From contig NZ_JALLGW010000001.1 of NCBI RefSeq assembly GCF_023074835.1, positions 2,542,001 to 2,606,000 on the forward strand: a stretch of 64,000 bases of DNA, given 5' to 3'. Source of the DNA: Halomarina salina (GTDB lineage: Archaea > Halobacteriota > Halobacteria > Halobacteriales > Haloarculaceae). The translations under genes were made by a program, and so were the position numbers. Within the stretch, counting starts at the first letter, position 1, and every line of letters begins with the position of its first letter. Shown here in pieces: positions 1 to 64,000 of this stretch. Below the pieces are notes generated by a model that was not told where the DNA came from, searched no databases, and saw only the letters and a program-made list of their open reading frames with translations.

Positions 1-1445
1 GCGTCATCATCGGACAGAACCGGGACGTCGCGTGGGGCGTGACGAACGTCGGCGCGGACGTCACCGACCTCTACCGCTACGAGACGCCCTCGAACGACAC
101 GTACGTCTACGAGGGCGAGACGCGCGAGTTCGAGACCGAACGGCAGACCATCGAGGTGAAAGGGGGTGACGACGTCGACGTGACGGTCAGGAAGTCGGTC
201 CACGGCCCGTACCTCGAACGCGAGACGCCCGACGGCCCCGTCGGCGTCGCCGTCGCGTGGACCGGCCTGACGGGCACGAAGGAGGCGCTGGCCATCCACG
301 ACTTCAACCGGGCGTCGAGCGTCGAGGAGATGGAGGAGGCCGCGCGGAACTTCGACTCGCCGACCCAGAACCTCGTGGCGATGGACCGTGATGGCGGGAC
401 GCTCTACCGTGCCACCGGGAAGTACCCGTACCGCTACACGAACGGCTCCGTCGTCCGCGGTGACCGCGTGTTCGACGGGAGCGCTGGCGAGGGCGAGTGG
501 CGCGGGTTCACGCCGTACGGCCAGTCGTCGTGGGAGGGGTTCGTCCCGTACGAGCAGGTGCCGCACGTCCAGAACGCCGACTACGTCGCCACCGCGAACC
601 AGCGGACCGCCGACGAACCGGGGTTCTACCTCTCGACGAGCAGTCGGTACGCCGACCCGTACCGCGGGGCGCGCATCTACGAACTGCTCGACCGACGCGC
701 GGAGTCGGACGAACCGATGGACAGCGAGTACATGCAGACCATCCAGCGGGACGTCTACTCGACGGCCGCGGAGGGGTTCGTCCCCGGCATCCTGGACTCG
801 CGAAAGTCCATGAACGAGGACACCCGTGAGTGGGCGGACTCGCTGGAGTCGTGGGACTACAACATGACCGCCGACTCCGAGGCGGCGCTGGCGTTCGCGC
901 TGTTCCGCCAGGAGGTCCGCAACGCGACGTTCTACGACGAGTATCACCCGAAGGGCCTCGACGAGGGCTACTACCCGCACCTCTACGTCGTCCAGACGCT
1001 CCCGGCCGACAGCGAGTGGTTCGACGACGTCCGCACCGCCGACCGGGAGACGCGCGCCGACGTCTACGCCGAGGCGATGGCGCGAGCGGAGGCCCGCGCC
1101 GAGGAGGAGGGCTGGGAGACGTACGGCGACTACAACCGACTGGACCTGAACCACCCGTTCCCGGTCGGGTACCTCGACTACCCCTCGCGGGCGATGGACG
1201 GGTCGCCGTTCACCGTGTTCAACTTCCGCGTCGAGGGGTCGATGCAGGCCGGGTCGAGCTGGCGCATGGTCTCGACGTGGGGGAGCGACTCGCTCGGCGT
1301 CATCCCTGGCGGGCAGTCGGGCAACCCGTTCTCGCCGCACTACCACGACCAGCTCGACGAGTGGGCCGAGGGCGAGTACAAGCCGATGACGTTCGACGCG
1401 CCCGGTGGCGTCGACATCCGATTCGTGGAGGGGAGCGATGAGTGA
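1..1445 (+). CDS. Penicillin acylase family hydrolase, C-terminal part (5' end outside window)
   Basis: Only the last ~481 residues are present; the frame is open from base 3, so the GTG at 39 is internal. The opening residues (GQNRDVAWGVTNVGADV) match the conserved beta-subunit region of penicillin/acyl-homoserine-lactone acylases, and the tail (PGGQSGNPFSPHYHDQ, then W..GEYKP) is the family's C-terminal signature. These are N-terminal-nucleophile hydrolases, usually exported and self-cleaved, that break amide bonds; the nucleophile Ser and signal peptide lie upstream of the window. The substrate cannot be told. The stop overlaps the next start by 8 bases, so the two genes are probably co-transcribed. 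Confidence 0.9.
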   Translation, partial: VIIGQNRDVAWGVTNVGADVTDLYRYETPSNDTYVYEGETREFETERQTIEVKGGDDVDVTVRKSVHGPYLERETPDGPVGVAVAWTGLTGTKEALAIHDFNRASSVEEMEEAARNFDSPTQNLVAMDRDGGTLYRATGKYPYRYTNGSVVRGDRVFDGSAGEGEWRGFTPYGQSSWEGFVPYEQVPHVQNADYVATANQRTADEPGFYLSTSSRYADPYRGARIYELLDRRAESDEPMDSEYMQTIQRDVYSTAAEGFVPGILDSRKSMNEDTREWADSLESWDYNMTADSEAALAFALFRQEVRNATFYDEYHPKGLDEGYYPHLYVVQTLPADSEWFDDVRTADRETRADVYAEAMARAEARAEEEGWETYGDYNRLDLNHPFPVGYLDYPSRAMDGSPFTVFNFRVEGSMQAGSSWRMVSTWGSDSLGVIPGGQSGNPFSPHYHDQLDEWAEGEYKPMTFDAPGGVDIRFVEGSDE

Positions 1446-1785
1446 CGCCGCACGGACCGGGCGCATCCGCGACGCGCTCCGAAGCGGGCGGTACTCCGAC
1501 GTGCTCGTCGTCGTCACGTTCGTCGTCGCGCTAGCGCTCACGGCCGTCCACTGGGTGGGCCTCGCCGTCGGCGGGGCGCTGCTCGGAGTCCTCGCGCCCT
1601 CGTTCTGGCGGGCCGTCCAGTACGGCCTCTACCTCGGCATCACGGTGCTCGCGGCGTTCCTCGTCTACCTGTGGCTGTTCGGGGCGCTCGGGGAGTTCGC
1701 CGGGGCGGGGCAGTTGACGTGGCTCGCCATCGCGGTGGCGCTGCTGGTACCGCCGCTCGCGGCGACGGTGCGGGCGTTCGGCTGA
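1438..1785 (+). CDS. Small integral membrane protein (about 115 aa)
   Basis: The ATG at 1438 lies inside the end of the acylase gene (8-base overlap), which decides the start. After a short basic N-terminus (RTGRIRDALRSGRYSD) there are three hydrophobic stretches, at roughly residues 22-55, 58-80 and 90-112, consistent with three membrane helices. No catalytic motif is visible. The coupling suggests a role alongside the acylase, perhaps an envelope accessory protein, but this is inference from position only. I do not recognise the family. Confidence 0.7.
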   Translation: MSDAARTGRIRDALRSGRYSDVLVVVTFVVALALTAVHWVGLAVGGALLGVLAPSFWRAVQYGLYLGITVLAAFLVYLWLFGALGEFAGAGQLTWLAIAVALLVPPLAATVRAFG

Positions 1786-1898
1786 CTGTAGCGGCCGATT
1801 CCTCGCACGCTCGTCGCCTCGACCCCCGGCCGTCACAGGTAGCAGTGGGAACCCCCGGTGTCAGTACTGTTTTCTCGGCGCCACTGCTGCGGTCGGGT

Positions 1899-3089
1899 AT
1901 GCAACCCGACCTCTCTGCGCTCGACGCGTTCCTCGACGACCGCGGCGCGGACGGCTACCTCGTCTTCGCCGACGCCGAGGACTCGACACAGCGCTACGTC
2001 TCCGGCTTCGACGCCCCCGACCCGTACCTGACGCTGTACGACGGCGACGTCCACCTGCTCGTCTCCAGCCTGGAGTACGGCCGCGCGAAGAAGGACAGCG
2101 ACGCCGCGAGCGTCTCCCGGCACGCCGACTACGACTACGGCGCGAAGGTCGACGAGTACGGCCACGAGGAGGCGGGCGACCGCGTCGTCGTCGAGTTCCT
2201 CGACGAGCACGACGTCGACAGCGTCGTCACGCCCGACGACTTCCCCCTGGCCGAGGCGGACGCCTACCGCGACCTCGGCGCGAGCGTGACGGCCGAACGC
2301 CAGGGTGTCGTCGACGACATCCGCGCGACGAAGACCACCGAGGAGGTCGAACACATCCGGGACGCACAGGAGGCCAACGAGCGGGCGATGGCCCGTGCGG
2401 AGGAACTCGTCGCCGAGGCGCGGGTCGAGACGGGCACCGACGCGGGCAGTGGCGTCCTCGTCCACGAGGGCGAGGTGCTGACCAGCGAGATGGTCACCCG
2501 AGAGATAGAGCTGGAACTGCTGCGCCACGGCTACGCGCTCGACGAGACCATCGTCGCCTGCGGGGCGGACGCCGCCGACCCCCACGACCGCGGGAGCGGG
2601 CCGCTCCGCGCCGACGAGTCCATCATCGTCGACATCTTCCCGCGCAGCAAGGAGACGAAGTACTACGCCGACATGACCCGGACGTTCGTGAAGGGCGACC
2701 CGAACGACACCGTGGCGGAGTGGTACGACCTGACCCAGGAGGCGAAGGAGGCGGCGTTCGACGCGCTCGAACCGGGTGCGACCGGGAAGGAGGTGCACGA
2801 CGCCGTCTGCGACGTCTACGAGGACGCGGGCTGGCCGACGCTCCGGAGCGACGAGCGCACCGAGACGGGGTTCATCCACTCGACGGGCCACGGCGTCGGC
2901 CTCGACATCCACGAGGGGCCGAGCCTCAGCCCCCGCGGCGAGGAGCTCGAACCGGGTCACGTCGTCACTATCGAGCCGGGACTGTACGACCCCGAGTTCG
3001 GCGGCGTCCGCATCGAGGACATCGCCGTCGTCACCGAGGACGGCTACGAGAACTTCACCGACTACCCCGAGGAGCTGGTGGTGGAGTAA
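1899..3089 (+). CDS. pepQ: M24 family metallopeptidase (Xaa-Pro aminopeptidase/dipeptidase type)
   Basis: A 396-residue protein with the two-domain layout of Xaa-Pro peptidases: an N-terminal creatinase-like domain and a C-terminal pita-bread M24 fold. All five metal ligands can be placed: Asp245 (VDIFP), Asp258 (ADMTRTF), His331 (STGHGVG), Glu359 (TIEPG) and Glu373 (RIED). It should act in the cytoplasm, removing N-terminal residues next to proline or cleaving X-Pro dipeptides with two divalent metals. The ATG at 1899 starts the conserved N-terminal domain; the frame is open upstream but that stretch is compositionally unlike coding sequence. The symbol is by family likeness only; exact peptide specificity is not visible. 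Confidence 0.9.
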   Translation: MQPDLSALDAFLDDRGADGYLVFADAEDSTQRYVSGFDAPDPYLTLYDGDVHLLVSSLEYGRAKKDSDAASVSRHADYDYGAKVDEYGHEEAGDRVVVEFLDEHDVDSVVTPDDFPLAEADAYRDLGASVTAERQGVVDDIRATKTTEEVEHIRDAQEANERAMARAEELVAEARVETGTDAGSGVLVHEGEVLTSEMVTREIELELLRHGYALDETIVACGADAADPHDRGSGPLRADESIIVDIFPRSKETKYYADMTRTFVKGDPNDTVAEWYDLTQEAKEAAFDALEPGATGKEVHDAVCDVYEDAGWPTLRSDERTETGFIHSTGHGVGLDIHEGPSLSPRGEELEPGHVVTIEPGLYDPEFGGVRIEDIAVVTEDGYENFTDYPEELVVE

Positions 3090-3174
3090 CGACTGTCGGT
3101 TCACTTCCGGTTCGCGTCGTCTGCTCTCGAGAACCGTTCCCCACCTTCATGTCCGTCGTTCGCCAGCTCGCCGT

Positions 3175-3987
3175 ATGAGCCGCCCTCCCCACCTCGCCAG
3201 CCTCTCCATCGCGCTCTGGTACGCGCTCGCCGTCGCCGGAATCCTCGGCATCGCGCCGGTCGGGCCTCCGGTCGCCGCCGTGGTGGGACTCCTCGTCGGC
3301 GTCGGCGTGTTCCTCGTCTCCCGACGAGCCGACCTCCCGAGCGTGTTCGCACGGTCGCGACTGCACTACCTCCTGCCACTCCTCCCCCTCGCGCTCGGCG
3401 TGACCGTCGTCGTCCTCGACGTGTCGGGCGCGGTCGACGTCGGCGTCTCGGAGACGAGTAGCGCGCCACCGTCGGTCGTTCTCGCGCTCCTCCTCGGTGC
3501 CGTTCTCGTGGTCGTCGGGGGTGTCGCGCTCGTCGCGGCGGACAACCGGTACGCGGCCCGCAAGCGGGCGACCGAGCGCGAACTCGCGACGTGGGTCGCC
3601 CCTATCGACGAGACTCACCACCGGCGCGTACGGCGAGTGTATCTCGCGAGCGCAGTGGTCGCGACACTCCTCGGGGGCGTCGCTGTCGGAAGTGGTATCG
3701 ACCTCGGTATGGGACTGTTCAGCTTCGCCGTCGCCACGGGGCTGATGGCGTTCACCGCACTCGACAAGCCGACGGAGTACACGGCGCTGGACGGCGGTGT
3801 CGTCGTCTCCCCGACGGAGGGGATTCGAGAGCGGTACCTCTCCTGGGGAGCGTTCGAGCGCTCAGAGCGGACCGACGAGGCAATCGTCCTCCGTCGTCGT
3901 CTCCCCGGGACCTCGTTGCACTGTTCGCTCGACGCGCTGGAGGACTCCGACGCCGTCGAGCGGCTGCTGGCCCACCGTATCGGCTGA
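3175..3987 (+). CDS. Conserved haloarchaeal multi-pass membrane protein with PH-like tail
   Basis: A 270-residue protein starting MSRPPHLAS. Hydrophobic segments lie near residues 8-25, 30-48, 62-82, 98-120 and 158-190, so about five or six helices. The C-terminal part after about residue 195 is soluble and beta-rich, with a pattern (T..GGVVVSPT.G....YLSWGAFE) like the bacterial PH-like domains that end small membrane proteins. No enzyme motif is seen. It stands alone between the M24 peptidase and a convergent zinc-finger gene. Function unknown. Confidence 0.7.
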   Translation: MSRPPHLASLSIALWYALAVAGILGIAPVGPPVAAVVGLLVGVGVFLVSRRADLPSVFARSRLHYLLPLLPLALGVTVVVLDVSGAVDVGVSETSSAPPSVVLALLLGAVLVVVGGVALVAADNRYAARKRATERELATWVAPIDETHHRRVRRVYLASAVVATLLGGVAVGSGIDLGMGLFSFAVATGLMAFTALDKPTEYTALDGGVVVSPTEGIRERYLSWGAFERSERTDEAIVLRRRLPGTSLHCSLDALEDSDAVERLLAHRIG

Positions 3988-4028
3988 CATGCGTCGCGCG
4001 GTCGGTCGGGCGGCCACTCCGGCGACGG

Positions 4029-4190
4029 TCACTCGGCCGACTCGCCTCGGCTCGACCGGTCGCGCGACGACTCGGCGATACCGGCGTTCGGCGAGCAGCT
4101 CGGACACGCGAGCAGGTTGCCCTCGTCGTCGGCGAACACAGTCTGGAACCGTCGCGACACGTGGTTGTTGCAGTTGTCACAGTGGGGCAT
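4029..4190 (-). CDS. Small CxxC zinc-finger protein (53 aa)
   Basis: A short gene reading MPHCDNCNNHVS at its start. It has two CxxC knuckles, Cys4/Cys7 and Cys29/Cys32, separated by 21 residues, then a charged Ser/Arg/Glu tail. The layout matches a small haloarchaeal family that I recall as DUF7563; this name is from memory. Such mini zinc proteins are abundant in haloarchaea and mostly uncharacterised. The gene is convergent with the membrane protein gene ending at 3987 and divergent from tyrA. Confidence 0.75.
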   Translation of the reverse strand: MPHCDNCNNHVSRRFQTVFADDEGNLLACPSCSPNAGIAESSRDRSSRGESAE

Positions 4191-4321
4191 GGTTCGGTGA
4201 TGAACGTATCACGAGACGAGAGGTTCCCGAACTAACGTCACTCGGCTAGCTGTATAGATGAGCGCTCGTTCCCGTTCGACGACTCGGACAGCCTTTTGCC
4301 GCGCGACGGAGTCGCTCGTAC

Positions 4322-5149
4322 ATGCACTGCTGTATCGTCGGCGCTGGCGAGATGGGGAGGTGGCTCGGGTCGACGCTCGCCGCGGACCCGGCGTTCGACG
4401 TCTCGTTCGCCGACACTGACCCCGCTGCCGCCGACAGCGCGGCGTCGGCGCTCGGCGGTGAGGCCGTCCCGCTCGACCCCCAGGAGTCGTCCCGACGTTT
4501 CGACGCCGTCGCACTCGCGGTACCCATCCCCGCCGTCGCCGAGGCGGTGGCGACGCAGGCACCGCGCGCCGACCGGGCGCTCCTCGACGTGACCGGCGTG
4601 ATGGGAACCGCCCTCGACGCGATGCGGGAGCACGCCCCCGACCGGGAACGCCTCTCGTTGCACCCGATGTTCTCCGAGGCGAACGCGCCGGGGAGTATCG
4701 CGGCCGTCCACGACGCCCCGGGTGCCGTCACCGACGCGGTCCGCGAGTCGCTCGACGCCGCCGGAAACGACCTGTTCGACACGACCGCCGCCGACCACGA
4801 CGACGCGATGGAGACGGTGCAGGCGAAGGCCCACGCCGCCGTCCTCGCCTACGGACTGGCCGGCGAGGCGGTCGACCCGCGCTACCACACCGATGTCTCG
4901 ACGGCGATGTTCGACCTCGTGGCGAACGTCACCGGCGGGTCGGCGCACGTCTTCGGCGACATCCAGACGGCGTTCGAGGGCGCCGACGCCGTCGCCGAGG
5001 CGGCCGAACGCATCGACGCGGCCCGTGGCGACCCCGAGGCGTTCGCCGCCCTCTACGAGGAGGCGGGGCGACTCGGCGACGCGCCGACCGCCGAGGACGA
5101 ACCGGAAGCTGACGAAGCAGGAGACGCAGCGTCGGAGTCAGACGGATGA
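4322..5149 (+). CDS. tyrA: Prephenate dehydrogenase
   Basis: Converts prephenate to 4-hydroxyphenylpyruvate with NAD(P)+ in tyrosine biosynthesis. The protein (275 aa) opens with a Rossmann nucleotide site, GAGEMG at residues 7-12, then AVALAVP and LLDVTGVM strands and the TyrA-typical LHPMF segment near residue 117. The C-terminal half is helical, as in TyrA dimerisation domains, and ends in an acidic tail. There is no fused chorismate mutase or ACT domain; a separate chorismate mutase gene lies at 14390. The stop overlaps the next start by ATGA, coupling it to the Rsm22-like gene. Confidence 0.88.
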   Translation: MHCCIVGAGEMGRWLGSTLAADPAFDVSFADTDPAAADSAASALGGEAVPLDPQESSRRFDAVALAVPIPAVAEAVATQAPRADRALLDVTGVMGTALDAMREHAPDRERLSLHPMFSEANAPGSIAAVHDAPGAVTDAVRESLDAAGNDLFDTTAADHDDAMETVQAKAHAAVLAYGLAGEAVDPRYHTDVSTAMFDLVANVTGGSAHVFGDIQTAFEGADAVAEAAERIDAARGDPEAFAALYEEAGRLGDAPTAEDEPEADEAGDAASESDG

Positions 5150-6603
5150 ACGCCGACCAGCGGCAGGCGGTGCTGGACAACGCGCGGTACCTCCGGCAGG
5201 TTCGCCCCATCGACCCCGAGGAGATACACGAGTACGTCGAGGGAACGCCCCACCCGGCGGTCGTCCGACAGACGCTCCGGGAGGCGGCGTTCGACCTCGG
5301 CCTGCGCGAACGCGACGACGGGACGTTCGTCCCGGCCAGCGACGACCCGGTGGACGTGCGCCTCGACCGCGTCGAGGCGTTCCCCGAGGAGTACGCGGCG
5401 CGACTGGAGGACGTACTGGTCGAGCGCTACGGCCTCGACTGGGCCGAGGGCGACTCCGGCGACCGGCTGCGAGCCACCATCCGGCGCGTCAAGGAGGAGT
5501 ACTACCGTCAGCACCCCGTCGAGTACGACGCCGAGACGGCGCTGGCGTACGCGCTCTACCACCTGCCCGACTACTACGCCGTCGCACAGTACGCGTTCGG
5601 TGCTCTCGCCGACGACGGACTGGTGCCGAACACGCTCCGGGTGCTGGACGTCGGCGCGGGCGTCGGCGGTCCCGCCCTGGGACTGCTCGACCTGCTACCC
5701 GAGGACGCACTGGTCGACTACCACGCCGTCGAACCGAGTGCCGCCGCGGACGTGTTCGAGGACCTGGTCGAAGACGACCGGAATCGACGCGTTGCCCTCC
5801 ACCGGGAGACGGCCGAGGCGTTCGACCCGAGTGCCGCGGTCGGTACCGACGACGCGGACGACGGCGGTCCGTTCGACCTCGTCGTGTTCTCGAACGTGCT
5901 GTCGGAACTCGACGACCCGACCGCGGTCGCCCGGCGGTACGCCGACGCGGTGGCCGACGACGGGACGCTCGTCTGCCTCGCGCCGGCCGACCGGAACACC
6001 GCCATCGGGCTCCGCGAGGTGGAACGCGACCTCGAACGCGAGGGAAGCGCGTCGGGAGCGACCCTCACCGTCTACGCGCCCGAGGTGCGCCTCTGGTCGT
6101 GGCGCACGCCGGAGGACGAGGGCTGGTCGTTCGACGTGCGCCCGGACCTCGCCGTCCCCGACGTCCAGCGCCGCCTCGACGAGGCGACGCCGGAACACGA
6201 CGAGGCGCACGCCCCCGGCGAGTTCGTCAACGTCGACGTGCAGTTCGCGTACTCACTGCTCCGTCGGGACGGCAGCGAGCGCGTCGACTTCTCGCCCGAC
6301 CCGGACCGGTACGCGCCGCTGGCGGCCAGCGAGAGCCACGTCACCGACCGCATCGACTGCGTGGCGTTCAAACTCTCGGCGAACCTCTCCGAGGGCAACC
6401 CGCTGTACCGCGTCGGCGACGGGAGTCAGGCGGTCGACCACTACGCCGTCAGTACGCGCGAGTCGGCGCTGAACCGCGACCTCCGGGAGGCACCGTACGG
6501 CGGACTACTGGCGTTCGAGAACGTCCTCCTCCTCTGGAACGACGACGAGGACGCCTACAACCTCGTCGTGGACGCCGAGACGGTCGTCGACCGCCTCGGC
6601 TGA
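5146..6603 (+). CDS. Rsm22-like class I SAM-dependent methyltransferase
   Basis: A 485-residue protein. An N-terminal helical domain (residues 1-150) leads to a class I methyltransferase core with the SAM-binding loop VLDVGAGVGG at about 166-175, an acidic strand-2 end (AVEPS) and FDLVVFSNVLSEL. The C-terminal third has the LVCLAPADR and R.D.V.FKLS segments typical of Rsm22-related proteins of the small (mito)ribosome. The Cys cluster seen in mitochondrial Rsm22 is not obvious here. A role in ribosome assembly or rRNA methylation is inferred from the family. Translationally coupled to tyrA by ATGA. Confidence 0.75.
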   Translation: MNADQRQAVLDNARYLRQVRPIDPEEIHEYVEGTPHPAVVRQTLREAAFDLGLRERDDGTFVPASDDPVDVRLDRVEAFPEEYAARLEDVLVERYGLDWAEGDSGDRLRATIRRVKEEYYRQHPVEYDAETALAYALYHLPDYYAVAQYAFGALADDGLVPNTLRVLDVGAGVGGPALGLLDLLPEDALVDYHAVEPSAAADVFEDLVEDDRNRRVALHRETAEAFDPSAAVGTDDADDGGPFDLVVFSNVLSELDDPTAVARRYADAVADDGTLVCLAPADRNTAIGLREVERDLEREGSASGATLTVYAPEVRLWSWRTPEDEGWSFDVRPDLAVPDVQRRLDEATPEHDEAHAPGEFVNVDVQFAYSLLRRDGSERVDFSPDPDRYAPLAASESHVTDRIDCVAFKLSANLSEGNPLYRVGDGSQAVDHYAVSTRESALNRDLREAPYGGLLAFENVLLLWNDDEDAYNLVVDAETVVDRLG

Positions 6604-6769
6604 CCTGACGGGGGCCGTGTCCCCGAGGCGGTCGACGCTCGACCGGCCGCGATTCGAGGAGGCGCTGTTGCCGGCCGCACCGGCGAGCGCGACGAAGACG
6701 GCGCCCTCACCCGAACCAGCAACCTTCGCGGTCAGCGGAGGATTTACTATTCGCCTGTCCTCCCCTTCA

Positions 6770-6781
6770 CATGTGCACATG
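6770..6781. promoter_or_regulatory. Perfect 12-bp palindrome before a regulator gene
   Basis: CATGTGCACATG is a perfect inverted repeat. It lies 27 bases before the ATG at 6809 and just after an AT-rich TATA-like stretch (TTTACTATT, about 6743-6751). The placement near the expected transcription start fits an operator, possibly autoregulatory for the downstream HTH gene. The binding protein is not known from sequence. Confidence 0.45.
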
Positions 6782-6808
6782 CTTCCCGAACGAGGTGAGT
6801 ACTGACGA

Positions 6809-7495
6809 ATGCTGGTCGAGTTCACAGTCCAACAGCCGACGCTGCTGCAGACACTCCGGGAGGTGCCGTCGAGTCGAATCATCTGGGAGCAGAAGGACAC
6901 GACGGAGAACGACGAGGAGCTACTGCTGTTCTGGGCCGAGTCGGACGACTTCGACGCGTTCGAGTCCGCGCTGTACGACGACCCGACGGTGACCGCGCCG
7001 CGTCGTCTCACCGAGTTCAGCGACCGCCGACTGTATCAGGTCGAACACGTCGGAGAGGGCCGAGCACAGAGCGTCTACTCGTCGATGGTCGAGGTCGGCG
7101 GTATCGTCCAGCAGGCGACGGCGACGCGCGAGGGCTGGCGGGTTCAGGCGCTGTTCCCGGACAACGACGCGCTGACCCACTTCCACGACGCGTGTTCGGA
7201 GTACGACCTCGGCTTCACCCTCCGACGGAAGTACGAGGAGGCCGACGACCACCACGAGTCCGACAGCTACGGCCTGACCGAGAAACAGCGGAAGATGCTC
7301 CGTCACGCCGTCGACGAGGGGTACTACGAGGTACCGCGAGCGACCGACCTCGACACCCTCGCCGAGGACCTCGACATCTCCCACCAGGCGGCCTCGGAAC
7401 GCCTGCGACGGGCGGTCGACCTCCTCGTCCGCCACTCTATCGCGCCCGAGGACGAGTCGACCGAAGCGGTGACCGCGCCTCAACGAGCGGAGTAA
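6809..7495 (+). CDS. Bat-type helix-turn-helix transcriptional regulator
   Basis: A 228-residue protein of the haloarchaeal bacterio-opsin-activator-like class. Residues 1-140 form the GAF-like sensor region common to this class (LLLFWAES, then WRVQALFPDNDALTHF). The C-terminal HTH_10 domain (about 152-215) has the hallmark LTEKQRKMLRHAVDEGYYEVPR, then LAEDLDISHQAASERLRRA. Such proteins act as one-component regulators; the ligand is unknown. It is one of three Bat-type genes in this window (others at 11912 and 34914). A palindrome upstream suggests self-control. Confidence 0.88.
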   Translation: MLVEFTVQQPTLLQTLREVPSSRIIWEQKDTTENDEELLLFWAESDDFDAFESALYDDPTVTAPRRLTEFSDRRLYQVEHVGEGRAQSVYSSMVEVGGIVQQATATREGWRVQALFPDNDALTHFHDACSEYDLGFTLRRKYEEADDHHESDSYGLTEKQRKMLRHAVDEGYYEVPRATDLDTLAEDLDISHQAASERLRRAVDLLVRHSIAPEDESTEAVTAPQRAE

Positions 7496-7587
7496 GGTCT
7501 CGAACATGCGCTCGACAGTAGCGTGCGGCCCGACGGGGACAGCCGCGTACCACCGACGCTAAGAGCGCGGCGCTCGCCCCGTCTGTC

Positions 7588-8304
7588 GTGAAGCGAGCAA
7601 TCGTCGTCGGCGCGTCGTCCGGCATCGGGGAGGCGCTGGCGGAACGACTGGCCGAGAGCGGGTACGAGGTCGGACTGGCCGCCCGGCGCGTCGAGCGTCT
7701 GGAAGCCATCGGCGAGGCGCTGCCGACGAAGGCCTACGTCGCGGAGATGGACGTCACCGACACCGAGCAGGCACGCGAGCGGTTCGACGCGCTGGTCGAC
7801 GCGATGGGTGGCGTGGACCTCGTCGTCCTCTCGGCGGGGACGGGGCGACCGAACCGGGACCTCGACTGGAGCGTCGAGAGCGAGACGGTCGCGGTGAACG
7901 CCCACGGGTTCGCCGCGCTCGCGACCGCAGCGATGGCGACGTTCGACGAACAGGGACACGGGACGCTCGTCGGTATCTCGTCGGTGGCGGCGCTGTTCGG
8001 CGGCGGGGCGTCGCCGGCCTACAACGCGTCGAAGGCGTTCGTCTCGAACTACTGCGACGGCCTGCGGACGTGGGCGGCGAACCGGGACCTCGACGTGGAC
8101 GTCGTCGACGTGAAACCCGGCTTCGTCGACACGGAGATGGCGTTCGGCGACTTCTGGATGGCCTCGCCGGAGACGGCGGCGCGGCAGATACACCGCGCGG
8201 CGGAGCGCGGCCGACGACACGCGTACGTCACGCGACGCTGGCGACTCGTCGGCTGGTTCCTCAGGGCGTTGCCCCACCGGGTACAGGAACGACTCCTCGG
8301 GTGA
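7588..8304 (+). CDS. SDR family NAD(P)-dependent oxidoreductase
   Basis: A classical short-chain dehydrogenase of 238 residues. The cofactor loop GASSGIG is at residues 8-14, an Asn-Ala-His variant of the usual NAG strand follows, and the catalytic set is Ser132, Tyr145 and Lys149 (YNASK). An Ala-Ala-Arg-Arg stretch after strand 2 hints at NADPH preference. A basic, hydrophobic C-terminus (RRWRLVGWFLRALPHRVQ) resembles membrane-associated SDRs of the DltE/YohF type. The GTG start directly precedes the Rossmann fold. Substrate unknown; no operon partner. Confidence 0.85.
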   Translation: MKRAIVVGASSGIGEALAERLAESGYEVGLAARRVERLEAIGEALPTKAYVAEMDVTDTEQARERFDALVDAMGGVDLVVLSAGTGRPNRDLDWSVESETVAVNAHGFAALATAAMATFDEQGHGTLVGISSVAALFGGGASPAYNASKAFVSNYCDGLRTWAANRDLDVDVVDVKPGFVDTEMAFGDFWMASPETAARQIHRAAERGRRHAYVTRRWRLVGWFLRALPHRVQERLLG

Positions 8305-8337
8305 GAGTGGGTGGGAGACGCCACCGACTCCAGAACG

Positions 8338-8931
8338 TCACGAGACCCGCCGCCGCTCGGAGTACGTCACCGCGCCCGAGTCCGAGCGAATCGTGGTCTC
8401 GATGGTGACGTACCCGCCGCTGGTCTCGACGGCGAGCGCCTCGACGTAGGTCAGTTCCACGCGTTTCGTGGTCGTGTGGGTCGCCCCCGGTTCGAGCGTC
8501 CCGACGCGTTCGCGTCCCGTCCAGAGCAGTCGGCCGTCGGCGTAGACGCGGATGACGGCCGTGACGTTCTCCCGTGGCTCGTCGTCGAGGTTCGTGAGCG
8601 ACGCCGTCACGTCGCGACAGGTCGGTCCACAGGACTCGACCCCGGTGACGTTGACGTCGTAGCGGGGCGCTTCGGGAGTCGCAGGCGCGGTGGCGACAGC
8701 TGGCCCCGGCTGGCCCGCGTCGGAGAACGTGCGCACGGCGGTTCCCGTCGTGTTCGTCCTCGGTGCGGCGGCCCCCGGCGATGGCTCACCCGCGGGTCTC
8801 GGGTCCGACTCCTCCTCTCCGACGAACGGTGGCGTCACGCCGACCATCCCGAGGACGATGCCCCCGGCGAGGAGGGTGAGGACCACCACTCCCACCGAGA
8901 GCACGAGAGTGTCCACTCGTCGCATCGACAC
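8338..8931 (-). CDS. Membrane-anchored exported protein with Pro/Thr-rich linker
   Basis: A 197-residue protein. One N-terminal membrane segment (about residues 8-30) is followed by a low-complexity Pro/Ala/Thr/Glu-rich linker (about 35-85) and a C-terminal beta-rich domain (VNVTGVESCG..C.DVTASLTNL, then GTLEPGATHTTTKRVEL). That pattern resembles the extracellular FxLYD/CARDB-like beta-sandwiches of archaeal surface proteins. Two cysteines nine apart or less in the domain could form a disulfide. The start could equally be the ATG two codons later (8925). It is convergent with the SDR gene. Function unknown. Confidence 0.65.
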   Translation of the reverse strand: MSMRRVDTLVLSVGVVVLTLLAGGIVLGMVGVTPPFVGEEESDPRPAGEPSPGAAAPRTNTTGTAVRTFSDAGQPGPAVATAPATPEAPRYDVNVTGVESCGPTCRDVTASLTNLDDEPRENVTAVIRVYADGRLLWTGRERVGTLEPGATHTTTKRVELTYVEALAVETSGGYVTIETTIRSDSGAVTYSERRRVS

Positions 8932-9007
8932 GTGCTAGTCCAGCGGACCGCATAGCGCTGTTCTCAGCTGTCGGTGGAGTTTTCGGCGGTGGGACCCTTC
9001 CTCGGCC

Positions 9008-9775
9008 ATGAACGTCCTCCTCACGAACGACGACGGTATCGACGAGGCCGGACTGCGGGCGCTGTACGACGCGCTCTCCGACGTCGCGTCGGTGACGGCG
9101 GTCGCACCGGCCGACGACCAGAGCGCGGTCGGACGGACGCTCTCGACGCGGGTGGACGTGCGGGACCACGAACTCGGCTACGCCGTCGAGGGGACGCCCG
9201 CCGACTGCGTCGTCGTCGGCCTCCAGTCGCTCGTCCCCGACGTCGACCTCGTCGTCTCGGGGTGCAACCGGGGGGCGAACCTCGGCCAGTACACGCTCGG
9301 TCGCTCGGGGACCGTCAGCGCGGCCGTCGAAGCCGCGTTCTTCGACGTGCCCGCCATCGCCGTCTCGATGTACGTCCCGACCGACGAGGTGGACTTCCGG
9401 ACCTACGACCCGGACCCGGCGGTGTACGGCGAGGCGGCCCGCGCCACCCGGTTCCTCGTCGAGGAGACGGCCAGAGACGGTGTGTTCGGCATCGCCGACT
9501 ACCTCAACGTGAACGCGCCCATCGCCGACGAGGACGCCAGCGAGATGGTCGTCACCGAACCGTCGACGTACTACGACATGGACGCCGAACGCGACGGCGA
9601 CGTGGTCCACCTCTACGACCGCATCTGGGAACGGATGGGCGACGGCTCGCTCCCGGACCCCGAGGGAACCGACCGCCGCGCGATACTCGACGGGAAGGTG
9701 AGCGTCTCGCCGCTGACGGCCCCGCACACCGTCACCCACCACGAGACGCTCGTCGGACTCGCCGAGGAGTACTGA
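9008..9775 (+). CDS. surE: 5'/3'-nucleotidase SurE
   Basis: A 255-residue SurE phosphatase. The N-terminal LLTNDDGID (residues 4-12) supplies the metal-binding Asp pair, followed by VAPADDQSAVG and, near residue 81, SGCNRGANLG, which carries the conserved Asn. SurE removes phosphate from nucleoside 5'- and 3'-monophosphates and short polyphosphates using a divalent metal. It acts in the cytoplasm and is often linked to stress survival. The ATG at 9008 starts the first beta strand, leaving no room for a longer N-terminus. It stands alone on the plus strand. Confidence 0.92.
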   Translation: MNVLLTNDDGIDEAGLRALYDALSDVASVTAVAPADDQSAVGRTLSTRVDVRDHELGYAVEGTPADCVVVGLQSLVPDVDLVVSGCNRGANLGQYTLGRSGTVSAAVEAAFFDVPAIAVSMYVPTDEVDFRTYDPDPAVYGEAARATRFLVEETARDGVFGIADYLNVNAPIADEDASEMVVTEPSTYYDMDAERDGDVVHLYDRIWERMGDGSLPDPEGTDRRAILDGKVSVSPLTAPHTVTHHETLVGLAEEY

Positions 9776-9895
9776 CCCGCTCGCGGTCGACCGCCGGAGA
9801 GCTGCGCTCGCTGGCCGACGAGTCGTGGAGACGACGTGCACACCGCCGACCACGAACCACCGACCACTATGTCGGACGGCCCCCTCACGACGCCC

Positions 9896-10576
9896 ATGAA
9901 CGAGACACTGCGTTCGTTGCTAGATGGAAACGCCGACCACGCACGGGAGTTCGACTCACGGTTCGACGACGTGCAGGACGGGCAGCAGCCGGCCGCCGTC
10001 ACCGTCTGCTGTTCGGACTCGCGCGTCCTGCAGGACCACGTCTGGGGGAACGACGAACCGGGGTCCGTCTTCACCTGTGCCAACATCGGCAACCGCGTGA
10101 TGCAGCGGACCGACGACGGCGACGTGGTCTCGGGTGACCTGCTCTACCCGGTCGCACACACCGGGACGGAGACGGTCGTCGTCGTCGGTCACACGGGCTG
10201 TGGGGCCGTCACCGCGACGTTCGACGACCTGACCGACGGTCTCGACGAGCCGGCGGGCATCACCCACTGTCTCGACATCCTCCGTCCCCGCCTGGAACCT
10301 GGTGTCGAGGCCCTCCCCGAGGGAATCGAGCGCGAGGACGCCATCAACCACCTCGTCGAGTACAACGTCGACCGGCAGGTCGAGTTCCTCGTCGAGAGCG
10401 AGGAGATACCGGCCGACGTCGGTGTCGTGGGCGTCGTCTACGACTTCCAGGACGTCTACTCGGGGCGTCGCGGCGAGGTCCACGTCGTCAACGTGAACGG
10501 CGAGACGGACGTCGAGCAGCTCCGAGCGGCGTACCCGGACATCGACTCCCGTATCGAACGGCGCTGGGAGTACTGA
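9896..10576 (+). CDS. Beta-class carbonic anhydrase
   Basis: Catalyses reversible CO2 hydration. The zinc ligands are clear: Cys39 in CCSDSR, His99 and Cys102 in GHTGCGAV, with Asp41/Arg43 of the catalytic dyad beside Cys39. Length is 226 residues from the chosen ATG (MNETLRSLLDGN), the usual beta-CA size; an in-frame ATG at 9869 would add nine residues without homology value. In haloarchaea such enzymes supply bicarbonate for carboxylation or pH control. It is a single gene, convergent with the cupin gene. Confidence 0.92.
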   Translation: MNETLRSLLDGNADHAREFDSRFDDVQDGQQPAAVTVCCSDSRVLQDHVWGNDEPGSVFTCANIGNRVMQRTDDGDVVSGDLLYPVAHTGTETVVVVGHTGCGAVTATFDDLTDGLDEPAGITHCLDILRPRLEPGVEALPEGIEREDAINHLVEYNVDRQVEFLVESEEIPADVGVVGVVYDFQDVYSGRRGEVHVVNVNGETDVEQLRAAYPDIDSRIERRWEY

Positions 10577-10612
10577 CGGGAGACGGCCGCTCCGTCGTCG
10601 ACGAGCGTCCCG

Positions 10613-11014
10613 CTACTCGGGAGGCGCGTACTCTTCGTCGCTGACGTGCTCCAGCCACGTCACGACCTCGCCGTCCTGCTCTTCCTGAATGGCGATGTGC
10701 GTCATCGCCGTCTCGGGGGTCGCGCCGTGCCAGTGCTTCTCCCCCGGTGGGAACCAGACGACGTCACCCGCCCGAACCTGCGCTATCGGGCCACCGTCGC
10801 GCTGGACGAGACCACAGCCATCGGTGATGATCAGTCTCTGACCGAGCGGGTGCGTGTGCCACGCGGTACGAGCCCCCGGTTCGAACGTCACGCTCGCCCC
10901 GGCCGCACGAGCCTCGTCGCGCGGGTCGAACAGCGGGTCGATTCGGGTCGAACCCGTGAAGTACTCCTCCGGCCCTTCCTGAGCGGGCTGCGAACAGCCG
11001 TTTGTGATATCCAT
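10613..11014 (-). CDS. Small single-domain cupin protein
   Basis: A 133-residue cupin. Motif 1 provides His53, His55 and Gln59 ([12 protein letters not shown]) and motif 2 provides His94/His96 (PPGEKHWHG), a metal site of the HxH-Q-H kind. The ending ([10 protein letters not shown]) matches the small manganese cupins related to TM1287 and to (R)-hydroxynitrile lyases. The natural reaction of most members is unknown, so no enzyme name is given. It lies next to an SDR gene on the same strand, 94 bases downstream of that gene's stop. Confidence 0.85.
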
Positions 11015-11108
11015 GAACTGAACCCGTCCTGTAGTCGGCCAGCGGAACCCTTCGATTCGACGCTAGCTGGAAGGGGTGTTTAAGTACGAACCGAGGACGG
11101 TCTACGGT

Positions 11109-11873
11109 CTACGGCTGGACCTGGTCGAGCGGCCGAATCAGCACCTCGTTGATGTCGACGCGCTGTGGCTGGGTCACGACGAAGGTGATGGTTCGGGCGA
11201 TGTCCTCGGGCGCGAGCGCGTCCATCGACCCGACGTACTCCTTGACGCCCTCCTGAATCTCCTCGTCGGGGATGTGGTCGAGCAGTTCGGTGTCGACCGC
11301 GCCCGGTTCGATGGTCGCGACGCGGATGCCCTCCTCGGCGACGTCGAGGCGGAGCGAGTCACCGAACATCTTCACGCCGGCCTTCGCCGCGTTGTAGTGG
11401 GCGCTGTTGGCCTGGAGGAACCGTCCGACGACCGACGAGAGGTTGACGACGTGCCCGCTCTCCTGCTCCAGCATCGTCGGGACGACGGCGTGGGTGAGCG
11501 TGATCAGTCCGCGGAGGTTGACGTCGATGGTGTCCTGCAGGGTCTCGCGGTCGGCCTCCGCGATGTGCGCGAGGGGCATGAGCCCCGCGTTGTTGACGAG
11601 GACGTCGATGCGCCCGTACTCGTCGGTCGTCGCCTGCACCAGGTCGTCGATGTCCCCGTCGTCCGTGACGTCCGTCGGAACGACGAGGGCATCGCCACCG
11701 TCGTCTTCGATACTCGACGCGAGCTCTTCGAGTTCGTCTTCGCGCCGCGCGGCGAGCACGACGCTCGCACCCCGAGCCGCGAGCGACCGGGCCGTCGCCT
11801 CACCGATACCGGACGACGCTCCCGTGACTATCGCGACCTGCTCGTCGAGTTCGGAACCGAGTTCTGCTGTCAT
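11109..11873 (-). CDS. SDR family oxidoreductase (YdfG-like)
   Basis: A 254-residue short-chain dehydrogenase. The cofactor loop GASSGIG is at residues 18-24, NNAG at 94-97, and the catalytic residues are Ser146-147, Tyr160 and Lys164 (YNAAK). AARRED after strand 2 favours NADP(H). The C-terminus (TITFVVTQPQRVDINEVLIRP) matches the YdfG/serine-3-dehydrogenase branch, which reduces or oxidises short hydroxy acids and aldehydes. The ATG at 11873 was chosen because upstream in-frame sequence would run through the neighbouring regulator gene. It lies 38 bases downstream of that Bat-type regulator's stop, on the same strand. Confidence 0.88.
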   Translation of the reverse strand: MTAELGSELDEQVAIVTGASSGIGEATARSLAARGASVVLAARREDELEELASSIEDDGGDALVVPTDVTDDGDIDDLVQATTDEYGRIDVLVNNAGLMPLAHIAEADRETLQDTIDVNLRGLITLTHAVVPTMLEQESGHVVNLSSVVGRFLQANSAHYNAAKAGVKMFGDSLRLDVAEEGIRVATIEPGAVDTELLDHIPDEEIQEGVKEYVGSMDALAPEDIARTITFVVTQPQRVDINEVLIRPLDQVQP

Positions 11874-11911
11874 CGACCGAAACGAGTCCGGGAACCCGGT
11901 TGGCCCTGATG

Positions 11912-12589
11912 CTATCCTGATAGCGTGTTTAAGTGCGCCTGCGAGTCGAGCGCGGACGTGAGGAGCTGTCGCTCCGCTCGGCGGATGAGGTTCGACATCG
12001 AGGGCTGGGAGATGTCCATCTCCTGAGCCAGCTCCTCGGTGGTGACCTGCCGCGGACTCTCGAAGTACCCCCGCGAGAGCGCGAGGGTCAGCGCTTCGTG
12101 TTGGCGGTCGGTCAGGCCGAACCGCGCGGAGTCGTCCGACGACGGTCCGCTCTGCGCGATGGAGATGAGTTCCACCGAGATGTCGTACTGCGCACAGCGG
12201 TCGGTGAGTCCTCTGAACGCGTCGAAGCTCTCGAAGAGCTTCTTCTCGTACCAGCCCTCCGGGGTGACGACGGTCGGCTCCATCTGGGCGGCGGTGAACC
12301 GTTCGGGTGCGAACGCCTCCGAGACGACGTCCTCGAGTTCGACGGTGAGCTGGTAGACCTCCCTGCCGCTGGCCCGTCCAAGCGGGGTCACGTCGACGAC
12401 TTCGTCGAACGCCGAGAGCTCCGCTTCGGTGAGGTCGTCGGACGGGTCGACGTAGATGACGAACACTCGCGAGTCGCGTTCGAGACAGAGGCCGTGGACC
12501 GATTCGACCTGATTCGACGGGAGCGACTCCGCGAGACGAACGAGGGGGAGAGACGGCGAACTGATGAGAAACTCGGTCGTGACCGTCAT
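11912..12589 (-). CDS. Bat-type helix-turn-helix transcriptional regulator
   Basis: A 225-residue regulator starting MTVTTEFLIS. An N-terminal sensor region (1-150) precedes the HTH_10 domain with FGLTDRQHEALTLALSRGYF and LAQEMDISQPSMSNLIRRAE (about 165-215). The gene precedes the YdfG-like SDR on the same strand with a 38-base gap, so it may control or be co-transcribed with it. Upstream (minus strand) a TATA-like TGTTATCTG lies about 30 bases before the start. The frame stays open upstream for 94 codons but that part lacks Bat-family sequence. Confidence 0.87.
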   Translation of the reverse strand: MTVTTEFLISSPSLPLVRLAESLPSNQVESVHGLCLERDSRVFVIYVDPSDDLTEAELSAFDEVVDVTPLGRASGREVYQLTVELEDVVSEAFAPERFTAAQMEPTVVTPEGWYEKKLFESFDAFRGLTDRCAQYDISVELISIAQSGPSSDDSARFGLTDRQHEALTLALSRGYFESPRQVTTEELAQEMDISQPSMSNLIRRAERQLLTSALDSQAHLNTLSG

Positions 12590-12738
12590 ACACCGCTGGT
12601 ATGCCTCATCGACAGATAACAGTCCGGGTCGACTCGCGGATGCGGGCTCCCGCTCATCCACCTCGTTCGCGTCCTCGACGGACGGTACGGAGGGTACCCA
12701 TCCTGCTGCTCTCCCGAGTCTCTTGAGCGCGAGTGGGG

Positions 12739-13356
12739 TCAGAGAGCGCCCCAGATAGCGAGGAGCCCGAACCCGGCGACGACCGCACCTGCCAGTCGGT
12801 GCACTCGACGCGTGACCGAGCGTGTGAACCGCGAACGAAAGCGGTTCACACCGACGCTCAGGGCAAGCCACCAGAGCGCCGAGCCGAGGAAGACACCGCC
12901 GACCAGCACGGCGGCGTCGGAGTAGTCCCCCGACACGCCGATCCCCAATCCCGTGAAGATGCCGACGAAGGCGACGATGGTCACCGGGTTGGCCAGCGTC
13001 AAGAGGAACGTCGAACCGTAGTCTCTGCCGAGCCCCTGCACGTCCGAGGTGGCGACCGCAGTCGCTGCTGGCTCGGCGCGGAACGAGCGGACGCCGAGAG
13101 CCAACAGGAGGACTCCGCCCCCGATGCGAATACCGGTCCGGTAGTCGAGCAGGAGCGACGACAGCACCGTGATTCCGAACCCCGCGATCGACCCGTACAC
13201 GGCGTCAGCGGACGCGGCTCCGAGTCCACTGACCAACCCCGAGAGCCGCCCCTTAGAAAGCGTTCGCTGGATGCACAGGACTCCGATCGGACCGACGGGG
13301 GCCGCGATCGAGAGTCCCAGAACGATACCCTGAATCAGGATGTCGATTGTCGTCGT
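12739..13356 (-). CDS. LysE/RhtB family amino-acid exporter without a canonical start codon
   Basis: The frame encodes a LysE-type translocator of about 205 residues with six predicted helices. The family's first helix is intact (LSIAAPVGPIGVLC, on the complement of about 13260-13320), followed by GLVSGLGAASADAVYG. However, no ATG, GTG or TTG lies between the upstream in-frame stop (13366-13368) and this helix. The natural start is probably the ACG at 13351-13353 or 13354-13356, i.e. a mutated ATG (reading T-T-I-D-I-L). An ATG exists at 13363-13365 but in another frame. The TTG at 13236 would delete the first helix and conserved motif. It exports amino acids or similar solutes if functional. 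Confidence 0.65.
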   Translation of the reverse strand, partial: TTTIDILIQGIVLGLSIAAPVGPIGVLCIQRTLSKGRLSGLVSGLGAASADAVYGSIAGFGITVLSSLLLDYRTGIRIGGGVLLLALGVRSFRAEPAATAVATSDVQGLGRDYGSTFLLTLANPVTIVAFVGIFTGLGIGVSGDYSDAAVLVGGVFLGSALWWLALSVGVNRFRSRFTRSVTRRVHRLAGAVVAGFGLLAIWGAL

Positions 13357-13532
13357 TAATACGCATCACCTCACGACGGTTCGGAGACCGCTATCACGTA
13401 AACTCGTTCCGGGCGCATGATGAGAGTTATCCATTGTCACGCTGCTCTATCTTGTCCAACGAGGCGAAATATGATACACTACCTGCCCACGCAGTCACGC
13501 TCTTCCCTGCCACCCCTCAAACTACTTCCGTC

Positions 13533-13551
13533 TGCATACGCGATGTATGCA
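13533..13551. promoter_or_regulatory. Inverted-repeat operator of the vapBC module
   Basis: TGCATAC and GTATGCA form perfect 7-bp arms around the 5-bp spacer GCGAT, ending one base before the vapB start at 13553. VapBC modules are classically autorepressed by the antitoxin-toxin complex binding such palindromes. The repeat also swallows the alternative ATG at 13547, which argues for 13553 as the true start. Confidence 0.65.
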
Positions 13552-13552
13552 T

Positions 13553-13753
13553 ATGAGCACGTCAATCCGGGTCTCCGATGAGACGAAAGAGAAGTTGGCG
13601 AGGCTGAAGCGTGGAGACGAGAGTTGGGACGAGTTCCTCGACCGGTTGGCGAACGAGGAGTCGGGGATGACAGCAGGGGCGTGGAACGGGACTGACAAAG
13701 CCGAGAAGGCGCGTGAGGCAATCGAACGGTCCCGTGAGAGCTACGAGCAGTGA
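13553..13753 (+). CDS. vapB: VapB-type antitoxin
   Basis: A 66-residue antitoxin starting MSTSIRVSDETKEKLARLK, a ribbon-helix-helix-like N-terminus as in the archaeal VapB families. The remainder (WDEFLDRLA, then an Ala/Glu/Arg-rich helix) is the toxin-wrapping tail. It should neutralise the VapC RNase and repress the operon through the palindrome just upstream. The stop TGA overlaps the vapC GTG by four bases (GTGA), the usual coupling for these pairs. Confidence 0.88.
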   Translation: MSTSIRVSDETKEKLARLKRGDESWDEFLDRLANEESGMTAGAWNGTDKAEKAREAIERSRESYEQ

Positions 13754-14145
13754 CGTTCCTCGATTCGTCGGTCATCATCGACTATCTCGACGGAGTCGAA
13801 GAAGTCGTCGAGTTCGTCGACGACCAATCGCAGTTGGCCACCTCCAGCATCTGTGTCTACGAAGTGCTCGCTGGCGAAGTGTTCTCGGCAGGTGAGACCG
13901 ACCTCGTCGAGGCGCGTGGGCACTTCGGGCGAGTCGCAGCCCTTGCCTTCTCCGAGGACGTCGCGTTCGAAGCCGCCCGGATGCAGAACCGGTTGCTCGA
14001 ATCCGGTGACCCGATGTCGCCGCGTGACCTCATGGTCGCGGCGACGGCTCGGTCCGAAGGGAAGGAACTGGTCGTCTCCGACGGCGACTTCCATACGGAG
14101 GGTCTTCGTGAACTGCTCTCTGTCCGACGGTTCGGTCCGTACTGA
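13750..14145 (+). CDS. vapC: VapC-type PIN-domain toxin ribonuclease
   Basis: A 131-residue PIN-domain protein. The acidic active-site residues can be placed at Asp5 (FLDSSV), Glu38 (YEVLAG), Asp93 (SPRDLMVAATA) and Asp111/Asp113 (VSDGDF). PIN toxins cleave RNA, often tRNA or rRNA, with Mg2+ when freed from the antitoxin. It starts with GTG inside the vapB stop. All expected acidic residues are present, so it looks active. The module sits in a small accessory patch after the LysE gene. Confidence 0.9.
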   Translation: MTFLDSSVIIDYLDGVEEVVEFVDDQSQLATSSICVYEVLAGEVFSAGETDLVEARGHFGRVAALAFSEDVAFEAARMQNRLLESGDPMSPRDLMVAATARSEGKELVVSDGDFHTEGLRELLSVRRFGPY

Positions 14146-14389
14146 TTGGGAGGCACGACCGGTCTCACATCTCACACTCTCTCGGCACCCTCTGAATCCC
14201 GACAAGGGTTCCTGTTGTCGTTTCGTTCTGGGAGTCGCTCGGACCTTCGTCGTCGTTCCCAGACCTCCGATCAGGCACGCGTAGCGATGGAACTGCGTTC
14301 TCTCACCTATCGAGGAAGACGAGCACAGATAGCCGAAGAGGCTCCGACCATTCAGAAGACGGTGGAACTGCTGACACGTCCGTATCCGA

Positions 14390-14707
14390 CTACCGCTCGT
14401 TCCGCTGCTCTATCTTGTTCAGTTCGATGAGCAGTCGGAAGATGGCCTTCACCATGTTCGCGTCGACGTCGAACCGCTCGGCGTTCTCACCGGCACGGGC
14501 CATCACGGCCTCTTCCTGACTCTCGTCGGTCGTCGCGAGGCCACGCTCGGTCTTCACCCGCGCGATGGAGTCCGCGACGTAGGTTCGCTGTGCGATGAGT
14601 TCGACGATCTCGCGGTCGATGCTCCGTATCTCCTCGCGAAGTTCGTCGAGGTCCATCTCGTCGGTCGATACGACTGTGCTGTCGGTGTCGGGTGTGTGCT
14701 CGGTCAT
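14390..14707 (-). CDS. aroQ: Chorismate mutase, AroQ class
   Basis: A 105-residue monofunctional chorismate mutase of the helical AroQ type. The first helix has LDELREEIRSIDREIVELIAQR and continues to V.RVKTERGL, with the active-site Arg and Lys residues in the expected spacing. It converts chorismate to prephenate, the substrate of the tyrA product at 4322. Translation is coupled to the shikimate kinase gene by an ATGA overlap. The N-terminal 20 residues are an acidic extension. Confidence 0.9.
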   Translation of the reverse strand: MTEHTPDTDSTVVSTDEMDLDELREEIRSIDREIVELIAQRTYVADSIARVKTERGLATTDESQEEAVMARAGENAERFDVDANMVKAIFRLLIELNKIEQRNER

Positions 14708-15651
14708 CCCAGTCTCCCTCCGTCGGTGGTCGTCGTCGTCCGCCACGTCTCGCCGTCCAGTGCGTCCCACCGCTCCCGGACGGTCTCGACGCCCCGCTCC
14801 TCGCCGACGGCGACGAAACTCGGGCCGGTCCCCGACAGCGAGACCCCCGTCACCTCGGTCATCGCCGAGACGATGGGGTCGGTCGGGAAGTCGAGCGCCG
14901 CGCAGAACGCGAGGCCGTTGACCGTCATCGCCCGACCGTACTGCCCGTCGAGCGCCAGGTCCGCGACGAGGTCGGCCATCGGGGCGACGGCCCGACAGCG
15001 CTCCACGTCGGCGTCGGCGGAGAACGCCCGCTCCGGCGGCGTCCAGACGACCACTTCCCAGTCCGGGGTGGCGCGGTGGAGCACCGTGTCCTCGTCGTTG
15101 TCCGTCACGGTGAGGCCGCCGAGCATCGACGCGCTGGCGTCGTCGAACGCGCCGGTGACGGTGACGCCGACGTCGCGCGCGGCCGCAACGCCCAGCAGAC
15201 ACGCGTCCACGCGGGAGACGGAGTCGGGCGTCGCCTCGTCCTCGTCGTCGGTCCCCTCGGTGGGGACCGTCGGGTCCGGGCCGTCCTCGATGGCCACGCC
15301 GAGTGCGTCGAACGTCGCCAGAACCGTCGCGTTGGCGGCCGCGCTCGAACTCTTCAGCCCCGCGGCCATCGGTATCTCGCTCTCGGTCCCGACGCTCGCG
15401 CCGCCCGCGGGAATCGGTTCGCCCGCCACCTCGGCCGCCAGTTCGACGCACCGCTCTATCAGGCGCGTGTCGGCGTCGGGCGCGTCCGCTATCTCGCCCG
15501 TGACGCGTCGCTCGTCGTGGTCCGTCGGCGTCGCCTCGAACTCGACGGTGGCGGTCGTGTGCGCGTCGATGGCGAACGCCGACCCGGTGCCCGTGGCGAG
15601 TGCGTTCAACACGGTGCCCGCTGCAGGGGCGCTCGCTCGTCCGGTCCGCAT
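14704..15651 (-). CDS. aroK: Archaeal shikimate kinase (GHMP kinase type)
   Basis: A 315-residue GHMP-superfamily shikimate kinase, the archaeal non-homologous replacement of bacterial AroK. The ATP loop MAAGLKSSSAAANA is at residues 95-108; the N-terminal RASAPAAGTVLNAL and the GVSLSGTGPSFVAVG segment near the end are typical. It phosphorylates shikimate at the 3-hydroxyl. An acidic insertion (about 119-145) is a haloarchaeal adaptation. It forms a two-gene operon with aroQ. Three hairpin-bearing 41-bp repeats lie just upstream (15689-15821). The frame is open upstream through the repeats, which are not family sequence. Confidence 0.92.
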   Translation of the reverse strand: MRTGRASAPAAGTVLNALATGTGSAFAIDAHTTATVEFEATPTDHDERRVTGEIADAPDADTRLIERCVELAAEVAGEPIPAGGASVGTESEIPMAAGLKSSSAAANATVLATFDALGVAIEDGPDPTVPTEGTDDEDEATPDSVSRVDACLLGVAAARDVGVTVTGAFDDASASMLGGLTVTDNDEDTVLHRATPDWEVVVWTPPERAFSADADVERCRAVAPMADLVADLALDGQYGRAMTVNGLAFCAALDFPTDPIVSAMTEVTGVSLSGTGPSFVAVGEERGVETVRERWDALDGETWRTTTTTDGGRLG

Positions 15652-15688
15652 CAGGCCAACCTTCTCGCGTGAGGACTTACGGGTGGTG

Positions 15689-15821
15689 GTCGCGGCGAGA
15701 GCCGCGAGCAAGGAGCGGTAGTGACCGAGGTCGCGGCGATAGCCGCGAACAGGGAGCGGTAGTGACCGAGGTCGCGGCGATAGCCGCGAACAGGGAGCGG
15801 CAGTGACCGAGGTCGCGGCGA
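15689..15821. repeat. Tandem 41-bp repeat (3.2 copies) with internal hairpins
   Basis: Copies lie at 15689-15729, 15730-15770 and 15771-15811, with ten bases of a fourth. Copies 2 and 3 differ by one base (GAGCGGTAG against GAGCGGCAG); copy 1 has a few changes. Each full copy carries the inverted repeat CGCGGC-GATA-GCCGCG (GAGA loop in copy 1), a 6-bp stem. The array sits between divergent aroK and the gene at 15878. There are no variable spacers, so it is not CRISPR. Confidence 0.9.
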
Positions 15822-15877
15822 GTGTGCCGGGACCGACGAACGCGGTGCTTTTCCCGTCTCGTGGGTAACTCGGAGCC

Positions 15878-16306
15878 ATGAGCCTCCGGAACGACATCGC
15901 CCCGGACAGTCTCCCCGTCTCCCTGCAGGCCGAGGGCGTCGAGGTGGAGTACGCCGACGGCCGGTCGGTGTTCTACCACGGCGTCCCCGAGAAGTCCGCA
16001 GAACCGGTGACGACGCCGCCGGGCAAGGACGTCCACGTCCTGGTCACCGACCCGACCCAGACCGAGGGCGTCATCGTCTACGTCAACGACCGCAAGACCT
16101 CCGACGAGATACTGGAGGACTCCGGCGTCGGCCGGGTCATCCTCGACGCGGGCGAGGAGACGACGGTGTTCCCCGGCGTCGACGTCAGCGTCGACTCGTA
16201 TCGCGTCACCGTCGACGGCGACCCGGAGGCGGCCCGCGGACGGGTCTTCGTCTTCGCCGAGGACGGACTCGGCGAGCAGTCCTGGGAACTCGTCGCCGAG
16301 GAGTGA
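15878..16306 (+). CDS. Conserved haloarchaeal protein of unknown function (142 aa)
   Basis: A soluble acidic protein starting MSLRNDIAPDSLPVSL. It is rich in short beta strands (GVEVEYADGRSVFYHGVP, then VHVLVTDPTQTEGVIVYVNDR) with no Cys or catalytic motif. The pattern resembles a haloarchaeal family I recall as DUF5796; the name is from memory. It is divergent from the aroK operon across the 41-bp repeats and 64 bases before the potassium channel gene on the same strand. Confidence 0.7.
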   Translation: MSLRNDIAPDSLPVSLQAEGVEVEYADGRSVFYHGVPEKSAEPVTTPPGKDVHVLVTDPTQTEGVIVYVNDRKTSDEILEDSGVGRVILDAGEETTVFPGVDVSVDSYRVTVDGDPEAARGRVFVFAEDGLGEQSWELVAEE

Positions 16307-16370
16307 GCGTCGTCGTCCAACGCTCGGTGCGATAGTCAGACCCCCCGGACGGTCGTCGGCTGTTTTCTCG

Positions 16371-17249
16371 ATGCGCCGTGTCGGCCCCGAGGTGGACGCG
16401 TATCGCCGCCTCCGTCGCCGCACCTACGAACTGCTCACCCCGGACTACGGCCCGGTCAGCCGCTGGGTCGACCGGGTCGTCTCGGCGCTCATCGTGCTGA
16501 ACGTCGTCGCCCTCGGCGCGTCGACGGTCGACTCGCTGGCACTCGCGTACGCGCCCGTCTTCTCCCTCGTGGACCGCGTCACCGTCGTCGCCTTCACCGT
16601 CGAGTACCTCGCGCGGGTCTGGTCGTGCGTGGAGGCACCGACGTACGACCGTCCCGTCGTCGACCGGGTACGGTTCGCGTCCCGGCCGTTTCTCCTCCTC
16701 GACCTGCTGGCAATCGCACCGTCGTACCTCGTCGTGGTCGTCGAGGACGCGACGCTGGTCCGGGCGGCCCGACTGCTCCGGATGGCGCGACTGCTGAAGA
16801 TGGCGCGGTACGCTCGCTCCATCCGACTCCTCTGGGTGGTCGTGGGGCGCAAGCGTCGCGACCTGCTCGTCTCGCTGTCGGCCGCGTGGGTGACGCTCGT
16901 GCTCTCCTCGACGGTGATGTACGTCCTCGAACGCGGTGCCCAGCCCGAGACGTTCTCGTCGATTCCGGCGACGCTCTGGTGGGGCGTCGTCACGCTCACC
17001 ACCGTCGGCTACGGCGACGTCTACCCCGTGACGACGCTCGGGCGGGTGTTCGGCGGGGCCGTCGCCGTCGTCGGCGTCGGACTGGTCGCCCTCCCGGCGG
17101 GCATCATCGGCGAGGGTCTCATCGAGGCGACGAACGAGCGAGGGCGGGAGGGGAGCGAGGATGGTCGAGCGGGGCGATGCGAAGCAGGGACCCCGCCGCA
17201 GCGCTGTTCGCGGTGTGGCGCGCTCGTCGACGTCGAGTGCGCCGACTGA
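16371..17249 (+). CDS. Voltage-gated potassium channel (Kv type, six helices)
   Basis: A 292-residue channel with S1-S6. S4 is textbook: Arg or Lys at 131, 134, 137, 140, 143, 146, 149 and 152, i.e. every third residue. The pore helix and filter TTVGYGD are at 210-216, giving K+ selectivity. S6 (GAVAVVGVGLVALPAGIIGEG) follows. The cytoplasmic tail ends in a small CxxC...C zinc-ribbon-like segment (CSRCGALVDVEC) instead of an RCK domain. It would conduct K+ in response to membrane potential, apt for an organism with very high internal K+. Confidence 0.9.
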   Translation: MRRVGPEVDAYRRLRRRTYELLTPDYGPVSRWVDRVVSALIVLNVVALGASTVDSLALAYAPVFSLVDRVTVVAFTVEYLARVWSCVEAPTYDRPVVDRVRFASRPFLLLDLLAIAPSYLVVVVEDATLVRAARLLRMARLLKMARYARSIRLLWVVVGRKRRDLLVSLSAAWVTLVLSSTVMYVLERGAQPETFSSIPATLWWGVVTLTTVGYGDVYPVTTLGRVFGGAVAVVGVGLVALPAGIIGEGLIEATNERGREGSEDGRAGRCEAGTPPQRCSRCGALVDVECAD

Positions 17250-17350
17250 GGAGTTCTCCGCTCCCCTCGTGGTCCGTCCCTCCGTATAGTGTGTCCCCGT
17301 CTCAGTCTGCCCCCCGTGCTCGGTCTTCCCCCGTCGTCCGAGTCAGTCGC

Positions 17351-17485
17351 TCACTGCAGGTAGGTCGGCTCCTTCGCGTCGCAGCGCTCCTCGTGGCGCT
17401 TCGCGTCGTCCTCGACGTCGAACATGAGCCCACAGCCCTCACAGCTGTACCACGTCATATCGTCCCGTTCCTCCGCTTTCACCAT
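17351..17485 (-). CDS. Small C2HC zinc-finger protein (44 aa)
   Basis: A very short gene reading MVKAEERDDMTWYSCEGCG at its start. It has Cys15 and Cys18, then His31 and Cys35 (HEERC), a compact C2HC finger. The pattern matches a widely conserved haloarchaeal mini-protein family that I recall as DUF7128 (from memory). Role unknown; such fingers may bind nucleic acid or partner proteins. It is divergent from the cdc48 gene, with 77 bases between the starts. Confidence 0.78.
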   Translation of the reverse strand: MVKAEERDDMTWYSCEGCGLMFDVEDDAKRHEERCDAKEPTYLQ

Positions 17486-17562
17486 GGCACCGGGTCCAAC
17501 GTGGTGGGTCAAATGCGTTACTCCGGCGGAGGGATAAAGTCAGCAGGCACGAAACGAGTGGT

Positions 17563-19776
17563 ATGACACGTGGCGTGGACCTCGCGGTCCAAGGTGCGGA
17601 GAAGCGCGACGCGGGTCGCGGTATCGCACGACTCTCCAACGCGACGATGCAGACGCTCGGCGTGCTGAGCGGTGACACCATCGTCATCGAAGGCGAACGC
17701 GAGACTGTGGCGAAGGTGTGGCCCGGCGGCGAGGACGGCGCGGTGAAGGTCGACGCGGGCACCCGACAGAACGCGTCGGTGAAGATCGGCGACACCGTCA
17801 CCGTCCGCGAGGAGGACGTCGACGACGCCGACAGCGTCATGGTGTCGCTGCCGAACACGCCGGAGGTCACGAACGCCGACCTCGCGGACTACGTGAAGCG
17901 ACGCCTCCTCCAGCGACCCATCCAGATCGGCGACAGCGTCTCGCTCAGTGACACGGGCGTCGAGGCGCGCGTCGAGTCCACCAGCCCCGAGACGGTCGTC
18001 AGGGTCGTCGACGAGACGCGGGTCACCGTCCAGACCGGCAGCAGGAAACTCAAGAGTTCGCAGGGGTCCTCGGGCGGGCAGCGCCGTCGCGGCAGCGGTT
18101 CCTCGTCCGGTTCTCCCTCCTCCTCGTCCGACGTCGAGGAGCAACTCGGCGGGGCGACGTCCCGGCCGACGGCGGACGGACCGAAGACCGACGTCACCTA
18201 CGAGGACATCGGCGGACTCGACGAGGAGCTGGAGCTCATCCGCGAGATGGTCGAACTCCCGCTCTCCGAACCCGACCTGTTCCGACGACTCGGCGTCGAC
18301 CCGCCGCGAGGTGTCCTGCTCCACGGCCCGCCCGGCACCGGGAAGACGCTCATCGCGAAGGCCGTCGCCAACGAGGTGTCGGCGAACTTCTTCACCATCT
18401 CCGGTCCCGAAGTCGTCTCGAAGTACAAGGGCGACTCCGAGGAGAAGATCCGCGAGAAGTTCGCCGAGGCGCGCCAGAACTCGCCGGCCATCCTGTTCAT
18501 CGACGAGATCGACTCCATCGCGGGGGAACGCGACGACGACGCCGACATGGAGAACCGCGTCGTCGCCCAGTTGCTGACCGAACTCGACGGGATGTCCGGC
18601 CGCGAGGAGGTCATCGTCATCGGCGCGACGAACCGCGTCGACTCCATCGACCCCGCCCTCCGTCGTGGTGGCCGGTTCGACCGCGAGATCGAGATCGGCG
18701 TCCCGAACGAGGAGGGCCGTCGCGAGATTCTGGACGTCCACACGCTCGGGATGCCGCTCGACGACGACGTGGACCTCGACCGCCTCGCGGAGCGCACCCA
18801 CGGGTTCGTCGGCGCGGACATCCGTACGCTGTCGACCGAGGCCGCGATGTCCGCGCTGCGGCGCTACCGCCACGAACGCGACGAGGACCCCGACACCCCG
18901 TTGACGGTCACGCGGGCGGACTTCGAGGCTGCGATGGCCGCGGTCGACCCGAGCGCGATGCGCGAGTACGTCGTCGAGACGACCAACACCACCTTCGAGG
19001 ACGTGGGCGGGCTCGACGAGGCGAAGGCCACCCTCCGCGAGTCGGTCATCTGGCCGCTCTCCTACGAGAACCTGTTCGAGGCGACGAACACCAACCCGCC
19101 GACGGGCATCCTCCTCTACGGACCGCCCGGCACCGGGAAGACGCTGCTCGCCCGCGCCATCGCGGGCGAGAGCGGCGTCAACTTCATCCACGTCGCCGGC
19201 CCCGAACTCATCGACAAGTACGTCGGCGAGAGCGAGAAGGCGGTCCGCGAGGTGTTCGACCGTGCCCGACAGACCGCGCCGACCATCGTCTTCTTCGACG
19301 AGGTGGACGCCATCGCGGCCGCCCGCGGCGGCGAGCAGGACGTGACCGAGCGCGTCGTCTCACAGCTCCTGACGGAACTCGACGGACTCGCGTCGAACCC
19401 GAATCTGGTGGTGCTCGCGGCGACGAACCGTTACGAGGCCATCGACCCCGCACTCCTCCGTCCCGGCCGGTTCGAGTCACACGTCGAGGTCCCCCTGCCG
19501 GACGAGGCTGCCCGCCGACTCATCCTCTCGGTCCACACCGAGGGGAAGCCGCTCGGCGAGGACATCGACCTGGACGAACTCGCCGCCGAGACCGAGGGCT
19601 ACTCCGGCGCGGACCTCGAAGCGCTCGTCCGGCAGGCGTCGCTGTTCGCCATCCGCGCGCTGGCAACGGACGTCGGTCCGGAGGAAGCGAACGAACGCGC
19701 CGACGAGATTCGCATCTCGCGTGAACACTTCGAGGACGCACGCTCGAAGGTCGAACCGCCAGGGAGCGGTCGGTAG
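17563..19776 (+). CDS. cdc48: Cdc48/VCP-like AAA+ ATPase
   Basis: A 737-residue type II AAA ATPase. Residues 1-165 form the Cdc48 N-domain. D1 has Walker A GPPGTGKT near 255-262 and Walker B FIDEIDS near 311-317; D2 has GPPGTGKT near 520-527 and FFDEVDA near 577-583. Arg-finger segments (RGGRFDRE, RPGRFESH) are present. It should form a hexamer that unfolds substrates for the proteasome. A Ser/Gly/Arg-rich linker (about 166-200) between the N-domain and D1 is longer and lower in complexity than in VAT of Thermoplasma. Haloarchaea carry several cdc48 copies; which one this is cannot be told. Confidence 0.93.
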   Translation: MTRGVDLAVQGAEKRDAGRGIARLSNATMQTLGVLSGDTIVIEGERETVAKVWPGGEDGAVKVDAGTRQNASVKIGDTVTVREEDVDDADSVMVSLPNTPEVTNADLADYVKRRLLQRPIQIGDSVSLSDTGVEARVESTSPETVVRVVDETRVTVQTGSRKLKSSQGSSGGQRRRGSGSSSGSPSSSSDVEEQLGGATSRPTADGPKTDVTYEDIGGLDEELELIREMVELPLSEPDLFRRLGVDPPRGVLLHGPPGTGKTLIAKAVANEVSANFFTISGPEVVSKYKGDSEEKIREKFAEARQNSPAILFIDEIDSIAGERDDDADMENRVVAQLLTELDGMSGREEVIVIGATNRVDSIDPALRRGGRFDREIEIGVPNEEGRREILDVHTLGMPLDDDVDLDRLAERTHGFVGADIRTLSTEAAMSALRRYRHERDEDPDTPLTVTRADFEAAMAAVDPSAMREYVVETTNTTFEDVGGLDEAKATLRESVIWPLSYENLFEATNTNPPTGILLYGPPGTGKTLLARAIAGESGVNFIHVAGPELIDKYVGESEKAVREVFDRARQTAPTIVFFDEVDAIAAARGGEQDVTERVVSQLLTELDGLASNPNLVVLAATNRYEAIDPALLRPGRFESHVEVPLPDEAARRLILSVHTEGKPLGEDIDLDELAAETEGYSGADLEALVRQASLFAIRALATDVGPEEANERADEIRISREHFEDARSKVEPPGSGR

Positions 19777-19809
19777 TCGACCTTCCCCACCGTTCTGACT
19801 GTCATATCC

Positions 19810-19822
19810 ACTGAAAGCTTAT
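19810..19822 (+). promoter_or_regulatory. Promoter-like element before the lipoprotein gene
   Basis: ACTGAAAGCTTAT, with an AT-rich core 26 bases before the ATG at 19848, is well placed for a TATA box of a leaderless transcript. An identical 13-mer occurs at 20360-20372. Confidence 0.45.
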
Positions 19823-19847
19823 GCCGGCCGTTCGACTCGGTCGTCAC

Positions 19848-20333
19848 ATGGCCCCCACGAGACGACGCTACCTCCTCGCACTCTCCGGGACGCTCGTCGC
19901 GACTGCTGGCTGTCTCGGAGACGGTGAGCGGTCGACGGCGAACGAGACCGCCACGCAAGTATCGGAGCGTCCGACGGTGGAGCGGACGACGTTCGACGAC
20001 TGGGTCGCCGAGGCAGAGCGGTCGGTCGACCGCGACAAGGCGGTCAGACTGAGCAACCGGGACGAGACCGACCACACCGTCTCGGTCCGCGTCGTCCGCG
20101 AGTCGGACGGGGCGGTCGTCCACGAGGAGACGTACGACCTCTCGGCGGGCACCGGCCGACGCGAGGTGTTCAACACGGACTCCCTCGACGGACCCGGAAA
20201 CGTCGGCTACGAGGTCACGGCGACGATGGGGAACCAGTCCGCGAGCGTCTGGTTCGAGACCGACGAGTGTCACGGCGGCGGCACCGTGGAGGTCAGCGAC
20301 GGGGAACTGGTCGCCTACTCGGCTATCTGTTGA
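19848..20333 (+). CDS. Tat-type lipoprotein, haloarchaeal
   Basis: A 161-residue exported protein. The N-terminus (PTRRRYLLALSGTLVATAGC) has a twin-arginine stretch, a short hydrophobic core and a lipobox ending at Cys20 or Cys21, so it is probably Tat-exported and lipid-anchored. A Thr/Ser-rich stretch follows, then a beta-rich domain (VSVRVVRESDGAVVHEETYDL, SASVWFETDEC). A Cys near residue 145 and the final Cys could pair. I see no enzymatic motif. The gene lies between cdc48 and small membrane genes. Confidence 0.72.
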   Translation: MAPTRRRYLLALSGTLVATAGCLGDGERSTANETATQVSERPTVERTTFDDWVAEAERSVDRDKAVRLSNRDETDHTVSVRVVRESDGAVVHEETYDLSAGTGRREVFNTDSLDGPGNVGYEVTATMGNQSASVWFETDECHGGGTVEVSDGELVAYSAIC

Positions 20334-20359
20334 GGTATCTCTCACTGACGTTTTAATCA

Positions 20360-20372
20360 ACTGAAAGCTTAT
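20360..20372 (+). promoter_or_regulatory. Second copy of the ACTGAAAGCTTAT promoter-like element
   Basis: Identical over 13 bases to 19810-19822 and again 24 bases before an ATG (20396). That ATG opens only a 39-codon frame (MRSRRRFPPPRLRP...) which runs into the antisense gene at 20469, so the element may drive a short transcript or be the remnant of a duplicated lipoprotein promoter. Confidence 0.35.
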
Positions 20373-20468
20373 ACCGAACAAGCCAGTCGTTCGACATGCG
20401 TTCCCGCCGACGCTTTCCCCCTCCACGGTTGCGCCCCCTGTGTCCCCTCGTTACGTCCGCTCTCGCCC

Positions 20469-20693
20469 TTACTCGTTCTCTTCCGGTTCGACGTCGGCGA
20501 CCCTGCCGATGGTGACCAGGAGGAGGAGCGTCACCCACGCGACGAAGACGAGACCGCCGAGGTCACCGAGGTTCACCTGGCTGCCGACCGTCGTCAACAG
20601 CGAGTTCTGTGCGACCACCGCCGACCCGAGGAGCGAGACGATGCAGACGACGCCGACGACGATTCTGCTGCGTCCGCCACGACTGAAGTCCAT
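20469..20693 (-). CDS. Small membrane protein with two helices (74 aa)
   Basis: Starts MDFSRGGRSRIVVG and has two hydrophobic stretches, about residues 10-30 and 45-65, then an acidic tail ending EPEENE. Positive charges at the N-terminus and acid at the C-terminus place both ends in the cytoplasm. No family was recognised. It follows the frameshifted small membrane gene at 20769-20968 on the same strand, 75 bases downstream, so the two may once have formed a pair. Confidence 0.55.
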   Translation of the reverse strand: MDFSRGGRSRIVVGVVCIVSLLGSAVVAQNSLLTTVGSQVNLGDLGGLVFVAWVTLLLLVTIGRVADVEPEENE

Positions 20694-20768
20694 GCACCGA
20701 CGACCGAGGCCACACTGATAACATTTCGTGTCAGTATCGATTTCGAGAATATTGCCGAAGCGATTCGG

Positions 20769-20968
20769 TCACCGGGCGTCGTCTGGTCGAGTGGCCCCTT
20801 TCTCCTGCTCGTCGACGAGCGTCTCGGCGAGGAGGACCGAGAGCCCCCACCGACGACGAGAGAGACGGAGAAGCCATCGTACCCACCGAGCACGTAGCCA
20901 GCGACGGTCACGACGACGACGGCGACTGCGACGGCAGCACGTCTCCCGGCTGGACTGACCAGAGGCAC
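20769..20968 (-). pseudogene. Frameshifted small two-helix membrane protein
   Basis: From the GTG at 20968 the frame reads MPLVSPAGRRAAVAVAVVVV, then a second helix beginning GFSVSLVVG. At the C5 run 20844-20848 (G5 on the coding strand) it slides into a meaningless Ser/Arg-rich frame. The alternative frame continues the helix with LSVLLAETLVDEQEKG and an acidic-basic tail to the stop at 20769. Adding one G to the run restores a sensible 66-residue protein. This is either a real frameshift or a sequencing error in a homopolymer. Confidence 0.6.
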
Positions 20969-21052
20969 AGCTGTCGCCCCGGCGTCGATAAACTGGAGGG
21001 TAGCGAGGTGTCCCCTCGCTGGCCAGTCCGAGCGGGAGTCGCCCCGGTGACG

Positions 21053-23875
21053 TCAGTCCCAGAACGACTTCGTCCGGGCGTAGCGGCGCTCCTGCTGGAG
21101 GATGTCGCGGTAGAAGTCGTCCTCGTCCTCCCGCAGTTTGGCGATGATGCGCGCGGCGTTGTGCGGGCCGACCCCGCGTGCCGCGAGGGCGACGACGGCC
21201 TGCTTGCCGTGGCTCTGGACGAGGTTCGCGGACTGGTAGGCGCGCTCGGTCTGCTTGCGCTGCTCGTCGTCCTTCTCGGCGCGCTTGACGGCGTCGACCA
21301 CCTCGTCGGCCCACGGGTTGAGCGCCGCGACGCGCGTCGACCCGCAGAGCGGGCACTCCGGCTGGTCGGCGACGCGCCGGACCTCCTGACGGCGCTCCCA
21401 CTCCTGGCAGTGCAGACAGAACAGCAGCACGTTGTCCTCCTGGATGCGCTCGCGGACCGTCTCGATGACGCTCGCGTCGGCGTTCTCCGGACTCAAGAGC
21501 TCCTGTCCCGACGAGCGCCCGCCCATCCCGACAGGAGTTCGCTCGGTCACCGTCTCGACGGTGAGTGCGCCCGACTGGACGCGGCGGAGGACGTCCGCCG
21601 CGCCGTCGACGTCGAGGTCCTCGTGGAGAATCTCGCGGACCGCCTCGTCGTACATCGGCGTGTCGCGGAGCGCTTCGAGCAGGCGCGAGCGGCCGAACTG
21701 TCGGGAGCCTTTCCCCTGCCAGCGCTTCAGCGACCCGAACTTCGCGGCGACCTGCGCGAGTTTGAACTTCAGCGCGTCGGCGTTCTTCAGGGAGAGTTCG
21801 ATGAGGCTCGCGACGTGGTCGGGGTCCGTCTGCCGGAGGAGCGCGAGGACGTCGCTCGCGCTCGTCCCGCCCGGCACCTCCAGTTCGATGCGGTACGGGT
21901 CGATCTCCATCCCGACGGAGGAGCCGGTCTGCTGCCCGAGCAGTGCCGACAGCAGGCGACCGAGCGTCTCGTTGACCTTGTGGCCGAAGCAGGCGTTGAG
22001 CACTATCTCGCGGCCGTACGACTCGACCATCAGGCGGTCGCTCGACGGCATCGCCTGCGTGTGGCGCTCTAGCTGTTCGAGCGCCTCGCTCGCCGTGTGG
22101 TCGTCGGTGGGGTAGCCCTCGGCGACCCACCGGGAGACGGTCGGTCTGTCCTCGCCCCGGTCGAACCGCGAGCGAGCGTCGTATCGCAGGTCGCCGACGT
22201 CCTGTGCGACGTCGTAGGGTACCGGAATCTCCTGGCCGACCCACGACGGCACCTCGCCGCCGGGGTCCTCGACGGGCGTCACCTTCACCGCCTCCTCCTC
22301 CTCGTCCACCTCGGTGATGCGCCACATCTCGCCGCGCTGGATGAACACCTCCCCCGGCTGGGCGAAGTTGACGACGAACCGTTCGTCGAGCGTCCCGACC
22401 TGCCGCCCCGAGGCCATGTCCTCGACGGCGTACGTCGCCTCGTCGGGAATCATCGAGAGGTTGGCGTAGAAGTACTGCCACGTCCCGCCCGACTTCTGCA
22501 GTTCGTCTGCCTCCTCGTCTATCCAGAGGATGCGGTTCGAGGAGAGCTCCCGGACCACGTCGCGGAACTGCTCGCGGGTCACGTCGCGGAACGGATACGC
22601 CCGCGTCACGAGTTCGTAGGCCCGCATCGCGCCGATGTCTCCGAAGTCCATGACGAGGCCGACGACCTGGTTGGCGACGGTGTCGAGGCTCCCGTGGTGG
22701 ATGTTCGCGGGTTCGACCTGCCCCCGCTCCGCACGCCGGCAGATGGCCAGCGACTCGAACGTGTCGTCGGGCATCGTGGCGATGATCGTCCCCTGCGAGA
22801 CCACGTCCCGGCGGTGGCCCGCGCGCCCGACGCGCTGGAGCAGGCGGGACACCTCGCGGGGCGACTGGTACTGGACGACGTGGTCGATGCGGCCCACGTC
22901 GATGCCGAGTTCCATCGACGACGTACAGAGGAGCGCGTCGAGCGCCCCGGACTTGAACCGGTCCTCGACGTCGATGCGGGCCTCCTTCGACAGCGACCCG
23001 TGGTGGATGCCGATGTTCGTCTCCAGCTTCTTGAACCGCGACCCGAGCGCCTCGGCGGTCTGTCGGGTGTTGACGAACACGAGCGTCGAGTCGTTCTCCT
23101 CGACGATGTCCCGTATCGCCCGAACGTGACTCGCCACGTCCGGTTTCGTCATCAGCTTCCCCGCCAGTCGCTCGTCCTCGACGGTCACCTCGGGCGTCAG
23201 CACCCGCAGGTCGAGGTTGCTCCCCGCGTCCACCTCGATGATAGAGCAGCCACGGTCGCCCGTGAGGAACCTCCCGACCTCCTCGGGGTCACCGACGGTA
23301 GCTGAGAGGCCGATGCACTGGAACTCCTCCGCGAGTTCTCGCAGTCGCTCCAGTCCGATGGCCATCTGCGCGCCCCGCTTCGAGGCCGCGAGTTCGTGCA
23401 CCTCGTCGACGACGACGTGGCTCACGTCCGACAGCGCCCGTCGCAGCTTCTTCCCGGTCAGCATCGCCTGTAACGTCTCGGGCGTCGTCACCAGCACGTC
23501 CGGCGGGTCGTCGGCCTGTTTCCCCCGCTGGTACTGCGTCGTGTCGCCGTGACGGACGTCGACGTCCAGCCCGAGTTCCTCCGCCCACCAGTCCAGTCGC
23601 TGGCGCATGTCGCGGTTCAGCGCCCGGAGCGGCGTGATGTAGAGCGCCGAGATGCCGAAGGGGGTGCCCTCGTCCTCTCGCTCGCGGACGATGGCGTCGA
23701 ACACCGGGAGCATCGCCGTCTCCGTCTTCCCGGTGCCCGTCGGCGCGATGACGAGGCCGTGGCCGCCGTCGGCCAGCGCGGGAATCGCACGGCGCTGTGG
23801 CTCGGTGGGCGTCTCGAACCCGCGTTTCGACAGCGCCGACCGGACGCGGTCGCCGAGGTGGGCGAACGCGTCCAT
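21053..23875 (-). CDS. lhr: Lhr-type superfamily 2 DEAD/DEVH helicase
   Basis: A 940-residue helicase starting MDAFAHLGDRVRSAL. Walker A is APTGTGKTE (near 40), the Walker B box is DEVH, motif III is LSAT, and the second RecA domain has MELGID and QRVGRAGHR. The middle carries the Lhr winged-helix and beta-barrel core. The C-terminus has a four-Cys zinc knuckle (CLHC...CPLC, near 816-843) and a final helical domain (YARTKSFWD). Lhr proteins unwind DNA and RNA:DNA forks in repair. A TTTTTT-rich TATA-like site lies about 45 bases before the start. Confidence 0.9.
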   Translation of the reverse strand: MDAFAHLGDRVRSALSKRGFETPTEPQRRAIPALADGGHGLVIAPTGTGKTETAMLPVFDAIVREREDEGTPFGISALYITPLRALNRDMRQRLDWWAEELGLDVDVRHGDTTQYQRGKQADDPPDVLVTTPETLQAMLTGKKLRRALSDVSHVVVDEVHELAASKRGAQMAIGLERLRELAEEFQCIGLSATVGDPEEVGRFLTGDRGCSIIEVDAGSNLDLRVLTPEVTVEDERLAGKLMTKPDVASHVRAIRDIVEENDSTLVFVNTRQTAEALGSRFKKLETNIGIHHGSLSKEARIDVEDRFKSGALDALLCTSSMELGIDVGRIDHVVQYQSPREVSRLLQRVGRAGHRRDVVSQGTIIATMPDDTFESLAICRRAERGQVEPANIHHGSLDTVANQVVGLVMDFGDIGAMRAYELVTRAYPFRDVTREQFRDVVRELSSNRILWIDEEADELQKSGGTWQYFYANLSMIPDEATYAVEDMASGRQVGTLDERFVVNFAQPGEVFIQRGEMWRITEVDEEEEAVKVTPVEDPGGEVPSWVGQEIPVPYDVAQDVGDLRYDARSRFDRGEDRPTVSRWVAEGYPTDDHTASEALEQLERHTQAMPSSDRLMVESYGREIVLNACFGHKVNETLGRLLSALLGQQTGSSVGMEIDPYRIELEVPGGTSASDVLALLRQTDPDHVASLIELSLKNADALKFKLAQVAAKFGSLKRWQGKGSRQFGRSRLLEALRDTPMYDEAVREILHEDLDVDGAADVLRRVQSGALTVETVTERTPVGMGGRSSGQELLSPENADASVIETVRERIQEDNVLLFCLHCQEWERRQEVRRVADQPECPLCGSTRVAALNPWADEVVDAVKRAEKDDEQRKQTERAYQSANLVQSHGKQAVVALAARGVGPHNAARIIAKLREDEDDFYRDILQQERRYARTKSFWD

Positions 23876-24043
23876 CCCTGCCCGGTGTTCGCTCACTGTT
23901 CTAGCGATGGGGACGAATCGAAAAAAGGCCGTCGCCTGCCGGTTCGGTGGCGTTCTCGGCGGTTCTGTGGTCGCCACGTCGTGTCGGGAGGACCGGGCCG
24001 TCGCGTCGGAACCGACTTAGTGGCTGGCGTGGAGAGGTGGGCA

Positions 24044-24319
24044 ATGAACGCCGCCGACACCTACTGGCTGGGGTGGGTCGGGTTCGGCCTGGGGTTCCTC
24101 TGCCGGGGCGTCGCCAGGGTCCGGGCCGACGGTCTCGGCGTGCTCGCCGCCGGATTCGCACTCACGGGCGCTGCGGCCGTCGTCCTCGCCGTCACTGCCG
24201 CACGACGGCCAGAGCGTCACGGCGCGCCGACCGAACCCGGATGGCGGTCGTACGGGATGGCACTCACCGGACTGGCGCTGTTCGCCGTCGGGCTCTTCGA
24301 ACTCCTCTACACGTTCTGA
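24044..24319 (+). CDS. Small three-helix membrane protein (91 aa)
   Basis: Starts MNAADTYWLGWVGFGLG. Three hydrophobic stretches (about 6-24, 30-52, 70-90) are separated by short basic loops (ARVRADG; TAARRPERHG). No motif was recognised. Its 3' end overlaps the convergent phosphoesterase gene by 13 bases, so the two transcripts are antisense to each other at the ends. Confidence 0.65.
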   Translation: MNAADTYWLGWVGFGLGFLCRGVARVRADGLGVLAAGFALTGAAAVVLAVTAARRPERHGAPTEPGWRSYGMALTGLALFAVGLFELLYTF

Positions 24320-25092
24320 TACGGGCCGAGGCGCGTCCCGTTCAGCAGGTACGCCTGCGCATCGGGCATTCCTGCGGGGAGGTACGGCGCGAGGAACCCC
24401 TGGCCCGCGTTCGTCCACGTCCCGCCGAGCAGGTCGTTGAACGCCGGACAGACGACGAGTTCGCCCGTGACGTCGTACTGGTCGCGTGATTCCTCCTCCT
24501 CCCGGTCTGCCTCTCCGTAGTGCTCGACGAACGGGTCAGGGGCCAGCGGGCCGCGCAACCAGATGCGCTCGGCTCGCGCGCCGCCGACCTCGTCTTCGAG
24601 TCGTATCTTCGGGTGTTCGTGGCCCATGCAGACGACGCTCGCCGCGGCTACCTCCGGTGCGGGCCAGGTGTGCCCGTGGACGAAGCCGACGTCACCGAGG
24701 CGGATGCCGTTCGTCGGCGTCACCTCGACCGGGTGGTCGCGTTCGCTCTCGGCGGCCCACGCCTCGGCGTCGCCGTCGTGGTTCCCCTTGACGACGGTGA
24801 CGGGGACGCGCTCGCTGACCGTCCCGAGGAGCGTCGTCAACTCCTGGCGCTCCTCGCGCGAGGGGTTCCCGATGGCGTTCCCGAGGTCCCCGAGGAAGAC
24901 GACGCGGTCCGCGTCGGTCGCGTCGAGCAGTTCCAGCAGGTGCTGGCGGCGGTCGCTGGCCTGCGAGCGAATCTCGACGCCGTCGTAGCGCAGCGCGACT
25001 TCGAGGCCCGCGTGGTAGTCGGCGACCACCAGCGCACGTTCCCCCCCGCAGTCGGCGACGCCGACCGGTTCGTCCGGGACCGGTTCGAACAC
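24307..25092 (-). CDS. rpe: Calcineurin-like metallophosphoesterase of the RPA operon
   Basis: A 261-residue phosphoesterase with the dimetal motifs ADYHAG (near 24-29), FLGDLGN (66-72), KGNHDG (99-104) and a GHEHP/GHTW pair. Its place as third gene after rpa and the RPA-associated protein matches the rpa1-rpap1-rpe operon described in Haloferax volcanii, where Rpe is the calcineurin-type member. It starts with GTG, three bases after the stop of the preceding gene. Its substrate is unknown; a role in DNA metabolism is inferred from the operon. Confidence 0.85.
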   Translation of the reverse strand: MFEPVPDEPVGVADCGGERALVVADYHAGLEVALRYDGVEIRSQASDRRQHLLELLDATDADRVVFLGDLGNAIGNPSREERQELTTLLGTVSERVPVTVVKGNHDGDAEAWAAESERDHPVEVTPTNGIRLGDVGFVHGHTWPAPEVAAASVVCMGHEHPKIRLEDEVGGARAERIWLRGPLAPDPFVEHYGEADREEEESRDQYDVTGELVVCPAFNDLLGGTWTNAGQGFLAPYLPAGMPDAQAYLLNGTRLGPYQNV

Positions 25093-25095
25093 CGT

Positions 25096-26934
25096 TCAGA
25101 TGGGTTTGAGCCGGCCGTCCTCGGGTTCGTAGCACTGGCCGCTCATCAGCGCGTCCTGGATGGCGTCGTCGACCGTCGACTCGTCCGCGCCGGTTCGGTC
25201 ACCGACGCGGGCGACGAGTTCCTCGCGCGGCGCACCGTCACCGTCGTCGAGCGCCTTCATCTCCTCGACGAGGACCGTGTCGAGGTCGGCGTCGGCCTCT
25301 GCGTCTGCATCCGATTCGTCCGCTGGCTCCGTGTCTCCGGCGTCGGTTTCGGGTTCGGGTTCGGTCTTCGGTTCTGCCTCGGACGCAGGTTCTGTCTCGG
25401 ACGCAGGTTCCGGCTCCGACCCACTCGCCGTCGCGTCCACGTCCGTCGCTTCGTCGTCGCTGGCCGGTTCGAACGAGGGCTCGTCCGGTTCGGAGGCCGG
25501 GGTGGCCTCCGAACCTGTCTCGGCGACCGCTGATTCGTCACTCTCGCTGGCGGGTTCGTCGAGGTCGTCCGCGTCCGGCGTCTCGATGTCGGCCTCGCCG
25601 GCCGGGTCCACCTCGTTGCCCGTCGAGAAGTCGGTGCCGAACTCCGACTCGACCTCCTCGCGGGTCTCCTCGTCCATCTCGTAGGCTCCCGCGTCGGCGT
25701 CACCGGACTCCGGTTCGGGCTCCTCGAACGACGGTTCCTCGGTCGACTCCTCGTCTGCTTCCGGAGCCTCGACCGGTTCGGTCCCGTCGTCCTCGTACTC
25801 TGTGTCGGGGTCGACGGTCTCTGCGGCGTCCGCGACCGTCTCCTCCGCCTCGGTCGGTTCTGCCTCCGTCGGTTCCGTCCCCGTCGGTGTAGTTCCCGAG
25901 GGTTCTGCTTCCGTCGGCTCTGCCCCGGATGGTGCTGCCTCGGCCGACGGCGACTCGGCGGCTGCCGACTCGTCGGACGCGCTCGGAGCGGACGACTCCT
26001 CCTCGGCGACCGGTTCGCCCGCTGGCTCCTCGCCCGCGTCGACGCCTTCCTCGACCGGTTCCGAGGACGGCTCCTCCACCGGGTCGCCCGTCGCGTCCGG
26101 TTCGTCGGTCGCCGCCGCTGGTTCCGGCGTCCCGGATTCGGGGGCTGAACCGTCTGCAGACCCCTCTGGGCTCGCACTGTCGGCCACGCCGGCCGCCGCC
26201 ACCGACACGTCGACGTCGGCGGGGATGGCGGGCGTGAAGGACTCGTCGCCGCCCTCGCCGGGCGAGATATCGAGTTCGCGCACCTCGTCGGTCTCCCCGG
26301 CGACGCGTCGGACGGCGTCGAGCGCCACCTCCTGTAGCGCCGCGAGGTACGCCGTCGTCGTCCCGTACTGCTCGATGGCGATGGGGATGCCGGCGGCGAG
26401 GCTGGCGTCGACGCCCGCCTCGCGGAGCGCGGTGGCCAGCGTGTCGCCGGTCAGCCCCGTCTCGAGTGCGGCGGCGAACACGCCGATGCGTTCGAGCGTG
26501 CGTTTCGCGGCCGTCACGGTCCAGCGGTCGCGCGTCGGCGCGTCCACCTCGCTGACGGTCTCGGGCCTGACGCTCGTGTAGACGAGGTCCGAATCCTCGG
26601 GCTGGAACGTTCGGGCCTTACCAGTCACGGCGACGAACGACGGCGTCTCGGCGTCGTCGAGGAAGCTCATCGCCTCGGGCTGGTACTGCCCGGCGTAGAC
26701 GACGAACGCGCCCGTCGGGTCGACGACGCGCGCTCGCAGGATGCTGTCGCCGGCCTGGGCGACCTCGGTGAGGACGCCCGCGGCGAACAGGCGGTTGACG
26801 CGCGCGCCCGTCGGCGTGACGACGTAGTTCGGCGCACGCTCCTCGTCCGACTCGGAGTACGAGTAGCTCGCCTCCTCGAACTCGGCGGCGAACAGGCGGT
26901 AGGCGACCTCGCGGTTGCCGGGCGTCGAACTCAC
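25096..26934 (-). CDS. rpap1: RPA-associated protein with long acidic linker
   Basis: The first ~250 residues form the OB-fold-bearing COG3390-type RPA-associated domain (REVAYRLFAAEF, VVDPTGAFVVYAGQY, VRPETVSEVDAPTRDRW). Residues about 265-545 are a very acidic, repetitive Glu/Pro/Ser/Thr/Ala linker (PTEAEPTEAE-like units). The last 60 residues (ALDDGDGAPREELVARVGDR...) form a winged-helix-like domain. It partners RPA on single-stranded DNA. The GTG at 26934 was chosen because the family core begins right after it; the start is uncertain because the frame is open to 27057. The linker is unusually long. Confidence 0.85.
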   Translation of the reverse strand: MSSTPGNREVAYRLFAAEFEEASYSYSESDEERAPNYVVTPTGARVNRLFAAGVLTEVAQAGDSILRARVVDPTGAFVVYAGQYQPEAMSFLDDAETPSFVAVTGKARTFQPEDSDLVYTSVRPETVSEVDAPTRDRWTVTAAKRTLERIGVFAAALETGLTGDTLATALREAGVDASLAAGIPIAIEQYGTTTAYLAALQEVALDAVRRVAGETDEVRELDISPGEGGDESFTPAIPADVDVSVAAAGVADSASPEGSADGSAPESGTPEPAAATDEPDATGDPVEEPSSEPVEEGVDAGEEPAGEPVAEEESSAPSASDESAAAESPSAEAAPSGAEPTEAEPSGTTPTGTEPTEAEPTEAEETVADAAETVDPDTEYEDDGTEPVEAPEADEESTEEPSFEEPEPESGDADAGAYEMDEETREEVESEFGTDFSTGNEVDPAGEADIETPDADDLDEPASESDESAVAETGSEATPASEPDEPSFEPASDDEATDVDATASGSEPEPASETEPASEAEPKTEPEPETDAGDTEPADESDADAEADADLDTVLVEEMKALDDGDGAPREELVARVGDRTGADESTVDDAIQDALMSGQCYEPEDGRLKPI

Positions 26935-27022
26935 GCGAACCACCCCTGGTGGTGAGTGTGAGTAGAGCAGTCGCAGCCCGCGCAGCGCACGAGAGTGCGC
27001 GAGCAGGACCGTCTGGGCGTAC

Positions 27023-28297
27023 TCATCCGTCCACCTCCGCGAGCAGCGCGTCGGCACGGTCCTCGGCGGCCTCCTGGACGCGGTCGAACTCCTCGGCGTC
27101 GAGGTTCGCGCCGTAGTCGTCGACCGAGAGCGACCCGCGGACGCGGTACTCCTGCCCGACGATTCGGTCGGCGACCGTCTCCGCCACGACCTCCTTGTCC
27201 ATCGCGTCGCGGGCGTGGTCCAGCGCGTCCTCCAGCGTCCCGTCGTAGACGCGCTCGGTCAGTTCGCGGTCGAGCACCACGGTGACGGTGCCCGTTCCGT
27301 CGTCGAGGATGGCCTTCGTCCGCAGGTCGTCGACGCCCTCGACCTCGCCGTGGGAGCGACACTGCCCGTTCTGGATGACTCGGTTGCACTCCGGGCAGCG
27401 CTGGACGAGCCCCGAGCCGTCGCGCACGTCGAGCAGGCTGCCGACGAGTTCCACGTCGAACGCGCCGCCCCCGCGGACGGCCTCGCCCACGTCGAGGCGG
27501 CGGGCCGTCGCGCGCTCCTCCACCTCGCGGTCGAGTTCGCCGACGACGGTGAACTCCGAGAGGTTGACCGACGGGACGCCCCGGAACTCCCGGACGTAGA
27601 CGTCCTCGACGCGGAGCGACGCGCCCTCGACGATCTCCTCGCGGGGGTTCCAGTCGGTGAACGGCAGTCGCGCGGACTCGTCGGCGAACACGCCGGAGAG
27701 GATGTCGGTCTCGCCGTCGCGGCCGTCGATGGTCCGCTCTTCGACCTCCACGACGGTCACTTCGAGGGTCCGGCCGCGGTCGCCCGGCGAGAGGTCGGCC
27801 AGCGAGCGGTCGCCGCCGACCTCGTAGGGCACGTCGAGTTCCTCGTCGAGCGTCTCGACGTCGGTCGAGTCGCCGAGGTTCAGTTCTGGGTTCCCCTCCC
27901 ACTCGCGGACGCCCGCGTTGCCGGCGCGGATGGTGTCGCCAACCGCGAGGCCGAAGTCGTTCCACGCGGTGTAGGAGATGCGCCCCGTGTCGTCGGCCAG
28001 CTCGCCCTCGAAGATGGTGAAGTCGTCGCCCTGGTACCGGATGGTGCGCTTCCCGACGGTCAACACCCGGCCCGTGACGGTGACGCTCGCGTCGTCCGTC
28101 GACACCGCGCCGATCTCCTTGGTCGAGGGAGCGCTCCCGCCGCCACCGCCTCCGCCGCCGTACTTCCGGCGCAGGCTCTGAACCGCCTCGTCCATCGGGA
28201 CGTCGTACTCCACGAGCTTCCGCAGGTCGTCGCTGACCTCCTGTTTGTCCACACCGAGGTCGGAGGCGAGCTCCTCGGCAGTCTGGTCGATATCCAT
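27023..28297 (-). CDS. rpa1: Replication protein A, single-strand DNA-binding protein
   Basis: A 424-residue RPA. A helical N-terminal segment (DIDQTAEELASDLG...) ends in a Gly8 run, then come OB folds (VTVTGRVLTVGKRTIRYQGD; LEVTVVEVEERTIDGR) and a zinc finger CPECNRVIQNGQC near residue 297-310. It coats single-stranded DNA during replication and repair. The first gene of an rpa-rpap-rpe operon. A TATA-like GCTTTTTTAG lies 24-33 bases upstream of the ATG. Confidence 0.92.
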   Translation of the reverse strand: MDIDQTAEELASDLGVDKQEVSDDLRKLVEYDVPMDEAVQSLRRKYGGGGGGGGSAPSTKEIGAVSTDDASVTVTGRVLTVGKRTIRYQGDDFTIFEGELADDTGRISYTAWNDFGLAVGDTIRAGNAGVREWEGNPELNLGDSTDVETLDEELDVPYEVGGDRSLADLSPGDRGRTLEVTVVEVEERTIDGRDGETDILSGVFADESARLPFTDWNPREEIVEGASLRVEDVYVREFRGVPSVNLSEFTVVGELDREVEERATARRLDVGEAVRGGGAFDVELVGSLLDVRDGSGLVQRCPECNRVIQNGQCRSHGEVEGVDDLRTKAILDDGTGTVTVVLDRELTERVYDGTLEDALDHARDAMDKEVVAETVADRIVGQEYRVRGSLSVDDYGANLDAEEFDRVQEAAEDRADALLAEVDG

Positions 28298-28599
28298 CGT
28301 CTGAGAGTTCGGTCGACCTCCTAAAAAAGCATTCGCGCCTAGGATCTCGCTTCGAGTATTCGTTCCGTCTCGGGGTCAGATGTGCTCCGAACTGTGACTC
28401 GACTGTTACCCCGAAAGCCCCCGGACGCTCGGGTCGGTGCGGCGGGCGCGCTCCTCGTCACTCACTTCGTTCGTTCCTGCGGTGCTCACCCGTCCGCGCC
28501 GTCGTCCTCGCGCCGGCCCCTTTCAGTCCCACCCGTAGTTCGAGAGGTGGCCGTTCCGAGACACGAAACCGGTTAGTCGTCGCTCTCTGACGTACTGGT
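28298..28599. other. Divergent intergenic region between rpa and the riboflavin/F420 reductase gene
   Basis: The left edge holds the rpa promoter (28321-28330). From about 28420 to 28535 the minus strand reads the motif GGGTGGGACTGAAAGGGGCC (28513-28534) followed by GAACGAACGAAGTGAGTGAC, a composition common in haloarchaeal intergenic DNA. No convincing gene is present; short frames here lack family features. Confidence 0.6.
28321..28330 (-). promoter_or_regulatory. TATA-like element of the rpa operon
   Basis: On the minus strand this reads GCTTTTTTAG, 24-33 bases before the ATG at 28297, which is the spacing of a haloarchaeal TATA box for a leaderless transcript. Confidence 0.55.
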
Positions 28600-29268
28600 G
28601 TGTACGTCCACGTCAACGCCGCTGTGAGCGCGGACGGGAAGCTCTCGACGCGGCGACGCGAGCAGGTACGCATCTCGGGCGACGAGGACTTCGCCCGCGT
28701 CGACCGGCTCCGGGCCGAGAGCGACGCGGTGCTGGTCGGGGTCGGGACCGTGCTGGCAGACGACCCGTCGCTGGTCCGGTTCGACCGCGAGCACCGGGAG
28801 ACGGTCGAGAAGTCGGGGGTCCCGACGCGCGTGGTGGCGGACTCGCGGGCGCGGACGCCGCCCGACGCGGCCATCCTCGCGGGCGACGCCCCGACGACGG
28901 TGCTGGCGAGCGAGGTCGCACCGAGCGAGCGGGTGGAGACGCTCCGAGAGGTAGGTGCGAGTGTCGTCGTCGCCGGCGAGGACCGCGTGGACCTCACGCG
29001 TGCGTTCGACGAACTGGAGTCCTCGGGCGTCGAGGACCTCATGGTCGAAGGGGGCGGCGAACTCGTCTTCTCGCTGTTCGAGGCGGGACTGGTCGACGAC
29101 CTCACGCTGTACGTCGGCAGCCTCGTCCTCGGCGGACGCGACGCTCCGACCATCGCCGACGGCGAGGGGTTCGTCGACCGAGAGACGTTCCCGAGGCTCT
29201 CGCTGGACGGCGTGGAGCGACTGGACGACGGCGTGGTGCTCGGCTGGTCCGTCGAGGAACAGGCGTAG
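28600..29268 (+). CDS. 2,5-diamino-6-(ribosylamino)-pyrimidinone 5'-phosphate reductase
   Basis: A 222-residue RibD C-terminal-type reductase, the stand-alone archaeal form (ArfC/Rib7-like). It has the substrate and NADPH motifs VNAAVSADGKLSTR, DAVLVGVGTVLADDPSL and the MVEGGGEL loop near residue 149-155. It reduces the ribose of the GTP-derived pyrimidine on the way to riboflavin and to the deazaflavin F420. The GTG at 28600 directly precedes YVHVNAAVSADG, leaving no longer option. It is a single gene, divergent from the rpa operon. Confidence 0.9.
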   Translation: MYVHVNAAVSADGKLSTRRREQVRISGDEDFARVDRLRAESDAVLVGVGTVLADDPSLVRFDREHRETVEKSGVPTRVVADSRARTPPDAAILAGDAPTTVLASEVAPSERVETLREVGASVVVAGEDRVDLTRAFDELESSGVEDLMVEGGGELVFSLFEAGLVDDLTLYVGSLVLGGRDAPTIADGEGFVDRETFPRLSLDGVERLDDGVVLGWSVEEQA

Positions 29269-29341
29269 CGAGACGAGTGACCACCCACCGAGCGCGGTGG
29301 TCGGGGCGACGACGCCGGTAGCGGGCGGCGTCGGTGTCGGT

Positions 29342-30892
29342 TCAGGCGGGGTCCGTCGTGTGGCCGCCCGACGACCGCTCCGGGTCGGTCTCGCCGGGCG
29401 GGTCCTCCCGGAGCGACTCGGTCCGCTCGCGGTGGAACTGCTCGCGGCGTTCGGCGACCGCCGCGTGGAGTCGCTCCTCGACCTCGACCCGCAGGCGTTC
29501 GGCGTCGTCGGCGTCGACGTCGACGGCCTTCGCGTCGTCACCGCCTCGGCCGCCCGACCCGGCGGTGTCGATGACCAGCGTCGCCAGGTCGCGGCGGCGC
29601 TGGAACACCGTCTCGGCGGTGGTGACGGTCTGGATGCGGTGGTACGGCACGACCACCTCGCGCTGGACCAGGTAGCCGTTGCGCACGAGGACGTAGTCGT
29701 CCTGAACGGCGTAGCCTCGCACGCTCCACGTCGCGTGTGCAGCCACGGGGACGACCGGCAGCAGGACGAGCGTCCCCCACCACGCGCCGTCGAGCGGCGT
29801 CCACCGGACGATACCGTAGGCGAGCGCCACCACGGCCAGCGCGACGACGAGGTACCGGACGGCGTAGCGCGTCCGCGCTCGCTTCGGCGGGCGGACGTAC
29901 GACGGGTCCTCGAACGACTCGATGGACCGCGCCAGCGACAGTACGCGGCCGCGTTCGGCGAACGGGACGGCCGACTGCGACCCGCCCTCGCCGGGCGCGT
30001 ACCCCGCCGTCACGACGGCGAGCGACCCGTAGCCGATGGCCCGCGCCAGGACGTTCGCCGTGACCGAGAGCGACTGGACCTTATCGAGCGGGATGGTGCC
30101 GCTGTAGCGCTGGAGGAGACCGCGCTCGTAGCGCAGTTCGTCGTGCGCCCGCGAGAGTCGGAACCCGTAGTAGTTCGATACGGCGACGGCCCCGCCGACC
30201 AGCGCCGCGACGACGTAGAGCGCGAACACGCCGCCGACGCCGAGCGTGATGGGCGACAGCTGGACCAGAAGCGGGCGAGCGGGGTCGACGACGTCGCCCA
30301 GTGACGGCGCGAACACCGGGACCGCGAACGAGAGGAAGGAGAGGACACGGAGGTCGACGGAGACGAACCCGAGCAGCAGCAGTTCCTTCGGTGAGATGGC
30401 GTACAGCGCCTCTTCGGCGTCGCGGTCGTCGTTCGTCCGCGTCTCGTCGGTCGACTCTCCGCGCTTGCGTCGACCGATGTCGTCCTGAAGGCGGCGCGCT
30501 TCGGACCGCGAGACGTACCGGAGCGACGCCTCGGTGCCGCTCCCGCCGGCGGTCTCCAGTCGCACCTCGGCGATGCCCAGCGCTCGCTGGACCGGGTTGG
30601 CCGCGATGTCCACGTTCTGGACCCGACGGAGCGGTATCTCGCGCGTCCGTCGCGAGACGACGCCCGACCGGATGTCGAACGTGTCCTCCGTGAGGTCGTA
30701 GCTGAACCGCCGGAGGTAGAGGACGTGATACCCCACCGAGACGCCGACGACGGCGACCACCGCACCGGCGAGGACGAGCATCGGGGGAGCCACCGAGGAG
30801 TCGGTGGTGAACGCGACGATGACGACGACCCAGACGAGCCGCGACAGCGAGTCGACCGCCCGGTACGGTATCGACCGCGGGGAGAGCCTCAT
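29342..30892 (-). CDS. YdbT-like membrane protein with bacterial-PH domains
   Basis: A 516-residue membrane protein. Pairs of helices (about 18-56; 170-235; 340-380) alternate with bPH2-type beta domains, each with the pattern Y.L..D.F.IRSG....R.REIPLRRVQNVD and the later repeats IPLDKVQSLSV and VPYHRIQTVTT. Three PH repeats in tandem fit YdbT. The family is linked to membrane or surface functions but has no settled role. ATG overlaps the preceding gene's stop (ATGA at 30889), so it is the second gene of a YdbS-YdbT pair. Confidence 0.87.
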   Translation of the reverse strand: MRLSPRSIPYRAVDSLSRLVWVVVIVAFTTDSSVAPPMLVLAGAVVAVVGVSVGYHVLYLRRFSYDLTEDTFDIRSGVVSRRTREIPLRRVQNVDIAANPVQRALGIAEVRLETAGGSGTEASLRYVSRSEARRLQDDIGRRKRGESTDETRTNDDRDAEEALYAISPKELLLLGFVSVDLRVLSFLSFAVPVFAPSLGDVVDPARPLLVQLSPITLGVGGVFALYVVAALVGGAVAVSNYYGFRLSRAHDELRYERGLLQRYSGTIPLDKVQSLSVTANVLARAIGYGSLAVVTAGYAPGEGGSQSAVPFAERGRVLSLARSIESFEDPSYVRPPKRARTRYAVRYLVVALAVVALAYGIVRWTPLDGAWWGTLVLLPVVPVAAHATWSVRGYAVQDDYVLVRNGYLVQREVVVPYHRIQTVTTAETVFQRRRDLATLVIDTAGSGGRGGDDAKAVDVDADDAERLRVEVEERLHAAVAERREQFHRERTESLREDPPGETDPERSSGGHTTDPA

Positions 30893-31428
30893 ACGGCGTC
30901 TTCACCCTCGGCGGCGATGGCGAGACGCTTCAGTCGCTCCTGTAGCTCCTCGGCGTCCTCGGGCGTCAGGCCCGGAATCGTCACGTCCGCGCCGCGGGAC
31001 CCGGCGGTGTAGACCACGACGCTGGCGAGACCGACGCTCCGTTCGAGTGGACCGCGGTTCGAGTCGACGTGCTGGATACGGACGTAGGGGACGACGGTCC
31101 GCACCCTCGTCAGCACGCCGCGGCCGAGGAACAGCGAGTCCGACCGGACCTGAAAGCGCCAGATGCGGTAGCGTGCCAGCGCGAACCCGACTGCGAGGAG
31201 GCCCACGACGACGAACGCGACGACGCCGGGCCAGAGGAGGCGGTCGACGGCGTAGCCGATGGCTCCGACGATGGCACCGACGACGACCGCCGAGATGATG
31301 GCCTGTACACCCCAGACGTAGCGCACTCGCGGGTCGAGCGACCGCATCGGCCCGGTCAGCGGCTCGCGGTCGTCCGGCGTAGCCGACCGGTCGACCGCGT
31401 GGTCGGCGTCGCCGTCTGCGGTCTTCAT
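30889..31428 (-). CDS. YdbS-like membrane protein with one bacterial-PH domain
   Basis: A 179-residue protein: a hydrophilic N-terminus, two helices (about 40-60 and 65-85) and one bPH2 domain (RIWRFQVRSDSLFLGRGVLTRVRTVVPYVRIQHVD). It ends with an acidic tail. Partner of the adjoining YdbT-like gene through an ATGA overlap. This is the common bacterial and archaeal YdbS/YdbT operon arrangement. Confidence 0.85.
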   Translation of the reverse strand: MKTADGDADHAVDRSATPDDREPLTGPMRSLDPRVRYVWGVQAIISAVVVGAIVGAIGYAVDRLLWPGVVAFVVVGLLAVGFALARYRIWRFQVRSDSLFLGRGVLTRVRTVVPYVRIQHVDSNRGPLERSVGLASVVVYTAGSRGADVTIPGLTPEDAEELQERLKRLAIAAEGEDAV

Positions 31429-31578
31429 CGTCGTACAGACGACGCGTAGCGGTAAAAAGCTGGGTGGGACACGGAGCCGTGAATCGAGTGACTGCAGGCC
31501 AGTGAGCCAGCGAAGACCGGCCCACCAGCGACCGTCACGGTGACCGACTCCGTCCCGAGCGACTCCGCCCCGACCGAC

Positions 31579-32289
31579 TCAGACCCGCCGCAGTCGGTCG
31601 GCGCGCACCTCGACGCCGGGGGCGTAGTGACAGAGCGGGTCGCCCTCGGGCGTCTCGAACCGGTTCGCCCGGAAGCAGCCGTTCCGGCGGACGGTGAGGG
31701 CGGCCGGTGCGAGCGTCCACGGGTCGTGACGGACCTCGCCGATCCAGAGGCGGTCGCTCGACCCCTCGTACCCCTCCCGCACCGCGTCGACTCCGGCGGT
31801 GTAGAAGCGATAGCGCTCGGTCAGGAACTCGGCGCGTTCCCGGTCGGCGAGCGGTTCGTCGAGGGGGGCATAGTCGGCGTCGAACGCGAGGGGCGGTGCG
31901 TCTCGCTCCACGCGCCGCGACCGGAAGCGGAAGCCCTCCTCGCGGTCCGTGATGCGCATCGACGCGGTGTAGTACGGTAGTTTGACGAGTCGGCGCGCGG
32001 CGGCGACCCCGAGGCGGTCCCCGGCGTCGAGGTTGAAGAAGTAGATGCCGGGCGTTCCGTCGTGCGTGACGTACGTCCGGAGGTTGAGTTCGGGGAAGGT
32101 GAAGCCGAGCGACGGCGGCATCCCGCGGAGACGGACGTCCTCCATCAGGAAGCCCACGACGCCGAGCCACGCCCGTCCGTCGTGGGTATCGACGTCCAGA
32201 TCGTCCGGGAGGCGCGGGTCCACGACGGACGGTTCCACCGGCCAGTGGGCGAACAGCGCGTCCCGCCACGTCATCTCGACCAGCGACAT
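31579..32289 (-). CDS. DUF2071/YqjF family protein
   Basis: A 236-residue protein. The start WRDALFAHWPVEPSVVDPRLP and the middle GFTFPELNLRTYVTHDGTPGIYFFNLDAGDRL match the YqjF/DUF2071 family, thought to be related to acetoacetate-decarboxylase-like folds. No enzyme activity is established. The ATG at 32289 is set by the conserved N-terminus. It is convergent with nothing; it stands between the PH-protein pair and a small plus-strand gene. Confidence 0.82.
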   Translation of the reverse strand: MSLVEMTWRDALFAHWPVEPSVVDPRLPDDLDVDTHDGRAWLGVVGFLMEDVRLRGMPPSLGFTFPELNLRTYVTHDGTPGIYFFNLDAGDRLGVAAARRLVKLPYYTASMRITDREEGFRFRSRRVERDAPPLAFDADYAPLDEPLADRERAEFLTERYRFYTAGVDAVREGYEGSSDRLWIGEVRHDPWTLAPAALTVRRNGCFRANRFETPEGDPLCHYAPGVEVRADRLRRV

Positions 32290-32478
32290 ACCGGACCTAC
32301 GCGGGCCACGGATTTCGACGTTGTCGTTCCCGACCGCTCCTCGGTAGACGTGGCGAGAACGCCCGCCGACACACGAGAGAGCTGCTCGAAGGACTGTCAC
32401 CGGCACTGACGGACGGTACGGTTATTCGAAGCGGTTCCCAGTGTGTCAGTACGGGACACCCGTCCCGGCGATACCACC

Positions 32479-32790
32479 ATGACCGACCGAGACAGCGACG
32501 CGTGGCGCGAGGCGGAGACGACGAGGACCGCGAGGCTCTGGGCGCGCGGGCTCCAGACGATGTTCGCTGGCGGCCCGGAACTGGCCCGACTCAACGGCGA
32601 GACGATGCGACTGACGCTGGCTCCCTACACGTCGTCGGGCCAGCGCGACCGGGGCGTGGCCGAAATCGCCCCACGTAGGGCAGCCACCCCCGAGACCACT
32701 CGGACACCCACGCAGACGCCACCAGCGACCGACGACCCGTTCGACGAGTTCCTCGCGGGGTTCGAACCGGAACTCCCGCTGACCCACTGA
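32479..32790 (+). CDS. Hypothetical haloarchaeal protein (103 aa)
   Basis: Starts MTDRDSDAWREAETTRTAR. The first half is helical and basic-acidic mixed (ARLWARGLQTMFAGGPELARLNGETMRL); the second half is Pro/Thr-rich and ends PFDEFLAGFEPELPLTH. No membrane segment or Cys. I do not recognise it. Codon use (strong G/C at third positions) supports real coding. It is convergent with the aldo/keto reductase gene. Confidence 0.5.
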   Translation: MTDRDSDAWREAETTRTARLWARGLQTMFAGGPELARLNGETMRLTLAPYTSSGQRDRGVAEIAPRRAATPETTRTPTQTPPATDDPFDEFLAGFEPELPLTH

Positions 32791-32841
32791 GAAGGGTGCG
32801 TCGAGACGTAACGAAGTGCGCGTGCAGTGCTGTGACCGACG

Positions 32842-33816
32842 TTACTCGTGGCCGGCGACCCGGACCGGCTCGTACGGTTCTTCGAGGAACGCGACGTCGG
32901 AGTCCGAGAGGTCGATGTCGAGCGCCTCGACGGCCTCTTCGAGGTGCTCGACACTCGTCGTCCCGACGATGGGGGCGTCGACCCACTCCTTCGAGAACAG
33001 CCACGCGAGACTGATCTGGGCCATCGTCGCCCCCTCGTCTTCGGCTAGTTCCTGGACCCGTTCGTTGACCGCCTTCCCACCGCCCTCGAAGTACGGGTGC
33101 GACTGGGCGTGGCTGTCGGACTTCCCGCGGGTCGTCGCGTCGAACTCCTCGTGCGGGCGGGCGAGGTAGCCACGGGCTAGCGGACTCCAGGGGACGACGC
33201 CGACGTTCTCCTGTTCGCAGAACGGGAGCATCTCGCGTTCCTCCTCGCGGTACAGCAGGTTGTAGTGGTTCTGCATCGTGGCGAACCGTTCGAGGTTCTC
33301 CACCTCGCTCGTGTGGAGGGCCGCTGCGAACTGGTAGGTGTGCATCGAACTCCCGCCGACGTAGCGGGCCTTCCCCCGACGGACCGCGTCGTCGAGCGCC
33401 CGCATGGTCTGCTCGATTGGCGTGTCGTAATCCCAGCGGTGGGTCTGGTAGAGGTCGACCGTCTCCATCCCGAGCCTGTCCAGCGAGGCGTCGAGCTGGT
33501 TCTCGATGGCCTTGCGCGAGAGGCCGCCGGAGTTGGGGTCCTCCTCGTCCAGCGGGAAGTACCCCTTCGTCGCGACGACCTGCTCCTCGCGGCGGCCCTC
33601 CAGGGCCTTCCCCAGGATGCGCTCTGACTCGCCACGCGAGTACATGTTGGCCGTGTCGAAGAAGTTGATACCGAGGTCGATGGCCCGGTCGACGAGTTCC
33701 ACCCCTTCCTCTTCGCCGAGCACCCAGTCGCGCCAGTCGCTGGTGCCGAAGCTCATACAGCCCAGACAGATGCGCGAGACGGTCATCCCCGTGTCTCCGA
33801 GCGTGGTGTACTCCAT
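32842..33816 (-). CDS. Aldo/keto reductase
   Basis: A 324-residue AKR barrel enzyme. The catalytic tetrad is visible: Asp and Tyr in FFDTANMYSRG (near 53-63), Lys in VVATKG (near 84) and His in YQTHRWDYD (near 125). The C-terminal GTTSVEHLEEAVEALD helix carries the NADPH phosphate-binding region. It belongs with the YajO/general-stress AKR group that reduces aldehydes or opens sugar substrates; the substrate is not known. The ATG at 33816 precedes the typical EYTTLGDTGMTVSRICLG. Confidence 0.92.
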   Translation of the reverse strand: MEYTTLGDTGMTVSRICLGCMSFGTSDWRDWVLGEEEGVELVDRAIDLGINFFDTANMYSRGESERILGKALEGRREEQVVATKGYFPLDEEDPNSGGLSRKAIENQLDASLDRLGMETVDLYQTHRWDYDTPIEQTMRALDDAVRRGKARYVGGSSMHTYQFAAALHTSEVENLERFATMQNHYNLLYREEEREMLPFCEQENVGVVPWSPLARGYLARPHEEFDATTRGKSDSHAQSHPYFEGGGKAVNERVQELAEDEGATMAQISLAWLFSKEWVDAPIVGTTSVEHLEEAVEALDIDLSDSDVAFLEEPYEPVRVAGHE

Positions 33817-33919
33817 GCCGGTGACTCACGGGGCACCGGTATAACTCTCGGGACGGGGCGATTCGGTGACGCTGTCGGGCGACGACGGTGTGAAGGGACC
33901 GGGCGGCGTAGCGACTCCC

Positions 33920-34378
33920 ATGTCGCTCTCGCTCTCCCGCACGTCCGACGGGATGCGCGTCGAGGTCGCCCGCGATATCGACGCCCCCGCCGACGCGCTC
34001 TGGACGCTCCTCCGGGACACGACTCGCTGGCCGGAGTGGGGGCCGAGCGTCCGCGCCGTCGACTGCGACGTGCGGTACGTCGAGCAGGGAACGACTGGCC
34101 GCGTCCAGCTCGACGCGCCGGGAACACCCTGGGCACGGTTTCGAATCACCTCGTGTACGGACTACCGCTGGACGTGGTCGGTGAGTCCGCCGCTGACCGA
34201 CGCGGTCCGGAACGTGCTCGACCTCGGGCCGACGCTCCCGGCGACGGGCCACCGCGTCGAACCGCTCGGCGAGGGGTGCTGTCGGGTCGTCTTCGAGATT
34301 CCGCCGCTCGGCGCGGGCTACGCAGTCGTCTGTCGACGGGCGCTGGCGACGCTGGACGACCTCGCACGAGAGGCGTGA
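33920..34378 (+). CDS. SRPBCC (START-like) domain protein
   Basis: A 152-residue protein of the polyketide-cyclase/START-like superfamily: VARDIDAPADALWTLLRDTTRWPEWGPSV is the standard first helix-and-loop, and a final long helix (RRALATLDDLAREA) closes the pocket. It probably binds a hydrophobic ligand. The ATG at 33920 precedes the first strand; an upstream in-frame start would add poorly ordered sequence. A second SRPBCC gene lies at 36850. Confidence 0.82.
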   Translation: MSLSLSRTSDGMRVEVARDIDAPADALWTLLRDTTRWPEWGPSVRAVDCDVRYVEQGTTGRVQLDAPGTPWARFRITSCTDYRWTWSVSPPLTDAVRNVLDLGPTLPATGHRVEPLGEGCCRVVFEIPPLGAGYAVVCRRALATLDDLAREA

Positions 34379-34468
34379 GTGCAGTGAGAACAGGGCGCAC
34401 GGTCCGGGGGCGGTCTGCAGGAGAGGGGGGAAACGCGGGGCGGTTCGGTCGTCGAGTGCGGTGTCGGC

Positions 34469-34705
34469 CTACCGGGAGACGGTAATCGCGTCGCGTACCC
34501 GTCGAAGGTCCTCGCCGATGCCGGAGCCGTCACAGTCCTCGCTCGGGCACTCGTAGTGCCAGCCGTCTCGTGTCGCTCGTCGCTCTGCGAACCGCTCGCC
34601 GCACTTCCCACAGAACAGCTGCGAGTCCGAGCAGGTGTCGCGGTGGAGTTCGAGTTCAAGTTCAGACGTGAACGTCCGCTTGCAGTTCCTGCAGGTGTGC
34701 GTCAT
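34469..34705 (-). CDS. C2H2-type plus zinc-ribbon small protein (78 aa)
   Basis: Starts MTHTCRNCKRTFTSELELELH, a classic C2H2-like finger (C5, C8, His21, then Cys25), followed by a second CxxC...CxxxxC zinc ribbon (CGKCGERF...CPSEDC). Likely a nucleic-acid or protein-binding mini-protein. A strong TATA element (34728-34737) lies 23-32 bases before the ATG, fitting a leaderless transcript. No operon partner. Confidence 0.8.
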   Translation of the reverse strand: MTHTCRNCKRTFTSELELELHRDTCSDSQLFCGKCGERFAERRATRDGWHYECPSEDCDGSGIGEDLRRVRDAITVSR

Positions 34706-34727
34706 ACGCTTCCCTCATGGCTACAAA

Positions 34728-34737
34728 ACTATAATAT
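34728..34737 (-). promoter_or_regulatory. TATA element of the zinc-finger gene
   Basis: The minus strand reads ATATTATAGTTTTG across 34725-34738, an AT-only island in a GC-rich background and 23-32 bases before the ATG at 34705. Confidence 0.6.
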
Positions 34738-34913
34738 TACCGTAGGAGGCCGTGTGAGCACCCCACACAGGGAATCGAGCGATGGAGGGCGTTCCGTCGG
34801 ATTGTCTGCATTAATCGTGTCGGCTCACGACAGGGATGACACCGGGACAGTCGCGTCGACTCCCGAGGGTGAGCATCTATCGAAACGGCGGCGGGCGGAA
34901 GAACAGCGAGTCG

Positions 34914-35573
34914 TCACCGACCGGACAGCGGACCGACGAGCAGCGCCTCCTCGACGAGGACTTCGGTGCCCCGACGCAGGCGTTCGGAGAGCGCCTGGTG
35001 GGAGATGTCGAGTTGCTCCGCGAGTTCGTCGAGGTCCGTCTCGCGTGGGACGGAGTAGTAGCCCTGCTCGCAGGCGTTGGTGAGCGCCACGTACTGTTCC
35101 TGCGTGAGCCCGAACCGACCCGACGGTTCCCCGTCCATCTCCCTAACGTGGAGGACCTCGAACGTCAGTCCGTGGCTCTCGCAGAACTCGTTGGTCTTCG
35201 ACAGGGCGTCGCGGTTCGGGTAGAGGATGCGCATCTCCCACTCCGTCCCGTCGGAGTAGGCGTTCATCACCGTCGCCTCCAGCGTCGTCACCATCTCCAT
35301 CACCAGTCGGACGTGGTCGACCCACACCATGCGGTAGAGCATCTCGGTGCCGAAGTCGGCCAGGAGCGAGTACTCCTTCACGTCCGGGTCCTCGTCCAGA
35401 CTCGACTCCAGTTCCTCCCGACCGACGTCACGCGCCCAGATGAGGGGCATCACCGCCTCGTTCCCGCTCTCGACGATTCGCTCGCACTCGAAGTTCGCCT
35501 CCGGGTGGTCCCCCAGCGTCTGTCGGAGGGCGAACTCGTCGGCTGGAATCGCTGCTCGCGTCACCGTTGCCAT
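34914..35573 (-). CDS. Bat-type helix-turn-helix transcriptional regulator
   Basis: A 219-residue regulator. N-terminal sensor-like region (1-150) with WEMRILYPNRDALSKTNEFCE, then HTH_10: FGLTQEQYVALTNACEQGYYSVPR and LAEQLDISHQALSERLRRG (about 155-205). The third member of its class in the window. TATA-like CCTTTACTACT lies about 30-40 bases upstream. Ligand and targets unknown. Confidence 0.88.
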   Translation of the reverse strand: MATVTRAAIPADEFALRQTLGDHPEANFECERIVESGNEAVMPLIWARDVGREELESSLDEDPDVKEYSLLADFGTEMLYRMVWVDHVRLVMEMVTTLEATVMNAYSDGTEWEMRILYPNRDALSKTNEFCESHGLTFEVLHVREMDGEPSGRFGLTQEQYVALTNACEQGYYSVPRETDLDELAEQLDISHQALSERLRRGTEVLVEEALLVGPLSGR

Positions 35574-35669
35574 GTCAATGTCGAATCACGGGAGGGGTGA
35601 GTAGTAAAGGTATCCATCCTCTCGAACCCGCAGGAGGACGGACGGGCCGTGTCCCGGTTCCTGCCGGGG

Positions 35670-36704
35670 TCAGTCGTACTGCTCGGGGTACGCCGCCGCC
35701 AGCAGTTCGGGGTCGGCGAGCAGTCGCTCGCGGACGGGGGCGACGGCGTCGGCGATGTAGTCGGCCGTCGCGTTCTTCAGGTCCTGCGGGTGGAGTTCCT
35801 CGCTGACGAAGTCCGCCTCCAGCGACTCGTAGTCCTCGTAGACGAGGTCCCCGCCGAACTTCTCGGGCCGTTCGACCTCGAACGGGTCGCCGTCCTCGTC
35901 CAGCAGCGGGAAGACGAGGTAGCGGACGTACTCCAGGACGCCGTTCTCCTCGACCTCGCCCATCGGGCAGTACGCCTGTCCGAGTTTCTCGCGAACCGTC
36001 TCGCGGTCGTCGGTGAGGTTCACCTTCGAGGCGGCGTCGCTGGCCGACATCTTCCCGCCGGTCAGCCCCGACAGGAGCGGCGCGAACACGCAGACTGGCT
36101 TGTCGTAGCCGTAGTCGGGCAGTAGCTCGCGGGCGAGCATGTAGATTCCCCGCTGGTCGATACCGCCGTAGGCGATGTCGGCGTCGAGCGCCGCCACGTC
36201 GAGGCTCTGCATCAGCGTGTAGACGAGTCCGCCGAGTTTCGGATTGTCGGACTGCCTGACGACCTCGCTCCCGGCGCGGGTGGCGCGGGAGACGGTCGTG
36301 TCCGCGAGCATCCGGTAGAGGTCGAGCGTGTACGGCTGGTCGAGTTCGAACTCGCGGCCCTGGACGAACTCGATGTCGCCGGGGTCCGCGCCCGCGACGT
36401 CGACCATCGCCTCGATGGCCTGCTGGTAGTACTCGGTCCGCGCGTCGAGCAGGTCGAACGGGCTCTTCTCGTCGTCGAGGTGCGCGTGCAGGTCGGCGAC
36501 GAGGACGGTCACGTCGACGCCCGCCCGGAGGAAGTCAGCGAGTTTCCGGATGGTCGTGAAGTGGCCGATGTGCATCTCGCCGGTCGGCGCGTAGCCGATG
36601 TAGGCCTCGGGCGACTCGCCGTCCAGCACCTCGGCTAGCTCCTCGTCCGTGACGACCTCCTCCGTGTAGCGGGTCATCAGTTCCCGCCGCTCGGCCGTGT
36701 CCAT
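35670..36704 (-). CDS. tyrS: Tyrosyl-tRNA synthetase, archaeal type
   Basis: A 344-residue class I aminoacyl-tRNA synthetase charging tRNA-Tyr. The HIGH signature is MHIGH (residues 43-47) and the second signature is the KMSKS variant KMSAS (near 234-238). Its size and the absence of an S4-like C-terminal domain mark the archaeal/eukaryal branch. Active-site residues such as those in IAYGGIDQRGIYMLAREL fit. It is a single essential gene, starting at the ATG ahead of DTAERRELMTRYTEEV. Confidence 0.95.
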   Translation of the reverse strand: MDTAERRELMTRYTEEVVTDEELAEVLDGESPEAYIGYAPTGEMHIGHFTTIRKLADFLRAGVDVTVLVADLHAHLDDEKSPFDLLDARTEYYQQAIEAMVDVAGADPGDIEFVQGREFELDQPYTLDLYRMLADTTVSRATRAGSEVVRQSDNPKLGGLVYTLMQSLDVAALDADIAYGGIDQRGIYMLARELLPDYGYDKPVCVFAPLLSGLTGGKMSASDAASKVNLTDDRETVREKLGQAYCPMGEVEENGVLEYVRYLVFPLLDEDGDPFEVERPEKFGGDLVYEDYESLEADFVSEELHPQDLKNATADYIADAVAPVRERLLADPELLAAAYPEQYD

Positions 36705-36849
36705 GTCTTCGCTTTCCGTCTCCCGCGCTTAAGCGATTCGGGATGGGGTGACGGCGTCTCACGGTGGTTCGCCGGTCGACGGTGCGTCCTCCCCTGTCGT
36801 CCCGACAGCCTCGACGCACCGCCGTCGAGCGTCGGACCGCCGTCGAGCG

Positions 36850-37305
36850 TCAGTGCGTCGTCTCGGCAGACGACCCGGTCGTCTGCTCCCGGTCGACCCG
36901 TTCGGCGAGCGCCCAGTTCATCGACTCGTAGGTCGCCTCGTCGTCTTCGCTGGTAACGAACCCCACGAGCAGGCCCGACAGTTCCTCCCGATTGACCAGC
37001 AGCGTCCGGCCGCAGTCGAGCGATTCGAGGTCGAACGTGTGGCGTCCCTCGAACAGCCACGACGACCCGACCCGACCCACCCACTGGAGTCGGCGCTCCG
37101 GGTCGACAGTCGTCACCCTCGGCCGGAGCGTGCGCGTCCGACCGCTCTGGTCGACGGTTATCGTCACCCGTTCGCCCTCGCGCAGCTCGCCGCTGGCCGA
37201 CGTGAGGTGTGGGTTCCACTCCTCGTAGGCGTCGAGGTCGGTGAGTGTGGACCAGACGGCCGACGGCGGGCTATCGATGACCGTCTCCGTACGTATCGTC
37301 CTCAT
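36850..37305 (-). CDS. SRPBCC domain protein (151 aa)
   Basis: Starts MRTIRTETVIDSPPSAVWSTL, with LDAYEEWNPHLTSASGEL next: the usual START-like opening. Beta strands follow (RTLRPRVTTVDPERRLQWVGRVG), with LLVGFVTSEDDEATYESMNWALAERV as the C-terminal helix. Ligand unknown. It lies 145 bases upstream of tyrS on the same strand and may be co-transcribed with it, though the gap is long. Confidence 0.85.
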   Translation of the reverse strand: MRTIRTETVIDSPPSAVWSTLTDLDAYEEWNPHLTSASGELREGERVTITVDQSGRTRTLRPRVTTVDPERRLQWVGRVGSSWLFEGRHTFDLESLDCGRTLLVNREELSGLLVGFVTSEDDEATYESMNWALAERVDREQTTGSSAETTH

Positions 37306-37406
37306 CGACCGCTAGAGAGGTCGCGCACGACGATGAACCTGTTCTCTGCGGGACGTGAACCGTCGGTACCGGAGAGGACAAAGCCCCCCCGCTCGTACGG
37401 CTGCCC

Positions 37407-37862
37407 ATGTACACGGGCAAGACGGAGAAGCCGTGTTGTCTCTGCGGCGACCGGGAGACGGTCGCCAGGCTCGACCTCCCGCCGCGAGCGGTACAGTCGA
37501 TGGAGAACTCGGGGCCGATAGCCTGGCGCGACATCGTCGGCGAGGTGTCGGTCCACTTCTGCGAGTCGGACTGGGATCTCGTCACCGACCTCGTCCTCGA
37601 CACCGGGATGTCGCCGCTCCCCCGGTGTAACGTGGCGCAGGCCTCGCTCGACATCCGCGAGGACTTCGAGGCCCTGTTGAACGACGTTCGCGAGGAACCC
37701 GACCAGCGAGCGCTCGAAGAACGGATGCTGACCGACGCTCGCGAGACCATCGAGCGCGTCGAGAGCGAGGGTATCGAGGAGGTCAACACCCGCGATGCGG
37801 TCGAGGCGTACGTCCGCCTCTGGGCGCTCGAGGACGCCGACCGGGCCGAGGCGACCGAGTAG
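37407..37862 (+). CDS. Conserved haloarchaeal protein with N-terminal CxxC (151 aa)
   Basis: Starts MYTGKTEKPCCLCGDRETVARLDL; Cys10, Cys11 and Cys13 with later Cys52 (VHFCESDW) and Cys73 (PRCNVA) could bind zinc. The C-terminal half is a helical, charged region (REDFEALLNDVREEPDQRALEERML). I do not recognise a family. Divergent from the SRPBCC gene and convergent with the SDR gene. Confidence 0.65.
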   Translation: MYTGKTEKPCCLCGDRETVARLDLPPRAVQSMENSGPIAWRDIVGEVSVHFCESDWDLVTDLVLDTGMSPLPRCNVAQASLDIREDFEALLNDVREEPDQRALEERMLTDARETIERVESEGIEEVNTRDAVEAYVRLWALEDADRAEATE

Positions 37863-37892
37863 GCCATCGCGTCCCGAGGGTTCAGGGCCCGC

Positions 37893-38699
37893 TCAGTACG
37901 GCACCGTCGGGAGCGCGTGGCCACCGTCGACGACGAAGTACCCGCCGGTCACGTACGCCGCGGCGGGACTGGCGAGGAACAGCGTGAGCGGGACGCAGTC
38001 GGCCGCGTCGCCGAACCGGTCGACGGGGATGGTCTCCAGCATCGAGGCGGGGAGTTCGCCACCCGCCGCCTCCGCGACGCCTTCGGTCTCGACGATGCCC
38101 GGCGCGACGGTGTTCGCCCGGATGCCGTGGTCGGCCCACTCGTTGGCGACGGTCTGCATCAGGTTGTGGACGCCCGCCTTCCCCGCACCGGAGTGAGCAT
38201 GGTACGGCGCGCCGCCGACGCTGTTGGTCGCCCCCATCGACAGCACGACGCCGCCGTCGTTCTCCATCATGTGCTCCCCCACCGAGAGCGTGCAGTAGGC
38301 CGTCCCGTCGAGGATGGTCCCGACGACGGCCCGCCACCCGTTCGGCGAGAGCGACTCAGTGGGGCTGAGGAAGTTCGCGCCCGCGTTGTTCACGAGCACG
38401 TCGATACCACCCAACTCGTCGACGACGGTGTCGCGCATCGACTCGACCTGTTCGTACTCGCGGACGTCGACGGTCGTCGCACAGGCGCGACGCCCGCGGG
38501 CTTCGACCGCCTCGGCGACCGGTTCGAGGTGGTCCATCGACCGCGAGGCGACGGCCACGTCCGCTCCGTGGTCCGCGAACGCGAGCGCGAGTTCTCGGCC
38601 GATGCCGGTCCCGCCGCCGGTTATCAGCACGCGCTCGCCGTCGAACAGGTCCTCGCGGAAGATGTCGGTGCTCGGTGGCGTCCGTGGCCAGTCGCTCAT
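37893..38699 (-). CDS. SDR oxidoreductase of the 2,4-dienoyl-CoA reductase-like group
   Basis: A 268-residue SDR with the cofactor loop GGGTGIG (28-34) and NNAG (104-107). The catalytic Tyr of classical SDRs is replaced: the Y-x3-K position reads Ser170-x3-Lys174 (HAHSGAGKAG), as in 2,4-dienoyl-CoA reductases, and the following NEWADHGIRANTVAPGIVETEG also matches that group. It may reduce dienoyl- or enoyl-CoA with NADPH in fatty-acid oxidation; this is inferred. The ATG at 38699 precedes SDWPRTPPSTDIF. Confidence 0.8.
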   Translation of the reverse strand: MSDWPRTPPSTDIFREDLFDGERVLITGGGTGIGRELALAFADHGADVAVASRSMDHLEPVAEAVEARGRRACATTVDVREYEQVESMRDTVVDELGGIDVLVNNAGANFLSPTESLSPNGWRAVVGTILDGTAYCTLSVGEHMMENDGGVVLSMGATNSVGGAPYHAHSGAGKAGVHNLMQTVANEWADHGIRANTVAPGIVETEGVAEAAGGELPASMLETIPVDRFGDAADCVPLTLFLASPAAAYVTGGYFVVDGGHALPTVPY

Positions 38700-38811
38700 C
38701 GTGGACCACCCGGAGGGTCGTGGTGCATGGTGGCACACGTGTGACGGGGCCGCTTAACTCTGCGTGTCGAGGTGTGACGTCGTGGCCCCCCTCGTCTCAG
38801 AGTGTCCGACC

Positions 38812-39543
38812 TCAGTCCCCGATACGGGTCCCGACGCGCTCCTCGGCGACGAACGAGTCCAGCCCGTCGAGGTCGAAGATGGTCGCGGGGACGTCGAGCG
38901 AGAGCAGCTCCTCGACCTTCGCGGCCATCCCGCCGGTGACGTCCGTCGACTCGCTCTCGCCGAGGGCGGTCGCCACGTCGGCGAAGGAGTCGATGTACTC
39001 GATTACCTCGCCGTCGTCGTCGTAGACGCCCGGCACCGCAGAACAGAGACCCACGCGCTCGGCGTCGAGGTGGTCGGCGAGTTCGACGACCAGTTCGTCG
39101 CCCGAGAGGATTGTCGCCCCTTTCCCCTCGTGACCCACGACGTCGCCGTGGAGGACGGGGACGAACCCCTCCCGGAGGAGCGTCCGGACCTGTCCGGTCG
39201 GGAGGACGAGGTCCGCGACGGCGTTGCGGAAGCCCGCCGAGAACGGGTGGACCGGCACCGCGGGCACGTCCTCGTCGTGGAACGCGTCCAGCACGGCGCT
39301 GTTGAGGCGACTCATCGCGTCGTGGACGGCGACCACCTCCTCGTAGTCCTCGGTGCCGACGGTCCGCGAGACGCCGAACTCGTTCGCGAAGTGGTGGCCG
39401 AACGACCCGCCGCCGTGGACCACGACGAGGTCCTCGTCGACGGCCGCCAGCGCCCGCGCGGCGTGCTGGAGGGATTCCCCGTCGACCGTCTCCGGCGCGT
39501 CCTTGTCGGTGATGACGCTCCCGCCGAGTTTGACGATGATCAC
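38812..39543 (-). CDS. ipk: Isopentenyl phosphate kinase
   Basis: A 243-residue amino-acid-kinase-fold enzyme that phosphorylates isopentenyl phosphate to IPP in the archaeal mevalonate pathway. IVKLGGSVITDK (residues 3-14) binds ATP; VVHGGGSFGHH (41-51) carries the catalytic His. The GTG start overlaps the mevalonate kinase stop (GTGA), giving an mvk-ipk operon. Together with the prenyl synthase at 55639 it supplies the lipid and carotenoid precursors. Confidence 0.93.
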   Translation of the reverse strand: MIIVKLGGSVITDKDAPETVDGESLQHAARALAAVDEDLVVVHGGGSFGHHFANEFGVSRTVGTEDYEEVVAVHDAMSRLNSAVLDAFHDEDVPAVPVHPFSAGFRNAVADLVLPTGQVRTLLREGFVPVLHGDVVGHEGKGATILSGDELVVELADHLDAERVGLCSAVPGVYDDDGEVIEYIDSFADVATALGESESTDVTGGMAAKVEELLSLDVPATIFDLDGLDSFVAEERVGTRIGD

Positions 39544-40526
39544 TCCACACGCACCCCTTCGCGGTCCAGTTCGGCGCGGAACGCCGCCTCGCAACCGGGC
39601 GTGTAGTTCAGCGCCGTCCTCGTCGCCTCCGTCTCGTCGAGGGCGACGATACAGCCGCCGCCGCCAGCGCCGGTGAGTTTCGCGCCGCGTGCGCCCGCCT
39701 CTCGGGCGGCCCACACCATCGCGTCCAGCGACCGCGAGGAGACGCCGAGCGCCGACAGCAGGCCGTGGTCGAAGTTCATCAGCTTCCCGACCGCACTCAC
39801 GTCGTCGTCGGCCAGCGCCTCCTCGCCCTCGCGGACCACGTCGCCGATGGCCCCGATGGTGTCCGCGGCGAAGTCGAACTCCTCGCGGAGCGCTCGCACC
39901 CCGGCGACGAGTTCGCCCGTGTCGCCCGCGCCGCCGTCGTAGCCGACGACGAAGGGGAGGTTCGGTACGTCGTCGATTCGACGGCAGTCGTCGCCCTCGA
40001 CGCGGACCGCGCCGCCCATCGCCGAGCAGAAGGTGTCCGCTCGCGACGCCTCGCCGTCCTGCACCTCGTGTTCGACCCGATAGGCGCGGTCGGCGACCGC
40101 CTCCTGGGTGAGTTCGACGCCGAGTTCCCGCGTCGCGGCGTCGATGGCCGCGACGACGACGGCCGCCGACGAGCCCAGTCCCGCACCCAGCGGGATGTCG
40201 CTCTCGACGGTCATGTCGAAGCCCGCCTCCGGTTCGTCGGCGACGTCGCGGGCCTGCTCGACGGCTCCATCGACGTAGCCCATCGCCGCCTCCACGAGCG
40301 ACGTCGGAACGTTCACGTCGGGCGTATCGCCGCCCTCGCCGCTGTACTCGACGGTGAACCCGTCGAGGGTCAGGTCCTTGGCCTCCACCCGGAGGCGGTC
40401 GTCGTCGCGGGCCTCGACGGTCACCCGTGCGCGTCGCTCGATTGCGCAGGGGACCGCCGGTTCGCCGTAGACGACGGCGTGTTCGCCGAAGAGGTACACC
40501 TTCCCCGGCGCGCTCGAAACGGTCAT
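39540..40526 (-). CDS. mvk: Mevalonate kinase
   Basis: A 328-residue GHMP kinase phosphorylating mevalonate. SAPGKVYLFGEHAVVYG (5-21) and the ATP loop PLGAGLGSSAAV (112-123) are exact family signatures; KLTGAGGGGCIVAL near 290 is motif 3. It opens the mvk-ipk pair. Position just downstream of the enolase-rpsB end of the ribosomal superoperon is conserved in haloarchaea, here with a Nudix-like gene between them on the opposite strand. Confidence 0.95.
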   Translation of the reverse strand: MTVSSAPGKVYLFGEHAVVYGEPAVPCAIERRARVTVEARDDDRLRVEAKDLTLDGFTVEYSGEGGDTPDVNVPTSLVEAAMGYVDGAVEQARDVADEPEAGFDMTVESDIPLGAGLGSSAAVVVAAIDAATRELGVELTQEAVADRAYRVEHEVQDGEASRADTFCSAMGGAVRVEGDDCRRIDDVPNLPFVVGYDGGAGDTGELVAGVRALREEFDFAADTIGAIGDVVREGEEALADDDVSAVGKLMNFDHGLLSALGVSSRSLDAMVWAAREAGARGAKLTGAGGGGCIVALDETEATRTALNYTPGCEAAFRAELDREGVRVE

Positions 40527-40720
40527 ACTTCCTCCCTGCCGGAGCGGGCGGTTAAGCGTGTCCGAACGCGGTCACCGACGGGACGAAGCTGGGGGCGGCC
40601 GGTCGGGACCCCCCGAGTCGGACACCGTCCACTGGGAACTGGCCGGCCGTCGGAGCGGTACGTCCGGAGCGACAGGACCGTCGGCAAACCCCTATACGAC
40701 TGGCGGGCTGAGGGGAGTCC

Positions 40721-41233
40721 ATGTCTGTTCTCGCGGCCAGTCGTCACCTCGACAGGACGCTGGCCACGCTCGCTGCGGAGTACGGGTCGGTCGAGGTCGT
40801 CGGCGAGGCCCACGAGGTCGCCCCGGACGAGTACGACCGCCTCCTCGAACGGGCGGACGCGTTCGACGGCTGTGGCGGTGCCGGGGCGTGGCTCCGGGAC
40901 GAGGCGGACCGCGTCCTCCTCGTCGAGAGCGACGCGGGCTGGCGCGAACCCGGAACGACTCGCCTGCCCGACGACGACCCAATCGACGCCGCGCGGCGCG
41001 CGGTTCGAGAGCAGACCGGACTCGTCGCCGACCTCACCGACGTCCGTCACGTCCACGTCCGCTTCCACCGGGACTGGACCGACCGCGACCCGGTACCACA
41101 GCCGTTCGTCGTGTTCGAGGGGACCGCGTCGGGCACGCCGGCCGACGGTGCGCGGTGGCACGACAGCCGACCCGAAGAGCTGCTGTACGAGCGCCTCGCG
41201 GAGCTGCCGCTGGCGGAGCGAGAGAAACAGTAA
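40721..41233 (+). CDS. Nudix-like hydrolase with degenerate Nudix box
   Basis: A 170-residue protein with the Nudix fold pattern (VLLVESDAGWREPGTTRLPDD...), but the box GX5EX7REUXEEXGU is degraded: RRAVREQTGLV keeps only one of the two metal-binding Glu residues and Arg replaces others. It may bind rather than hydrolyse nucleoside diphosphate compounds. An N-terminal helical stretch (1-50) precedes the fold. Convergent with rpsB. Confidence 0.75.
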   Translation: MSVLAASRHLDRTLATLAAEYGSVEVVGEAHEVAPDEYDRLLERADAFDGCGGAGAWLRDEADRVLLVESDAGWREPGTTRLPDDDPIDAARRAVREQTGLVADLTDVRHVHVRFHRDWTDRDPVPQPFVVFEGTASGTPADGARWHDSRPEELLYERLAELPLAEREKQ

Positions 41234-41278
41234 CACCAGCACGTCACCGCCGACCGCGACGCGTCCGCGAAAACGCGG

Positions 41279-42049
41279 TTATATCTCGGTCTCGAAGTCC
41301 TCCAGCGCGTAGGAGGGTTCGGCACCGCGGTTGTCGAGCGTCTCGTTGGCCAGCAGCCAGTAGACGACCGACAGGGCCTTGCGACCCTTGTTGTTCGTCG
41401 GGACGACGAGGTCCACGTTCGACGTGGAGTTGTTGGAGTCACACATCGCGACGACGGGGATGCCGACCGTGATGGCCTCCTTGACCGCCTGCGCGTCGCC
41501 GATGGGGTCGGTGACGACCACGACGTCCGGTTCGATGTAGCCGTCGTACTTCGGGTTCGTCAGCGTGCCGGGGATGAACCGGCCCGTGCGGGCGCGAGCG
41601 CCGACGGCGTCCGCGAACTTCTCGGCCGGGAACCGACCGTACTGGCGCGAGGAGGCGACCAGGATCTGCTCGGGGTTGTAGTTCGAGAGGAACCGCGCCG
41701 CCGTGCGGATGCGGTCGTCGGTCTGGGAGACGTCCAGCACGTACAGCCCGTCGGTCCGGACGCGGTGGATGAACCGCTCCATGTCCTTCGTCTTCTGCTG
41801 GGTCCCGATGTGCGCCCCGGCGGCGAGGTAGTCCTCGACCGGGATGAGGAGGTCGGCCTCGTCGTCGGGCATGACGTCCTCGTCGAGCACCGGTTCGGCA
41901 TCCTCCTCTGGCTCCTCGACCTCCGCGGCGTCGTCGGGGGCTACCTCGGGTGCGTCTGCTTCGGCCGCCTCTTCGGCGGCGGGCGTTACGTCTTCATCGG
42001 ACTCCTCGGCCGCGTCGACCTCTTCGAGTCCTTCTTCGTTATCGCTCAT
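41279..42049 (-). CDS. rpsB: 30S ribosomal protein S2
   Basis: A 256-residue S2 (eukaryal SA homologue). The first ~75 residues are a very acidic Glu/Asp/Ala extension seen in haloarchaeal S2. The core begins [21 protein letters not shown] and includes [12 protein letters not shown] and [18 protein letters not shown]. Last gene of the superoperon part read from 47.2 kb; overlaps the enolase stop by ATGA. Confidence 0.96.
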
Positions 42050-43242
42050 GCGTTTTCCTCGATTCTGATGAGTTCGTTCAGCTTCGCTGTTCGCTCGCCG
42101 CCGACCGCGCCCGTCTTGATGAACGGGGCGGCCGTCGCCACGGCGAGGTGTGCGATGGTCGTGTCCTCCGTCTCGCCGCTCCGGTGGGAGACGACCGCGT
42201 CGTACCCGTTGTCGCGCGCCAGTTCGATGGCGTCGAACGCGTCCGACAGCGTCCCGATCTGGTTCGGCTTGACGAGGATGCTGTTGGCCGCACCCTCCTC
42301 GATGCCCGTCTCGAGACGCTCGACGTTCGTGACGAACAGGTCGTCGCCACAGACGAGGCAGTTCTCGCCCACCCGCTCGGTGAGCGCGGCGAACCCCTCG
42401 TAGTCGTCCTCGTCGAGCGGGTCCTCGACGTAGGCGAGGTCGTACTCGTCGACCAGGTCCGCCACGTACTCGACCTGCTCGTCGGGCGAGCGCTCGGTGT
42501 CCGAGTAGACGTACGACCCGTCCTCGAACATCTCGGCGGCGGCCACGTCCAGGCCGAACCGGATCTCGAAGCCGACCTCCTCCTCGACCCGCGAGACGGC
42601 CTCCTCCATCACGTCGAACGCCTCCGCGTCGTCGATGGAGGGTGCCCACGCGCCCTCGTCGCCCTTCGCGGCGGCCTCGCCACGGTCGGCGAGGACGTCG
42701 CGAGCGGCACCGTGGACGGCCGCGTTGGCGAACACCGCGTCGGCGACGCTCGGTGCGCCGACCGGCGCGGCCAGGAACTCCTGGATGTCGGTCGCGTCGG
42801 CGGCGTGTTCGCCACCGCCGATGACGTTGCCCAGCGGCGTCGGGAACTCGTCGCCCCGGAAGGCACCACCGAGGTGCTGGTACAGCGGCGCGCCGAGCAT
42901 GTCGGCGGCGGCCTTCGCGGCCGCCATCGAGATGGCGACGGCGCTGTTCGCACCGATCTCCGAGAAGTCGTCGGTGCCGTCGGCCTCGCGCAGGACGAAG
43001 TCGACCGACCGCTGGTCGCCCGCGTACACCTGCCCCTCCAGTCGAGGGACGGCGAGTTCGCGGGCGTTCGCGATGGCCTCCTCGGCCGGCAGTTCGATGG
43101 CCTCGTACTCGCCGGTCGACGCTCCGGACGGAGCGGCCGCCCGGCCGAACCCACCGCTCTCGGTGGTGACGTCGGCCTCGACCGTCGGGTTACCCCGCGA
43201 GTCCAGGATGCGACGGAGTCGCACCTCGGTGATGAGCGTCAC
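42046..43242 (-). CDS. eno: Enolase
   Basis: Converts 2-phosphoglycerate to phosphoenolpyruvate. A 398-residue protein with [13 protein letters not shown] (N-terminal signature), the catalytic-Lys strand [13 protein letters not shown] and the signature SHRSGETED. Metal-binding Asp and Glu residues sit in the usual strands. GTG start overlapping rpoK's TGA. Enolase inside the RpoN-RpoK-S2 block is a conserved archaeal arrangement. Confidence 0.96.
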
Positions 43243-43418
43243 TGCTGCCCCCGGATGACCGTGAACGGCAGTGCGCCCGCGTCGTACTCCTCGGCGGCGA
43301 CCAGAATCGGTTCGCTCTGCTCGGACTCGACGAGCACGGGTGCGCCGTAGGACACCTGCAGCGCTCGCGCGCCGATGATGCGAGCCTTCTCGTACCGGTT
43401 GTGTTCTTGTTGGGCCAT
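43239..43418 (-). CDS. rpoK: DNA-directed RNA polymerase subunit K
   Basis: A 59-residue omega/RPB6-like subunit. [21 protein letters not shown] is the universal omega motif. It stabilises the polymerase assembly. Its stop overlaps the enolase GTG and its start overlaps the rpoN stop by one base (TGATG). Confidence 0.95.
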
Positions 43419-43612
43419 CACTGGTAGGGGGCGACGATGTCCACGAGGTCCTTGTGGGAGACGAGCATCCGACGGCAACACGGCCGGTCGACGCCCAGGT
43501 CGTCGAGGACCTCGGCGGGATTCTCTGCTTCCTCTTCGGTCCGTCGCGTGAACTCCTCCCAGTGTTCACCCACGACTTTGCCGCACGTGAAACACCGGAC
43601 TGGGATCATCAT
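43418..43612 (-). CDS. rpoN: DNA-directed RNA polymerase subunit N
   Basis: A 64-residue RPB10-type zinc subunit. The start [21 protein letters not shown] gives CxxC and the tail has the CCRRM pair, completing the zinc site. Two ATGs are adjacent; either start works. Follows S9 by 12 bases. Confidence 0.96.
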
Positions 43613-43624
43613 GAGTGGATCACC

Positions 43625-44023
43625 TCAGCGGTAGGACTTCTGGTAACGCGCACGAGCACCCGGTCCACCCCACTTCTTGGACTCGGTCTGTCGGACGTCG
43701 TTGACCAGCAGCGAGCGGTCGAACGTCATGTACGCGTCCCGCAGTTCGGCGTCGTTGGTGAACTCGACGAGTCCACGGGCGATGGCGGTGCGGGCCGCGT
43801 CGGCCTGCCCCATCACGCCGCCGCCGGAGACGTCGACCTCGACGTCGACGCCGTCCCGGAGCTCCTCGTCCGCGATGCGGAACGGTTCGAGCATCTTCAA
43901 CTGCGCCATCTCCGGCTCGGTCAACTCGACTGGCTGTGCGTTGATGCGCACCCGGCCCTGGCCCTCTCGGACCGTCGCCCGGGCGATCGCGGTCTTCTTC
44001 TTGCCGCTCGTGTTGGTTACCAT
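43625..44023 (-). CDS. rpsI: 30S ribosomal protein S9
   Basis: A 132-residue S9. [22 protein letters not shown] (start) and the C-terminal [15 protein letters not shown], whose Arg tail contacts tRNA in the P site, are diagnostic. It overlaps L13 by seven bases and belongs to the L18e-L13-S9-RpoN-RpoK cistron group. Confidence 0.96.
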
Positions 44024-44466
44024 GTAACGTTCGCCCCGATCTGTTCGCTGATCTCGCCCAGCGTGACGAATTTGATGTTCGACAGACGGTCGAGCGAGGT
44101 GCCGTCGAGGATCTCCGCCTCGCGGTTCTCGTCGCCCTCGTACGGGTTGCCCACGTACGTCCGGACGTTCTCGAACGCCTCGCGCCCGCGCGGGGTCTTG
44201 TACGGGACCATGCCGCGGATGGCGCGCTTGAAGAGGCGGTCGGGTCGCTTCGGGTAGTACGGCCCGCGGTCCGAACCGACCTCGACGCGCTTGCGGTACT
44301 TCGCCAGCACGTCGTCTTCGTCGCCGGTGACGATGGCGTGTTCGGCGTTGACGACGGCGACGCGCTCGCCGTCCATCGCGCGCTGGGACACCTCGCTGGC
44401 GACGCGACCGAGGATGCAGTCGCGTGCGTCGACGACGAGGTCTGCGTCGAACTCGGCGACGCTCAT
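44017..44466 (-). CDS. rplM: 50S ribosomal protein L13
   Basis: A 149-residue L13 (eukaryal L13a family). [23 protein letters not shown] is the N-terminal signature; [32 protein letters not shown] is the core motif. Coupled to L18e by a 4-base overlap upstream and to S9 by a 7-base overlap downstream. Confidence 0.96.
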
Positions 44467-44810
44467 CGAATCACCCTGACGTCGCTGCCTTCCGGGTTCT
44501 GTTCGAGTGCCTGTTCGAGGTCGATGGCCTCACCGACCTGACTGATCTTCGTGCGGGCCGTCCCGGAGAAGTCGACGGCAGCGACGGTGACGTCCTTGCG
44601 GAGCGCACCACTGCCGAGGACCTTTCCGGGGACGATGACGGTCTCTTCTTCCTGGGCGTACCGTTCGATACGCCCGAGGTTGACCTCCGCGTGCGTTCGC
44701 CGTGGCGCTTCGAGCCGGTCGGCGACGTCGCCCCACACCGCGGCACCGCTCCGTGCGGCGGCCTTACAGTCGGCGATGAGACTCTGGAGTCTCGGGTTCG
44801 TCTTACTCAT
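44463..44810 (-). CDS. rpl18e: 50S ribosomal protein L18e
   Basis: A 115-residue L18e. [18 protein letters not shown] and the later [27 protein letters not shown] match the L15/L18e family. It follows the tRNA-Leu gene by about 20 bases on the same strand. Confidence 0.95.
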
Positions 44811-44831
44811 TGATCTGAATTACTGAAGAAG

Positions 44832-44916
44832 TGCAGGGAGCAGGATTTGAACCTGCGGACCCCTGAAGGACGGCGCCCTGAACGCCGCGCCGTTGGCCAG
44901 ACTTGGCTATCCCTGC
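44832..44916 (-). tRNA. tRNA-Leu (anticodon CAG)
   Basis: 85 nt. Acceptor arms GCAGGGA and UCCCUGC pair fully; the anticodon stem CGGCG/CGCCG encloses loop UUCAGGG, so the anticodon is CAG. A long variable arm (GUCCUUCAGGGGUCC region) and T-loop GGUUCAAAUCC mark a class II tRNA-Leu. It sits between rpoD and L18e, the conserved archaeal place. Confidence 0.95.
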
Positions 44917-45014
44917 TCGCATTCGTATCTCGGTGGTTCCCGTAAAACCCCTTTCGGTCCGTCGGCTCTGCGGGGCCTGCGTCATCACCGGGGGATTGGG
45001 GGTTCGGGACATCG

Positions 45015-45764
45015 TTACAACTGGACCGCTTCTTCGAGTTCGTCTGCGCGAGCGTACAGCGAGTCGACGGCTTCGAGCACGAGGTCGTCGACGCTCATCG
45101 AGCCGTCGGTCTCCACGTCGAAGACGAAGGCGTTCGGCACGTCCTCGACGCGCACTTCCTTACCGGGGTAACGGTTCTGGAGGTCGTTGCCGAACTCCTC
45201 GGTCGGAATCAGCTCGCCGTCCTCCTCGATGACGCCGCGGATGATCTGCGTCTCCTCGTCCTCGAACTCGCCGAGGTCACCGACGACCTCGACGGTCTGG
45301 AGGTGCCGGTAGCCGACCGCGACCCCGCCCTGGTGTTTGGCGTGGGTCTTCCCGCGGTCGAGCACGGCCTCGGCCTCCAGTTCGAGCCGCTGGTTCTCCT
45401 TTAGGTCGATGATGGGGACGTTCTCGTCGGCCGGTTGCACGAGGCCGTCGCTGGAGACGAGGTCGCCCGAGTAGGCCGTCGCCGGCCCCTGCACGTCGAG
45501 TGCGAGGGTGACGGTCTCGCCCTCCTCGAACTCGCCGGGCGGCGTCGTCAGCGGGACGAGACCGAGTCGAAGCCCGATCATCTCGTCGAACATCACCGAC
45601 GAGTTCTCGATGACGCGTAGCTCGTCGATAGAGAGCGTGGGGACGTCCGCGACCATCGCTCGCCGGATACCGTTGGCGAACGCCGGGGTCACCCCACGCA
45701 CGACGAACCGGGCGTCCCGGTCGTCCTCGGAGCGGTCGATGAACTCCACGTCGAACTCACTCAT
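45015..45764 (-). CDS. rpoD: DNA-directed RNA polymerase subunit D
   Basis: A 249-residue alpha/RPB3-like subunit, starting [40 protein letters not shown] is the universal alpha-motif that starts polymerase assembly with subunit L. No ferredoxin-like Cys cluster is seen, as expected for haloarchaeal forms. It precedes the tRNA-Leu in the operon. Confidence 0.96.
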
Positions 45765-45767
45765 GGC

Positions 45768-46160
45768 TCAGAACCCGCTGTTCTTCGGTGGTCGGGTCCC
45801 GTCGTGCGGGATCGGCGTGACGTCCTCGATGCGACCGATCTCGAGGCCCGCACGAGCGAGCGCCCGGATGGTCGCCTGCGCGCCGGGACCGGGGTTCTTC
45901 TGCAGGTTGCCACCGGGGCCGCGAACGCGGACGTGGACGCCCTCGATGCCCTGCGCGAGGATGTCCTCGGCGACCGTCTCGGCCATCTGCATGGCCGCGT
46001 ACGGCGACGCCTCGTCGCGGTTCTGCTTGACGACCGTCCCACCCGACGATTTCGCGAGCGTCTCCGCGCCCGTCTCGTCCGTGATGGTGATGATGGTGTT
46101 GTTGAACGATGCGTGGACGTGTGCGATGGCCCAGCGGCCCTCGGGTTCCTGTTGACTCAT
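45768..46160 (-). CDS. rpsK: 30S ribosomal protein S11
   Basis: A 130-residue S11. [58 protein letters not shown] and the basic end [12 protein letters not shown] are diagnostic. It lies 3 bases before RpoD's start and overlaps S4 by four bases. Confidence 0.97.
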
Positions 46161-46684
46161 TCTTGGCCCTCCGCTCGGGCGGGGTGCAGGTCGTCCGCAA
46201 GCGGGCTGTTCTCGTCGAACGCGATGGTGTCCTCCTCGCTCGTCGTCACGGTGTACGACGGAACGCGGACGCGCGAGTCACCGACGACGACGTGGCCGTG
46301 CGTGATGAACTGGCGCGCCTGGGTCGGCGTGCTCGCCAGGCCCTTCCGGTACGCGATGGTCTGGAGGCGGCGTTCGAGCACGTCGGTCACTTCGAGCGAC
46401 AGAATGTCGTCGAGGCTGTCCGCGTCCCCGAGGATGCCCTTGCGCTGCAGGCTGGCCAGGAACTCCTGACCGGCCTCGGCGGCGGCCTCGGCGTCACCCT
46501 GCGACTCGCCGAGGAGGCGACGTGCCTCGCGGCGGTAGTCGCGCAGTTCGGACTGCGCCTTCCAGAGTTCCTCCTTGTTCTTCAGGCCGTAGCGACCCGT
46601 GAGGCCGCCTTCCTCGGAGATGCGCTCGCCCTGATACGGGTGGTTCGGCGTCTCGTAGAGCTTGGTGTTCTGTCCGAGCGTCAT
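46157..46684 (-). CDS. rpsD: 30S ribosomal protein S4
   Basis: A 175-residue S4 (eukaryal uS4). It begins [21 protein letters not shown]; the S4 RNA-binding domain ([30 protein letters not shown]) is at about 108-137. It organises the 5' domain of 16S rRNA. ATGA couplings on both sides (S13 and S11). Confidence 0.97.
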
Positions 46685-47178
46685 TCGTCCTCAGCTGCCT
46701 CCTCTTTGATGGCCTCGACGTTCACGCCGATGGTACCCTCCGAGCGGCCGGTGGACTTCGTGCGCTGCCCGCGGACCTTCTGGCCGCGCTGGTGACGGAC
46801 GCCCTTGTAGGAGCTGACCATCTTCATGCGGTTGATGTCCTGTCGACGGGTCATCTCGAGTTCGTTGCCGACCTCGTGGGTGGTCTCGCCCGTGAAGTAG
46901 CCCTTCTGGTGGTTGGCGAGCCACTCCGGGATGTCCTCGGCGTGCTGTTCGACGGCCTCGACGACGCTCTCGATGACGTCGTCGTCGAGACGGCCGAACG
47001 TCGCCGTCCGGTCGACCTCTGCGCGCTCGCAGATGATGCGGGCGCTCCGTCGCCCGATGCCGTTCATCTCGCTGAGCGAACGCTCGACGGTCTTCGTCCC
47101 GTCGAGGTCCGTCTGTCCGATTCGGACGAAGTAACGAATGTCGTCGTCCTCTTCGCCCTCGGGTTGTTCCTGACTCAT
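46681..47178 (-). CDS. rpsM: 30S ribosomal protein S13
   Basis: A 165-residue S13 starting MSQEQPEGEEDDDIRYF. Core helices LSEMNGIGRRSARIICERA and YKGVRHQRGQKVRGQRTKSTGR match the family; the tail is acidic (EEAAEDE). First protein gene of the superoperon, 17 bases after the tRNA-Ser 3' end. The ATG was chosen over an upstream in-frame start that would lie in the tRNA. Confidence 0.97.
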   Translation of the reverse strand: MSQEQPEGEEDDDIRYFVRIGQTDLDGTKTVERSLSEMNGIGRRSARIICERAEVDRTATFGRLDDDVIESVVEAVEQHAEDIPEWLANHQKGYFTGETTHEVGNELEMTRRQDINRMKMVSSYKGVRHQRGQKVRGQRTKSTGRSEGTIGVNVEAIKEEAAEDE

Positions 47179-47195
47179 GTGTTGGTGGGTTCGGA

Positions 47196-47278
47196 CGTCG
47201 TGGCGGGGATTCGAACCCCGGAGGCTTGACGCCACAGAGTTAGCAACCCTGCGCCTTAGGCCGCTTGGCTACCACGAC
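47196..47278 (-). tRNA. tRNA-Ser (anticodon GCU)
   Basis: 83 nt. Acceptor GUCGUGG/CCACGAC pairs fully. The anticodon stem CAGGG/CUCUG encloses UUGCUAA, anticodon GCU. Variable arm GCGUCAAGCCUCC and T-loop GGUUCGAAUCC mark a class II tRNA-Ser. Directly upstream of S13, so probably co-transcribed. Confidence 0.95.
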
Positions 47279-47487
47279 TCGCGTTTCGTATCTTCGCTTC
47301 GGACTCGCGGTCCGGCACTCGGGAGCCGACCTCCCTACACTGATTGCGTACGACCAAACCCAGTCGCGACACTTAAACACACCGAATCACCAGACCCATG
47401 CGAGAGCGCGACACGCCGGGCCTCGCTGGCAGAACGGGAGCGTCAGGAACAGTCGGGTCTTCTGGGCGGGGTCGGAAGAACGTCCAC

Positions 47488-48462
47488 TCAGTCGGCGTCC
47501 GCGGGCATCCCGAGGTACTTCTCGTTGACCACCCACTCGTCGTCCTCGTCCCGGACCATGTACTCCCCGTAGTACGGGACGCGGTTGGCGACGACCTCGC
47601 GGTACGCCTCGCGGATCTCCTCCTTCGTCATCTCGCCCATCGTGCGCAGGTCGTCGTTCCGGTTGAGACAGCCCTTCAGGTAGCCCTGGTGGGTCACGCG
47701 CACGCGGTGGCAGTTCGCGCAGAACGACTCGTTGCCGACCGGGTCGACCACCTCGACCATCCCTCCGTCTATCCAGTACCGCTGGCGACCGTGCATCTCG
47801 CGCTGTTCGACGCGGTCGGCCTGCTCTTCGAGCCAGCCGTGGACGCGCTCGATGTCGACGGCCCACTCCGGTCGCCCGGCGAGTTCGGGCATGTACTCGA
47901 TGAGCTGTAGCTGGAGCCCGTCGTTCTCCGCGACGTGCTCGACCATCTCCGGGACGTACCCCGCGGTCGCCTCGAACACGACCATGTTGAGCTTCACCGG
48001 CGTGAGGCCCGCGTCGACGGCGGCCTGCACGCCCTCGATGACGTCGTCGTACCCGCCGCTCTTCGTCAGTTCCCGGAACTCCTGGGGGTCGAGCGCGTCC
48101 TGCGAGACGTTCACCCGGTCGAGGCCGGCGTCGACCAGCGCCTCCGCCCGCCCGGGCAGGAACGTCCCGTTCGTCGTGAGCGACGTCTCCATCGAGTCCG
48201 GCGTGCGCTCGATGATCTCCTCGAGATCCTGCCGGAGCATCGGCTCACCCCCCGTGAACTTCGCCTTCTCGACGCCGAACTCCTCGACGACTTCGAGGAA
48301 ACGGACCACGTCGTCGGCGCTCATCTCGTCGTCCTGTGGGTCCATCGGCCCCCGCGTATCCCCCAGTCCCTCGTTGTGACAGTAGACACAGTCGAAGTTA
48401 CACCGGTCGGTGAGCGAGATGCGGACGCCGGAGACCTCGCGACCGAACTCGTCCGACAACAT
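47488..48462 (-). CDS. moaA: GTP 3',8-cyclase (molybdenum cofactor)
   Basis: A 324-residue radical-SAM enzyme. The N-terminal cluster is Cys21-x3-Cys25-x2-Cys28 (CNFDCVYC), KFTGGEPM binds SAM, and the C-terminal second cluster is C-x2-C-x13-C (FCANCHRVR...GYLKGC). With MoaC it makes cyclic pyranopterin from GTP. The ATG at 48462 precedes [20 protein letters not shown]. Divergent from the mrp gene, possibly sharing a control region. Confidence 0.94.
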
Positions 48463-48621
48463 ACCAGACGGTTCCCGCGCGGCGGGATAAACTCGTGCCC
48501 GAACCCGACCACTACGTAACCCTCTGTGGTTACCCCGCGCCCGGGAAGTAAACCACCGGACGTTGTTCCCGACCGGATACATCGCCCGGCACTCGTGGCT
48601 ACTGCCCGGGCGTTCACAACC

Positions 48622-48629
48622 CTTATCGG
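48622..48629 (+). promoter_or_regulatory. TATA-like element before the mrp gene
   Basis: CTTATCGG lies 23-30 bases before the ATG at 48652, a typical leaderless spacing; moderate match only. Confidence 0.4.
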
Positions 48630-48651
48630 CCAAACGCGACGTATCGCCCGC

Positions 48652-49704
48652 ATGGACAAGGAGGAGATTCTCGATCGGTTACGCACGGTCGAGGACTCGC
48701 GACTCGGCGACGACATCGTCTCGCTCGGCCTCGTCAACGACGTCACCGTCGACGACCGGACCATTTACATCTCGCTCGCGCTCGGTGCTCCGTACTCGCC
48801 CGCGGAGACGGCCATCGCCGGGGCCGTCCGCGAAGCACTCGCCGACGCCGACCGGGAACTCTCGCTCACGGCACAGGTCGAGTCCAACGAGGACCTCGCT
48901 CCCGAGGAGCAGGTGCTACCAGACGTCACGAACATCGTCGCCGTCGCCTCCGGGAAGGGTGGCGTCGGGAAATCCACCGTCTCGGTCAACCTCGCCGCCG
49001 GGCTCGCCGACATGGGTGCCAGCGTCGGGCTGTTCGACGCGGACATCTACGGCCCGAACGTCCCCCGGATGGTCGACTCCGAACAGCACCCGGAAGCGAC
49101 GCCCGACGACACCATCGTCCCGCCCGAGAAGTTCGGTATGAAGCTGATGAGTATGGCCTTCCTCGTCGGCGAGGACGACCCCGTCATCTGGCGCGGTCCG
49201 ATGGTCCACCAGATTCTCACGCAGCTCTGGGAGGACGTCGAGTGGGGCCACCTCGACTACCTCGTCGTGGACCTCCCGCCAGGCACCGGCGACACGCAAC
49301 TGACCCTCCTCCAGTCGCTCCCGCTCGCCGGGTCGGTCATCGTCACGACCCCTCAAGAGGTCGCACTCGACGACGCGCGCAAGGCGCTCCGGATGTTCGG
49401 CAAGCACGACACGCCAGTCCTCGGCGTCGTCGAGAACATGTCGTCGTTCCACTGTCCCGACTGTGGCTCCGAACACGCCATCTTCGGGGAGGGGGGCGGC
49501 CGCCGGTTCGCCGACGAGGTGGACATGCCGTTCCTCGGCGAACTCCCGCTCGATCCACGAGTTCGCGAAGGTGGCGACACCGGCGAACCGGTCGTCCTCG
49601 ACGAAGAGAGCGCGACCGGCGACGCGTTCCGCGAGATGGTCGAGAACGTCGCGGACAACGTCGGCGTCGTTCGCCGCCGCGAACACCAGCAGGCGACCAG
49701 ATGA
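48652..49704 (+). CDS. apbC: Mrp/ApbC-type P-loop ATPase, Fe-S cluster carrier
   Basis: A 350-residue carrier. Residues 1-75 form the MIP18/DUF59 domain; the deviant Walker A GKGGVGKS is at 101-108; [13 protein letters not shown] follows. CPDCGSEH near 265 is the CxxC that binds the labile 4Fe-4S cluster at the dimer interface. It transfers clusters to apo-proteins. Coupled by ATGA to a small downstream gene. Confidence 0.92.
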
Positions 49705-49913
49705 CGGTGGCGGAGGATACCGAGCGGGCTGCATTGCTACGGGACGTCGCTGACGACGTGCGTGGAGAGAGTTCGGAGAGCAAGCAGTTGTCCGCGATTC
49801 TGTATCGGGTCAGCGACCTGTACGACACTGACGAGGAGACGTCGCCCGAGGAGATCTACCGGGCGGTTCGGTACATGCTCCAGGTGAAGGAGCGCGGTGG
49901 CCTCGATCGCTGA
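49701..49913 (+). CDS. Small conserved acidic protein (70 aa) coupled to mrp
   Basis: Starts [19 protein letters not shown], overlapping the mrp stop by four bases (ATGA). The sequence is a helical acidic protein with SSESKQLSAILYRVSDLYD and PEEIYRAVRYMLQVKERGGL. No Cys. I do not recognise it beyond a haloarchaeal mrp-linked small protein. Its coupling suggests a role in cluster carriage or regulation, unproven. Confidence 0.75.
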   Translation: MTVAEDTERAALLRDVADDVRGESSESKQLSAILYRVSDLYDTDEETSPEEIYRAVRYMLQVKERGGLDR

Positions 49914-49914
49914 G

Positions 49915-50862
49915 TCAGCGCACCCTCCGACCGATTAGGAGAGCGACCGAGAGAACACCGATAGCAGCGACGATCACGACCAGAGGGACGCCGCGTACTT
50001 CGCTGTCGGTATCGATTCCGTCGCTGATTCCCGAGTTCCCGACGCTCGCGTTCTGGTACTGGTAGGGGTCGTCGCTCCACGGTCCTTCGACTGCTGCGTA
50101 CGACTCGTTCCACTGCACAGTCTCGCCGTCTACTCGTCCTTCGAACCCGACCTGGTCGATTCCGCCGTCGCTCTGGTTGAACTGGTCGACGTACAACCGT
50201 GCTTCACCGACGATGGTCGAGTCGGCATCGTCGAGGAGTTCGACCGTAACGGTCTCCGATTCACCGGTAGGGACGATTGCTGCGTAGAAGCTTCCATCAG
50301 TTCCCTGGGTATGAACCATCAACTTCGTCGGATACTGCTGGTCCGAGGGGTTAACGACAGTCACGTTCACGACCGTCGATTGCTCACCGTCGATCATCGC
50401 TTGAGAGATCTCGGTTTCCTCAATGTACGGGGTAGGGACCACGGAGGAGTGTTCCGGGTCGATATCGTACTCGAATTCGAACGCACGAGTGCTGCCGTAG
50501 GTAGATGCTCTGACGACGTGATTCGTCCGAAGCGCGTCCAACGACGAATTGGTGTTCACCGAAGTTGACCAGTTCTCGTGGGGAGAGAGAGTCATCTCTT
50601 CGTCAAGGACTGTTGAATTATCTCCATCTATTATGATTCCCGTACTGAGTGTCCGATTTGTGGGGTTCGTTGCGTTGATCTGGAGATTGTGAGACGTATC
50701 GTTGAATGCAAGGTAAAAATCCACGCCAGTCATCGATGTCATCTTCTTTATCTCGAGATTGTCAGAGACATCGCTCGTTTGCCCCTGCACTATCAGGGCA
50801 GACTGTCCAATTGTACTAAATAACAACAGAGAAACGACGAGCATCGTCCCGAGAGTGCGCAT
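49915..50862 (-). CDS. Exported single-pass membrane-anchored protein (accessory island)
   Basis: About 315 residues. MRTLGTMLVVSLLLFSTIGQSA is a signal peptide; the C-terminus VPLVVIVAAIGVLSVALLIGRRVR is a stop-transfer helix, so the bulk is outside and the tail inside. The body is Asn/Thr/Ser-rich with many NxS/T sites and beta strands (VNVTVVNPSDQQYPTKLMVHTQG). A longer GTG start (50922) overlaps the upstream gene's stop (GTGA) and is possible. Lower GC than the flanking genes. It is the second gene after the 1008-residue PKD protein, probably its partner. Confidence 0.75.
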   Translation of the reverse strand: MRTLGTMLVVSLLLFSTIGQSALIVQGQTSDVSDNLEIKKMTSMTGVDFYLAFNDTSHNLQINATNPTNRTLSTGIIIDGDNSTVLDEEMTLSPHENWSTSVNTNSSLDALRTNHVVRASTYGSTRAFEFEYDIDPEHSSVVPTPYIEETEISQAMIDGEQSTVVNVTVVNPSDQQYPTKLMVHTQGTDGSFYAAIVPTGESETVTVELLDDADSTIVGEARLYVDQFNQSDGGIDQVGFEGRVDGETVQWNESYAAVEGPWSDDPYQYQNASVGNSGISDGIDTDSEVRGVPLVVIVAAIGVLSVALLIGRRVR

Positions 50863-50918
50863 ATAACGGCCGAATGACTCGAACCGTAAACGGCTATCGC
50901 CAACGAATCTGGTGGGAC

Positions 50919-53900
50919 TCACTGTCCTCCCTCCGACTCACGAACACGTTCCTTGATGTCCGCCCTGCTGAGAAGCCCACGACTGGAGAAGTGCGTGCTG
51001 AAGTCGTCGATCACTCTGGCGGTGCCAGGCCCAGACCCACCAGTACGATAGCGGATGATCGTCCCACTCACAGTCGCGCGAGTTCCCACGACACGATCTT
51101 CCTCGGTGTACGCTGGACGGATGACCTCCTCTGTGTTCGTGCGACTCATCATCCATCGGCGTTCGGTCAGCGTATCGCCGATTCGGTAGTCTGTCTGGCC
51201 GGACACCTGTCGCCAGGCGGCTCGCTCGTTCTCAACGGTGTCCACCTGCTGCCACTCGTACTTCGCAGGTTGGACAATCGTGGTGTGGGACGCGACGTAC
51301 TCGCGTTCCGTTTTAGTTCTCCAAGTGCTGTACCGGTGCTCGTACTCCGTCGCGTATTCGGCTGCATCGACGAGCGTGCGTCGAACGTCTCCAGTAGCCG
51401 AATGATACGATAGATGCTTCGAACGGGCCCAGTACGTATGGGTGACGTCGACGTACACCGTCCGTTCGTAGGTCACCTCGTAGCATCTCCCGTACAATGG
51501 ACATTGACGGCTCGTAATCTCACGCGTTCGCGGTTCGACCGTCGAGTACTCGTACTCGCGTTCGGTGGAGTATTCGGCAGGGTCGGTGCGAACTCTACGT
51601 GTCTCGCCGGTGAATCCGTTTCCTTTGGTACGTCTCCACTCCGTATGCGTTTCTCTGACCCGCTCGCGATGCGTCTGAACGCCGTCGGCGGTCCACTGCG
51701 AATGGGTCTTGAGGAACAGTCGACGGCTGTACGTCGAACTGAACTCACGAGAGTCTGTATCGACGATTTCCTCCTGGGTTCGGACGTGTTCCTCGATGCG
51801 GTAGCCGACAGTAGTCGACTCGGAGTTCTTGACCTCGTAGCCAGCATCGACTAGCTGCTGCATCTCGCTACGTGCATTTGCGACAGTCGTCTCCTCGGTC
51901 TGCTTGCGGATTACGTACCGGAGGTTGGTTACATCGAGGGTGCCCCGGCCTGTTCGCTGGGACCCGGTGAGTGCCACTGTCGGTAGCGTCGTCGTCTTCC
52001 GTGCGTAGTCCGGGCGTTTCTCGTTGTATAGGACGAGTCGCGCATCCGGCCCGTTCTTCGCCAGCGCACTCGCGGGCAGTTCGATCGTCCCCTCGAATGC
52101 GAAGTCGTTCTCCCCCCCGACTGCATCGGTGTACAGTTCGTCCCATTCCACGACTTCACCAGGCACACCTCTGAGTTCCGCTCCGATGTCGAGATTTGCT
52201 GTGTTGCGTCGAAGCTGTACGAGAGCCGTTCTAACTTCAACCCGAACCGGTTCGTCTGGTGAGAACGGACCTTCTCCGACAACTTCTGTTGATTCTATAT
52301 TGGGGACTAGTGTCTTTTGAGCACTCCAATTCTGGTAGACTCTCGCCCCGGAGTCATCCTCGATAATAATTTTTCCATCCTCCCAACCAGACAATCGACC
52401 GATGGAGTCGTCTCGCTCCGTCGCCTCTGCCCCATTTTTCCAGATATAGGTCAAGGTCGTTCCATCAGGGTCGAACGAATCGCTCGCATCGATAATGATG
52501 TCCTCTCTCGTATCTATCGGAGCACGCGTCGAACCCCCCGACCCTCCAACAGGCCTCGTACCATCATTTAGCATCTCGATACGCATCACCGACTTGCTAG
52601 GAGTGACAATGAACCCTGAACTCCCGTCGCTAATCATCTTACTCGGTTGATGGGATTTCATCTCCAGAACGAACTTCACACCATACGGCGATCCTGAGCT
52701 AGGGGATTCACCAGCCCAATAGGTGTGGACAGTGGCGATTCCATCTTCTGTCGCTACCTTTCGACCGGCTATTCGACGCACATCAGTTGGCTTCTCTGCG
52801 CTGACATCGATTCCTAAATCCGCTACCGAATGCCCGTTCAAATCGATTTTCAGGACATGGTGCGCCGTGTATCGTTCTGCATCGATTCGCGGGTGATACG
52901 AGTCGACGGGTCCGTTTACGAACTCCGCCGAGACCACTTCGGGAGGTGCGAGTACTGTGACGGTGCGATTCAGCGTCGTCTGCTGTCCCCGTTCATCGAC
53001 TGCTGTGACGACGATATCGTAGTCACGCCCCGGCTTGGCGTCCGCCCAGTCGAAGTCCACTGTCGACCGAGAACCATCGTTCACCTCTCTGCCTCGTGTA
53101 CCGAGTCCGTCAACACTCACGTCGACAGACTTCAGGTTCCCGTAGCCGTCAGTTGCGCTCGCCGTTCCGGACAGCCCGTCCTGAGAGACGAGGTCGGAGA
53201 GCGACAGGTCGGGACGAGGATCCGCGACGATACGATTCGTACCGTCTGCAAAGTCTGCCTTCTCCGTCGTACCATCTGCGAAGGAGACTGTGGCCGTGAG
53301 CCTATGATCGCCAGGAGACCAGCTCCTAACCAGTGACTGACCAGTCGCCTCGACGTCGCCGTCGACAGTCCATTCGACCTGGTCGACGGTACCACTCGTC
53401 GCTATAGAGTACTCCCCTCCGAGTGGCCGGTCACCCGTGACGAGTTGCGGACCGCGAATCGTCGGTGAACGGTCGACCGGGGTTGGCGTATCAGGAGGCC
53501 CCGCGGGTGGTGGCGTAGTCGAGACTGGCGTGCTGGGGGTCGAGGTGGGTGCTGTGGTCGTCGTGGTGGGTGTCGTCGCTGCCTCGCCGACGTCGACGTA
53601 GAGCGAATCGGACGCAGTGTCGCCGCTATCATCTGTTACGGTGAGGGTGACGACGTACCGCCCGACTGTCTCCGCGACGAACGTCGTTCGAGGCTCTGTC
53701 GGTTCGCGGGGACTGACAGCAGTCCCCGTCGGTGTCTCGATACGCCACTCGTACTCGGCGATACGTCCATCGGGAGCACGTGACCCCGACCCGTCCAGGA
53801 GGACAGTCGTTCCCCGTTCGACGGACTGATCGAGGCCTGCATCCGCGAGTGGTTCGGAAATCCGGTCGACTCCTCCGACAGCAGCGACGGGTCCGACCGT

Positions 53901-53945
53901 CGCTACGACGACGAACGCAGCGAGGGCCAACGGTTTCGTTCGCAT
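50919..53945 (-). CDS. Large exported PKD-domain protein with repetitive Tyr/Trp/Thr C-terminus
   Basis: 1008 residues. Signal peptide 1-23. A PKD domain (about 35-118: ADAGLDQSVERGTTVLLDGSGS, VTLTVTDDSGDTASD), then a Thr/Pro linker (120-160), further Ig/PKD-like beta domains (165-600, including IIIDASDSFDPDGTTLTYIW near 475-500), then a C-terminal region with a degenerate 69-residue repeat: THTEW at 766 and THTYW at 835, each followed by DPAEYST or DAAEYAT and R/T-rich strands; CPLYGRC may be a disulfide loop. No anchor; its gene overlaps the anchored partner. Codons and GC look foreign. Function unknown; surface adhesin or assembly are guesses. Confidence 0.75.
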   Translation of the reverse strand: MRTKPLALAAFVVVATVGPVAAVGGVDRISEPLADAGLDQSVERGTTVLLDGSGSRAPDGRIAEYEWRIETPTGTAVSPREPTEPRTTFVAETVGRYVVTLTVTDDSGDTASDSLYVDVGEAATTPTTTTTAPTSTPSTPVSTTPPPAGPPDTPTPVDRSPTIRGPQLVTGDRPLGGEYSIATSGTVDQVEWTVDGDVEATGQSLVRSWSPGDHRLTATVSFADGTTEKADFADGTNRIVADPRPDLSLSDLVSQDGLSGTASATDGYGNLKSVDVSVDGLGTRGREVNDGSRSTVDFDWADAKPGRDYDIVVTAVDERGQQTTLNRTVTVLAPPEVVSAEFVNGPVDSYHPRIDAERYTAHHVLKIDLNGHSVADLGIDVSAEKPTDVRRIAGRKVATEDGIATVHTYWAGESPSSGSPYGVKFVLEMKSHQPSKMISDGSSGFIVTPSKSVMRIEMLNDGTRPVGGSGGSTRAPIDTREDIIIDASDSFDPDGTTLTYIWKNGAEATERDDSIGRLSGWEDGKIIIEDDSGARVYQNWSAQKTLVPNIESTEVVGEGPFSPDEPVRVEVRTALVQLRRNTANLDIGAELRGVPGEVVEWDELYTDAVGGENDFAFEGTIELPASALAKNGPDARLVLYNEKRPDYARKTTTLPTVALTGSQRTGRGTLDVTNLRYVIRKQTEETTVANARSEMQQLVDAGYEVKNSESTTVGYRIEEHVRTQEEIVDTDSREFSSTYSRRLFLKTHSQWTADGVQTHRERVRETHTEWRRTKGNGFTGETRRVRTDPAEYSTEREYEYSTVEPRTREITSRQCPLYGRCYEVTYERTVYVDVTHTYWARSKHLSYHSATGDVRRTLVDAAEYATEYEHRYSTWRTKTEREYVASHTTIVQPAKYEWQQVDTVENERAAWRQVSGQTDYRIGDTLTERRWMMSRTNTEEVIRPAYTEEDRVVGTRATVSGTIIRYRTGGSGPGTARVIDDFSTHFSSRGLLSRADIKERVRESEGGQ

Positions 53946-53972
53946 CTATCAGGACGTAATCTGGTTACTGAT

Positions 53973-53980
53973 TAAAAAAG
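53973..53980 (-). promoter_or_regulatory. TATA element of the exported PKD gene
   Basis: The minus strand reads CTTTTTTAAT, 26-35 bases before the ATG at 53945, an unusually good TATA box in this genome. Confidence 0.55.
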
Positions 53981-54102
53981 TTAGCAATCGGAGAAAGTAA
54001 TAATTGTGTATGGGTATGGGACAAGTAGACCGAGAGTCGGAGTAATTCGGGTCTGCTCGGAGGAGGGGAGAAGCCACGCCCTTTTTACCAGAGTAGCCTG
54101 TA

Positions 54103-54206
54103 GGCCCCAGTAACCGAGTAGACGGTCGCTCACGGGTTGCGAGCGAGCGACCGGCGGGGTCCAGCGTGGGACCGCCGATCGACGGCGTTCACGCGCACTA
54201 GGGGCC
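54103..54206 (+). ncRNA. Candidate structured leader RNA upstream of RNase J
   Basis: Outer stem: GGCCCC-AGT (54103-54111) pairs ACT and GGGGCC (54197-54206, one bulged A). Inside: CGGTCGCTC (54123-54131) pairs perfectly with GAGCGACCG (54145-54153); next GCGGGGTCC (54154-54162) with GGACCGC (54169-54175); then a small GCG-TTCA-CGC hairpin near 54186-54195. A last hairpin, GACTC-CTCG-GAGTC (54270-54283), ends seven bases before the ATG. Whether it is transcribed as a leader is uncertain: the TATA-like site may place the start inside the outer stem. Confidence 0.45.
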
Positions 54207-54289
54207 GCGCAGGATGCAGTCTCCAGCGGTCCGTTCCCGCCGGTCGGTCGCGTCGTCGCGCCGTCGGGCGACTCCTCGGAGTCAACACT

Positions 54290-55642
54290 ATGGAAGTCGA
54301 AATCGCAACGATTGGCGGATACGAAGAGGTCGGCCGACAGATGACGGCCGTTCGTGCCGGGGACGACGTGGTCGTCTTCGACATGGGGCTCAACCTCTCG
54401 CAGGTACTGATTCACGACAACGTCGAGACCGAGCGGATGCACTCGCTCGACCTCATCGACATGGGCGCGATTCCGGACGACCGCGTCATGTCCGACCTCG
54501 AGGGCGACGTGAAGGCCATCGTGCCCACGCACGGTCACCTCGACCACATCGGGGCCATCTCGAAACTGGCGCACCGCTACGACGCCCCCGTCGTCGCGAC
54601 GCCGTTCACCATCGAACTGGTCAAGCAGCAGATCAACTCGGAGGAGAAGTTCGGCGTCGAGAACGACCTCGTGAAGATGAGCGCGGGCGAGACGATGTCC
54701 ATCGGCGACTCGGGCAACGTCGAACTGGAGTTCGTCCACGTCACTCACTCCATCATCGACGCGATCAACCCGGTCCTGCACACGCCCGAGGGCGCGGTCG
54801 TCTACGGCCTCGACAAGCGCATGGACCACTCGCCGGTCATCGAGGACCCCATCGACATGAAGCGGTTCCGCGAGATCGGCCGCGAGGGCAACGGCGTCCT
54901 CGCGTACATCGAGGACTGTACGAACGCGGGTCGGAAGGGCCGCACGCCATCCGAGAGCGTCGCCCGACGCCACCTCGAGGACGTGATGACCTCCGTCGAG
55001 GACTGGGACGGCGGCATCGTCGCCACGACGTTCAGTTCCCACATCTCGCGGGTCACGTCGCTCGTCGAGTTCGCGAAGGACATCGGTCGTCAGCCAGTGT
55101 TGCTGGGCCGGTCGATGGAGAAGTACTCGGGGACCGCCGAGCGCCTCGGCTTCGTGGACTTCCCGGACGACGTCGGGATGTACGGTCACCGCAAGAGCGT
55201 CGACCGGACGTTCAAGCGCATCATGAACGAGGGCAAGGAGAACTTCCTGCCCATCGTGACCGGCCACCAGGGCGAGCCACGGGCGATGCTCACCCGGATG
55301 GGCCGCGGCGAGACGCCGTACCAGCTCGAAGACGGTGACAAGGTCATCTTCTCGGCGCGGGTCATCCCGGAGCCGACGAACGAGGGCCAGCGCTACCAGT
55401 CCGAGAAGCTCCTGAAGATGCAGGGCGCTCGCATCTACGACGACATCCACGTCTCCGGCCACCTCCGCGAGGAGGGCCACTACACGATGCTGCAGGCACT
55501 CCAGCCACAGCACGTCATCCCGGCCCACCAGGACATGAAAGGGTTCGCGCCGTACACGAAGCTCGCGTCCTCGCAGGGTTACACCCTCGGACGTGACCTG
55601 CACGTGACGCGCAACGGGAACATGATCCAGCTGACGGAATGA
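54290..55642 (+). CDS. rnj: Ribonuclease J, metallo-beta-lactamase/beta-CASP family
   Basis: A 450-residue RNase J. The metal motif [10 protein letters not shown] is at about 80-89; [10 protein letters not shown] precedes it; beta-CASP motifs ([32 protein letters not shown] near 382) follow, and [11 protein letters not shown] closes the active site. It acts as 5'-3' exonuclease on RNA, the archaeal RNA-decay enzyme. ATG at 54290 precedes [16 protein letters not shown]. Coupled by ATGA to the prenyl synthase gene. A structured leader may regulate it. Confidence 0.93.
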
Positions 55643-56667
55643 GCAACGACGCCGACCGGGTCGAACAGGCCGTCCAGGAACGCCGCGACCTGGTGAACGA
55701 CGCCATCGCGGACATGCTGCCCATCCAGCGGCCAGAACGGCTGTACGAGGCGTCCCGGTACCTGCTGGACGCGGGCGGCAAGCGACTACGCCCGGCGGTG
55801 TTGCTACTGGCAGCGGAGGCCATCGAGGGCGTCGAGCCGTTCGCCGAGGACTATCGGTCGTTCGGCGACGAGGATATCGACGTGATGGCCGCGGCGGTCA
55901 GCATCGAGACCATCCAGTCGTTCACGCTCATCCACGACGACATCATGGACGACGACGACGTCCGTCGGGGCGTCCCCGCCGTCCACCGCGAGTACGACCT
56001 CGAGACCGCTATCCTGGCCGGTGACACGCTGTACTCGAAGGCGTTCGAGTGCATGCTCGACACCGGCGCGCCTGCCGACCGAACGGTCCGTGCACTCGAC
56101 GAACTGGCGACGACCTGCACCCGCATCTGTGAGGGGCAGGCGCTCGACGTGGAGTTCGAGGGTCGCGAGTCGGTGGCACCGGACGAGTACATCGAGATGG
56201 TCGAGTACAAGACCGCCGTGCTGTACGCGGCGGCCGCGTCCATCCCGGCCATCGTCCTCGGTGCCGACGACGAGGTGGTGGAGGCGCTCTGTGGCTACGG
56301 ACTCGACGTGGGTCGCGGGTTCCAGATTCAGGACGACCTGCTCGACCTGACGACGCCCAGCGACACCCTCGGGAAGCAGCGTGGCTCGGACCTCATCGAG
56401 GGCAAGCGGACCATCATCTCGCTGCACGCCCGTGAACACGGCGTCAACGTCGACACGCTAGTCCCGCACGAACGGGACGCGGTCACCGAGGACGATATCG
56501 ACGCGGCACTCGACGAACTCGACGCGGCCGGGAGCATCGAGTACGCCCGCGAGATGGCACAGGAGTACGTCGACCGCGGGAAGAACCGTCTCGAGATTCT
56601 CCCCGACGGGGAGGCTCGCCGGACGCTCGAAGCCATCGCCGACTACCTGGTCGAGCGCGAGTACTGA
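55639..56667 (+). CDS. idsA: Geranylgeranyl-type polyprenyl diphosphate synthase
   Basis: A 342-residue trans-prenyl synthase. [12 protein letters not shown] starts at Asp100; SARM DDLLD lies near 233; Gly-Lys-Arg (GGKRLRP, 47-53) binds diphosphate. Phe95, five residues before the FARM, is the archaeal GGPP-length determinant. It makes C20 diphosphate for archaeal lipids and carotenoids. Start overlaps the RNase J stop; the RNase J-idsA pairing is seen in haloarchaea. Confidence 0.93.
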
Positions 56668-56752
56668 CAGCGCGACGAGCGGCGGTATGCCGAAGCTGGG
56701 GCCGTTTCCGCGGCGTCAACTGTTTTCACGCCTCGCCGTGTCGGCCTCGACG

Positions 56753-57055
56753 ATGACAGAACGTGTCGAATGGGAGTACGAGACGTTACGTGCTCCCCGC
56801 GGGGCGACGAAGCACGAGACCAGCGACCCGAAGGACGAACTGAACGACCTCGGCGCGGACGGGTGGGAACTGGTCGGGACCGCGTCGTACTCCGGTGGTG
56901 GGACGAAGTACTACCTGCTGAAGCGACCACGCGACTCGGATGCGACCGGGAGTCGAGATGGGGCCGGTGCGCGGGATGCGGCCGGTGCGCGGGATGCGGC
57001 CGACGACGGCGATGTAGCCGGGAAGACGGATGCAACCGGTGACGTCGATGGGTGA
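56753..57055 (+). CDS. DUF4177-like small protein with repetitive tail (100 aa)
   Basis: The first 60 residues (VEWEYETLRA...ELNDLGADGWELVGTASYSGGGTKYYLLKR) fit DUF4177, a small beta domain. The tail (GAGARDAAGARDAADDGDVAG) comes from an 18-bp tandem repeat (GATGCGGCCGGTGCGCGG; units at 56957, 56975, 56993). It overlaps the next gene by eight bases. Role unknown. Confidence 0.7.
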   Translation: MTERVEWEYETLRAPRGATKHETSDPKDELNDLGADGWELVGTASYSGGGTKYYLLKRPRDSDATGSRDGAGARDAAGARDAADDGDVAGKTDATGDVDG

Positions 57056-58079
57056 CATCTCGGTCAGCGAGCAGGACGACATCAGCACCGAGAACACGAT
57101 GCGGGCGCGGGCCGGGGAGAGCCGCATCAAACTGTGGGTGCTCCTGGGCGCGAACCGGCTCTTCATCACGGCGGTGCTCTCTGCGGTCATCTTCGTCGGG
57201 TTCATCCTCGTCAGCGTGACGCTGTCTCCCCCGTTCCGCGTCCGCGTCGTCCAGGGCGACGTGCTCGGGACGATGTTCTCGACGATGACCAGCGCGCTCG
57301 TCACGGGCGTCACGCTGGTCGTCTCCATCAACCAGCTCGTCATCTCACAGGAGAACGGACCGCTGGGCGACCAGCACAGTCGGATGAGCAACACGCTCGA
57401 CTTCCGCCAGTACGCGAGCGAACTCATCGGGACGGCGACGCCCGCCGACCCCTCGGCGTTCCTGGCGACTATCGTCGAGGCGTCAGAGGACCGCGCCGAG
57501 CGGTTACGCGAGTCCGTCGACGGCAACGACAACGACCAGTTCGTCGACGAGGTGAACGAGTTCGTCGAGAGCCTCACCGGAAACGCCGACACCGTCCAGG
57601 AACGACTCGACGGAGCGGCGTTCGGGACGTTCGACGTGCTGTTCGCCGCGCTCGACTACAACTACTCGTACAAGGTGTTCCAGGTCGAGCGCCTCCGAGA
57701 GCTGTACGGCGACGACATCGGTGACGAGACGAGCGAGGTGCTGGACGAACTCCACACTTCGCTCGTGATGTTCGGGCCCGCACGCGAGCACATCAAGACG
57801 CTGTACTTCCAGTGGGCGCTGACCAGCCTCTCACAGATGATCGTCTACGCCGCCATTCCCGCGCTGCTCGTCTCGGGGTCCATGCTCGCGCTCGTGGACG
57901 CGACGACGTTCACCGGGACGACGTTCGGTATCAGCGACGTCCTCTGGGTGACCGCGGGCGCGTTCACCGTGACGCTGGTCCCGTTCTTCCTGTTCGTCTC
58001 CTACGTGATGCGCGTGGCGACGGTGGCGAAACGGACGCTCGCCATCGGCCCGCTCATCCTCCGGGACTCACAGCGCTGA
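57048..58079 (+). CDS. Conserved haloarchaeal multi-pass membrane protein (343 aa)
   Basis: Starts MGDISVSEQDDISTENTM; helices lie about residues 41-66 (NRLFITAVLSAVIFVGFILV), 84-105, 255-285 and 295-325. Between helices 2 and 3 is a soluble, acidic domain with NDNDQFVDEVNEFVESLTG. The C-terminus has RVATVAKRTLAIGPLILRD. I do not know the family; no transport motif. It overlaps the DUF4177 gene by eight bases, so the two are co-translated. Confidence 0.72.
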   Translation: MGDISVSEQDDISTENTMRARAGESRIKLWVLLGANRLFITAVLSAVIFVGFILVSVTLSPPFRVRVVQGDVLGTMFSTMTSALVTGVTLVVSINQLVISQENGPLGDQHSRMSNTLDFRQYASELIGTATPADPSAFLATIVEASEDRAERLRESVDGNDNDQFVDEVNEFVESLTGNADTVQERLDGAAFGTFDVLFAALDYNYSYKVFQVERLRELYGDDIGDETSEVLDELHTSLVMFGPAREHIKTLYFQWALTSLSQMIVYAAIPALLVSGSMLALVDATTFTGTTFGISDVLWVTAGAFTVTLVPFFLFVSYVMRVATVAKRTLAIGPLILRDSQR

Positions 58080-58123
58080 GTGGAGGCGTCGGTATGGTAC
58101 CGGCTGACACCGGCCATCCGCAC

Positions 58124-59272
58124 TCAACGCTCTTCGACGGGGACCCACGACCGGTCCGTCTCGCCGACGTACCTCGACCGCGGCCGCACGATGCGGTTGT
58201 CCTCCAGTTGCTCCAGGCAGTGTGCCGTCCACCCGCCGACCCGCGAGACGCCGAACGTCGCCGCGAACAGCTCGCGGGGGACGCCGACCCCTCGCAGGAG
58301 GACCGCCGTGTAGAACTCGACGTTCGTCTCCAGCGAGCGTCCGGCCTTTCGCTCGGCGAGCACGTCGACGGCCGTCGACTCCACCTCCTTCGCGAGGTCG
58401 AAGAACGCCGACTCCTCGTCCGCGTAGAACTGCTCGGCCGCGGCCGAGAGCACCGCCGCTCGCGGGTCACGGACGCGGTAGACGCGGTGGCCGAAGCCCA
58501 TCAGTCGCTCGCCCGAGTCGAGGCGGTCGGTCAGCCACTCCTCCGGGTCTCCGTGGTCGGCGATGGCGTCGAGCATGTCGAGCACCGGTCCCGGTGCGCC
58601 GCCGTGGAGCGGCCCCTTGAGCGCACCGACCGCACCGGTCACCGCCGAGACGACGTCCGATTGCGTGGAGACGATGACTCTGGCGGTGAACGTCGAGGCG
58701 TTCAGCCCGTGGTCGACGACCGTACAGAGGTACGTCTCCAGCCCCCGGACCTGCTCGTCGGTCGGTTCCTCGCCGGTGAGCATGTAGAGGTAGTTCGCGG
58801 CGTGGCGCAGGTCGTCGCGGGGTTCGATCGGTTCCTCGCCGTTCGAGAGTCGCCAGTAGGTAGCTACGGCAGTGGGTAGCTGGGCGACGGCCACCATCGC
58901 GTCACGTTTCGGCTCTGGCTCGGCGTCCGAACCTCGCGCGAGGGTCGCACACGCGGCGCCGATACGCTCGGCGTCCATCGCGTCGTCGCCACGTTCGGCC
59001 GTCTCCCGGAGTGCGGCGAGTGTCCCCCCGGAGAGCTCCCGATGGGGCTGCAGGGAGGCCCGGAAGTCGTCGAGTTCCTCGCTCGTCGGGAGTCGGTCGT
59101 TCCAGAGCAGGTAGAGCGCCTCCTCGTAGGTCGCGTTGGAGGCGAGTTCCGCGAGCGGGAACCCCCCGATGACAAGTTCGCCCGCCTCGCCGTCGATGGT
59201 CGACAGTCGGGTCTCGGCGGCGAGGACGTGTTCCAGTCCGGGGTCGAACGTGAGGTCGGTGTCGTCTGCCAT
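58124..59272 (-). CDS. Citrate synthase family protein
   Basis: A 382-residue small-type citrate synthase. Active-site His in DHGLNASTFTARV (near 191) and GFGHRVYRVRDPRA (near 240); acyl-CoA loop GGAPGPVLDML. The catalytic Asp of the NVDFYSG motif is Glu here (TNVEFYTA), so activity on oxaloacetate should be tested; related forms with Glu exist in CitA-type proteins. It may make citrate or 2-methylcitrate. Start MADDTDLTF is favoured over MPAMADD. Confidence 0.85.
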   Translation of the reverse strand: MADDTDLTFDPGLEHVLAAETRLSTIDGEAGELVIGGFPLAELASNATYEEALYLLWNDRLPTSEELDDFRASLQPHRELSGGTLAALRETAERGDDAMDAERIGAACATLARGSDAEPEPKRDAMVAVAQLPTAVATYWRLSNGEEPIEPRDDLRHAANYLYMLTGEEPTDEQVRGLETYLCTVVDHGLNASTFTARVIVSTQSDVVSAVTGAVGALKGPLHGGAPGPVLDMLDAIADHGDPEEWLTDRLDSGERLMGFGHRVYRVRDPRAAVLSAAAEQFYADEESAFFDLAKEVESTAVDVLAERKAGRSLETNVEFYTAVLLRGVGVPRELFAATFGVSRVGGWTAHCLEQLEDNRIVRPRSRYVGETDRSWVPVEER

Positions 59273-59435
59273 CGCTGGCAAAAGTTGCCTGACCGACGAC
59301 TTAGCGACGCGGCTACCGGGCGTGCTGGCCGGGAGTTTCGACGAACTCCAGCCGATGGACGGGAGTTCGACGAAGTGGGCGCGAACTGTACGAGAGATGC
59401 GCGTGACGTACGAACGGTGGTAACTCGTGTCGCAG

Positions 59436-60881
59436 TCAGCCGCCGTTGTCGCCCGTCTCGACGCCCATCGCGTTGAACAGTTTCCGACGGACCGCCTCTT
59501 CGGTCAACTGGAGGAGCGTATCGCGGTTGTCCTCGCTCGTCTCGATGCCCGTGAAGATGCCGAGCGGTATCTCGACGGTGGCGTCCGTCGAGTGGCCGCG
59601 AGCCTCGCCGATGTCGCCGAACGCGTCTTCGAGGACCGCGCCGATGTTCATCCGGATGTCCTTCGAGCGGGCGGCGAGGTAGATGGTGTCCTCGGCGATG
59701 GCGAACACCGCCGTCGTCGTGATTCCCTCCAGGTTCAGGAGGTGCTGTGCGGCCTGTGCGAGTGCGTCCCGGTCACGGACGAAGCCGGCGTTCGAGACGA
59801 GGTGGCTGCCCTTGACCTCTCGGTTGCGGATGGCCTCCGCCAGCACGTCGAGCGTCTCGGCGCTCATCGACGGCGACTCGACCTGTTCGAGCGTGTCGTG
59901 GTTGACGAACGGGTAGAGGTACGCCGCCGCGGTGAGGTCGGCGGGCGTGGTGTCGCGCTTGAAGTCGAGCGTCTCGGCGCGGATACCGTACAGCAGTGCC
60001 GTCGCGACCTGTTCGGACAGGGAGATATCGAACTCCTGGATGTACTTCGTCAGGATGGTCGAGGTGGCGGCGATGGAGGGGCGGACGTCCGAGAACGTCG
60101 CGTCGTACTCCACGTCGGGTTCGGCGTGGTCGATGTAGACCCCGACCGAGCGGTTGTCGAGTGGGTCGGCCGCCTGCGAGTGGTCGACCAGCGCCAGCGT
60201 GTCGTAGTCGGCGAGGTCGACCTCCGACCGGGAGAGCAGGTCGATACCGAGCAGGTTGACGAACGCCCGGTTCTCCTGGAGACCGATTTCGCCCTCGTAG
60301 ACGATGTCGGCCTCGACGTCGCGGGCGGCCGCGATGGCCTGTAACGCGACGGCGCTCGCGATGGAGTCCGGGTCGGGACCCGGCGAGGTGAGGATGGCCA
60401 GTCGCCCGTCCGTCCCGTCGAGGACCTCGGCGAGTTGCCCCGCCTTGTACTCCAGTTCGCCGGTCTCCAGTGCTCTGAGCGCGGAGTCGGCGATGACTGC
60501 GGAGGGGTTGATGACGACGTCCGCACCGCTCTCGGAGAGGTCGTCGGCGGAGACCGGGTCCGAGGCACGGGCGACGACGAACTGGTCGCCCCCTCGGGAG
60601 CGGAGGTTCTCGACGGCCGCCTCGTTGGCCTCCTCGTCCGAGGAGAGGATGAGGACGACGTCACGGTCGGCGATGGTCTCCGCCACGCTCGCCTCGCGGA
60701 TGTCCGCCGTGCGGGCGTCCATATCCTGGTCTCGGAGCGCTTCGACGCGGCCCTCGTCCATGTCGAGGATGAGGACGTCCTTCCCTTCCGCGTCGAGTTC
60801 CTCCGCGACGGCGTGCCCGACGCTGCCACACCCTAATATAGCGTAGGTGGACATCGACGCCATCGTGATGGCGGTACTCAT
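59436..60881 (-). CDS. TrkA-N plus DHH/DHHA1 phosphoesterase-like protein
   Basis: A 481-residue protein. Residues 12-130 are a TrkA-N Rossmann domain (YAILGCGSVGHAVAEEL). Next comes a DHH phosphoesterase domain with SPGPDPDSIASAVAL (about 165-180), ALVDHSQAAD and VYIDHAEPD, then a DHHA1-like end (IGAVLEDAFGDIGEARGHSTDATVEIP). The architecture is a haloarchaeal relative of GdpP/NrnA-like proteins, perhaps a nucleotide-sensing hydrolase. The ATG at 60881 sits ~27 bases from a TATA-like AAGTACT; a later ATG (60854) is also possible. Confidence 0.85.
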   Translation of the reverse strand: MSTAITMASMSTYAILGCGSVGHAVAEELDAEGKDVLILDMDEGRVEALRDQDMDARTADIREASVAETIADRDVVLILSSDEEANEAAVENLRSRGGDQFVVARASDPVSADDLSESGADVVINPSAVIADSALRALETGELEYKAGQLAEVLDGTDGRLAILTSPGPDPDSIASAVALQAIAAARDVEADIVYEGEIGLQENRAFVNLLGIDLLSRSEVDLADYDTLALVDHSQAADPLDNRSVGVYIDHAEPDVEYDATFSDVRPSIAATSTILTKYIQEFDISLSEQVATALLYGIRAETLDFKRDTTPADLTAAAYLYPFVNHDTLEQVESPSMSAETLDVLAEAIRNREVKGSHLVSNAGFVRDRDALAQAAQHLLNLEGITTTAVFAIAEDTIYLAARSKDIRMNIGAVLEDAFGDIGEARGHSTDATVEIPLGIFTGIETSEDNRDTLLQLTEEAVRRKLFNAMGVETGDNGG

Positions 60882-61177
60882 GATATCCTACTTCTGACGG
60901 CGTAGTACTTGAAACCCCCCACTTGACAGTCTCAGAGCTACGTCTACGCGGGCGAAAAGCGGCAGACAGGAGCGTGGTCACCCCACGCCTGCCGTCCGGG
61001 AGCGGTTTCCCAGCCGGGACCCCACGGTTGGTGGACGACGGCCCACGGCGCCCACCGACCTCGCTCCCGTGAGAGGGGATTCGTCGGTGTCCAGAAAGTG
61101 TTTGTGGCCGGTTCACAACCGCCTCGGAGTCCCCGAACAGAAACCTATATGAATCGAACGACCGCACCTGTATTCGA
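60882..61177. other. Intergenic region between the DHH gene and tRNA-Lys
   Basis: GC-rich, with a clear hairpin GCGTGG-TCACC-CCACGC near 60982-60998 and the tRNA promoter at the right end (61143-61152). No protein frame with family features. It could hold a small RNA but nothing specific is supported. Confidence 0.45.
61143..61152 (+). promoter_or_regulatory. TATA element of tRNA-Lys
   Basis: AACCTATATGAAT lies 26-35 bases before the tRNA 5' end at 61178, the right place for its promoter. Confidence 0.6.
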
Positions 61178-61251
61178 GGGCTGATAGCTCAGCCAGGCAG
61201 AGCATCTGGCTCTTAACCAGACGGCCGAGGGTTCAAATCCCTCTCAGCCCG
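61178..61251 (+). tRNA. tRNA-Lys (anticodon CUU)
   Basis: 74 nt. Acceptor GGGCUGA/UCAGCCC pairs fully; anticodon stem UCUGG/CCAGA encloses CUCUUAA (anticodon CUU); T-arm GAGGGUUCAAAUCCCUC. The discriminator is G. Its 3' end is duplicated downstream (61331-61354). Confidence 0.96.
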
Positions 61252-61254
61252 TTT
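61231..61254 (+). repeat. Attachment-site-like direct repeat, copy 1 (tRNA-Lys 3' end)
   Basis: GTTCAAATCCCTCTCAGCCCGTTT, covering the T-loop to just past the tRNA end, recurs exactly 100 bases later at 61331-61354. Such duplications of tRNA 3' ends are the footprint of integrase-mediated insertion. Confidence 0.75.
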
Positions 61255-61330
61255 CTGCTCCGAGTGCTTGCACGAGGAGTGAAACGGCCGTGGATTTGAA
61301 CTAAAGAGCGAACGGTAGTGAGCGACTGGA

Positions 61331-61354
61331 GTTCAAATCCCTCTCAGCCCGTTT
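61331..61354 (+). repeat. Attachment-site-like direct repeat, copy 2
   Basis: Identical over 24 bases to 61231-61254. Between the copies, GGATTTGAAC at 61292-61301 is an inverted copy of the T-loop core GTTCAAATCC. Only 76 bases lie between the repeats, so the original element must have been replaced, deleted, or the island lies to the right. Confidence 0.75.
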
Positions 61355-61504
61355 TCCTGCGTCGTCGAACGCAGAGCGTTCCGACTGCCAGCCGAATCGC
61401 GTTGGATTCGGCGAGAACGCTCGTGACGAACGAAGCGGTCGTGAAGATTTCTGGCGTGATATCGTCGCAACCCGGCCCATCGGGTATGAAGTTCCGTCGT
61501 GCTC

Positions 61505-62326
61505 CTATCGAGGCTTCTCCGCCTCGATTGTCGCCGACACGATGTACTCACTCAGGTCTCTCGTCTCGTCCCACGTCCGGATGAACGACTCGCTCTCTCC
61601 CTTCGGTGAGACGTCGACCGTTTCGAAACCGGCCGCCGCGAGCAATCGCGCCACCTCGTCGACCGTCTCCGCCCCGGAGACACACGCTGCGAGTGCGTCC
61701 GAGTCGTCGAGGACGTCGTCCGGGAACGGTGCCGTTCGCACGATGTCGGAGATAGTCAACCGGCCGCCCGGGCGAAGCACACGGTAGGCCTCCTCGAAGA
61801 CCCCTCGCTTGTCCGGCGAGAGGTTGACGACGCAGTTCGAGATGACGACGTCGACCGTCTCGTCTGCGACGGGCAGGTGCTCGATCTCTCCGAGACGGAA
61901 CTCGACGTTGTCGGACCCGTTTCGTGCCGCGTTGGCGCGCGCTTTCTCGACCATCTCCGGCGTCATGTCGACACCGAGGACCCGTCCGGACGGGCCGACC
62001 GCCTGCGCAGCGAGGAAGCAGTTGAACCCGGCACCCGACCCGAGGTCGAGGACCGCCTCGCCCGCTTCGAGACCTGCGATTGCCGTCGGGTTCCCACATC
62101 CCAGACCCAGGTTCGCTCCCTCGGCGACCGTCTCCAGTTCCGCGTCGTCGTAGCCCAGCTCTCGGGTCCGAGCGTCGAGGCCGTCCGAGCCGCACCCACA
62201 GCCGTCGCCCGCACAGCACCCCTCGTTCGTGGACCGAGTCGCGATGTCGGCGTACCGCTCCCGGACGGCGCTCCGCTGTTCGGTCGCCGACCGGGTTGCT
62301 CGTCGCTCGTCACTCACTCCCATCAC
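61505..62326 (-). CDS. arsM: Arsenite methyltransferase
   Basis: A 273-residue SAM-dependent methyltransferase of the ArsM type. SAM loop VLDLGSGAG (93-101); Cys77 in GCGNP, Cys165 in SNCVVNLSP and Cys215 in ACVSGAE are the arsenite-binding set, with the characteristic 50-residue Cys165-Cys215 spacing. A Cys-rich N-terminal segment (37-45, CC...CGC) may also bind As(III). It methylates As(III) to volatile or less toxic forms. Its start overlaps the arsR gene by 17 bases. Confidence 0.93.
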   Translation of the reverse strand: MMGVSDERRATRSATEQRSAVRERYADIATRSTNEGCCAGDGCGCGSDGLDARTRELGYDDAELETVAEGANLGLGCGNPTAIAGLEAGEAVLDLGSGAGFNCFLAAQAVGPSGRVLGVDMTPEMVEKARANAARNGSDNVEFRLGEIEHLPVADETVDVVISNCVVNLSPDKRGVFEEAYRVLRPGGRLTISDIVRTAPFPDDVLDDSDALAACVSGAETVDEVARLLAAAGFETVDVSPKGESESFIRTWDETRDLSEYIVSATIEAEKPR

Positions 62327-62672
62327 CCCGTAGGTCGTCGAGCGTGGCGAGCAGTGCCGTCGCGGATTCAGTGGCGCTGTAGTAGCGCCAGCGACCCTCT
62401 TTCCGCCGCGTCACGAGCCCTGCGCTGCGGAGACGGGACAGCGCCTGACTGACCGCTCCCTGACTCACGCCCAGTGCTGGTTGGAGTTGACAGACGCAGA
62501 CGCCGTCCTCGGCACCGGCGACGATGCGCAGCGCTTCGTACCGAGTGTCGTTGCCCAGCGCAGAGAGCAACTGCACGTCCGCGGCGAGCTGGTCGTCGTC
62601 GGGCGCTGCAGGTACAGAGCAGCACTCGACCGCCGATTCTGGGTCCGTCCGACCGCCGGTCTGGCGAGTCAT
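62310..62672 (-). CDS. arsR: ArsR family transcriptional regulator (with arsM)
   Basis: A 120-residue winged-helix repressor. The metalloid site ELCVC-like motif appears as VCVCQLQ in helix alpha-3 and a CC pair lies near residue 17-18. HTH: LGVSQGAVSQALSRLRSAGLV. It should repress the arsRM operon and its own gene until arsenite binds. Divergent from a second arsR across the control region 62676-62769. Confidence 0.92.
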   Translation of the reverse strand: MTRQTGGRTDPESAVECCSVPAAPDDDQLAADVQLLSALGNDTRYEALRIVAGAEDGVCVCQLQPALGVSQGAVSQALSRLRSAGLVTRRKEGRWRYYSATESATALLATLDDLRGDGSE

Positions 62673-62675
62673 TTT

Positions 62676-62769
62676 AGCTATCTCTAATATTAGTGTCTAC
62701 TCATATAGCCGTACCGGCAATCTCGGATCTGGTTGAGTGATACTTCAGCTATCTATCGGTCGAGCTATC
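62676..62769. promoter_or_regulatory. Divergent ars control region with repeated AGCTATC motif
   Basis: AGCTATCT occurs at 62676-62683 and 62747-62754, and AGCTATC at 62763-62769, all in the same orientation, between the two arsR genes. TAATATTA (62684-62692) sits beside the first copy. TATA-like TATATGA (minus strand, 62701-62708) and TAGTTTATG (about 62815) fit the two promoters. Candidate ArsR operators. Confidence 0.5.
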
Positions 62770-62848
62770 GGTACGAGACGTTACTCAGACTAACAGTAGT
62801 CGCAGAGAGCTAGCTAGTTTATGAGGTCGGAGCCAGAATAAATGAACA

Positions 62849-63244
62849 GTGGCTCAATCGAATACTCGTCTCCGTCGTTATCTCGAAGACGAGATCGGCG
62901 ACTGCTGTGACGAGGACGTAGAACAGCGACTCGCAGAACTCGATGCGTTCGACGTCGGGAGTCCCGAGCGAGTGACCGACCACGTCGTCGCGTTGTCGGC
63001 GCTGGCGAACGAGACGCGCTACCGACTGGTCGGCGCACTGCACGCTGCCGACGGAGAGCTCTGTGTCTGCGAACTCGTCCCGCTGGTCGACGTGAGCGAG
63101 AGCGCAGTGAGTCACGCGCTGTCGACGCTCACCGAGGCTGGCATCGTCACCAAGCGCAAGGACGGCAAGTGGCGCAAGTACCGCATCACGCCGCGGGGGA
63201 CCGCGCTGCTGGTCGCACTCGACGGGACGGAGCCACGACAGTGA
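62849..63244 (+). CDS. arsR: ArsR family transcriptional regulator (with acr3)
   Basis: A 131-residue ArsR. ELCVCELVPLVDVSESAVSHALSTLTEAGIV is the diagnostic metalloid helix and HTH; a CC pair (GDCCDED) lies near 18-19. GTG start. Its stop overlaps the acr3 GTG by four bases, so it forms an arsR-acr3 operon. It differs from the first ArsR in its longer helical N-terminus. Confidence 0.92.
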   Translation: MAQSNTRLRRYLEDEIGDCCDEDVEQRLAELDAFDVGSPERVTDHVVALSALANETRYRLVGALHAADGELCVCELVPLVDVSESAVSHALSTLTEAGIVTKRKDGKWRKYRITPRGTALLVALDGTEPRQ

Positions 63245-64000
63245 ACACGAGTACGGAGCACGACCACGGGCCGAACTGCACGTGCGAGTCGTGTGGCGAC
63301 CCGCGGTCGATGGATTTCCTCGACAAGTACCTTACCGTCTGGATTTTCGGTGCGATGGCACTCGGCGTCGGTGTGGGCTACGCCGCGCCGTCAGTGACCG
63401 ACCCCATTCAGAACTTCTATCTGGTCGAAATCGGTCTCGTCGTGATGATGTACCCACCGCTGGCGAAGGCCGACTACTCACAGCTGCGGACGGTGTTCGG
63501 CAACTGGCGCGTCCTGGGGCTGAGCCTCGTGCAGAACTGGCTCATCGGCCCGACGCTGATGTTCGGCCTCGCGGTCGTGTTCTTCGGCGGTTTCGTGCCC
63601 GGACTCCCGGCCCGCCCCGAGTTCTTCCTCGGCCTCGTGTTCATCGGGATGGCCCGATGCATCGCGATGGTCCTCGTCTGGAACGAACTCGCCGAGGGCT
63701 CGACCGAGTACGTCACCGGACTGGTCGCCTTCAACAGCCTGTTCCAGATCGTCACCTACGGCGTCTACGTCTGGTTCTTCGGGCTGGTCCTGCCCCCGAT
63801 GTTGGGGATGGAGTCGCTGGTCGCGGGCATCGAGACGTTCGACGTCACCCCGATGCAGGTGTTCGGAGCTATCGCCGTCTTCCTCGGCATCCCGTTCGTC
63901 GCGGGGGTCCTCAGTCGGTACGTCGGCACGCGGGCGAAGAGCGAGGCGTGGTACGACGAATCGTTCGTCCCGCGTGTCGACCCTCTGACGCTGGTCGCGC
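63241..64000 (+). CDS. acr3: Acr3-type arsenite efflux transporter (3' end outside window)
   Basis: The frame runs to the window edge (253 codons seen). The start (NCTCESCGD, residues 12-20) is a Cys-rich extension. Then helices VWIFGAMALGVGVGY, MMYPPLAKADY and the conserved GMARCIAMVLVWN, whose Cys is essential in Acr3, followed by LFQIVTYGVYVWFFG. The family (BART) pumps As(III) out using the membrane potential. Coupled to arsR by GTGA. Confidence 0.93.
   Translation, partial: MNTSTEHDHGPNCTCESCGDPRSMDFLDKYLTVWIFGAMALGVGVGYAAPSVTDPIQNFYLVEIGLVVMMYPPLAKADYSQLRTVFGNWRVLGLSLVQNWLIGPTLMFGLAVVFFGGFVPGLPARPEFFLGLVFIGMARCIAMVLVWNELAEGSTEYVTGLVAFNSLFQIVTYGVYVWFFGLVLPPMLGMESLVAGIETFDVTPMQVFGAIAVFLGIPFVAGVLSRYVGTRAKSEAWYDESFVPRVDPLTLVA

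Follow-up and report, generated by a model that had tools for sequence, protein, structure and literature searches.

Many haloarchaeal surface proteins remain unassigned, and the familiar routes by which they are attached to the cell are transmembrane helices, the lipobox and PGF-CTERM. The described system whose working comes closest to that of the locus studied here may be the WxL protein with its partner WxLIP. WxLIP proteins (DUF916/DUF3324) of Gram-positive surface clusters consist of a signal peptide, two tandem Ig-like domains and a C-terminal transmembrane helix, mostly within 337–365 residues, and their gene adjoins that of a partner to which WxLIP is proposed to bind, a large secreted protein ending in a Trp-motif domain (PMC10599100). 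We compared this arrangement with two adjacent genes, P1 and P2, located between mrp and RNase J in a 64,000-nucleotide stretch of Halomarina salina DNA (the window), where the initial annotation had correctly placed them. P1 (50919..53945, minus strand) encodes 1008 residues from an ATG start and P2 (49915..50922, minus strand) 335 residues from a GTG start. They had been described as overlapping genes. Both ORFs are present on the minus strand, but their 4-base overlap may be an artefact of taking the longest ORFs, because a start at Met21 of P2 (50862), an invariant alignment column with a start conserved among homologues and probably the conserved start, leaves a 56-base gap. Between mrp and P2 there is a short plus-strand ORF of about 70 residues (49701-49913), which belongs to no Pfam family and stops one base short of the P2 stop codon; a similar ORF occurs in a related locus (L048).

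Like WxLIP, P2 comprises a signal peptide, two Ig-like domains and a C-terminal transmembrane helix, and its size falls within the range of about 320–380 residues. The AlphaFold2 model (pLDDT 79.5) and structure comparison place the Ig-like domains, all on the minus strand, at residues 55–152 (50467..50760) and 165–272 (50107..50430), and the model and hydropathy place the helix at residues 314–334 (49921..49983), with a basic RR tail. By hydropathy, the C-terminal helix lies above threshold in 20 of the 21 P2 homologues and the signal peptides of both P1 and P2 hold across homologues, which bears out the earlier description of P2 as an exported protein with a C-terminal membrane anchor. The two Ig-like domains carry net charges of -4.8 and -8.1 per 100 residues, respectively, and N-glycosylation sequons in P2 occur on average at 3.2 times expectation.

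Foldseek matches of P2 include the WxLIP-WxL structure 9i25_C (E 2.3e-4), with a low TM-score of 0.22-0.27; the scores of other tandem-Ig proteins (transglutaminase, GH2, RbmA) are equal or higher. The profile PF06030 (WxLIP_PGBD) gave no hmmscan match to P2 at E<=1 and none at E<=10 in the search of its own genome, and the assignment of P2 as a WxLIP by sequence was rejected on that ground. Because of the low TM-scores, the equal scores of other tandem-Ig proteins and the unmatched profile, we say that the pair may work like WxL/WxLIP, not that it belongs to it. The first Ig-like domain also resembles one domain of the Vibrio cholerae biofilm scaffold RbmA (Z 10.3, 1.9 Å over 91 residues), in fold only, at 9% identity, and RbmA is secreted and unanchored. 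With its C-terminal hydrophobic helix and RR tail, P2 is similar to haloarchaeal surface proteins anchored through PGF-CTERM and archaeosortase, yet the PGF-CTERM signal in P2 reaches 10 bits against a cut-off of 18.8, in one member of 21 only, and P1 has none; this mode of anchoring was rejected for P2 since the score lies below the cut-off.

P1 differs from WxL proteins in having no WxL domain, and the pair differs from WxL/WxLIP clusters in having one secreted partner only; to our knowledge, haloarchaea possess no bacterial peptidoglycan. P1 is built of several domains of PKD and Ig type and an apparently unique C-terminal domain, and its features all lie on the minus strand. Hydropathy and sequence point to a Sec-type signal peptide (residues 1–23; 53877..53945), in which inspection found neither a lipobox nor twin Arg, and beyond which hydropathy detected no transmembrane segment in P1 or across its homologues, in agreement with the initial annotation of an exported PKD/Ig protein without an anchor. 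Residues 30–121 (53583..53858) form a PKD domain by both profile and fold: they match PF22352 (E 7.6e-16, 58.3 bits against a curated cut-off of 27) and PF18911 (E 6.8e-12, 45.7 bits against a cut-off of 27), and superpose on the ColH PKD domain with a Z of 13.6 and 1.3 Å over 86 residues. Judged from sequence, this N-terminus is shared with a larger group of exported PKD proteins of haloarchaea (L056-L061 and others), to which it shows about 38–55% identity, although these proteins lack the C-terminal part (330–1008) and their genomes lack P2. Several of them (L056-L061) end in Asp/Ser-rich low-complexity tails.

A Thr/Pro-rich linker (residues 122–158; 53472..53582), recognised in the alignment and modelled with a pLDDT < 50, connects the PKD domain to two Ig/FnIII-like domains (residues 159–333; 52947..53471) found in the predicted structure and by structure searches. 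In the P1 homologues from outside Halomarina (L064-L082), an extra Ig-like domain takes the place of the linker, and the length of the P1 arm therefore varies by domain exchange. The most conserved segment, residues 335–372 (52830..52943; PEVVSAEFVNGPVDSYHxRIDxxRYTAHHV), shows 74% mean identity to 20 homologues versus 31–59% in the folded domains; this conservation, with invariant Asp, His and Tyr in the alignment, suggests that a search for function should start here. A second PKD-like domain at residues ~480–545 (52311..52508) is indicated by a SFDPDG motif and the predicted structure, and a Sde0182_C fragment is matched there in 21/21 P1 homologues.

The C-terminal domain (residues 664–1003; 50937..51956), delimited by predicted structure, composition and charge, is modelled by AlphaFold2 as long β-strands of up to 30 residues with short helices. 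It is rich in Arg, Tyr and Trp (13.5% Arg, 6.2% Tyr), and its mean net charge of about +1 per 100 residues, compared with -5 to -10 in the other regions of P1, is indirectly suggestive of a docking surface. The P1 model as a whole shows a chain of Ig/PKD domains followed by the long-strand domain (mean pLDDT 74.9, pTM 0.34), the low pTM leaving the domain arrangement uncertain. In structure searches with this whole model, the match lists were filled by the PKD/Ig part. The initial annotation had also reported C-terminal repeats of about 69 residues. Profile–profile comparison (hhalign) between slices of the 21-member P1 alignment confirmed the repeat and its period, matching residues 757–826 to 826–893 with a probability of 97.5%, an E of 7e-12 and a spacing of 69. 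There are, however, two clear copies (A, residues 757–825, 51471..51677; B, residues 826–893, 51267..51470) rather than an array, because the other slices gave no convincing match to one another. An internal Cys pair (residues 815/821) is conserved in almost every homologue, and in most P1 homologues outside Halomarina (L064-L081) the last residues form a Cys-spacer-Cys motif, such as CELKGLC, which is absent in Halomarina.

Searches of Pfam and NCBIfam returned no family for P2 above cut-off and, for P1, nothing but the PKD modules in Pfam. Neither protein matched PHROGs, and the PDB sequence search led from P1 to PKD relatives and from P2 to no credible match. As had been claimed from the sequence, the pair thus corresponds to no described family, nor did we find a strong match of both proteins to a characterised system. 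The pair was not found in the open-access literature on haloarchaeal PKD surface proteins, Ig-like adhesin operons and Haladaptatus surface proteins. P1 and P2 constitute two uncatalogued protein families.

We searched 391 evenly sampled Halobacteria genomes with thresholds of E<1e-70 for P1 and E<1e-15 for P2. P1 was detected in 50 genomes from 17 genera and 7 families and P2 in the same 50, none of the 391 carrying one without the other. By their coordinates, the two genes are adjacent and on the same strand in all 50 carriers, one pair straddling a contig break. Outside Halobacteria, a 295-genome sample of the phylum yielded matches to the PKD region only. P1 and P2 make up an obligate pair of genes that is confined to Halobacteria and present in about an eighth of haloarchaea. 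One genome with an intact pair additionally contains a second P2-like stretch on its own, interrupted by a TAG (G231:C30:262031-262804), whose appearance suggests a degenerate copy. In Halomarina rubra (G007, L062:6933-9999), P1 is broken near residue 430 into two overlapping frames, through either a frameshift or a sequencing error, and P2 is intact.

A scan of genome contigs gave 21 loci from Halomarina, Halegenticoccus, Haladaptatus, Halomicrococcus, Halorussus, Haloprofundus, Halorubellus, Haloparvum, Haloarchaeobius and two MAGs, in every one of which P2 directly follows P1. Mrp and moaA come after P2 in 13/21 loci, and divergent kor genes, which we take from their sequence to encode 2-oxoacid:ferredoxin oxidoreductase, come before P1 in 13/21, so that the ancestral order was probably kor - P1 - P2 - mrp - moaA. 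The position of kor is taken by RNase J in the lineage of the window and by another core gene in H. halobia; the RNase J neighbourhood is a lineage-specific rearrangement, kor being the usual neighbour elsewhere. No third gene is conserved beside the pair in the flanks of the 21 loci, and a third partner gene was accordingly rejected. The earlier suggestion of a secretion-linked system is not supported, as no secretion machinery is linked to the pair.

The two genes had been taken for an AT-richer island, and their deviating composition is real: GC over P1 and P2 is 0.54-0.62 versus 0.64-0.67 in the surroundings, and GC3 is 0.635 and 0.655, respectively, versus 0.84-0.89 in four core neighbours, whose codon scores are flattered because these same four form the reference. 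Lower GC and atypical codon use, together with the patchy distribution across the class, would fit a recently acquired foreign island of mobile or viral origin, which we nevertheless regard as highly improbable. The genome of the window has Halomarina oriensis, H. rubra and H. halobia as named congeners. All eight Halomarina genomes searched carry the pair, and its mrp/moaA flank is common to the Halomarina pair and those of Haladaptatus, Halorussus and Halomicrococcus, including other families; the pair is thus neither absent from close relatives nor at a different locus in them. The GC of P1 is below its surroundings in 20/20 loci, by 0.06 on average, vertically inherited ones included, and for this reason low GC is no mark of recent arrival. 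P1 and P2 evolve fast (mean distances of 0.58 and 0.54, compared with 0.19 for core genes), and their distances follow those of concatenated mrp and moaA over 13 loci (r 0.89 and 0.82, respectively), and with the mrp site ancestral in many lineages this argues against a mobile island. A viral origin was rejected for want of a PHROG match to either protein, a plasmid origin because P2 had no match in the plasmid collection, and recent gene transfer on synteny, distances and the conserved low GC. The low GC and the weak bias in codon use are traits of these fast-evolving exported proteins, which shows that GC can dip in a haloarchaeal genome without foreign DNA being the cause.

We conclude that the two genes are a genuine surface module, previously undescribed and restricted to one clade. 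We lean, by a little, towards a haloarchaeal two-component surface complex, in which P2 would be a glycosylated anchor or adaptor holding P1 through the P1 C-terminal domain, on the grounds of exceptionless pairing, fixed order, the lack of a third partner and complementary predicted topologies. The idea that P2 could hold P1 at the surface was already part of the initial annotation and, given co-occurrence in 50/50 carriers and the conserved order, is its best reading. Both proteins would be exported by Sec; P2 would stay in the membrane by its C-terminal helix and expose two N-glycosylated Ig domains outside, and the near-neutral Arg/Tyr/Trp-rich domain of P1 would dock on the acidic P2 ectodomain, or on P2 plus the S-layer. 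With such docking on membrane-held P2, P2 would act as a non-covalent anchoring adaptor. The PKD/Ig part of P1 may form a stalk or adhesin-like arm that extends from the cell, its most likely use being adhesion or cell–cell/biofilm contact; Ig/PKD chains are generic and no proof of adhesion.

The long Arg/Tyr-rich domain could also bind polyanionic surface material. P1 might then be a structural cell-wall or S-layer-associated protein binding the S-layer or glycan itself, and P2 a separate membrane chaperone or export/assembly factor, which helps P1 to fold or to cross the surface layer instead of anchoring it permanently. Obligate pairing fits a dedicated chaperone just as well, but the C-terminal anchor and dense glycosylation sequons of P2 are more typical of a surface component, and we judge this alternative rather unlikely. 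The distances of P1 and P2 correlate with each other (r 0.92) and still do so after removal of core-gene divergence (partial r 0.75; 13 loci, pairs non-independent), a signal in line with a shared complex, albeit from few loci. Adjacent co-inherited genes can share a pathway without binding, and the co-occurrence, order and correlated rates would also suit two proteins that serve one process, such as sensing, adhesion or envelope stability, without contacting each other. Against it stand the integrity of the unit in all 50 genomes and the lack in P1 of any other recognisable means of remaining at the cell; we give this possibility little weight.

If P1 and P2 do form a complex, they might represent an independently evolved archaeal counterpart of WxL/WxLIP, in which a membrane-anchored tandem-Ig receptor docks a secreted adhesin non-covalently via a new long-strand, Arg/Tyr/Trp-rich domain; we advance this tentatively and with some doubt. 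Were it true, haloarchaea would possess a dedicated two-protein display of a surface arm that is independent of archaeosortase signals. The pair is a sharply defined, testable genetic unit in the 17 haloarchaeal genera of the sample, and an obligate anchor/cargo pair of this kind would add a non-covalent display route to haloarchaeal surface proteins.

Follow-up and report, generated by a model that had tools for sequence, protein, structure and literature searches.

A conserved leader with competing folds upstream of the haloarchaeal RNase J gene and its possible role in autoregulation

Haloarchaeal mRNAs are mostly leaderless. For Haloferax volcanii, a dRNA-seq study describes translational control by structured leaders as not typical in this organism (PMC4983044). 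Against this background, the DNA upstream of the RNase J gene (rnj) in a 64,000-nt stretch from the genus Halomarina (the window, to which all coordinates refer) raises the question of whether rnj mRNA carries a structured leader and what such a leader might do. Another study reports that rnj is essential in H. volcanii, that its product is an endonuclease, and that this species is without an exosome (PMC10470531). A preliminary description of the window had proposed a multi-hairpin RNA in front of rnj that could be an autoregulation site, a riboswitch-like leader or a separate small RNA. The structured rnj leader was borne out by a TATA-like hexamer at a fixed distance, by covariation, and by the location at rnj of the strong matches that were checked in other genomes. 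A literature search on RNase J, haloarchaeal riboswitches and structured RNAs, which took in few subscription papers and no supplements, found no recognisable archaeal rnj leader.

The rnj locus and its predicted promoter

In an RNase J tree the window pairs with Halomarina oriensis, the two proteins being 97% identical. The rnj product matched TIGR00649 of NCBIfam with 423.8 bits (cut-off 400) and the Pfam family RNase_J_b_CASP. The start of the downstream gene for a polyprenyl diphosphate synthase overlaps the rnj stop, and both genes are probably expressed as one transcript (Table 1). The gene 5′ of rnj (50919–53945) is located on the minus strand and is divergent from rnj, which therefore requires its own promoter. 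This neighbor encodes 1008 amino acids with PKD domains and a long C-terminal half rich in Thr, Glu and Arg, and H. oriensis has a similar PKD-type gene at the matching position. Elsewhere in the window, ARAGORN predicted a tRNA-Gly (6004–6083) and a tRNA-Leu (44831–44916), both on the minus strand; the Rfam tRNA model stayed below its gathering score at both.

A TTTTTA box lies 28 nt 5′ of the motif GTAACCGAG. In the leaders of the window's type (type 1, see below), this putative promoter box keeps a fixed distance from a conserved predicted transcript start: 84 of 85 have a hexamer with A or T at 5 or all 6 positions, beginning 27–30 nt 5′ of this element. A transcript start 3′ of 54206 would have counted against the preliminary description; the start predicted from the sequence lies near 54110.

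The fold energy of the region initially described (54103–54283) was unusual (z = −3.56, a value that none of 200 shuffles reached; z = −3.07 with a second shuffle set), as was that of the predicted transcript from 54110 to 54289 (z = −3.90). Since four of 356 window tiles of the same length were at least as unusual as the transcript, single-sequence fold energy was rejected as proof of structure, and we relied on comparison instead.

Table 1 Features of the rnj locus in the window. MFE, minimum free energy fold.
Feature	Position	Strand	Basis or remark
TATA-like box TTTTTA, rnj promoter	54082–54087	+	Sequence; position of A/T hexamer in relatives
rnj 5′ leader (~180 nt; predicted transcript start about 54110)	54110–54289	+	Covariance model R1; relatives
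P1, 5′ strand, CCGAG	54114–54118	+	Identical in 84/84 segmented leaders
Segment a, CGGUCGCUC	54123–54131	+	5′ strand of H1; 54124–54131 is the 5′ strand of P2
Segment b, GAGCGACCG, 3′ strand of H1	54145–54153	+	Alignment, covariation
P3, 5′ strand, CGACCGGCG, overlaps b	54148–54156	+	Genus consensus fold; b:c permutation (z = −5.0)
Peripheral hairpin, sequence and length vary between species	54164–54194	+	MFE folds
Second peripheral hairpin, GGGCCGC:GCGGUCC	54202–54232	+	MFE; partly in genus consensus
Segment c, CGCCGGUCG, 3′ strand of P3	54238–54246	+	Genus consensus fold; b:c permutation
Segment d, GGGCGACU, 3′ strand of P2	54266–54273	+	Genus consensus fold; a:d permutation (z = −4.7)
Alternative 3′ hairpin GACUC-CUCG-GAGUC, genus level only	54270–54283	+	Overlaps d and the 3′ strand of P1
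P1, 3′ strand, CUCGG, 15 nt 5′ of the ATG	54275–54279	+	84/84 leaders
rnj, RNase J, ATG at 54290	54290–55642	+	TIGR00649; Pfam RNase_J_b_CASP
Polyprenyl (geranylfarnesyl) diphosphate synthase gene	55639–56667	+	NF040789, 597 bits

Distribution of the type 1 leader

The rnj loci were drawn from 59 related genomes and 80 named genome records. After removal of 16 duplicates from 140 loci, 124 loci that were distinct in their last 200 nt remained, and 60 of these were assigned to type 1, counting one (L029) that was re-classed by hand. Ten of the 124 were left unclassed by the search pattern; among them, L049, L053, L055 and L062 belong to type 3 on inspection, and L054 loosely fits the type 2 pattern but also reads as type 3. 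One leader (L186) is present but was left out of the segment tests because the pattern had caught the wrong place, and 83 of 85 leaders were used for the energy folds, one of the others lacking a usable segment b.

The 5′ element of type 1 is nearly invariant (GTAACCGAGnnnACGGYCGYC-loop-GRCGRCCGGC). A covariance model of this element, R1, matched the window at 54110–54157 with 58.5 bits (E = 3e-12) and was searched against 293 haloarchaeal genomes, 62 of which contained one strong match each (E of 2.7e-5 or better). All 55 of these 62 matches that were inspected lie directly upstream of rnj. Seven weaker matches were also fetched: three (L179, L182 and L183) are located at rnj, and the other four (L175–L178), with E between 3.6e-4 and 6.4e-4, lack an rnj gene and were taken as chance. 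In 196 genomes of the phylum only three R1 matches were obtained at E 1e-4, all of them within the window's own family.

Both R1 and the corresponding type 2 model R2 produced one strong match per genome, and thus there is no second look-alike locus at that sensitivity; mimicry of another cellular RNA, such as an rRNA or tRNA, was rejected for this reason. No credible Rfam match to the leader was found in the whole window at gathering score or in the stretch 53900–54400 at E values up to 10. A search of 16 related loci at E values up to 1 gave chance-level matches only. Three further rnj loci (L037, L048 and L174) have short leaders of about 105–112 nt with a CCGAG-like start, mostly a CUCGG-like end, and a different interior, and it is possible that they represent a minimal form.

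Mutually exclusive pairings within the leader

The fold given in the preliminary description was only partly right, and helices P1, P2 and P3 were absent from it. Its outer helix (54103–54111 with 54197–54206) can be read in the letters as 9 bp with one bulge (duplex −16.6 kcal/mol), but among eight leaders of the same genus it occurs as described in the window only, the region in the others reaching −5.6 to −14.8 kcal/mol with different partners. As it is unconserved and begins 7 nt 5′ of the predicted transcript start, we rejected it as a leader element. The GC hairpin at about 54164–54194 is likewise present in letters but variable among species, and a further hairpin at about 54202–54232, also present in letters, recurs in part in the genus consensus fold. 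The tetraloop-like hairpin directly before the ATG is kept in all eight same-genus leaders (ACTCC..GGAGT) but not outside the genus, and it shares positions with P1 and P2, whose conservation reaches further. The perfect 9-bp hairpin at 54123–54131 and 54145–54153, here called H1, is supported by comparison, with CG/UA exchanges between species.

In all 84 segmented leaders, P1 is the pairing CCGAG:CUCGG, which joins the predicted mRNA 5′ end to a site 13–16 nt before the ATG. It is part of the MFE in 80 of 83 leaders and cannot be subjected to a covariation test because it never varies. The consensus fold of the eight same-genus sequences contains P1 together with P2 (a:d) and P3 (b:c).

Covariation across species, which had been set beforehand as a test, was found for H1. 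All 48 aligned leaders keep H1, two cells excepted. Over the 47 distinct rows, 99.5% of the H1 cells were paired; one pair was CG in 23 and UA in 23 rows, another CG in 41 and UA in 6, and 32 cells had changed on both sides, whereas 500 shuffles averaged 7.7. Segments a and b are strongly conserved in sequence among type 1 leaders. The H1 loop varies in length, loop lengths of 1 (3 of 84 leaders) being artefacts of the duplex routine, and so does the distance from a to the 3′ strand of P1 (114–252 nt); this variable spacing fits an RNA and does not fit a DNA operator.

Because H1 on the one hand and P2 and P3 on the other are built from the same segments, they are mutually exclusive: by sequence comparison, segment a has the choice between the local pairing a:b and a long-range pairing, P2, which is accompanied by P3. 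The species specificity of each pairing was assessed by a permutation test, in which the partner from the same species was compared with partners dealt from other species (46 cluster representatives, 2000 permutations). All three pairings were more favorable within species (z = −7.9 for a:b, −4.7 for a:d, and −5.0 for b:c; 0 of 2000 permutations each), and the result was similar in another run with 48 and with 46 representatives; L058 and L179 were left out of the run reported here. Controls remained flat, with z = −0.8, 0.0, −1.0 and +1.1 for reversed windows, +1.0 for the a versus c window, and −1.2 for b versus d. No species-specific signal was detected for c:d in this test (z = +1.0), which led us to reject c:d as a companion of H1; the alternative state would therefore consist of H1 alone. 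In the alignment columns, a4:b4 was Watson-Crick in 58 of 60 leaders, whereas a4:d4 was compatible in 52 and incompatible in 8 of the 60, a weaker result than that of the duplex test. A tree-based test for independent pairs, which was without power here, supported one pair only.

When only the first 60 nt were folded, 71 of 83 leaders formed H1, but at full length just two of the 83 had it in the MFE. The energy needed to force H1 ranged from 0 to 25.1 kcal/mol, with a median of 9.7. In these models, the energies are as expected if a hairpin forms early and is later displaced by a closed form. Nearest-neighbor energies refer to 1 M NaCl and not to molar KCl. As the MFE strongly favors the closed form, a natural switch would need a helper or kinetics.

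These energies bear on a reading that we consider rather unlikely, namely that the leader is passive, its closed 5′ end blocking 5′-to-3′ decay and keeping translation constantly low with no signal involved, so that H1 would be a mere folding intermediate. A closed form that is the MFE nearly everywhere, with P1 closing the extreme 5′ end, is what such a leader would show, and the sequence-unrelated leader classes at rnj (see below) would suit a need for structure and not for one ligand. However, H1 has the strongest covariation of all helices, beyond the needs of a mere intermediate, and the conservation of a and b also argues against a passive role.

Three further readings seem very improbable to us: a small RNA gene of its own, an operator in the DNA, and an RNase J that is extended at its N terminus and starts from a TTG at 54137. 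A small RNA, the option raised in the preliminary description, would account for the own promoter and the defined structure, but the 3′ half of the conserved structure reaches to within 13–16 nt of the ATG in all 84 leaders, which disfavors it. Among 85 leaders the longest T run is 4, and 83 of them do not exceed 3, so that a small RNA would lack a U-tract terminator at this place; an intrinsic terminator or attenuator was rejected as well. The operator is opposed by the varying spacing between the repeats. As for the extension, the rnj frame is open from 54137 and 36 of 85 leaders lack a stop, but stops in the rnj frame of the other 49 led to its rejection.

Other leader classes at rnj and a model of regulation

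Most other haloarchaeal families, e.g. Haloferax, Halobaculum, Natrialbaceae, Halorussus and Halobacterium, have a different leader at the same gene (type 2), which is unrelated to type 1 in sequence. It consists of ACCCGCGGGYAAGUG..., then CCGACGnGCUGYAAGACGCCGG..., and often GGCUUUCAAUGCUCGG before the ATG. The type 2 loci (L064–L078, L098–L140 and others) have a very conserved hairpin loop, GCUGYAAGACGCC, and gave no Rfam match in the loci scanned. In the central hairpin, 93.2% of cells were paired and both-side changes occurred at four of eight pairs. R2 matched once each in 66 of 146 genomes, none of them in the window's family, and all 30 of the 66 loci that were inspected are upstream of rnj. 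With a sequence-unrelated leader at rnj in most families, the classes have no conserved binding motif in common, which counts against the switch proposed below.

A third leader class precedes rnj paralogues, where CCGA:UCGG closes the leader before the ATG in the MFE of all six that were folded. These second copies (L042, L049, L053, L054, L055 and L062) encode proteins 81–83% identical to the RNase J of the window in the four compared. Relatives with a more diverged RNase J (L059–L061) have, as judged by eye, none of the three leader classes. In the RNase J tree, genome G115 with a type 1 leader (L173) is sister to Halovivax asiaticus with a degenerate type 2 leader (L100; support 100/99), and thus the leader class can change without a change of the protein.

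The paralogues also bear on the quite unlikely explanation that the leader is a metabolite or ion riboswitch controlling an rnj-prenyl synthase operon. A long conserved leader with alternative folds would be in keeping with this, and mutually exclusive folds, as known from riboswitches, do exist here (a:b versus a:d and b:c, with a:d being weaker by alignment column). Of 120 judgeable loci, 117 have the synthase gene behind rnj in the same orientation. The three exceptions, however, are paralogues with third-class leaders, all three with enough sequence to tell lacking the synthase; as their leader is nevertheless closed by P1, the target shared by all is rnj. Moreover, the strong matches checked are at rnj only and not at other isoprenoid or metabolic genes, and the Rfam searches, even at E values up to 10 for the window stretch, assigned the leader to no described riboswitch family.

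We give a probability of roughly 0.55 to the reading of the feature as a structured 5′ untranslated region of haloarchaeal rnj mRNA, acting in cis as a switch with repression by the closed form and feedback by RNase J. The leader structure is established by comparison, and we infer its regulation by RNase J. Judged from these comparisons, the leader probably controls translation or stability of rnj mRNA in an autoregulatory manner. H1 would form first during transcription and the RNA would then refold into the closed P1-P2-P3 form, which may conceal the beginning of the mRNA as well as the stretch ahead of the start codon and thereby lower translation, attack on the 5′ end, or both. H1 would mark the open state, and a factor that attaches to the leader or cleaves it (most probably RNase J) could shift the balance, with the outcome that RNase J limits its own synthesis in a feedback on an essential nuclease. 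We more tentatively entertain, at somewhat less than even odds, that three or more classes of leader, of which two have no sequence relationship, have been swapped between close relatives, and that the H1 and closed states are read by RNase J, which would thus sense its own level.

Compared with translational riboswitches and other bistable leaders, the rnj leader is alike in that exclusive helices share segments and one of them closes the region before the start codon. It differs by its strong matches at a single gene where checked, by having neither a ligand nor an Rfam match, and by a Shine-Dalgarno-like GGAG that is not conserved outside the genus, as judged by eye.

Archaeal precedents for cis-acting structured 5′ leaders of genes for RNA-binding proteins exist for L7Ae, S15, eL15 and L4. 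L7Ae is reported to act on its own mRNA via a k-turn in the 5′ leader (PMC5539422, PMC6298567), and ribosomal-protein leaders, including a halobacterial S15 leader, have been described (PMC7247131). They would lend some support to another RNA-binding regulator, e.g. an L7Ae-like or ribosomal protein, binding the rnj leader in place of RNase J. We consider this unlikely, because the regulators in these precedents act on their own genes and visual inspection of the type 1 consensus revealed no k-turn. The rnj leader also differs from these leaders, which target ribosomal or k-turn proteins, by its gene and by having no Rfam match.

The closest likeness of the leader, read as a cis-acting switch under RNase J, is with bacterial rne (RNase E), rnc (RNase III) and pnp (PNPase), where a structured 5′ leader also precedes the gene of a major ribonuclease; here, TIGR00649 and Pfam identify the gene as that of a ribonuclease, and the RNA structure of its leader is conserved. 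These nucleases of Escherichia coli feed back on their own mRNAs through decay of these mRNAs (PMC3997798). This analogy, together with an rnj that is essential in H. volcanii and whose product cuts RNA internally, makes autoregulation by RNase J plausible. The rnj leader is distinct in being archaeal, in belonging to a beta-CASP RNase J whose binding to or cleavage of the leader is our proposal, and in folding in two competing ways, the mRNA 5′ end being paired near the start codon. A leader that is retained at a single gene in much of the order, and whose alternative helices covary, is clearly exceptional among haloarchaea. It looks like a means of setting the cellular amount of RNase J, and it opens the control of the main archaeal mRNA nuclease to direct tests. 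If the proposal is true, an archaeal nuclease would gauge its own level via the leader of its mRNA.
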